DNA from: Flavobacteriaceae bacterium
GTDB lineage: Bacteria; Bacteroidota; Bacteroidia; Flavobacteriales; Flavobacteriaceae
Direction: 5' to 3'
Assembly (NCBI GenBank): GCA_013042715.1
Contig: JABDPN010000197.1
Coordinates: forward strand, 1-34,110
DNA length: 34,110 nucleotides
This document shows, piece after piece, positions 1 through 34,110 of the stretch. Made by a program: the position numbers and the translations under genes. The notes beneath the pieces are model-generated. The model searched no databases. It had not been told where the DNA came from and saw nothing but the letters and a program-made list of their open reading frames with translations. Every line of letters starts with the position of its first letter. The first letter of the stretch is position 1.

Positions 1-633
1 ATTATATACAGTAAGAAGATAATTAATAAGCTCTAGCATCATAGGATATCCTGCAATTTCATCTCCATGCATTGACGATGTATACATCATTCTAGGTTCT
101 TGTTCATTAGTTGAAACATTCGCAGAAAGTTTTGCAAAAAGTAATCTTTTATCTCCTCCTCCAACTCCCTCGGTAGTTCCTCCTATATCAACAATTTCAC
201 ATAGAGAAGGATATGTTGTCTCAAAATCTAGCATTTGTTGTGCATAATCTGCATAAGTTGGATATGCAGTTAAAGGAAAAAACAAGGTCGAACTTCTTAA
301 CTGGTTTTCAGAAATTGGGAGTTGATTTGACATTAATTGTGGTCCAATTACATTATCTACCTCTCTAACCTCATATTCAATATTATTCAATTGAAAATTT
401 CTAAACTGTTGTAAGTTTGCCCAAGCGTAAACAGTTTTAGTAACAGGATCATAGTTCAAAATTGATAATTTTTTAGTCCATATATCCAATTCAGATAAAT
501 CGTTAATTTTAAAATTAAAATTTACTTCTCCTTTTTGGCTCAAGTACTCTTCGGCTTTTTTCTGATGGTCTTGCTGTGCGAAAATAAAAGACATACTCAT
601 TAATAAAACAAGTAGGGTTAGGGATTTTTTCAT
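1..633 (-). CDS. M14-like zinc carboxypeptidase, N-terminal part (3' end lies beyond the window)
   Basis: Open minus frame from ATG at 631-633 to the window edge (absent from the track because it has no stop). Translation begins MKKSLTLLVLLMSMSFIFAQQDHQKK (signal peptide) and contains YTSSMHGDEIAGYPMMLELINYLL, the H-x-x-E zinc motif region of M14 carboxypeptidases. Confidence 0.8.
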   Translation of the reverse strand, partial: MKKSLTLLVLLMSMSFIFAQQDHQKKAEEYLSQKGEVNFNFKINDLSELDIWTKKLSILNYDPVTKTVYAWANLQQFRNFQLNNIEYEVREVDNVIGPQLMSNQLPISENQLRSSTLFFPLTAYPTYADYAQQMLDFETTYPSLCEIVDIGGTTEGVGGGDKRLLFAKLSANVSTNEQEPRMMYTSSMHGDEIAGYPMMLELINYLLTVYN

Positions 634-755
634 TTTATGGATTAATTAGTTTGAACCAATATCGTAAGTAATAGGTTTTGTTTTTGACCTCTCTGAATTT
701 ATTATTAAATGAATTATTAACATCAATAAATAAAATATATTTATTATCAAAAAAA

Positions 756-778
756 AGTCCAGACATGATGTCTGGACT
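756..778. terminator. Bidirectional Rho-independent terminator hairpin
   Basis: AGTCCAGACATGATGTCTGGACT stem with an A-run on the left and a T-run on the right, downstream of the 807-5603 minus gene. Confidence 0.8.
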
Positions 779-806
779 TTTTTATTCAATTGGTTTGAAT
801 TGTATT

Positions 807-3800
807 TTAATTGATAATAATTTTTTTAGAAACTGTATGAGTTATACTTTCAATTCTTGCTAAGTAAACACCTGAAGCCATATTTGAAATATCAATCTGC
901 TGAGTATTGTTATTAGTTTTTAAAACTTCAGACAAAATAATCTGACCTTGAATGTTATATAAGTTCAATATTGATGGCTCTGAAAGTTGTCCTTTAATAT
1001 ATAAAACCTTTGGTGAATTAGTATTATAAATAACTAACTCTTCAAACTCGTTTTCAATTGTTGATAATGTTTCTGTTTCAAATCTTAAGAAAAACCTTCC
1101 TACGTCATTTAAGTTAGTATTAGGCGTTATTATAAAATCATTGGTGTTTAACAAGGTCATTGTATTAGCAACAGAATCTTCTAGATAAACATTGACATTC
1201 TCTGGTAAGGTTGCTTGCTCAATACTTACTATTAGTTGCTCTCCTGCTTGGGAGTTTATACCAAATGGAATAATGGTATTATTTTCTAGATCTAAAGTGC
1301 TTATACTTTGAATAGCCATATCAACACCCTGATTGTCATTTACTAATTCAGAATAAATTGCAAAACTTGGAGCAACATTACCAAAAATTCCTGCATCATA
1401 TCCAGCATCTAGACCTAATGATGCATTTTCTGTAAAATAAAAATCAGTTTCATAATAATCTGATGCTTTTGTAGCTTTTAATTTTAAATGATAAATACTA
1501 TTTGTTGTATTTCTTCCTGAAATAAAATCATCTGAGCTTCCTGTTGATCTCATACTAGGTGTAAACTCTATAGTTGCTCCACCTGTTTGAGAAGCGACAA
1601 AAAATCCTTGACCTGGAGTAATCACAGTGTTTGGATTTGCAGCAGCATATGCTAAATTCCAAATTTCCCATTTATCTGTTGCCTGTCCATTATACCCATA
1701 AACACCTGCACTTTGAGAGTCTAATTTACTATTGTTAGCTGCTAAGAAATCGTCTAATACAATATATGAAGGATAAGGGTTTCCAATTAAATTCCATATT
1801 TCGTAATTAGTTCCTTGAGTTACAATGCTAACATCAACATTAGCCGTATTAACGCCTCCAGTAAATGTAAAGGTTGTTCCACTTATGCCATCTTCAGATG
1901 AATCTCTTGCTGCACGATACCCAATACCATTTCCTAAAACTTCAGACGCATGTCCAACGCTATCATATATCTGATACCAATCCGTACTTTTGTTAAATGG
2001 ACCGAATAATTTTTGAGTTGGAGTGACTGAATTTTCATAAATATTTGGGTTGTCACTTGCAAAATCTCCAAAATTTTGTCCTGTTAAAGGCGAAGAAATC
2101 AAGTCATTTCCAGTTGTCCCATTATATGCATTTACATGTCTCTTATACTTAACATTACCTGTTGAAGTACCACTTACTATTAAACTTGAATATGCTGTTG
2201 AAGAAGAGTTTAATGTCAATTCTCCGTTATTGTTTAAATCGCCATTAACCTCAACTAAAGTTCCTTCACTTACATCTACAGAAGCTCCAGAAATAATATT
2301 TAAATCATTAACCTTAATACTAGATGCGACATTATAAGTACCTTCTAGAAATAAAACATTACTTGTTTCTGTTGATGAAGATGGTGCATTTGGTGTCCAA
2401 GTATTATTATTATACAACAATCCATCATATTGAAGATCTATTGTATAATCTTCAACTTCACCAAAACCGAAACTTCCACATGAATTAGGAATATCATTCC
2501 ACATTAAGGAAACTCTCATTGCTGTTGTTCCATATTCTAAATCTAAAGGCACTGTAAATACTCCAGAAACTGTTGTGGCTGCAGTAGGTGATTGTGTGAA
2601 CACTTGTTCACCAATATCATCAAAACTACCATTATGATTATAATCTATCCAAACAGAATAGCCTTCATTAAACGCAGACCCAGTCCATTCTGGTGTTATT
2701 GTAATAGTATAATTCTGACCTCCATACAAAACTGTACTTTGCGAAGTAAAATCTGAATAGCCTGTAGATGTTATTCCTGCTCCAGAATTATTATTATCTA
2801 TTGTTCCTAACTGGACTCTATTTATATACTCATCTACAGTACTATTTCCATTTGAAGCACAATAAGTTGTTGGCAAAGGTACGTCTGTTACTCCAATATG
2901 ATCAATAGTAATATCACTTCTAAATCCATTACCGGTAATACCAGTAAATTTAAATTTAACCACTTGACCTAAATAAGAATCCAAATCTATATTGTTAGAA
3001 ATCCAAGAATTTCCTTGGTCTCCACTAATTGAAAATAAATTATCCCAAGTGTTGCCATTATCGTTAGAAATATCAAGTGATAAACTTCCCATGTTACTTC
3101 CGTACATATGATAATAGAATGTAAAATAGGCCTCATTTAAACTACTTAAGTCAAAACATGGACTAACTAAAATAGTTGTGGCATTTTGTCCTAAACCACT
3201 GTTAGAAGCTTCTGTAAAGTAATAATTTCCGCCACCAGTAATATCATCTGATGGACCTGTGCTTGGAGATGGAGTTCCATTTGCGTCTAAAGTCCAATTG
3301 CCATCATCTCCAGATTCTTGTAGCCAATCGCCAATGCCAGAATCAAAAGTTTCTAAATATGGATATGAGGTTATTTGTGTCCCAACACAAGGAGGGATAG
3401 CTGTAGTTGTGAAGTTAATAACTGGGCTAGAATATGCAGACGTTGAATTGTCTGGACAACGACTTCTTATTTGCGCTTCGTAATTTGTTTCAGGTGTTAA
3501 ACCTGTTAAATCTAAAGAAGTATTACTTGTTGAAACGGTAGTCCAAGTTCCAGAACCAACATCTCTATATTGAATATCAAAAACTACAGAAGTAATCGCA
3601 TCCCAACTTAATGTTGCTGAAGTAGAACCTAAATTTAAAGAAGTAAAATTAGTTGGAATTGTTGCAGTACAAACTATTGGAGCTCCAATAGTGAAATTAG
3701 TGTCTGAAATATCAAAGAAAATATGATTTTCTCCTCTAACCATAATTCTATTTTGAGAACCTTGATTATTTGGAACAACAATATCATGAGAACCATCGTT

Positions 3801-5603
3801 AGTAACTCCAGAGGCTAAAGTAATTGGATACGTATCTCCTCCATCTGTAGATAAGAAAATATCTACATTTGAAGCGTTAACGCCATTACTTGTAGTTCCA
3901 GCAACATCCCAAGTAACTGTTTCAAAAGAATCCGCATTCCATGTTACATTAGTATTTGGTGAGCTAACAACAAATGGACCAGCTGTTCCATTAACCGTTA
4001 CAACCACATCATCACTATTGTTAGTTCCTCCTCCTGCAACATTATCTCTTACTGTTAATCTAAAATTCAATGTTCTAGCAACATCAGGAACAGCTTCCCA
4101 CTGCCATGAAGTAGCTCCGGTTTTAATAGTCTCCAACCTTGGGAAATAACGATGAGAGTCTGCAACTGGTTCATAAGCTCTAAAAGCAACTCCTGTAGTG
4201 TTTGTAAGACTAGGATACGTTGTAGATGCATTGTTTTCATCCATCTGCTCCCAACAATAGGATAAGACATCTAATGTATTTGCATCTGAAGCAGTGCCTT
4301 CTAGAATAAAAGGAGTTCCTTTTGGTATTGTATAATCTGAACCTGCACTAACCGTTGGTACGGCATTCCCCGTAACAATATTGGTTTGACACGAAGTAGA
4401 CTTAACATAATCTGTTACTTGTTCAATTGATACTGCATGGAAATTTGGAGTTACATTAGCTTGAACATCTGTAGCACCAGTAATTCCTGCATAACTCATT
4501 ATTGTAGAACCACTACCAGGTTCTACTTGAACATTTGTACCTTCATTACCTCCAAATGTCCATGTATGATTTGCCCCAAATTGATGGCCTATCTCATGAG
4601 CCACATAATCCACATCAAAGAAATCACCAGTAGGTACTACAGCTGAGGTCCAACCACTTCCCTTTTGATTATTTACACATACACAACCAATACATCCAGC
4701 ATTTCCATTGTTTTGAAGATTTGCTACCAAATGACCTACATCGTATAATGCTTCTCCAATAACACTAGTTAATGTAGATTGTAATTCATTATTATAATTT
4801 CCAGTAGTATTACCATAAGGGTCAGAAGCTGGATTTGTGTAGATGACGTCATCTGTATTTGAAATTAATTGCATAGTAACGTTAAAATCTACCTCAAAAA
4901 TTCCGTTAACTCTAGTCATAGTTGTAACAATTGCAGCTAATGCATCTGCTTTAGTACCTCCATGATACTGCGTATACTCTCCTGTTGCGGACATGGCTAA
5001 TCGATATGTTCTTAATATGCCATCATCTGCATTACGTAAAGTAGTATTAGATTCAGATATACTATTGCTAGCACTTTCTGTTATTGTGCATTCAAAATCA
5101 CTAAAACTTCCTGTTCTATCTGCTCTTTTGTAAATTGTATAGGACTGATTATCGTTGGAGATAGGTTCAATAAATGAGGCATCTTTACTTGCCGACAAGC
5201 GCATGCTTTGAAGGCCTTTTGGTGAAAGACTAAATCGAATTGTAGATGAAGGATCTTCAACGCCTTGTCCAGCATAAGACCTAATATTTGGATAACGTTC
5301 CTGAAGATCTGGATGCATTACAGATGCTTCAAATACCCTGAAGTGTTCCAATTCACCTTCGCCATTTGGAAAAGATATGATAACATTTGATCTCCCTGAA
5401 AATTCTCCTCTCACTGGAGCGTTCTCTAGAGCTTGTTTCATCGCATCTAAATCCAAATTAAAAATCTGATTAATTGGAAGATGTTCTCTGATAATACTAT
5501 TTTCTGAAATTCTAAAGTTGTTTTGCTTTTGCCAAAATTGATTTTGAGCTATAGATATTAAAGCACTAATAGTAAGTGCTACTGTAAGTAGGGGTCTTTT
5601 CAT
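807..5603 (-). CDS. Secreted reprolysin-like metallopeptidase with FnIII, GEVEDY and T9SS type A C-terminal sorting domains
   Basis: 1598 aa. Signal peptide MKRPLLTVALTISALISIAQ; zinc motif HEIGHQFGANHTW; FnIII-like region; GEVEDYTI motif; C-terminal LYNIQGQIILSEV...ISNMASGVYLARIESITHTVSKKIIIN typical of T9SS sorting. Confidence 0.9.
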   Translation of the reverse strand: MKRPLLTVALTISALISIAQNQFWQKQNNFRISENSIIREHLPINQIFNLDLDAMKQALENAPVRGEFSGRSNVIISFPNGEGELEHFRVFEASVMHPDLQERYPNIRSYAGQGVEDPSSTIRFSLSPKGLQSMRLSASKDASFIEPISNDNQSYTIYKRADRTGSFSDFECTITESASNSISESNTTLRNADDGILRTYRLAMSATGEYTQYHGGTKADALAAIVTTMTRVNGIFEVDFNVTMQLISNTDDVIYTNPASDPYGNTTGNYNNELQSTLTSVIGEALYDVGHLVANLQNNGNAGCIGCVCVNNQKGSGWTSAVVPTGDFFDVDYVAHEIGHQFGANHTWTFGGNEGTNVQVEPGSGSTIMSYAGITGATDVQANVTPNFHAVSIEQVTDYVKSTSCQTNIVTGNAVPTVSAGSDYTIPKGTPFILEGTASDANTLDVLSYCWEQMDENNASTTYPSLTNTTGVAFRAYEPVADSHRYFPRLETIKTGATSWQWEAVPDVARTLNFRLTVRDNVAGGGTNNSDDVVVTVNGTAGPFVVSSPNTNVTWNADSFETVTWDVAGTTSNGVNASNVDIFLSTDGGDTYPITLASGVTNDGSHDIVVPNNQGSQNRIMVRGENHIFFDISDTNFTIGAPIVCTATIPTNFTSLNLGSTSATLSWDAITSVVFDIQYRDVGSGTWTTVSTSNTSLDLTGLTPETNYEAQIRSRCPDNSTSAYSSPVINFTTTAIPPCVGTQITSYPYLETFDSGIGDWLQESGDDGNWTLDANGTPSPSTGPSDDITGGGNYYFTEASNSGLGQNATTILVSPCFDLSSLNEAYFTFYYHMYGSNMGSLSLDISNDNGNTWDNLFSISGDQGNSWISNNIDLDSYLGQVVKFKFTGITGNGFRSDITIDHIGVTDVPLPTTYCASNGNSTVDEYINRVQLGTIDNNNSGAGITSTGYSDFTSQSTVLYGGQNYTITITPEWTGSAFNEGYSVWIDYNHNGSFDDIGEQVFTQSPTAATTVSGVFTVPLDLEYGTTAMRVSLMWNDIPNSCGSFGFGEVEDYTIDLQYDGLLYNNNTWTPNAPSSSTETSNVLFLEGTYNVASSIKVNDLNIISGASVDVSEGTLVEVNGDLNNNGELTLNSSSTAYSSLIVSGTSTGNVKYKRHVNAYNGTTGNDLISSPLTGQNFGDFASDNPNIYENSVTPTQKLFGPFNKSTDWYQIYDSVGHASEVLGNGIGYRAARDSSEDGISGTTFTFTGGVNTANVDVSIVTQGTNYEIWNLIGNPYPSYIVLDDFLAANNSKLDSQSAGVYGYNGQATDKWEIWNLAYAAANPNTVITPGQGFFVASQTGGATIEFTPSMRSTGSSDDFISGRNTTNSIYHLKLKATKASDYYETDFYFTENASLGLDAGYDAGIFGNVAPSFAIYSELVNDNQGVDMAIQSISTLDLENNTIIPFGINSQAGEQLIVSIEQATLPENVNVYLEDSVANTMTLLNTNDFIITPNTNLNDVGRFFLRFETETLSTIENEFEELVIYNTNSPKVLYIKGQLSEPSILNLYNIQGQIILSEVLKTNNNTQQIDISNMASGVYLARIESITHTVSKKIIIN

Positions 5604-5696
5604 TGTTAATATGTTGAATAATAGCGACGCTAAAATAATAAATTTTTTAAAATTTATATTTTTTTTGCTTTTTTTTAAAAATACGTACTTTTAGAT

Positions 5697-7388
5697 ATGC
5701 CTAAAAAATCAATACTTCAAGTTAAAAACTTATCTATTTCTTTTATCTCAAATAAAAAAGAACAAGAAGTCATTAAATCCATTTCTTATCAATTGTTTAA
5801 AAATGAAATATTAGGTATTGTAGGTGAATCTGGAAGTGGAAAATCAGTTTCTTCTTTAGCAATAATGGGTTTACTTCCTAAAGCAATAAGCAAAATTACA
5901 AATGGCGAAATTATTTTTGATGGAAAACCCATTCATAATTTATCAAACAAAAAATTTCAGAATATACGAGGAAAAGATATTGCAATGATTTTTCAAGAAC
6001 CTATGAGTTCTTTAAATCCTTCTATGACTTGTGGAAATCAAGTTTTAGAAATTCTGATTGAACATACTAACCTAGCTAAAAAGAAAGTTAAAGAAGAGGT
6101 TATATCGCTTTTTGAACAGGTAAAACTTGCTGACCCTAAAACAGTATTTAAGAAATATCCTCATGAAATTTCTGGAGGGCAAAAACAGCGAGTTATGATT
6201 GCAATGGCAATTGCCTGTAAACCAAAATTACTTATTGCTGATGAGCCAACAACTGCTTTGGATGTAACTGTTCAAAAGGAAATTATTTTATTGCTGAAAG
6301 ACTTACAGCAACAGTTCAATATGAGTATTATATTTATTACTCATGATCTATCGCTAATTTCTGAAATTTCTGATCGTGTACTAGTAATGTACAATGGTGA
6401 AATTGTTGAACAAGGTTTAACAGAAGACATTTTTAAATGGCCAAAACATATTTACACTAAAGCTTTAATTAATTCCAGACCTACTTTAGATTATCGCGTA
6501 GAGAAACTACCAACCATTTCAGATTATATAAATAAAACCGTTTCTAATAATATTATTACTGCTTCAGAAAGAGCGTCAATTCAAGAAAAAATATACAGTA
6601 AAAAACCTCTTCTTGAAATTATGAACATTGAAAAAACATACTTTTCTAAAGTCGGATTGTTTGGAAAACCAAAAGGTTTTAAAGCAGTAAATAACATATC
6701 TTTTAAACTTTATGAAGGAGAAACGCTAGGTCTTGTTGGAGAATCTGGTTGCGGAAAATCTACTCTTGGTAATGCCATATTACAATTGGACAAAGCTACT
6801 TCAGGAACCATTTTGTATAAAGGAAAGGATATAACACACGTATCTGGGAAAACGTTACGCAATCTTAGAAAGGATATACAAATAATTTTTCAAGATCCAT
6901 ATTCTTCATTAAACCCTCGAATTCCTGTAGGCAAAGCTATTATGGAACCTATGGAAGTTCATGAACTTTACAATTCAAAAGCTGTAAGAATAGAAAAAGC
7001 TTTAGAAATATTAAATCGTGTAGGTTTAGCTTCAGAATATTTTAATCGTTTTCCTCATGAATTTTCTGGAGGTCAAAGACAGCGTATTGGTATAGCAAGA
7101 ACTATAGCTTTAAATCCTAAGCTTATTGTTTGCGACGAATCAGTTTCTGCACTTGATATTTCTGTACAAGCGCAAGTGCTTAACTTATTAAACGAACTGA
7201 AAGAGAACTTTGGCTTTACTTATATTTTTATTTCACACGACTTGGCGGTTGTTAAGTATATGGCTGATCAATTAATTGTTATGAATAAAGGTGAAATTGA
7301 AGAGATTGGTGATGCAGATAAAATCTATTCTAATCCAAAAAAAGATTATACCAAAAAACTAATTGATGCTATTCCCAAAGGTTTATAA
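5697..7388 (+). CDS. ABC transporter ATP-binding protein, two fused NBDs (dipeptide/oligopeptide DppD-DppF type)
   Basis: Two Walker A motifs ([16 protein letters not shown]), two signature motifs ([16 protein letters not shown]) and two Walker B regions in 563 aa. Confidence 0.9.
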
Positions 7389-7405
7389 TTTTAAATCTTT
7401 TCTTA

Positions 7406-7444
7406 AAATTACAAAAAGACTCCTTTGGAGTCTTTTTGTAATTT
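7406..7444. terminator. Long perfect inverted repeat, Rho-independent terminator of the ABC gene
   Basis: AAATTACAAAAAGACTCC-TTT-GGAGTCTTTTTGTAATTT: 18-bp arms with a 3-nt loop. Confidence 0.8.
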
Positions 7445-7734
7445 GAATGCATTCTTACAATCATCATAAGTAGGTTCAGGTAGATTTGAAGCAACATTCA
7501 TAAACTAAATTTAAAATAGATTTGGGGTCTAAGATAAATTACTATTAATTTGATTTGGGACTATAAATATGATACATTTAATACAAATAAGTAGATAAAA
7601 AGCATATATTTTCGATGAAATACACTTTATTTTAACAATTGATCTTGATTTCATGTGTTTTGTTGGTGATTTTCTCCAAAGAATACGTTTTATACATCAC
7701 TAATTTGTGTATAAGTATTAAAGTATTTATTTTC

Positions 7735-7742
7735 TATATTTG
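7735..7742 (+). promoter_or_regulatory. Bacteroidota -7 element (TAnnTTTG) upstream of the acetoacetate-CoA ligase
   Basis: TATATTTG about 12-20 nt before the start codon. No well-spaced -33 TTG was seen. Confidence 0.45.
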
Positions 7743-7753
7743 AGTAGCTTAAA

Positions 7754-9727
7754 ATGTATATAATGACATTAAAGAAACTCTGGTCACCTTCAAATTCATT
7801 TAAAAAAAACAGTCATCTCCATAACTATAAACAATGGCTAAAAGCGAATTACAATTTAGAGTTTGAATCTTATCAAGATTTATGGATTTGGTCTGTTTCA
7901 GAAATCGAAACATTTTGGGAAAGTATCTGGAAGTACTTTAACGTTATTTCTTATAAGACTTACAACAAAGCATTATCAAACCATAAAATGCCAAATTGCA
8001 AGTGGTTTGAAGGTTCTAAAATAAATTATGCCGAACATCTATTTAGACATTCAAAAGACGATGAGACTGCTATTGTTTTTGGAAACGAATCCCATGAGAT
8101 ACAAAAAATTTCTTGGTTGGAGTTAAAGACCAAGGTCGCATCGCTTGCTATTTATTTTAAATCTATTGGTGTTACAAAAGGTGAGCGTGTTGTAGCATTT
8201 ATTCCAAATGTTCCTGAAGCAACAATTGCTTTTCTTGCGGTAAATTCTATAGGTGCTATTTGGTCAAGTACGTCTCCAGATTTTGGAGTAGAAAGTGTTG
8301 TGGATCGTTTTGCGCAAATAAAACCAAAAGTGTTAATTGCTGTTGATGGGTATCAATACAATGGTAAGCCTTACGATAAATCTAAAGTTGTAGAATCAAT
8401 AGTTAAAGCATTACCTTCATTAGAAAAGGTATTGATATTGCCTTATTTAAATAAAAAAGCATTACACGAATTTCCAAAAAACTATTTGGATATCGAATAT
8501 GTATTTAATAACTATAAAGGTGAATTAAATTTTGAGCCTGTAGATTTTAGTCATCCTATTTGGGTATTATATTCTTCTGGAACAACTGGTTTACCTAAAG
8601 CTATTGTGCATTCTCATGGAGGCATTTTACTGGAACACCTTAAATACATGGCTTTTCATAACGATGTGCAACAAGGTGAGCGATTCTTTTGGTTTTCTAC
8701 AACAGGTTGGATGATGTGGAATTTTGTTCAGGCAGCCTTTTTAATGGGAGCATCTATCGTTTTGTATGATGGTAGTCCAACTTATCCCAGTTTTAATAAA
8801 CTTTGGGAGTTCACAGATCAAGTTGGCATTCACCATTTTGGTACAAGTGCTCCATATTTAGTAGCTTGTATGAAGAAAGGACTTAATCCAAAATCTGAGT
8901 TTGATTTATCGTCCTTAAAATCTATAAGTTCAACAGGAGCGCCTTTACCTCCTGATGCTTTTGATTATGTGTATTCCAATATTAAGGACGATGTTTGGTT
9001 ATGCTCCATGGCTGGAGGAACAGATGTATGTACTGCTTTTGTTGGAGGATTACCAGAATATACTGTTCACTCTGGTGAAATACAATGTCGCGCTCTAGGT
9101 GTATCACTTTTTGCTTATGATGAAAATGGGAAACCTATTGAAGACGAACTAGGTGAAATGGTTATTGACCAACCAATGCCTTCAATGCCTATATATTTTT
9201 GGAATGATAAAGATAACAAACGTTATAATGCAAGTTATTTAGAACATTATCCTGGAAAATGGCGACATGGAGATTTTATAAAAATTAACTCAAAAACCAA
9301 TGGATTAGTTATTTATGGAAGATCTGATGCAACACTTAACAGACATGGTATTAGAATTGGTACTGCTGAAATCTATAGAGCAGTTAATAAAATAGACGCA
9401 ATTGAAGATTCATTAATTGTTAATCTTGAATTAGAAGAAGGCAAGCATTATATGCCATTATTTGTAAAACTGAAAACAGGACACACATTAACTGAAACTG
9501 TGAAAATTCAAATTAATAAACAATTAAAGCAAGAATACACTGCTAGACATGTTCCGGATGAAATTATTGAAGTGTCTGATATTCCTTATACAATAAGTGG
9601 CAAAAAAATGGAAGCACCTGTTAAAAAGATTTTACTAAAAATGCCTATTGAAAAATCTATTAACATAGACTCAATGCGAAATCCTGAATCTATAAAGTAT
9701 TTTATTGAGTTCACTAAACATCTTTAG
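7754..9727 (+). CDS. Acetoacetate-CoA ligase (acetoacetyl-CoA synthetase)
   Basis: 657 aa. AMP-binding motif YSSGTTGLPKAIVHSHGG, STTGWMMWNF, GRSDATLNRHGIRIGTAEIYR; overall layout of the acetoacetate-CoA ligase family. An internal start at 7763 (MTLKK) is also possible. Confidence 0.88.
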   Translation: MYIMTLKKLWSPSNSFKKNSHLHNYKQWLKANYNLEFESYQDLWIWSVSEIETFWESIWKYFNVISYKTYNKALSNHKMPNCKWFEGSKINYAEHLFRHSKDDETAIVFGNESHEIQKISWLELKTKVASLAIYFKSIGVTKGERVVAFIPNVPEATIAFLAVNSIGAIWSSTSPDFGVESVVDRFAQIKPKVLIAVDGYQYNGKPYDKSKVVESIVKALPSLEKVLILPYLNKKALHEFPKNYLDIEYVFNNYKGELNFEPVDFSHPIWVLYSSGTTGLPKAIVHSHGGILLEHLKYMAFHNDVQQGERFFWFSTTGWMMWNFVQAAFLMGASIVLYDGSPTYPSFNKLWEFTDQVGIHHFGTSAPYLVACMKKGLNPKSEFDLSSLKSISSTGAPLPPDAFDYVYSNIKDDVWLCSMAGGTDVCTAFVGGLPEYTVHSGEIQCRALGVSLFAYDENGKPIEDELGEMVIDQPMPSMPIYFWNDKDNKRYNASYLEHYPGKWRHGDFIKINSKTNGLVIYGRSDATLNRHGIRIGTAEIYRAVNKIDAIEDSLIVNLELEEGKHYMPLFVKLKTGHTLTETVKIQINKQLKQEYTARHVPDEIIEVSDIPYTISGKKMEAPVKKILLKMPIEKSINIDSMRNPESIKYFIEFTKHL

Positions 9728-12063
9728 AAATCAATTTCTGGAGCATCAATTTCCTTGTCTAATTTTTCTTTATTGCTTTCTAGATATTTTTCGCAATCTA
9801 CTTCTATAGAGAGTTCTTCAGGTTTTTCAAATTCTTCTTTAGATACATTTAAACTCTCGTCCTCGTAACAATTTCGCATATATAAAGCCCAAATAGGTAA
9901 TGCCATGGCTGCTCCTTGTCCATAAGTAATATTTGCAAAATGTGCTGCTCTATCTTCTGCACCAACCCAAACTCCTGTAACTAAATTAGGGACCATCCCC
10001 ATAAACCAACCATCACTTTGGTTCTGTGTTGTTCCTGTTTTTCCTGCTATTGGATTTTCAAATTGGTATGGATAACCCGTTATTATTTCTCTAAAATCTG
10101 CTCTGTATTTTTCTGCTCCCGATGTTCTAAGTCTAACTCCAGAACCATGTTGTGTTACACCTTCTAATAACTTAACGGTTACATAAGCCACTTCTTCACT
10201 TAATACATCTTTGGTTTCAGGAGTGAATTGATATAATGTAGTCCCATTTTTATCTTCAATACTTGTTATTAAAACCGGTTTCGTATACACGCCTTTATTT
10301 GCAAAGGTCGAATAAGCAGCAACCATTTCGTAAACACTTAAATCTGGAGTTCCTAATGCTATAGAAGGGACTGCTAATATATCTTGTTCCACTCCTAAGC
10401 TCTGTGCTAAGTCTATTACTGGTTGTGGGCCTACCTTATCCATTAATCGTGCAGTAATGGTATTTACAGAATTTGCTAATGCATTTTTAAGCGTACGCGT
10501 GCCACCATATTTATTACCTGAATTTTTAGGGCACCATTCTTCTGGATTACCATATTTATTTTTTTCAATACAAAATGGTGTATCGGGAATTGTATCACAG
10601 GGCGATAAATGTAGTTGGTCTATTGCAGTAGCATACACAATTGGTTTAAAAGTAGAACCTATTTGGCGTTTACCTTGTTTTACCATGTCGTACTGAAAAT
10701 GCTTGTAGTTCATACCTCCAACCCAAGCTTTGACATGTCCTGTTTGTGGTTCCATTGACATCATTGCTGGACGTAAAAACGATTTATAATAACGCATAGA
10801 ATCCATTGGAGTCAATATAGTATCGAACTCTAGTCCTTCTTTATCCCAAGCAAAAATGGTCATTTCAACAGGTTTGTTAAATGATTCAATGATTTCTTTT
10901 TCAGATTTCTTTAGATCATATTTCATTTTTCGCCAACGTTCTGAACGTCTCATACCTCTTTTCATTAAGTCATCAATTTCATCTGGCTTTAGTTCCAAAA
11001 AAGGAGCTGTCGGATTTCTATCTAGAGTATTTTGATGAAAAAATTCTGCTTGTAGCCTAGGCATATGATCTGTTACAGATTTTTCAGCATAGGCTTGCAT
11101 TCTGGAGTCTATAGTTACATAAATCTTTAAACCATCTTTATAGATGTTATATTTTTCACCATCTGGTCTTCTGTTCGATTTATCTTTTACCCATTCTTTC
11201 ATAAATCCTCTAAGATATTCTCTAAAATATGTTGCAATTCCTTCACGATGTGATTCTGGTGTGTAATTTAAGTCCAAAGGTGTTTCTTGAAGTGAATCTT
11301 TTGTTGTTTCAGAAATAAACTCGTATTTAGCCATTTGTGCTAAAACCACATTACGTCTATTTGTTACTCCAACAGGATTTCGTCTTGGGTTATACAATGA
11401 TGAGTTTTTAAACATCCCTACCAACATTGCAGATTCTTTTAAATCTAATAGGTTTGGTTCTTTACCGAAATAAATTCTTGATGCACTTCGAATTCCATCT
11501 GCATTATTTCCAAAATCATAAATATTGAAATATTGAGCGATAATCTCTTCTTTTGTGTATTGCTTTTCGAGACGAATAGCTATAACCCACTCTTTAACTT
11601 TTTGAAGAATTCGTTCTGCAATATTTTTTGAGCCTTCACCATGAAATAATTGCTTTGCTAATTGTTGTGATATCGTACTTGCTCCTCCACCTTGTCCCAT
11701 TTTAACTATTGCTCTAAACGTTCCTCTGGTGTCAATCCCTGCATGTTCTCTGAATCGCACATCTTCGGTTGCGATTAATGCCTCTACTAGTTGTTGTGGT
11801 AATTCTTTGTAATCAATAGGAGTTCTATTATCGTTCAAATAAAATTTTCCAAGCGTTTTTCCGTCTGAAGAAATAATCTCGCTAGCTAGATTAGTTTTAG
11901 GGTTTTCTAAAACAGTATGATCTGGCATCTCACCAAAAACGCCCCAAGAAGCTAAAAGAAAAATAAGTGTTAAAAAGAAAGCACCTAAAAATAAAATTGA
12001 CCAAAACCATTTTATATATTTAGAAAAACTGGAAGTGCTATTGGTTTTTTTCTTTACTGCCAT
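9724..12063 (-). CDS. Penicillin-binding protein 1A family (bifunctional transglycosylase/transpeptidase)
   Basis: 779 aa. N-terminal TM; GT51 motifs ATEDVRFREHAGID, GGASTISQQLAKQL; transpeptidase motifs GSTFKP, AGKTGTTQ. Confidence 0.92.
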   Translation of the reverse strand: MAVKKKTNSTSSFSKYIKWFWSILFLGAFFLTLIFLLASWGVFGEMPDHTVLENPKTNLASEIISSDGKTLGKFYLNDNRTPIDYKELPQQLVEALIATEDVRFREHAGIDTRGTFRAIVKMGQGGGASTISQQLAKQLFHGEGSKNIAERILQKVKEWVIAIRLEKQYTKEEIIAQYFNIYDFGNNADGIRSASRIYFGKEPNLLDLKESAMLVGMFKNSSLYNPRRNPVGVTNRRNVVLAQMAKYEFISETTKDSLQETPLDLNYTPESHREGIATYFREYLRGFMKEWVKDKSNRRPDGEKYNIYKDGLKIYVTIDSRMQAYAEKSVTDHMPRLQAEFFHQNTLDRNPTAPFLELKPDEIDDLMKRGMRRSERWRKMKYDLKKSEKEIIESFNKPVEMTIFAWDKEGLEFDTILTPMDSMRYYKSFLRPAMMSMEPQTGHVKAWVGGMNYKHFQYDMVKQGKRQIGSTFKPIVYATAIDQLHLSPCDTIPDTPFCIEKNKYGNPEEWCPKNSGNKYGGTRTLKNALANSVNTITARLMDKVGPQPVIDLAQSLGVEQDILAVPSIALGTPDLSVYEMVAAYSTFANKGVYTKPVLITSIEDKNGTTLYQFTPETKDVLSEEVAYVTVKLLEGVTQHGSGVRLRTSGAEKYRADFREIITGYPYQFENPIAGKTGTTQNQSDGWFMGMVPNLVTGVWVGAEDRAAHFANITYGQGAAMALPIWALYMRNCYEDESLNVSKEEFEKPEELSIEVDCEKYLESNKEKLDKEIDAPEIDF

Positions 12064-12069
12064 ATTACT

Positions 12070-12570
12070 TTATTTTATTTCTGGTCTTTCTATTCTAAAT
12101 CCAACATCTAAAATGCCTTGTAAATTATCCACGCCTTTTACTTCGCCATTTTCTCTCATGGCGTGTTGTATTCCTACTTTATACTCGCCATTTTCTGAAA
12201 ATACAAAGGGCTTATCAATGCCTTTAAACCACAATTTATTTTGTTTAACATCAGAAAAACCTGTCCCTAAAAATGAACCATCTGGATTTGCCATTTGAAA
12301 CTCTAAAGTATCTGTTACAACTTTCCCGTTTGGATAATTTAAATTTACTATTAAAAATAAATTACTGTACTTGTAATCATTGTTATTTCTTAAATTAAGA
12401 AAAAGGTTATAAGAATTTATAGTATCTGGAGCTTTAAACGTAAATGTTATAACCTCATCTTTATGCCATTGTTTTGAAACCGTTTTATAGGAATCGAAAA
12501 CCTGATTGGAGTCACAAGATGAAAACAGGACTAAAAGACATATTAGAATTACTACAATTTTATTTTGCAT
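12070..12570 (-). CDS. gldH: Gliding motility lipoprotein GldH
   Basis: 166 aa lipoprotein (LFSSC lipobox). Sequence NLFLNLRNNNDYKYSNLFLIVNLNYPNGK... and position between PBP1A and the PSP1 gene match GldH. Confidence 0.85.
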   Translation of the reverse strand: MQNKIVVILICLLVLFSSCDSNQVFDSYKTVSKQWHKDEVITFTFKAPDTINSYNLFLNLRNNNDYKYSNLFLIVNLNYPNGKVVTDTLEFQMANPDGSFLGTGFSDVKQNKLWFKGIDKPFVFSENGEYKVGIQHAMRENGEVKGVDNLQGILDVGFRIERPEIK

Positions 12571-13732
12571 TATTTCTAGATGGTTTTCTTTTGTTTCTTC
12601 TGCTGTTCTTATTATTTCTACGTTTATTTCTACGTTTTGGACTATCGAAACGTGTTAAACTATCTTGACCAACAACATTTTCAAACTCTACTTTAGTGCT
12701 TTCTATAAGTTCTTCTGCGTATTCTTCCAGACTTTGTACTGGTTTATTCTTAGTGTTTAAATCAATTATCTCGTTTGCTTGTTCTTTGGTAAGTTTAAAC
12801 CAATTCATCCATTGACCTTCGTAAGCATACCACACTAAACCTTTAAAAATGTCAATTTTTTGACATACAGCAATACCTTTAACTGTTTTAAGTTTAATAT
12901 CTGTTTTTGGAATTGTTCTAAGGGCTTCTAAATAAGCATCTAATTCGAAATTTAAACAGCATTTTAGTTTTCCACATTGTCCAGCTAGTTTTTGTGGATT
13001 AAGAGACAACTGCTGAAAACGTGCTGAAGATGTGCTTACAGAGCGAAAATCTGTTAACCATGTAGAACAACATAATTCTCTACCACAAGAACCAATACCT
13101 CCAAGTCTTGCAGCTTCCTGACGGAAACCTACTTGACGCATTTCTATTCTAGTTTTAAACTCTTTTGCGTAAACTTTTATAAGTTCTCTAAAATCTACAC
13201 GTTCTTCTGCTGTATAATAAAACGTTGCTTTACTACTATCGCCTTGAAACTCTATATCTGAGATTTTCATAGCCAAGTTCAAGTCTATTGCAAATTGTCT
13301 TGCTTTAACTTTCATTGGTTCTTCTCTATCGCGTGCAGCTTGCCAAATATCGATATCTTTTTGTGAAGCTTTTCTATATATTTTTAATATGTCCTCTTCA
13401 TTATCTGTTTTTACAGATTTCTTTTTCATTTGTATTCTAACCAACTCACCTGTAAGTGTAACAAGTCCAACATCATGACCATATTGTGCTTGGGTAGCAA
13501 CAATATCTCCAATGCTTAACGAAATATTTTCTGTGTTTTTGTAATAATGCTTTCTTCCGTTTTTAAAACGTACTTCAACCCAATTAAAAGGTTCTTCGCC
13601 ATTAGGAAGCGACATGTTAGAAAGCCAATCAAAGACAGTAAGTTTATTGCAGCCATCTTCGACACAAGTGCCATTATTTTTACAGCCTTTAGGTAAACCG
13701 TCTTTTCCAGTTGAACAACTGTTACAGGACAT
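12560..13732 (-). CDS. ricT: PSP1 C-terminal domain protein, RicT family
   Basis: 390 aa. Motifs ARLGGIGSCGRELCCSTWLTDF and LAGQCGKLKCCLNFELDAY are hallmarks of the PSP1/RicT family. Overlaps gldH by 11 nt. Confidence 0.85.
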   Translation of the reverse strand: MSCNSCSTGKDGLPKGCKNNGTCVEDGCNKLTVFDWLSNMSLPNGEEPFNWVEVRFKNGRKHYYKNTENISLSIGDIVATQAQYGHDVGLVTLTGELVRIQMKKKSVKTDNEEDILKIYRKASQKDIDIWQAARDREEPMKVKARQFAIDLNLAMKISDIEFQGDSSKATFYYTAEERVDFRELIKVYAKEFKTRIEMRQVGFRQEAARLGGIGSCGRELCCSTWLTDFRSVSTSSARFQQLSLNPQKLAGQCGKLKCCLNFELDAYLEALRTIPKTDIKLKTVKGIAVCQKIDIFKGLVWYAYEGQWMNWFKLTKEQANEIIDLNTKNKPVQSLEEYAEELIESTKVEFENVVGQDSLTRFDSPKRRNKRRNNKNSRRNKRKPSRNNAK

Positions 13733-13872
13733 ATGTTTTATATATTGAATTCGTTAACAGGTAAGCTGTTACGAATGGATGTTAATACTATGATTTAAAG
13801 AGTAAAGATACTATTAATAACTGACTTTAAAAACGTGAAAATAATTTTAAGATTGCTTAAACCAATTAAAAG

Positions 13873-14103
13873 CTAAACATGCTTTACGCTAATTATTTTT
13901 ACAGGACATGCTTTCGCAGCTTTATCGCAGTCATTAAAAATGAAATCTTCCTTTGATTTTAAAGTATGAAATCCTTTCTTATCTAAAGATCTTAGCAATA
14001 CCGATTTCCCATCTTTTCTAGACATTTGAAACTGACCTGGAGCAAGCTCAACACAATAATTACAGCCAATACATTTGGCACGTTGTAAGGTGACTACAAC
14101 CAT
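13873..14103 (-). CDS. 4Fe-4S-type ferredoxin
   Basis: 76 aa with CIGCNYC and a distal C-K-A-A-K-A-C-P pattern. Confidence 0.85.
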   Translation of the reverse strand: MVVVTLQRAKCIGCNYCVELAPGQFQMSRKDGKSVLLRSLDKKGFHTLKSKEDFIFNDCDKAAKACPVKIISVKHV

Positions 14104-15347
14104 TATGCTTCTACTTTGTTTTCAACAATTTTATACAACTTATCAGAAGGTCTTATTCTAAACTTTAAAGGTATGGTTACAGAATCCCCTTTTACTGCTT
14201 TTTCTTGCTTAAGATCGTTAACCAACATTTTGTCTACTTGCAATTCTTTTGCTCCAGTTGTTGGTCCTGTAATAAGTATAGTATCACCTAATGTTAAATC
14301 GTAAGCTTCAATTTTAAATTCTCCAATACTTACTTTAGGGTAAAAATGCATGCCTTTACCTATATAGACTTTCTTTTGTGTTGCATGAGAGCCAGAGCCT
14401 TTGCTCCACTCTCCCAATTTTTGACCAAGATAATAACCACTCCAAAAGCCTCTATTATAAACTTTCTCTAATTCTTGCATCCAAGATATAACTTTATCTT
14501 TATTATAAGTTCCGTTTGCAACACTATCTATTGCATCGCGATAACATTTAATAACTCGAGCTACATATTCTGGTGCGCGACCTCGTCCTTCTATTTTAAG
14601 CACCTTAATCCCTGCATCTGCTACTTGATTAAGAAAATCTATGGTACATAAATCTTTTGGAGACATTATGTATTCGTTATCTAACTCCATTTCAAAACCA
14701 GTTTCTTGATCGATAACTGTATATTTTTTTCTGCAATTTTGTTTACAAGCTCCTCTATTTGCTGATGAGTTTTGCGAATGTAAACTCATGTAGCATTTTC
14801 CAGAAACTGCCATACAAAGTGCGCCATGACCAAATATTTCAATTTCTACCAATCTACCAGAAGGTCCTTTTATTTGTTCCTTCTCAATTTGCTCAGTGAT
14901 TTTTTTAACTTGTCTTAAACTCAACTCTCTACTTAATACCATCGTATCAGCAAACATTGCGTAGAACTTAACCGTTTCTATGTTTGTAATATTGATTTGA
15001 GTAGAAATATGGACTTCCATATTAACTTCACGAGCTACAGCAATAACAGCTTGATCCATAGCAATTACAGCAGTAATATCTGCTTCTTTCGCTTTTTTAA
15101 CTAAGGTTTTAACTATAGTTAAATCGTGATCGTAAATTATGGTATTTAATGTTAGATATGTGCGGACCTTTTTAGCCTTACATCTATCTGAAATTTCTTG
15201 TAAATCGTCTAATGTAAAATTGATAGACGCTCTTGCTCTCATGTTTAACTGCTCTACACCAAAATATATAGAATCTGCTCCATTATCTAGTGCAGCTTGT
15301 AAGGATTCAAAATTTCCGGCTGGAGCCATTAATTCTATTTGTTGCAT
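14103..15347 (-). CDS. Peptidase U32 family protein (TrhP/YegQ-like putative tRNA hydroxylase)
   Basis: 414 aa. Starts ELMAPAGNFESLQAALDNGADSIYFG; contains FGHGALCMAVSGKCYMS, RGACKQNCRKKY, LKIEGRGRAPEYV typical of U32. Its TAA overlaps the ferredoxin ATG by 1 nt. Confidence 0.88.
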   Translation of the reverse strand: MQQIELMAPAGNFESLQAALDNGADSIYFGVEQLNMRARASINFTLDDLQEISDRCKAKKVRTYLTLNTIIYDHDLTIVKTLVKKAKEADITAVIAMDQAVIAVAREVNMEVHISTQINITNIETVKFYAMFADTMVLSRELSLRQVKKITEQIEKEQIKGPSGRLVEIEIFGHGALCMAVSGKCYMSLHSQNSSANRGACKQNCRKKYTVIDQETGFEMELDNEYIMSPKDLCTIDFLNQVADAGIKVLKIEGRGRAPEYVARVIKCYRDAIDSVANGTYNKDKVISWMQELEKVYNRGFWSGYYLGQKLGEWSKGSGSHATQKKVYIGKGMHFYPKVSIGEFKIEAYDLTLGDTILITGPTTGAKELQVDKMLVNDLKQEKAVKGDSVTIPLKFRIRPSDKLYKIVENKVEA

Positions 15348-15433
15348 AACCTTTTACTCTTTTTTTACCTGATCTTATTTTCATATAAGATTTTGCAAAT
15401 GTAAACTTTTTAAATCACACACTATAAAGCCAT

Positions 15434-15471
15434 AAAAAAGCACCTTGATTGTGGAATCAAAGTGCTTTTTT
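15434..15471. terminator. Rho-independent terminator, placed to end the leftward smORF/sRNA transcript
   Basis: AAAAAAGCACCTTGATT-GTGG-AATCAAAGTGCTTTTTTT, one mismatch in about 16 bp. It lies between the U32 start and the smORF stop, so no annotated gene reads into it from the right. Confidence 0.75.
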
Positions 15472-15524
15472 TAGACTAACTCGATTTATACTTTGTTTTT
15501 TATTAAACAGTGTTAAAATTCGAG

Positions 15525-15617
15525 CTATCCTCCTTCAGATTCGCAATTACTAGTTACAGCATATGATATTGCGATTCCATTTTTTGAATTATATAATATT
15601 TTCTTTAAAAATTTCAT
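15525..15617 (-). CDS. 30-aa small ORF MKFLKKILYNSKNGIAISYAVTSNCESEGG
   Basis: ATG to TAG read directly from the reverse complement. Below the ORF-track length cutoff. Has an A-rich start region (ATAATCCAAAATG) and sits in a unit with its own promoter-like motif and terminator. Confidence 0.45.
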   Translation of the reverse strand: MKFLKKILYNSKNGIAISYAVTSNCESEGG

Positions 15618-15647
15618 TTTGGATTATCTCATCTACTTAAAGGAATC

Positions 15648-15680
15648 TCCTTAGATATAGGAATTAACTATATCTAAGGA
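15648..15680. repeat. Stem-loop (13-bp perfect arms, 7-nt loop) in the predicted 5' leader of the smORF transcript
   Basis: TCCTTAGATATAG-GAATTAA-CTATATCTAAGGA. Confidence 0.7.
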
Positions 15681-15716
15681 AAGGTTTCATAGCAATAATT
15701 CCTCATTACATAAATT

Positions 15717-15745
15717 AGATACAAAAAACTTAAAAAGGTTGCGTT
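15717..15745 (-). promoter_or_regulatory. Putative ECF sigma promoter, copy 1 (reads left into the smORF)
   Basis: Minus strand AACGCAACC (15745-15737) - 14 nt - GTATCT (15722-15717); identical layout to copy 2 at 16855-16883. Confidence 0.65.
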
Positions 15746-15751
15746 ATATAA

Positions 15752-15782
15752 TTGTCAGATGGCAAAAGATGTGTTATTTTAG
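15752..15782 (+). promoter_or_regulatory. Candidate housekeeping promoter of recA
   Basis: TTG (15752-15754) - 20 nt - TATTTTAG (15775-15782), close to Bacteroidota TTG/TAnnTTTG. Confidence 0.4.
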
Positions 15783-15811
15783 CGATTATATATAAAAGAA
15801 AAATATAGAAA

Positions 15812-16813
15812 ATGAGTAATGAAAAAGACGCAAAATTAAAAGCACTCAAGCTTACTTTAGATAAGCTAGATAAAGCCTATGGGAAAGGAACAGTAATGCG
15901 AATGAGTGATGCAGCAGTAGAAGATATTGAAGCTATCCCATCTGGTTCTTTAGGTCTAGATATTGCATTAGGAGTAGGTGGCTATCCAAAAGGTAGAGTC
16001 GTAGAAATTTATGGCCCAGAATCTTCTGGAAAAACAACATTAGCACTTCACGCTATTGCTGAAGCTCAAAAAGCAGGAGGTATTGCTGCTTTTATAGATG
16101 CAGAACATGCTTTTGATAGATTTTATGCTGAAAAGTTAGGTATAGATATAGATAACCTTATAATTTCCCAACCAGATCATGGTGAGCAAGCTCTAGAAAT
16201 TGCAGATAATCTTGTGCGTTCTGGAGCAATAGATATTATTGTTATTGACTCCGTTGCTGCATTAACACCTAAAAGTGAAATTGAAGGTGAAATGGGAGAC
16301 TCTAAAATGGGTTTACATGCTCGTTTAATGTCTCAAGCGCTTAGAAAACTAACAGCCTCAATTAGTAAAACACATTGTACCATGTTTTTCATTAATCAAT
16401 TACGTGAAAAGATTGGTGTAATGTTTGGCAATCCAGAAACCACTACTGGCGGAAATGCTTTAAAGTTTTATGCTTCAGTTAGATTAGACATAAGACGATC
16501 TACACAAATAAAAAGCAGTAATGGCGAGGTTTTAGGTAATAAAACACGTGTTAAAGTGGTTAAAAACAAAGTCGCTCCACCTTTTAAAACAGCTGAATTC
16601 GATATAATGTATGGCGTAGGAATTTCTAAAGTAGGTGAAATTTTAGATGTTGCAGTAGATTACGAAATAATTAAGAAAAGTGGTTCTTGGTTTAGTTATC
16701 AAGATACTAAACTTGGTCAAGGTAGAGATGCTGTAAAAACCATAATAAAAGACAATCCAGAACTAATGGAAGAGTTAGAAGAGAAAATAAAAACGATACT
16801 CTCTAAAAAATAA
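15812..16813 (+). CDS. recA: Recombinase RecA
   Basis: 333 aa. [23 protein letters not shown] Walker [38 protein letters not shown]. Confidence 0.98.
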
Positions 16814-16819
16814 TTAATC

Positions 16820-16847
16820 AAAAATCCCGTAAAAACGGGATTTTTTT
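16820..16847. terminator. recA Rho-independent terminator
   Basis: AAAAATCCCGT-AAAA-ACGGGATTTTTTT. Confidence 0.85.
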
Positions 16848-16854
16848 ATCTTTA

Positions 16855-16883
16855 AACGCAACCTTTTAGAAGTTTAAGTATCT
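16855..16883 (+). promoter_or_regulatory. Putative ECF sigma promoter, copy 2 (drives the lipoprotein-sigma-anti-sigma operon)
   Basis: AACGCAACC (16855-16863) - 14 nt - GTATCT (16878-16883), followed 30 nt later by the GTG start at 16914. Confidence 0.65.
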
Positions 16884-16913
16884 TTATAATGTATTTAAAT
16901 AAAAGAAAAAAAT

Positions 16914-17336
16914 GTGAAAAAGATATTTTTTGTATGTCTATTTTTTTTGATTTTATCTTCATGTAGTACAGATAATGATAATCCTGAATTCTATTTTGAA
17001 TTTGTTCCAATAGAAAGTGTGGATATGCCATTATCGTTTCAACATGGAGAAGTTTACACTATAGAATATACTTACTTAAGGCGAACAAATTGTCACTTTT
17101 TTAGTGATTTGTATTTTGACCGTTTTGAAAACACAAGAACTGTAGCTGTTATAAATACCGTTTATGAAAATTTAGAAAACACTACTTGTGTAGAATTAAC
17201 TGATGAATTAGTAACTGGTCAATTTAATTTTCATGTATTAAACCAAAATGGTGTTTATACATTTAAATTTTGGCAAGGCATTAATCAAGTAGGTGAAGAT
17301 GAATATTTAATAATAGAAATTCCAGTTATTCAATAA
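16914..17336 (+). CDS. Hypothetical lipoprotein, first gene of the ECF operon (GTG start)
   Basis: MKKIFFVCLFFLILSSCSTDNDN signal peptide with lipobox. The nearby ATG at 16912 reads ATG-TGA, so GTG is the only start that keeps the signal peptide. Confidence 0.75.
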   Translation: MKKIFFVCLFFLILSSCSTDNDNPEFYFEFVPIESVDMPLSFQHGEVYTIEYTYLRRTNCHFFSDLYFDRFENTRTVAVINTVYENLENTTCVELTDELVTGQFNFHVLNQNGVYTFKFWQGINQVGEDEYLIIEIPVIQ

Positions 17337-17356
17337 ATTTTAAACAAACTTAAAAT

Positions 17357-17899
17357 TTGGGTTTAAAACAACTCATACAAAAATGCCAAAAGAATGACAC
17401 TAAAGCACAAAGCGAACTTTACAAGCTCTATTCGAGTAAACTATTTGCAATTTGCTTAAAGTATTCTAGGAATCATGCAGAAGCTCAAGATAATCTGCAC
17501 GATGCGTTTATGAGTATTTTTAATAAAATCCATCAATTTAAACACAGAGGGTCTTTTGAAGGTTGGTTAAAACGAATTGTTATAAACACTGCATTACAGC
17601 GATATAGAAAAAAAGGTGTTTTAGAAATAGTAAACGAGGAATTAATAGAAGATGTTAATGTTGTAATTGAAAATGATGAGGTAAATATTGATTTCCTTCT
17701 TAAGTGTATACAAGAATTACCCGATAGATATAGACTGGTTTTTAATCTATATGTCTTGGATGGTTATTCTCATAAAGAAGTAGCAGAAATGCTAAAAATC
17801 ACAACAGGAACTACAAAATCCAACCTTGCCAGAGCAAGAATGATTTTAAGAGATAAAATAGAAAAGTATAAAGCAAATTTAAACTCACAATCGTTATAA
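17357..17899 (+). CDS. RNA polymerase ECF-type sigma factor (TTG start)
   Basis: 180 aa. Region 2 (AQSELYKLYSSKLFAICLKYSRNHAEAQDNLHDAFMSIFNKIHQFKHRGSFEGWLKRIVINTAL) and region 4 (LPDRYRLVFNLYVLDGYSHKEVAEMLKITTGTTKSNLARAR). Confidence 0.93.
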   Translation: MGLKQLIQKCQKNDTKAQSELYKLYSSKLFAICLKYSRNHAEAQDNLHDAFMSIFNKIHQFKHRGSFEGWLKRIVINTALQRYRKKGVLEIVNEELIEDVNVVIENDEVNIDFLLKCIQELPDRYRLVFNLYVLDGYSHKEVAEMLKITTGTTKSNLARARMILRDKIEKYKANLNSQSL

Positions 17900-19368
17900 T
17901 GAGTGATAAAAAACAAATAGATAGATTATTTCAAGAGAAGCTAAAAGATCTTGAAATTACTCCAGACCAATTGGTTTGGAAATCTATTCAGGCTGATCTA
18001 AACAAAAAGAAAAAAGACAGAAAAGTAATTCCATTATGGTTTAAACTCTCTGGAATTGCTACAAGTATTATACTTTTAATTGCCATAGGCTCTTATTTCA
18101 ATAAAGATTCTGAACCAACTTTAAAAGAAACTTTAGTTGATTCTCCTATCGGAGAAGAAAACAACAATACTAATTTAGAGTTAGAGAATAAAACACCAAA
18201 AACAAACCAAAAAAACTTTGAAAGTGTTGATAAAAACTTAACTCCAAAACCTAATCAACATACAAACCTTACAGGCCAAAACAAAAAAGATAATATTGTT
18301 AGTAATACTACAAATACAGAAATCTCAAAATCCACTAAAAATCTCAATAAATTAAGCAAAAACTCTGTCAATCAAGAAATTGTAAACACTAAAAATCAAA
18401 ACATTCCACAATTAAAAAAAGAAAAGAATATTCAATTTGAGTATAAGACAAATGAATTCTTAGAAAGCAACAAAATAAATTCTGAAAAGGCACTAGTAAA
18501 TAATAATACTAAAACTGAAATAGACACTTCAATTGAGAATAAAAAAACAAATAAAGAACAATTAATTGAAGAAACTGAAAATGCAATTACTGAAGTAATT
18601 GCTTCAAATGAAGAAAAAGAAGATATAAAAATTGAAGAAGAAGCTATAAAACGCTGGAGCATAAACCCAAATGTTGCTCCTGTTTATTTTAGTTCCATTG
18701 GAGATGGTTCTTCTATTCATTCTCAATTTAACAATAATGCTAAAACAGGAAAAATAAACATGAGTTATGGTATAAGTGCTAGTTATGCTCTAACTGATAA
18801 AATTAGTGTTAGAACTGGATTAAACTTGGTTAATTTAGGTTATAGTACTAACGATGTGGCTGTTTTAAGCAGAACAGTTTCTTCTGGTTCTTTAAATCAA
18901 AATTTATACAAAAACATTGATTTTAATAATACGTCCAGATCAATGACAATTCTAAATATAAATCAACCTTTTTCTGAAGATTTACCATCGACGCTTCCAA
19001 ATAAAATTAAAGGAGAATTAGATCAAGAACTTGGATATATAGAAGTCCCAATAGAAGTTGAATACAAACTTATGGATAATAAATTTGGCATGAGTTTTAT
19101 TGGTGGTTTTAGTACACTTTTTTTAAATAATAACGAAATCTATGCTATAAATAATGGTGAGAAAACACTTATTGGAGAGGCTACTAATGTTAATAACACG
19201 AGTTTTAGTGCAAATTTGGGATTAGGTCTTAATTACAATTTAACCAAAAGTATTAATCTTAATATAGAGCCAACATTTAAGTATCAATTAAATACATTCG
19301 AAAATACATCTGGAGACTTCAAACCTTATTTTATAGGTTTGTATTCTGGAATAAAATATAAGTTTTAG
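17899..19368 (+). CDS. Putative dual-membrane-spanning anti-sigma factor: cytoplasmic N-terminus, one TM, Asn/Lys-rich linker, C-terminal outer-membrane beta-barrel
   Basis: TAATG coupling to the sigma gene. N-terminus QIDRLFQEKLKDLEITPDQLVWKSIQADLNKKKK, TM LSGIATSIILLIAIGSYF, low-complexity linker, then barrel-like strands ending PYFIGLYSGIKYKF with C-terminal Phe. Confidence 0.75.
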   Translation: MSDKKQIDRLFQEKLKDLEITPDQLVWKSIQADLNKKKKDRKVIPLWFKLSGIATSIILLIAIGSYFNKDSEPTLKETLVDSPIGEENNNTNLELENKTPKTNQKNFESVDKNLTPKPNQHTNLTGQNKKDNIVSNTTNTEISKSTKNLNKLSKNSVNQEIVNTKNQNIPQLKKEKNIQFEYKTNEFLESNKINSEKALVNNNTKTEIDTSIENKKTNKEQLIEETENAITEVIASNEEKEDIKIEEEAIKRWSINPNVAPVYFSSIGDGSSIHSQFNNNAKTGKINMSYGISASYALTDKISVRTGLNLVNLGYSTNDVAVLSRTVSSGSLNQNLYKNIDFNNTSRSMTILNINQPFSEDLPSTLPNKIKGELDQELGYIEVPIEVEYKLMDNKFGMSFIGGFSTLFLNNNEIYAINNGEKTLIGEATNVNNTSFSANLGLGLNYNLTKSINLNIEPTFKYQLNTFENTSGDFKPYFIGLYSGIKYKF

Positions 19369-19428
19369 TTAGTTAGTTTAGCTATTGATTTTCTATACTG
19401 TGCAAACAATAGCTACTATGTTAGGTAG

Positions 19429-19453
19429 AAGCCGCTCAACTTGAGTGGCTTTT
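19429..19453. terminator. Bidirectional terminator between convergent genes
   Basis: AAGCCGCTC-AACTT-GAGTGGCTTTTA, T-run to the right; overlaps the stop of the acyltransferase. Confidence 0.65.
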
Positions 19454-20195
19454 ATTTTTGCTCTAATTGCGTTAAAGTTGAATGTATAACACCAAACGCT
19501 TTTTCTTTTATATCTTTTGTGTCTTTTGTGTTTAATCCAGAAGTTTCTATTTTCTCATGAGGAATCACTCGTAAGATTCCTGGGCTTCCACTAAAAAAAG
19601 TATACGAAAAATGCTTTTTATTATCTGGAAAAGTTAAAGGTATAATTGGGATTTGATGATTTATAGCTAATCTAAATGCACCATCTTTAAAAGGTGCTAA
19701 AACCACATGTTCTTCTGGAACTAAACCTTCTGGGAAAATACAGACACTCAATCCAGAATCTAGCTTCTTCTTTGCACTTAAATAGACCTGTTTTCTGCTG
19801 TTAGAATCACTTCTATCAACTATAATACATGTTTTCTTGTAGAAGAAACCAAACAAGGGAATTTTAGTCAATTCTTTTTTTCCAACAAATACAAAAGGAT
19901 TATGCTTTACAGTAACTAGCATAAGCATAACATCTATCATCGAAACATGGTTTGCTATAAACATATAGCTTTTCCCTTTTTCTAATTCTAAATTGCCTTT
20001 AACTTTCCATCCAAAACCCATTCCTAATAAAATAAACTTAGACCAAATTCTAGCCAATTTAAAAAAGAAAGGATACCATTTTTCGTTTGAAATTGAAATG
20101 ATTAAAAATGGCATTAAAACCAATATTGGGATTAATACAAGTATGTAAAACCAAAGTCTGTATATAAGCCAAAACGGATATACTAAAAATTTCAT
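19452..20195 (-). CDS. plsC: 1-acyl-sn-glycerol-3-phosphate acyltransferase (PlsC family)
   Basis: 247 aa. NHVSMIDVML (NHxxxxD) and FPEGLVPEE (FPEG) motifs. Confidence 0.85.
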   Translation of the reverse strand: MKFLVYPFWLIYRLWFYILVLIPILVLMPFLIISISNEKWYPFFFKLARIWSKFILLGMGFGWKVKGNLELEKGKSYMFIANHVSMIDVMLMLVTVKHNPFVFVGKKELTKIPLFGFFYKKTCIIVDRSDSNSRKQVYLSAKKKLDSGLSVCIFPEGLVPEEHVVLAPFKDGAFRLAINHQIPIIPLTFPDNKKHFSYTFFSGSPGILRVIPHEKIETSGLNTKDTKDIKEKAFGVIHSTLTQLEQK

Positions 20196-20219
20196 GATTT
20201 GCCAAAACTACTAAATTAA

Positions 20220-20250
20220 TTGAGCTATTGTATCAAAAAAATTACCTTTG
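20220..20250 (+). promoter_or_regulatory. trpS promoter
   Basis: TTG (20220-20222) - 20 nt - TACCTTTG (20243-20250), an exact Bacteroidota TTG/TAnnTTTG layout. Confidence 0.6.
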
Positions 20251-20299
20251 CGCTTTATATTTATAATTTAAATACAATTCCTCTTTAATAAGTAGATCT

Positions 20300-21268
20300 A
20301 TGGCAAGAGTTTTAACAGGAGTACAAAGTACAGGAACACCACATTTAGGTAATCTATTAGGTGCAATAATTCCTGCAATAGAAATGAGTAACGACCCAAA
20401 TAATGAGTCTTTTCTATTTATTGCAGATATGCATTCGCTTACACAAATAAAGGATGCTGAATTATTAAGACAAAACACCTACTCAACTGCTGCAACGTGG
20501 TTAGCTTTTGGGCTTGATATTGAGAAAACTGTTTTTTACAGACAAAGTGATGTTCCTCAAGTTGCAGAACTGTCTTGGTATTTAAGCTGTTTCTTTCCAT
20601 ATCAACGCTTAACACTTGCACATAGTTTTAAAGATAAAGCAGATAGATTAGAAGATGTAAACGCAGGATTATTTTCTTATCCAATGCTAATGGCTGCAGA
20701 TATCTTGTTATACGATGCTAATATTGTTCCTGTTGGAAAAGACCAATTACAACATCTAGAAATTACTCGTGATGTTGCTAATAGGTTTAACCATCAAATG
20801 GGAGACACCTTGGTGCCGCCAGAAGCCAAAATCCAAGAAGGAACCATGTATGTTCCAGGAACAGATGGTGGCAAAATGAGTAAAAGTCAAAATAATATTA
20901 TTAATCTGTTTTTACCAGATAAGCAATTACGAAAGCAAATCATGAAAATTAAAACAGATAGTACGCCTTTAGAAGATTCAAAAGATTGGAATACATGTAA
21001 TTTGTTTGCGCTTTACAGATTGGTTGCAAATGATACTCAAATAGTAGGAATGAAAGCGAATTACGAAAAAGGTGGCTATGGTTATGGACATGCAAAACAA
21101 GCCTTTTATGAGCTACTAACTGAGAAATACGCTACAGAAAGAGTACGTTACAATTACTACATAAATAATCTAGAAGAAATAGATAAAGCTTTAGCAATTG
21201 GTGCTGAAAAAGCATCTAAAGTAGCCAATGACGTTTTAAAACGTGTTAGAGAAAAATCTGGTTACTAA
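20300..21268 (+). CDS. trpS: Tryptophan--tRNA ligase
   Basis: 322 aa. TGVQSTGTPHLGNLLGA (HIGH-type), GGKMSKSQNNI (KMSKS). Confidence 0.95.
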   Translation: MARVLTGVQSTGTPHLGNLLGAIIPAIEMSNDPNNESFLFIADMHSLTQIKDAELLRQNTYSTAATWLAFGLDIEKTVFYRQSDVPQVAELSWYLSCFFPYQRLTLAHSFKDKADRLEDVNAGLFSYPMLMAADILLYDANIVPVGKDQLQHLEITRDVANRFNHQMGDTLVPPEAKIQEGTMYVPGTDGGKMSKSQNNIINLFLPDKQLRKQIMKIKTDSTPLEDSKDWNTCNLFALYRLVANDTQIVGMKANYEKGGYGYGHAKQAFYELLTEKYATERVRYNYYINNLEEIDKALAIGAEKASKVANDVLKRVREKSGY

Positions 21269-21310
21269 TGAATTAAAAGCTTTTTAATCCAGTTTTAAAT
21301 TATTGTTGCG

Positions 21311-21448
21311 ATGATTTTTTTAATAATGTCTCGCATAATATCTGATGATGATTTTGACTGGCTTGCGATTATTGCTCTAGTAGTTTTATTACTCTCTATT
21401 GGAAGTATTATTTATATTTTAAAGAAGCCTGATAATAAACTATTCTAA
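21311..21448 (+). CDS. Small membrane protein, 45 aa (MIFLIMSRIISDDDFDWLAIIALVVLLLSIGSIIYILKKPDNKLF)
   Basis: Open frame read directly; one hydrophobic TM helix followed by KK; fits between trpS and dprA. Below the ORF-track cutoff. Confidence 0.5.
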   Translation: MIFLIMSRIISDDDFDWLAIIALVVLLLSIGSIIYILKKPDNKLF

Positions 21449-21452
21449 TTCT

Positions 21453-22580
21453 TTAAATAACCTCAAACTGTTTTCCTGGAAGTGGTCTAACCACACCTTT
21501 TAGTTCCATGTTCAGTAAAAGTGAAGCGACTTTAAAAGTTGGCATTTGGCAACGTAAGGCAATAACATCTAATAATTCTTTACCATTAGCTTTAAGAAAA
21601 TTGTAAACTACCTTTTCATCAGATTCTAATTCAACAAATAACTGCTTCTGAACTGGCTTCTCTATGGTTTCTAATTGCCAATTTAAAATATAAGGCACGT
21701 CTTCAGGTTGTGATAACACATGTGCTTGTTGTCTTTTTATTAAATTATTGCAACCTACACTTTGAGAGTCTGTAGTTCGTCCTGGAACTGCAAAAACCTC
21801 TCTGTTATAAGAGTTTGCAATATCTGCAGTAACTAAACTTCCTCCTTTTTCAGCAGATTCTATTACAATTGTTGCTTCGCTTAGTCCTGCAATTATCCTA
21901 TTTCGTTTTAAAAAATTCTTTCTATCAAAATCTGACGTACTCCAAAAATCTGTAAAGAAACCTCCATGTTTTTCAACATTAGCCATATATTTTTTATGCA
22001 CCTTAGGATACACTTGATTTAAACCATGTGCTAAACAGCCAATAGTTTGTAAATTGTTTTTTATGGCTGCTTTTTGTGCAGTAATATCTGTTCCATAAGC
22101 AAACCCTGAGACAATAATTGGGTTGTAAGGTGCTAATTGTTCTACTAAGCGTTTACAAAATGCAATACCATGGGTGGTTATTTTACGTGTGCCAACAATA
22201 CTAATTACATGTCGATTCTGAAGGTTTATATTTCCAGACTGAAACAATAAAATTGGACCATCTATACAATGCTTTAAACGCTCTGGATAAGAAGTATCTG
22301 TAAAATAGTGATAATTAATCTGGTTATCTTTTATAAATCTTATTTCAGCTTCAGCTTCCTTAAGGTGTCTTTCGCTTTTAATATCGCTTAAAACCGTTGT
22401 TCCAATACCATCAATTTTAAGTAAGTTATTTTTCTTTTCCTTTAAAACAGCTTCAGCAGAACCACAATGATGAATTAGTTTTTTAGCAGTAATGTCTCCA
22501 ATTTTAGAGATATTTTGCAGCGCTAAAACATATATTAATTCCTGTTCTGTCATTGTAATATGTTGTTTTTTTAAGTACAA
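21453..22580 (-). CDS. dprA: DNA-processing protein DprA
   Basis: GTRKITTHG, SGFAYGTDITAQKAAI, GCLAHGLNQVYP, NRIIAGLSEATIVIESAEKGGSLVTADIA. The true start is probably the internal MTEQEL. Confidence 0.92.
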   Translation of the reverse strand: MYLKKQHITMTEQELIYVLALQNISKIGDITAKKLIHHCGSAEAVLKEKKNNLLKIDGIGTTVLSDIKSERHLKEAEAEIRFIKDNQINYHYFTDTSYPERLKHCIDGPILLFQSGNINLQNRHVISIVGTRKITTHGIAFCKRLVEQLAPYNPIIVSGFAYGTDITAQKAAIKNNLQTIGCLAHGLNQVYPKVHKKYMANVEKHGGFFTDFWSTSDFDRKNFLKRNRIIAGLSEATIVIESAEKGGSLVTADIANSYNREVFAVPGRTTDSQSVGCNNLIKRQQAHVLSQPEDVPYILNWQLETIEKPVQKQLFVELESDEKVVYNFLKANGKELLDVIALRCQMPTFKVASLLLNMELKGVVRPLPGKQFEVI

Positions 22581-22626
22581 GAAAGTAAAAAAAATATTGT
22601 TAATAAATAGTTGTGCTTAATTTTTT

Positions 22627-23601
22627 ATGGATCGAAAAATTTTTAACTTTGTTTTTATGCAATTTGAAAGATATATAAGCGATTTACTGTACAGATACGA
22701 ATGTGTTATCATTTCTGATTTTGGAGCATTTTTAACTCAAAATGTTTCAGCACAAATCCATGAAAGTACTAATGCATTTTATCCTCCTAAAAAAGCTTTA
22801 TCTTTTAATGAGCAATTACAAAGTAACGATGGCTTATTAGCAAATTATATTGCCAGTGTGGAGAAAATTCCTTTTGAAGCTGCTGTTAGTAAGATTGCTA
22901 AAAAAGTAACAGCTTTAAAATCGTACTTATCTGAAGGTGAAACACTTACTTTTAAAAATATTGGTGATTTGTCTCAAAGTAAAGAAGGTAAAATTATTTT
23001 TGAACCATCTTATCATCTCAATTATTTAACTGAAGCATTTGGCTTAAGTCAATTTGTTTCTCCTTCAATTTCTAGAGAAGTTTACAAAAAAGAAGTTGAA
23101 GAACTAGAAAAAGTTATACCAATTGCTATAAGGCCTAAGCAAAAAAAATCTAATAATTTCTTTAAATATGCTTCTATTGCAGTTTTAGCTTTAACACTTG
23201 GTGGATTTATTTCATCTAATTACTACTTAGATAAAATTGAAGCGCATAACCAACAGGCTGAAGCGCAAGCACAAGAGCAGCTTAATAACAAATTACAAGA
23301 AGCAACTTTTGTAATTACTAATCCATTACCTTCAGTTACTTTAAATGTCACAAAACAAAGTGGAAATTATCACATTGTTGGAGGTGCTTTTAGATTTCCT
23401 GAAAATTGTGACAAAATGCTAAAGGAACTACAAGATTTAGGTTACCCAAATGCTTACAAAATTGGAACTAATAAATATGGTTTACACCAAGTAGCTTATG
23501 GTGGTTTTGAAACACGACAAGAAGCACAACGTGAACTTTTCAAGATTAAAAGAACGCATAACAAAGACGCTTGGTTATTGATTCAGGAACTAAAAAAATA
23601 G
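22627..23601 (+). CDS. HU-like domain / TM / SPOR domain protein
   Basis: N-terminal YISDLLYRYECVIISDFGAFLTQ...GETLTFKNIGDL (HU-CCDC81-like), TM FFKYASIAVLALTLGGFI, C-terminal YHIVGGAFRFPENCDKMLKELQDLGYPNAYKIG...QVAYGGFETRQEAQREL (SPOR). Start probably the internal ATG at 22660. Confidence 0.8.
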   Translation: MDRKIFNFVFMQFERYISDLLYRYECVIISDFGAFLTQNVSAQIHESTNAFYPPKKALSFNEQLQSNDGLLANYIASVEKIPFEAAVSKIAKKVTALKSYLSEGETLTFKNIGDLSQSKEGKIIFEPSYHLNYLTEAFGLSQFVSPSISREVYKKEVEELEKVIPIAIRPKQKKSNNFFKYASIAVLALTLGGFISSNYYLDKIEAHNQQAEAQAQEQLNNKLQEATFVITNPLPSVTLNVTKQSGNYHIVGGAFRFPENCDKMLKELQDLGYPNAYKIGTNKYGLHQVAYGGFETRQEAQRELFKIKRTHNKDAWLLIQELKK

Positions 23602-23664
23602 TTTTTTCTTTCTTAAAAAAAAGCAAAAGTCCATAATCCTCATTCTAAAAACCTAAATTCCCAT

Positions 23665-23672
23665 TACCTTTG
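23665..23672 (+). promoter_or_regulatory. -7 element of the thioesterase gene
   Basis: TACCTTTG exact match to TAnnTTTG, 21 nt before the ATG. Confidence 0.5.
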
Positions 23673-23692
23673 CACTTCAAAATAAAAAAGGT

Positions 23693-24202
23693 ATGGAAGC
23701 AAAACACCCAAAAGATTCTTTAACGGTTTTAACAGATATTGTATTACCTAGTGAAACCAATCCATTAAACAATTTGTTTGGTGGCGAATTGTTAGCACGT
23801 ATGGATCGCGCAGCAGGTATTGCAGCTAGACGTCATTCCAGACGTATCGTTGTAACAGCCTCTGTAAACCATGTGGCTTTTAATAGAGCTATTCCTTTAG
23901 GTAGTGTTGTAACTGTTGAAGCTAAAGTCTCCAGAGCTTTTAAAACTTCTATGGAAATATATCTGGACGTTTGGATAGACGATCGTGAATCTGGAGATCG
24001 CTTAAAGGCAAATGAAGCTATTTATACCTTTGTTGCTGTAGACGATGCTAATCATCCTGTAAAAGTACCAGGAATTATACCTGAAACCGAATTAGAAAAA
24101 ATACGTTTTGATGGTGCTTTAAGACGTAAACAATTAAGTTTGGTTCTTGCAGGAAAAATGAAACCTCACGATGCAACAGAGTTAAAAGCACTTTTTATTT
24201 AA
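23693..24202 (+). CDS. Acyl-CoA thioesterase (hotdog fold)
   Basis: NNLFGGELLARMDRAAGIAARRHSRRIVVTASVNHVAFNRAIPLGSVV. Confidence 0.88.
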   Translation: MEAKHPKDSLTVLTDIVLPSETNPLNNLFGGELLARMDRAAGIAARRHSRRIVVTASVNHVAFNRAIPLGSVVTVEAKVSRAFKTSMEIYLDVWIDDRESGDRLKANEAIYTFVAVDDANHPVKVPGIIPETELEKIRFDGALRRKQLSLVLAGKMKPHDATELKALFI

Positions 24203-24251
24203 TAATTAAACCTTTTAAAATAATTAATGTCTTATAGTAAAAACCAATACT

Positions 24252-24464
24252 ATGAGACATTTTATTTTTATACTAGGCTTTATATTTACGTTATCTCTTA
24301 CCTCATGCGCAACACGAGTTGCTGTAACAGCACCACATACAACTGTTGTTAAAGTTGCGCCTAAACATCACAAAATTGTTGTAGTAAAAGGAAAACGTTA
24401 TTACTTCTGGAATGGTAAACACTACAAGAAAACAAGACGAGGTTATGTAGTCGTAAAGGTGTAA
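24252..24464 (+). CDS. Small hypothetical lipoprotein
   Basis: 70 aa, lipobox SLTSC, basic YYFWNGKHYKKTRRGYVVVKV tail. Confidence 0.65.
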   Translation: MRHFIFILGFIFTLSLTSCATRVAVTAPHTTVVKVAPKHHKIVVVKGKRYYFWNGKHYKKTRRGYVVVKV

Positions 24465-25694
24465 TTATAGTCTAAAAATCCAACTGGAAGGGTTTTGTGT
24501 TTTACCATCTTTAAAAATTGAAAAAGCTAAAATGGTTTCGTTAGTAGCTTTGCTTGTAAGTACTTCGCCTATGTCTTGTTTTGTACTTACTTTATCGCCT
24601 TTTTTAACGTAGATTTTAGAAAGGTTTTTATAAACCGTAAAGTAATTACCATGTTGTAACATAACGACTTTATTTCCGTTCTTAGGAGTCATTATGGTAT
24701 GTACTGTACCTTCAAAAACAGCTCTTACTTTTTCGCTTTTATTAGTCGCAATTCGCACACCATTACTTTTAATTTTTATCCTTGGATCTATTGGTGACGG
24801 TTTTGTTCCATAACGTACTTTAACCACACCTTTTTCTACAGGCCATGGTAATTTACCTTTGTTAGAAGTGAAATTAGCTGCAAGTACTTTTTGTTCAGGA
24901 GTTAAAGCAAAAGTTTTAGACTTAGACGATTTTCCAGCTTTTGTATTAGATTTTGCCATTGCAGCTCTAATAATCTTTTCAATCTCCTTGTCAATTTTAT
25001 CAACTTGTTTTTGTTTAGTTTTAATTTGAGACGTATACTTATTAAGTTCCTTTCTTAGATTTGCAACCATAGACTCCTGAAGTTTCAACTCGCTTTCCAA
25101 TTCCCTTTTAGCAACTTTATTTTCTGTAATTAGTTTTTGTTTTGCTTCCTTTTGCTTAGATAAATTAATGTTTAGCTCTTGTAATTTCTGAGTTTGCACC
25201 TTGATTTCTTCGCCTTGTTTTTTCTGATGGTCTGCATATTGTTTGATATACTGTAAACGTTTATATGCTTGTTGAAAATCAGCTGATGACAACAAAAACA
25301 TCACTTTACTTTGCTCTGATTTACTCTTATAAGACTTTACAATCATAGCAGCATATTCTTCTTTTAAAAGCTTAAGCTTATCTCTGTTTAGAGATATTTT
25401 CTTCTGGTTTTCGTTTATTTCTCGCGTTAATAAATTGGCTTGCTGATTGGTAATACTTATCAAATTCTTCAAAACTGAAACTTTATAATCCAGATTGTCA
25501 ACATTAGTTAATACTGACTTCTGTTCTTTTTTACCTTTAAAGAGTAAATTGTTTAACTGGCTGATTTCCTTTTTAAGTTCTTGTCTGCGTTCTTCAAGTT
25601 CTTGTTGTTTCTTACTTTGCGCTTGAGCTCCAAATGCTATAAACATTGCTATAACAATTACTAAAAACCTATATGCTGCTGAGTTTACTCGCAT
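24465..25694 (-). CDS. Murein hydrolase activator EnvC-like / M23 peptidase domain protein
   Basis: Signal peptide, long coiled coil, C-terminal LytM region VRAVFEGTVHTIMTPKNGNKVVMLQHGNYFTVYKNLSKIYVKKGDKV. Confidence 0.88.
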   Translation of the reverse strand: MRVNSAAYRFLVIVIAMFIAFGAQAQSKKQQELEERRQELKKEISQLNNLLFKGKKEQKSVLTNVDNLDYKVSVLKNLISITNQQANLLTREINENQKKISLNRDKLKLLKEEYAAMIVKSYKSKSEQSKVMFLLSSADFQQAYKRLQYIKQYADHQKKQGEEIKVQTQKLQELNINLSKQKEAKQKLITENKVAKRELESELKLQESMVANLRKELNKYTSQIKTKQKQVDKIDKEIEKIIRAAMAKSNTKAGKSSKSKTFALTPEQKVLAANFTSNKGKLPWPVEKGVVKVRYGTKPSPIDPRIKIKSNGVRIATNKSEKVRAVFEGTVHTIMTPKNGNKVVMLQHGNYFTVYKNLSKIYVKKGDKVSTKQDIGEVLTSKATNETILAFSIFKDGKTQNPSSWIFRL

Positions 25695-26467
25695 TATTCT
25701 ACTTCTATTTCTTTAAATCCTGATGGAATTCTAAACGGAAATCTTAAATCGTTGTTTAGTGAAACCGATTTTAATTCCATGTTTATAATTGTTTCTTCTG
25801 TGTCTTCTACAGCAATAACTCTTATCTTTTGCGGAAGAATTTTATTATCAACTTCTTGATAATTGTTATAATCTATTTGCAGCATTCTTCGTTCTAATGG
25901 TTGTGCTAATTGTTGCGAATCCATTAGAAAATGGGATGGATTTAAAAGATAAAAAATCTCAAACAAGATGTTTTGGTCATGAGGTTTTAAAAGATAAGAC
26001 TTCTCGTAAACATCTGCTTCAAAATCTTTTTTGCTCAATCCAAAAAGTGCTTGTCCTAATAATAAATTCTGTATGTTTTCAAAATTTAATTCTGTTCCTA
26101 ACAAATCACTTATCAGTGAAAAATCGCCATCAAAATAGGTGTTGTCCAATTTATTATAAAAACTTACACGCTCAGGTGTGATTTTAGCTCTTACTACTGC
26201 AAACGAAGCACTAATCCAAATGGTTTTGTCTTTTTCCATTCTAAGGTTTACAGTATGTGATTGCGACTTTGTACCTTGTGTATATTCAACCTTAACTTTA
26301 GATTGAAGTGTTGTAAACTTAAAATCCTGTTTTTTATGCGACTTAATAAGCTCTTTGATTGAAATCCTTGTATCTAAAGTGCCAGAATCTGTAACACGTT
26401 TTGCAGACTTACAAGCTGTAAAAAGTATAACCAGAATAAGTACAAATATTTTAAGAGTTTTTATCAT
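25694..26467 (-). CDS. DUF4292-type lipoprotein
   Basis: Lipobox LFTAC; LLGTELNFENIQNLLLGQALFG and position next to the EnvC/TPR genes fit DUF4292. Confidence 0.7.
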   Translation of the reverse strand: MIKTLKIFVLILVILFTACKSAKRVTDSGTLDTRISIKELIKSHKKQDFKFTTLQSKVKVEYTQGTKSQSHTVNLRMEKDKTIWISASFAVVRAKITPERVSFYNKLDNTYFDGDFSLISDLLGTELNFENIQNLLLGQALFGLSKKDFEADVYEKSYLLKPHDQNILFEIFYLLNPSHFLMDSQQLAQPLERRMLQIDYNNYQEVDNKILPQKIRVIAVEDTEETIINMELKSVSLNNDLRFPFRIPSGFKEIEVE

Positions 26468-27825
26468 TCTTTATTTAATAAGGCATCTGCCTTTTTAGAA
26501 AACGCATTAGATTTTGTAATATTATTACTGAGTTTGTAAGCAATACTTAGTTGTCTGTAAAAGTCAATTTCCATAATAACATTATCTATAATATAGTCTA
26601 CGCCAATTTCCAATGATTCTATTGCTTTATCTGGTTGATTTAAATTATTATTTGCAACACCATTAGCTAAATATAATATTGGTTGCGATGGATATAATTC
26701 TAGGTTCTCGCTACTAAAAGCTTCAGCTTCTTGGTATTTTTTTAAGTCTATTTGAAGGAACAATGCTTTTTTAATGATATCAAAATTTGTTTCGTCTTTG
26801 GTTAAGGCTAATTTAAACTGTTCCAGAGCTTTTTCTTTATTATTTTTCTGAAGATAAAACTGTCCTAATTCTGCATGAGATTTTCCAGTTTCATCACTTG
26901 CAACATTAGTTGTAACTTCAAGCAAATCGTCTTCAAATTGTGGATTGTCTCTTACAAACTTTACAAAATCGTTTAATACCATAGCTTTTGCGTCTGGTTT
27001 TATAATATTGCTTTTCACAACAATTTTCATCGACTTAATTGCCTTTTTGTGATTGCCTTCATCCAAATAAAACTTGTATAAAGCTAAGTGTACTAATTGT
27101 GAATTTGGCTTTTGGTCTAGTAGTTTTATTGCGGTTTCAAATGCTTTCTTCTTGTTGTTTCTTTCGCTGTAACGATAGATTAAGTTGAGGTAATTGGATT
27201 CGTTGTTCGGTTGTAGTTCTATTCGTTCTTCTAAGTATTCAATACGTTCTTTATCGTCTCCTGTTGCGTTATAGATTGCTTTTCTTATAGCATCTCTGTC
27301 TTCGGAAATACCAAATTCTTCATCTAATTCATCTAAAGTCTTTAATGCTAAACGATACTTTTTGTTTTCAAAATAGAAGTTTGCTAAATCTTGCTTATAA
27401 TCTGGATGAAATTGAGTTAATTTTTTTACCGTTTTTAAGGCGTCCTCATAATTATTAATTTGAACGTAAACGCCATATAAAGCATCGAGATACCACTCAT
27501 TATTAGGATCAATATTTATAGCTTTTTTAAGTGATTCTTCAGCTTTGCCAAAGTTTTTTAGCATGACGTAATTCTTTCCTAACTCGTAATAAACTACAGC
27601 TTCAGAATCTCTTAATTCAGCACATTTTAGAAGTGCTTTTACAGCTCTGTCATAATTTTCTATTCCTTTTTGTTTTAAGGCTTCAAAAAACGAATCTTGA
27701 AACTTGTCTTCTACATTTCCAAGGTCGTCATCTGGTCTTTTGTTAAAATCTACTTGAGTACTAGAAAGTTTAGGCATTAAAATTATGCCTAGAAAAATGA
27801 GTGCTATTTTAAGAGTTTTTTTCAT
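26464..27825 (-). CDS. Tetratricopeptide repeat protein
   Basis: Repeated TPR pattern (e.g. YYELGKNYVMLKNFGKAEESLKKAINIDPNNEWYLDALYGVY). Confidence 0.88.
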   Translation of the reverse strand: MKKTLKIALIFLGIILMPKLSSTQVDFNKRPDDDLGNVEDKFQDSFFEALKQKGIENYDRAVKALLKCAELRDSEAVVYYELGKNYVMLKNFGKAEESLKKAINIDPNNEWYLDALYGVYVQINNYEDALKTVKKLTQFHPDYKQDLANFYFENKKYRLALKTLDELDEEFGISEDRDAIRKAIYNATGDDKERIEYLEERIELQPNNESNYLNLIYRYSERNNKKKAFETAIKLLDQKPNSQLVHLALYKFYLDEGNHKKAIKSMKIVVKSNIIKPDAKAMVLNDFVKFVRDNPQFEDDLLEVTTNVASDETGKSHAELGQFYLQKNNKEKALEQFKLALTKDETNFDIIKKALFLQIDLKKYQEAEAFSSENLELYPSQPILYLANGVANNNLNQPDKAIESLEIGVDYIIDNVIMEIDFYRQLSIAYKLSNNITKSNAFSKKADALLNKE

Positions 27826-27830
27826 TTAAA

Positions 27831-28265
27831 CTATTTGGTTCCTGTACTTCCAAATCCACCAGCTCCACGAGAAGTCTCAGAAAGTATTTCGACTTCTATC
27901 CATTCTGCACGTTCTTGTTTAGCAATAACTAGTTGCGCAACACGTTCGCCATCTTCAACTTTAAAATCTTCATTGGATAAGTTAACAAGAATTACGCCAA
28001 TTTCACCTCTATAGTCTGCATCTACTGTTCCTGGAGCATTTAAAACAGATATTCCTTTTTTTGCAGCGAGTCCACTTCTTGGTCTCACTTGTGCTTCGTA
28101 ACCAATTGGAAGCTCTATAAACAATCCAGTTTTTACAATAGTACGCTCTAAAGGTTTAAGTATAATTTGTTCAGAAATATTAGCTCTTAAGTCCATTCCA
28201 GCTGAAGCAATTGTCTCATAACTTGGTAAATCGTGTTTTGATTTGTTTATAATTTTTATCGTCAT
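27831..28265 (-). CDS. dut: dUTP diphosphatase
   Basis: [54 protein letters not shown]. Confidence 0.97.
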
Positions 28266-28266
28266 G

Positions 28267-29694
28267 TTAGCGTTTTAATAGTTGTTTGATTTCGTTTTTC
28301 TCCAAAACTAATATAAATGCAAAAAAAGCAAATAATATAGCTGAACTTACATAATAGTTTGCATTAAAATTATAATACACTAAAAATGATAATCCTGCTC
28401 CTGCCAGTAAATATAATAGAACTCTAAATACATCGTAAGGAACTTTGTAATGCTTTTGACCTAAAGCAAAAGAAATAATTGCCATACTTAAATAGGCTAA
28501 TAAGGTCGCCCAAGCTGCAGCAATAAACCCAAATTTTGGTATTAACAACAGGTTTAAAGCAACTGTAATTACAGCCCCTACAATGGATATATACATACCA
28601 TATCTTGTCTTATCTGTAAGCTTGTACCAAATAGCCAAATTAAAGTATATACCCAAACAGAGGTTAGCTAATAACACAATAGGAATTATATCTAAAGCAA
28701 TCCAGTAGGATTCGTCTCTTACAATTAATACTTTAAAGATATCTAAGTAAGCAACAATAAAAAGTAACATTAAACTTCCAAAAATCACAAAATATTTCAT
28801 GATAGTTGCATAGGTTTTTTTAGCGTTTTTCTCTTTAGCGTGATTAAAGAAAAATGGTTCTGCACCTAGACGAAATGCTTGAATAAAAATAGTCATAAAC
28901 ACAGCAATTTTATAGCATCCAGCATAAGCTCCATTAATGTCTTTATCTAATAATTGAGGTAAAATCCACTTATCAAAATTCTCGTTTATCACATAAGCTA
29001 ATCCTGCAACCATAATTGGCCAACTGTAGTTTAGCATCTGTTTAAGAATGCTAAAATCTAAGACCATTTTTGTCTTAAAGAAATAAGGAGAGAGCAGCAC
29101 AAATGTAAATGCACTTGCAGCAAGATTTGCAATAAAAATATATTTCACTAAATCTGAATTATCATAACCTGATAGTGGAATCCCAAATTTTGGAATACCC
29201 CAAAGAAAAAAGAAGTTAAGTGCTACATAAACTGCAATATTACTAAGCTTAATAACTGTAAACTTAATTGGTCTTCCTGTGGCTCTTAAATAGGCAAATG
29301 GTGCAACTACAAGCGTGTCTAATGCTATAACACCAACTAAGTTATTGAAGTAATCTAGTCTCAAGTCTAAGCCTTCAGCAATTTGCTGATTAAATATAAA
29401 GACAAATACAAAAACTAAAACAGTTGTTATAGTGAGGCTAATTAAGGTTGTTGAAAACACTTTTGATTTTGATTCAGATTTACTAAAAAACCTAAAAAAA
29501 GCAGTTTCCATTCCATAGGTTAACAGAATGTTGAAAAACGCAGCATACACATAGAAATATGTGTTATCTGAATAGCTTGATGTATCGAGCGTGTCTGTAT
29601 GTAAAGGCACCAGAATAAAATTCATAAGTCTAGGTAAAACTGTTGCTAGACCATAAATAATTGTGTCTTTAAAAAAGGATTTGAGTGTGCTCAA
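28267..29694 (-). CDS. Polysaccharide biosynthesis (Wzx/MVF-type) flippase
   Basis: 475 aa polytopic protein, start [29 protein letters not shown]. Confidence 0.85.
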
Positions 29695-29750
29695 AAAATT
29701 GCGTTTATAGTGCTAAAAATACACTATTACAAAACGTTATGCAACCTAAG

Positions 29751-30263
29751 TTATTGTTTGTTTTGTGGTGGTGCCGAAGGATATGCAAGAAGTTCTTTTT
29801 GTGTGATTTGTTTAATTTTAAAATATTTTGTGGCTTTCCCTTCTTTATAACTTACAACGCATTCTGAGTTTTCAAGATCAAAAGGAATCTTAGTTACTTT
29901 TTTAGGTAATTTGTTTCCATACTCAGCATAAGGTTCTTTTGACATAATAACATCATTTTTAGAATTAGTATCAGACAAAAAACGCCCCACAAATATTAAA
30001 TAGTCACCAGATTTTTGCTCTAGCTTTGTTACTCTTCCTCTGAAGTAAACACTGTCTAAGCTAATATTTGATTGCCATTTTTCCTTTACAGGAATATAGA
30101 GATTTAACCCTGATCCTCCTCCTTGAACTCCAGCAACCCAACTTTGGCAATATACTTTACCCAATTGAATTGGTGATTCTGTTTGAAGTATGTAAGAACT
30201 TGAACAATTTGAAAAACTTATCATAATCAAAACTAACAAAAGTAACTTTTCTATAACTTTCAT
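29751..30263 (-). CDS. Hypothetical lipoprotein
   Basis: 170 aa with lipobox ISFSNC. Confidence 0.65.
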   Translation of the reverse strand: MKVIEKLLLLVLIMISFSNCSSSYILQTESPIQLGKVYCQSWVAGVQGGGSGLNLYIPVKEKWQSNISLDSVYFRGRVTKLEQKSGDYLIFVGRFLSDTNSKNDVIMSKEPYAEYGNKLPKKVTKIPFDLENSECVVSYKEGKATKYFKIKQITQKELLAYPSAPPQNKQ

Positions 30264-30317
30264 GAATATATATTTAGTAATTTTAAATATATGAAATCAA
30301 ATAGTATTCCATAAAAA

Positions 30318-30339
30318 AAGCCTCACAAATATGAGGCTT
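30318..30339 (-). terminator. Terminator of the atp operon
   Basis: Minus strand AAGCCTCA-TATTTG-TGAGGCTTTTTTTA, downstream of atpG. Confidence 0.8.
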
Positions 30340-30380
30340 AATATTATTTAATTGTTTATTCAAGTTCAGCATGAAACTTT

Positions 30381-31241
30381 TTAGTTATTTAAGGCTTCCG
30401 CACCACCAACAATCTCCAGAATCTCTCCAGTAATTGCTGCTTGACGTGCTTTGTTGTATGTTAAAGTTAATGAATCTTTTAATTCACCTGCATTATCTGT
30501 TGCTTTATGCATTGCTGTCATACGTGCTCCATGTTCGCTAGCAAAAGAATCTCTAACACCTTTATACAATTGTGTTTTTAAAGACTTAGGAATTAATTGC
30601 TCAACAATTTCTTGTTTTGATGGCTCAAAAATGTAATCTAGGTTTGCAGTCGATTCAGATTGTACAGGCACAATAGGTAAAAATTGTTCTGTCATTACTA
30701 TCTGTGTTGCTGCATTTTTAAATTTGTTGTAAACCAATTCAATTTTATCAAACTCACCTTCAACAAATCTATCCATTAACGATTGTGCGATGGTTGCTAC
30801 ATTCTCAAAAGTTAAATTATCATATACATCGCTGTGGTTTTCAATAACATTAGCATGTTTTGACAAAATATCATTTCCTTTTTTTCCAATAGTAAGAATT
30901 GATACATCTCTATTTGAATAATTCTCTTTCTCTAACCTTAAACATTCTTTAATAATGTTAGAGTTAAAAGCGCCGCACAAACCTCTATTAGATGTTATGG
31001 CTACAATTAAAACCTTATTTACATCACTTTGTGTAGCATATTTACTCCCAGAATCTGCATCTAATGTTGCGCTTAAACTTTGTAAAAGTTCAGTTAACTT
31101 ATTTGCATATGGACGCATTGCAGTAATAGCATCTTGAGCTTTCTTTAACTTTGCAGCAGATACCATTTTCATGGCACTAGTTATCTGCATCGTTGAAGAT
31201 ACTGATGCTATTCTGTTACGTATTTCTTTTAAGTTTGCCAT
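30381..31241 (-). CDS. atpG: F1F0 ATP synthase gamma subunit
   Basis: LKEIRNRIASVSSTMQITSAMKMVSAAKLKKAQ, SNRGLCGAFNSNI, C-terminal TLTYNKARQAAITGEILEIVGGAEAL. Confidence 0.97.
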   Translation of the reverse strand: MANLKEIRNRIASVSSTMQITSAMKMVSAAKLKKAQDAITAMRPYANKLTELLQSLSATLDADSGSKYATQSDVNKVLIVAITSNRGLCGAFNSNIIKECLRLEKENYSNRDVSILTIGKKGNDILSKHANVIENHSDVYDNLTFENVATIAQSLMDRFVEGEFDKIELVYNKFKNAATQIVMTEQFLPIVPVQSESTANLDYIFEPSKQEIVEQLIPKSLKTQLYKGVRDSFASEHGARMTAMHKATDNAGELKDSLTLTYNKARQAAITGEILEIVGGAEALNN

Positions 31242-31302
31242 TCTTTTTTGTTTGTAACTCTGCTTAATGCAGAATCATAATAAACGAACTTCAATTCTTG
31301 AG

Positions 31303-31322
31303 ATTCCTGTATTTACAGGAAT
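31303..31322. repeat. REP-like palindrome in the atpA-atpG spacer
   Basis: GAG-ATTCCTGT-ATTT-ACAGGAAT-GACA, 8-bp perfect arms, 4-nt loop. Confidence 0.5.
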
Positions 31323-31327
31323 GACAT

Positions 31328-32908
31328 TTATGTACTATACTTTCCTGCTAAATCTTTAACTACTTTAGTTAAAGTGTTTGTAACTTCATCTGTTAATTTA
31401 CCTGATTTTAAAACAGCTAGTGTATCTGCATGTTTTGCTCTTAAGAACTCAATAAAATCGTTTTCAAACTCTTTTACTTTATCAACAGGGACATCTCTTA
31501 ATAAGTTTTTTGATCCTGCATAAATAATTGCTATCTGATCTTCAACTTTATAAGGGTCGTTTTGTGCTTGTTTTAAGATTTCTACGTTACGTTTACCTTT
31601 TTCAATTACATTCATTGTTGCAGCATCAAGATCTGATCCAAACTTAGCAAATGCTTCTAATTCACGGAATTGTGCTTGATCTAACTTTAATGTTCCTGCT
31701 ACTTTCTTCATGGATTTAATCTGTGCATTACCTCCAACACGAGATACAGAAATACCTACATTAATAGCTGGACGTACACCAGAGTTAAATAAATCTCCAT
31801 CTAAGAAGATTTGTCCATCTGTAATTGAAATTACGTTTGTTGGAATATATGCTGAGACGTCTCCTGCTTGTGTTTCAATAATTGGTAAAGCTGTTAACGA
31901 ACCTCCTCCTTTTACCATTGGTTTTAATGCGTCTGGAAGGTCGTTCATATTTTTAGCAATCTGATCGTTGTTGATAATCTTAGCTGAACGCTCTAATAAA
32001 CGAGAATGCAGGTAGAAAACGTCTCCAGGATATGCTTCACGTCCTGGTGGACGACGTAATAATAGTGACACTTCACGATACGCAACCGCTTGCTTTGATA
32101 AGTCGTCATAGATAATTAAAGCTGGTCGACCAGAATCTCTAAAGTATTCTCCAATTGCTGCTCCTGCCATTGGCGCATATACTTGCATTGGCGCAGGATC
32201 TGATGCGTTTGCAGCTACTATAGTTGTATAAGCAAGAGCTCCTCTTTCTTCTAATACTTTAGCAATATTTGCAACTGTTGATGCTTTTTGACCTATTGCA
32301 ACATATATACAATATACAGGCTCACCTGCATCATAAAACTCTTTTTGATTTAAGATCGTATCGATACAAACTGTTGTTTTACCTGTTTGTCTGTCTCCAA
32401 TTACTAACTCACGTTGACCTCTTCCTATAGGAATCATTGCATCAATAGATTTGATTCCCGTTTGTAAAGGCTCAGTTACAGGTTCACGATAAATTACACC
32501 AGGAGCTTTGCGCTCTAGAGGCATTTGGTAAGTTTCCCCAGCAATTGGTCCTTTTCCGTCAATTGGAGTTCCTAACGTATCTACAACACGCCCAACAATA
32601 TCTTCACCCACATTAATAGATGCGATACGGCCAGTACGTTTTACTGTTGAACCTTCTGCAACTAATTTAGAGTGTCCTAATAATACAATACCAACATTAT
32701 CTTCTTCAAGGTTAAGGACAATTCCTTCAAGACCGCCATCAAATTCTACTAACTCACCATATTGAGCATTGGAAAGTCCATAAGCTCGTACAATACCATC
32801 ACCTACAGTTAGTACTGATCCTACTTCATCTAGTGAAGCTGATGCTTCAAATCCTGAAAGTTGTTGTTTTAAGATTGCTGATACTTCAGCTGGTTTTACT
32901 TCTGCCAT
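31328..32908 (-). CDS. atpA: F1F0 ATP synthase alpha subunit
   Basis: 526 aa. [15 protein letters not shown] Walker [49 protein letters not shown]. Confidence 0.98.
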
Positions 32909-32915
32909 CTTTTTT

Positions 32916-32943
32916 TAGATATTAGATGTTAGATAATAGATGT
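32916..32943. repeat. Short heptad tandem repeat, (TAGATNN)x4, in the atpH-atpA spacer
   Basis: TAGATAT TAGATGT TAGATAA TAGATGT. Confidence 0.75.
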
Positions 32944-32971
32944 TTTACATCATTTACTCTAACTCAATTTT

Positions 32972-33508
32972 TTAATTTATTGTAAATTCTCTTCTTAATT
33001 TTTCTAATTTATTTGAGATACTTGCATTGTATTGCTTATCTCCCACACGTAAAATAAAGCCTCCAAGGATGCTCTCGTCTACAATATTTTCTATCGCTAC
33101 TGTTTTACTTGTTAGTGTCTTTACTTTTGCTAATACCTTTTTCTCAAGTTCTTTAGTCATTGGTATAGCAGTAGTTACAGTAGCAGTTTCTTTATTGCTA
33201 AGCTCATCAAATAATACGCTGTATTTTGATGCTATTTGTGGTAAAATTTCTAATCTTTTATTCGTAAAAAGCACATCAAAAAGTCCAGAACTAATAGCAT
33301 TTAACTTCGGGAAAACCTTAGTTAATACTACTTTTTTCTCTTCTGATTTTACAACAGCGCTTTTAAGCATTGTACTTAAATCTTCATTTTCAGAAAACGT
33401 ATTAGCAATTAGCTTCATATCATTATTTACAGCTTCTGATGATTTCTTATCTGATGCTAAACTTAAAACTGCTTTTGCGTAACGTATTGCTGCTCTACTC
33501 CCTGCCAT
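32972..33508 (-). CDS. atpH: F1F0 ATP synthase delta subunit
   Basis: ATSKYSVLFDELSNKE-type AtpH sequence (SRAAIRYAKAVLSLA...), C-terminal DESILGGFILRVGDKQYNASISNKLEKLRREF. Confidence 0.93.
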   Translation of the reverse strand: MAGSRAAIRYAKAVLSLASDKKSSEAVNNDMKLIANTFSENEDLSTMLKSAVVKSEEKKVVLTKVFPKLNAISSGLFDVLFTNKRLEILPQIASKYSVLFDELSNKETATVTTAIPMTKELEKKVLAKVKTLTSKTVAIENIVDESILGGFILRVGDKQYNASISNKLEKLRREFTIN

Positions 33509-33514
33509 TATTAA

Positions 33515-34015
33515 TTATTTTAATGTTGCTTCACCTAACATAGATTCCACAAGCTTAACTTGCTTGTCTTTGTTAGATAATTCTTCACGCACAACCTTTT
33601 CTGCGATTTCAATAGATAAATCTGCAACTTGCGATTTTAAATCTGCAATGGCTGCTTTCTTTTCTGTATCTATTGCTGCTTGAGCTTGAGCAATTAATTT
33701 ATTTGCTTCTGCTTTAGCTTCGTCTTTAGCGTCTTCTACCATTTTGTTTTTGATTTCACGAGCTTCTTTTAACATGGCTTCACGCTCAAGTCTAGCTTCT
33801 TTTAATAGCTTTTGGTTGTCTGCTTGAAGATTTTCCATTTGTTGTTTTGCATTTTCTGCAGACTCTAAGGCTTCTTTAATACCTTCTTCTCTTTCGTTAA
33901 CAGCATTAAGAATTGGTTTCCATGCGTATTTTCTTAATAAGAATAATAACGCTAGAAATAATACTGTTTGCCAGAAAAACAAACCAATTGAAAATTCTCC
34001 TAATAACTTTTCCAT
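33515..34015 (-). CDS. atpF: F1F0 ATP synthase B subunit
   Basis: N-terminal TM FFWQTVLFLALLFLLRKYAWKPILNAVNERE followed by a coiled coil. Confidence 0.96.
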   Translation of the reverse strand: MEKLLGEFSIGLFFWQTVLFLALLFLLRKYAWKPILNAVNEREEGIKEALESAENAKQQMENLQADNQKLLKEARLEREAMLKEAREIKNKMVEDAKDEAKAEANKLIAQAQAAIDTEKKAAIADLKSQVADLSIEIAEKVVREELSNKDKQVKLVESMLGEATLK

Positions 34016-34053
34016 AATTTATATATAGTGTTATATCGTTTTAATTTTTAATT

Positions 34054-34088
34054 AAGCAAAGTTGTAACCAACCGTTACAACTTTGCTT
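34054..34088. repeat. 15-bp perfect stem-loop upstream of atpF (expected atpE-atpF spacer)
   Basis: AAGCAAAGTTGTAAC-CAACC-GTTACAACTTTGCTT; no U-run follows on the minus strand. Confidence 0.75.
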
Positions 34089-34110
34089 GTAATACTTGAT
34101 TATACTGCGA

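Follow-up and report, generated by a model that had tools for sequence, protein, structure and literature searches.

Among described systems, those closest to the locus analyzed here are the Das/Dma systems of Bacteroides. Dma proteins are encoded beside ECF21 sigma factors, autoregulate their operon, and control vesiculation, and nigD1 acts downstream of Dma1 (PMC13088901). The Das/Dma systems of Bacteroides thetaiotaomicron share with our locus an ECF sigma factor adjoining its anti-sigma factor, an operon that is self-regulating (and here would be so), and the succession, predicted in our case, of an N-terminal domain, an inner-membrane helix, a disordered tether, and a C-terminal barrel (PMC13088901). 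Particular to the present locus are the linkage to recA, the promoter ACGCAACC-N16-ATCT, a regulon of lipoproteins and micropeptides, and a 30-residue peptide, none of which is mentioned in the part of the Das/Dma account consulted (PMC13088901). The SM6 motif of a Flavobacterium psychrophilum ECF sigma factor is comparable in that it too marks a group of ECF promoters in a flavobacterium, among them that of an anti-sigma/sigma pair, but it differs in having a CGT -10 box and in driving T9SS genes (PMC9723704). The -10 box of the motif considered here is [CT]ATCT, and a literature search on this flavobacterial motif found no description of it.

The window, that is, the whole stretch of 34,110 nucleotides of flavobacterial DNA analyzed, carries two copies of this motif around recA, and the features discussed below are collected in Table 1. 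A pattern scan of the window found AACGCAACC-N14-GTATCT at both of the positions given in the original prediction, without a mismatch in either copy, and the 19 identical positions it had counted between the copies were recovered as 13 + 6. Its statement that no other correctly spaced site exists also stands, as the single third match carries three mismatches, with 0.58 matches expected by chance at up to three. The minus-strand copy lies upstream of recA and is divergent from it; the plus-strand copy lies 3' of the recA terminator and 5' of a lipoprotein gene, the ECF sigma factor gene, and a third ORF, separated from the lipoprotein start by the predicted 30 nt, counted from the end of the -10 box. 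Both copies face away from recA.

Table 1. Features of the recA region in the window, ordered by position.
Feature	Position	Strand	Basis
Intrinsic terminator of the small transcript	15434..15470	-	Fold; sequence
Hairpin opening at the last Gly codon, stop codon inside	15474..15530	-	Fold; covariation
30-codon ORF, MKFLKKILYNSKNGIAISYAVTSNCESEGG	15525..15617	-	ORF; own-genome profile E = 4.7e-16, one copy; coding signature across a set of 74 unique ORFs
15-bp hairpin separating promoter and peptide ORF	15646..15682	-	Fold; terminator-like scan; comparison
GCTATGAAA element	15685..15693	-	21-25 nt 3' of the -10 box; at fixed distance in 86/120 unique minus transcripts
ECF-type promoter of the small peptide/RNA gene (putative)	15717..15745	-	Exact match; divergent from recA in 59/74 loci
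Promoter elements of the minus copy	-35, AACGCAACC, 15745-15737; -10, GTATCT, 15722-15717	-	
recA	15812..16813	+	Pfam RecA, 7.8e-139
Intrinsic terminator (hairpin) 3' of recA	16820..16845	+	Terminator-like scan
ECF-type promoter of the sigma operon (putative)	16855..16883	+	Exact match; kept in 73/80 loci
First operon gene, a lipoprotein with lipobox LSSC	16914..17336	+	ORF; homologue in 75/80 loci; no Pfam family
ECF sigma factor	17357..17899	+	Pfam Sigma70_r2, Sigma70_r4_2
Anti-sigma factor (predicted)	17899..19368	+	AlphaFold2 segments; barrel matches OmpA

The sigma factor contains regions 2 and 4 only, as is typical of the ECF group (Sigma70_r2, 8.5e-14; Sigma70_r4_2, 1.7e-15; 180 amino acids). 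With its protein sequence as the query, orthologues were sought in 60 related genomes and in 80 named genome records, which include Winogradskyella, Gelidibacter, Lacinutrix, Psychroserpens, Bizionia, Algibacter, and others. Of the 80 orthologous loci, 73 have the motif ACGCAACC-N16-ATCT ahead of the operon of lipoprotein and ECF sigma genes; on the far side of recA, it lies divergently upstream of that gene in 59 of the 74 loci with an adjacent recA, the exact minus-strand motif being absent from 15. These two positions account for 132 of the 133 matches in the 80-locus set, in which the reversed control pattern gave 0 matches, and the same placement was seen in the 60 relatives. The form conserved across loci is ACGCAACC-N15-[CT]ATCT, so that, of the letters originally proposed, the core holds, whereas the outermost A at the start and the G opening GTATCT differ between genomes and are not general. 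A -35 element with an AAC core, a -10 element at a constant distance from it, and a position ahead of the sigma operon are what is expected of an ECF promoter, and the suggestion that the AAC core follows the -35 logic of such promoters is borne out.

Genome-wide, 118 matches to ACGCAACC-N16-ATCT were obtained in 38 genomes, versus 5 for the reversed pattern. Where a close sigma orthologue is present, the motif occurs in 31 of 32 genomes, and in the one exception the promoter begins with TGCGCAACC, a one-base variant. None of the 6 Flavobacteriaceae genomes lacking a close orthologue, in which the best match to the sigma factor does not stand out from other ECF paralogues, contains the motif, and 22 further genomes lacking one gave a single match in all, leaving 21 of the 22 motif free. 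The presence of the motif tracks that of the sigma orthologue, as would be expected of a dedicated sigma factor and its promoters, with the qualification that shared descent could partly confound this co-occurrence. Because the motif, across many marine members of one family, passes the test originally set for it, conservation at orthologous ECF operons, and tracks the sigma factor, the originally proposed autoregulation with a second target across recA is well supported at the level of sequence. We put the probability at about 85% that both motifs are promoters of this ECF sigma factor, driving its own operon and a small peptide/RNA gene on the other side of recA, in which case the sigma factor would recognize the motif directly.

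The third gene of the operon overlaps the end of the sigma gene at position 17899, in a gene order that is the same in relatives. An AlphaFold2 model built with 40 aligned orthologues (mean pLDDT, 65.8; barrel blocks mostly >90) consists of helices at residues 3-35, a helix of inner-membrane type (46-68), disorder over 69-228, and a barrel modeled with confidence (253-488). The barrel matches OmpA (E = 2.5e-08); a weak match to Pfam OMP_b-brl falls below the cut-off. The predicted order of cytoplasmic domain, inner-membrane helix, disordered tether, and barrel, next to a sigma gene, is that of the Dma family, and the protein is accordingly predicted from the model to span both membranes in the manner of Das/Dma of Bacteroides. 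The Dma-like neighbor would also suggest that the sigma factor belongs to the ECF21 subgroup.

It can be hypothesized from this architecture that the anti-sigma factor holds the sigma factor through a cytoplasmic N-terminal domain while its OmpA-like barrel sits in the outer membrane, the two ends being connected by one inner-membrane helix and the disordered tether. By analogy with the Dma systems, the barrel may sense a disturbance and release the sigma factor; the inducing signal is conceived here from that analogy, which likewise points to a sigma factor of the cell-envelope stress type. Free sigma factor would then transcribe its own lipoprotein-sigma-anti-sigma operon, the short terminated transcript across recA that encodes the conserved 30-residue peptide, and, in relatives, genes for several surface lipoproteins and for a membrane micropeptide with a single helix.

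The last of these targets emerged from 73 motif sites that were fetched from positions away from recA. By a simple lipobox rule, a lipoprotein ORF lies downstream of 41 of the 73 sites versus 8 of 71 control ORFs, and inspection adds a few more. The ATG usually follows the -10 box by 14-40 nt, and most sites stand 15-60 nt ahead of a gene for a surface lipoprotein or for a membrane micropeptide. Nine sites without a long ORF are followed by a 28-36-residue single-helix membrane micropeptide with the pattern N-x-x-L-L-x-F-S, for which nothing above the cut-off was found in Pfam or NCBIfam. A profile of this micropeptide finds it in 19 of the 60 genomes, none of which lacks the sigma factor, and three further copies reached through the profile and not through the motif have promoters one mismatch off. 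In many genera, the same promoter precedes this family, which extends to N-x-x-L-L-x-F-S-x-N and is present at twelve of our loci. The motif also lies upstream of glycosyltransferase genes that are nearly identical between two genera (L123 and L137), a rare shared target that is not a lipoprotein. Hence, of the two-target picture initially drawn, both targets remain, but the regulon of relatives is far wider and consists mostly of lipoprotein genes. In the genome of the window itself, an incomplete draft (82%), the exact pattern gives one extra match, antisense within a long ORF and probably due to chance. Candidates for further members in this genome amounted to that match and two with one mismatch, against two control matches, and were judged to be chance, so the regulon of this draft seems limited to the two sites flanking recA.

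The minus-strand unit had been described as a small transcript that no long ORF explains. A long ORF is indeed lacking, but the unit is not unexplained, as a conserved 30-codon ORF had been missed. A profile of the peptide detects it in 72 of 301 genomes of the family (E ≤ 0.01), and 63 of the fetched loci encode a GG-ending peptide, all divergent from recA and 58 of them with the exact promoter pattern. The C-terminal consensus is N-[SG]-[NS]-C-[KR]-x-D-G-G, typically N-S-[NS]-C-K-A-D-G-G, with TSNCESEGG as the version in the window. Across 74 unique 30-codon ORFs, a dN/dS-like ratio is 0.32 for the whole peptide and falls to 0.08 over its final nine codons and 0.07 over the final five, compared with 1.42 and 0.71 in the other reading frames; Gly29 and Gly30 are invariant with varying codons, and TAA, TAG, and TGA are all in use as stop codons. 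Judged by these ratios, the peptide is under strong purifying selection, and because this selection falls on the C terminus, the peptide is the likelier product where it is present. Comparison of the unit with Rfam gave nothing reaching the gathering score, and comparison of its peptide with Pfam and NCBIfam gave no family match. The unit is a conserved, previously unnamed small peptide/RNA gene.

The transcript around the peptide is itself conserved. A short upstream ORF, MKPFLRYS, opens at GCTATGAAA in the window, and in many members of the peptide gene the leader is likewise extended and carries a short ORF that begins at this element; ancestrally, the peptide itself probably started in this region. 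The hairpin between promoter and peptide ORF is inserted relative to short-leader genomes. Nearly all members have a hairpin at the stop codon, in which own arms pair at -11.80 versus -9.64 kcal/mol for shuffled partners (standard deviation, 0.20), with double compensatory changes in 4 of 11 pairs. Several Winogradskyella and Algibacter loci keep the promoter, leader element, and terminator and have lost an intact peptide ORF, so the peptide would not always be the needed product. Decayed remnants of the ORF (ATTAGGTGTTTCAG ... GCCGATGTAGATTAAC) are visible in the retained transcript of five Winogradskyella loci (L220, L226, L235, L238, and L239). Upstream of recA in five other loci (L058, L060, L061, L062, and L063), the same promoter precedes a different structured RNA, in which GGTGGTCATTTCC pairs with GGAGTGGCC. 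Given the peptide-less loci and this alternative RNA, the minus RNA may have a role of its own. We tentatively consider that the unit could be a dual RNA/peptide gene of a new type under sigma control, in which a nearly invariant K-x-D-G-G end is encoded with its last codon and stop inside the conserved hairpin, the output is the peptide or the behavior of the ribosome at the stop, for example, as an anti-sigma feedback ligand or envelope effector, and the peptide has been lost repeatedly with the RNA kept.

E. coli RybB and MicA are Sigma-E-dependent small RNAs, made as short terminated transcripts from an envelope-stress ECF promoter. The minus unit shares the short terminated transcript and, by prediction, the type of promoter; unlike RybB and MicA, most of its members encode a selected peptide, and they have no Rfam match. 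It is possible, if doubtful, that the unit is a small regulatory RNA of this kind that represses envelope mRNAs, with the peptide ORF secondary. That promoter, GCTATGAAA element, and terminator outlast the decayed ORF, that the stop-codon hairpin covaries, and that this site holds another structured RNA in other lineages would all fit such a role, as would the complementarity of GAGTTAG in the hairpin to CTAACTC before some SusC starts; strong selection at the amino acid level, combined with third codon positions that are free to vary and stop codons that replace one another, argues against it, as does the finding of the SusC leader element in genomes without the sigma factor. Some SusC/TonB receptor leaders (four loci) carry CTAACTCAAAT, complementary to GAGTTAG, a few bases before the ATG. 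As a target signal, the 12-mer GACTAACTC was unenriched in 13 genomes (7 matches versus 12 in the control), and the longer leader CTAACTCAAAT..ATGAA, although mildly enriched (19 versus 6), was set aside because it is also present in genomes without the sigma factor.

That the peptide is instead a mini-lipoprotein, cut at the Cys to leave a lipid-anchored CKADGG, is improbable. Its charged N terminus and weak hydrophobic stretch, and a regulon rich in lipoproteins, are in keeping with this idea, and a Cys is present in 68 of the 74 unique ORFs. However, a lipoprotein would have a hydrophobic residue at -3 and an invariant Cys, and 63 of the 74 carry Asn at -3, which does not resemble a lipobox; moreover, K-x-D-G-G is retained in members lacking the Cys (L187, L194, and L202) or the hydrophobic core (L182 and L197), and the Asn and the Cys-less members weaken the reading. 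Very unlikely is a role of the small ORF as leader or attenuator of the next gene on the same strand (window positions 15347-14103), since a strong terminator and a TAnnTTTG box resembling that of the primary sigma factor lie in between and that gene, by inspection, varies by genus (U32 peptidase or rhodanese/TrhO-like). As the two copies in the window lie on either side of recA, the motif might be taken for an operator at which a DNA-binding protein regulates this gene, and not for a sigma promoter. This is extremely unlikely, since both copies are directed away from recA, dozens of sites in other places have no recA, the -35/-10 spacing and the distance to the ATG are fixed, and the motif tracks the sigma factor. 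We found no functional reason for the position of recA between the two promoters, and it may simply be a stable neighbor.

With both motifs read as promoters of the ECF sigma factor, it would be the peptide more than the RNA that does the work in genomes encoding it, either as a small effector in the envelope or in feedback regulation. The analysis offers a promoter code and a regulon, both open to testing, for anti-sigma factors of a class that would span both membranes and is known so far from vesicle control in Bacteroides. The 30-residue peptide beside recA is strictly conserved and represents a small-protein family absent from the Rfam, Pfam, and NCBIfam collections searched and easily missed by annotation. 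The regulon, surface lipoproteins plus two families of micropeptides, hints at what this system may manage in marine Flavobacteriaceae.
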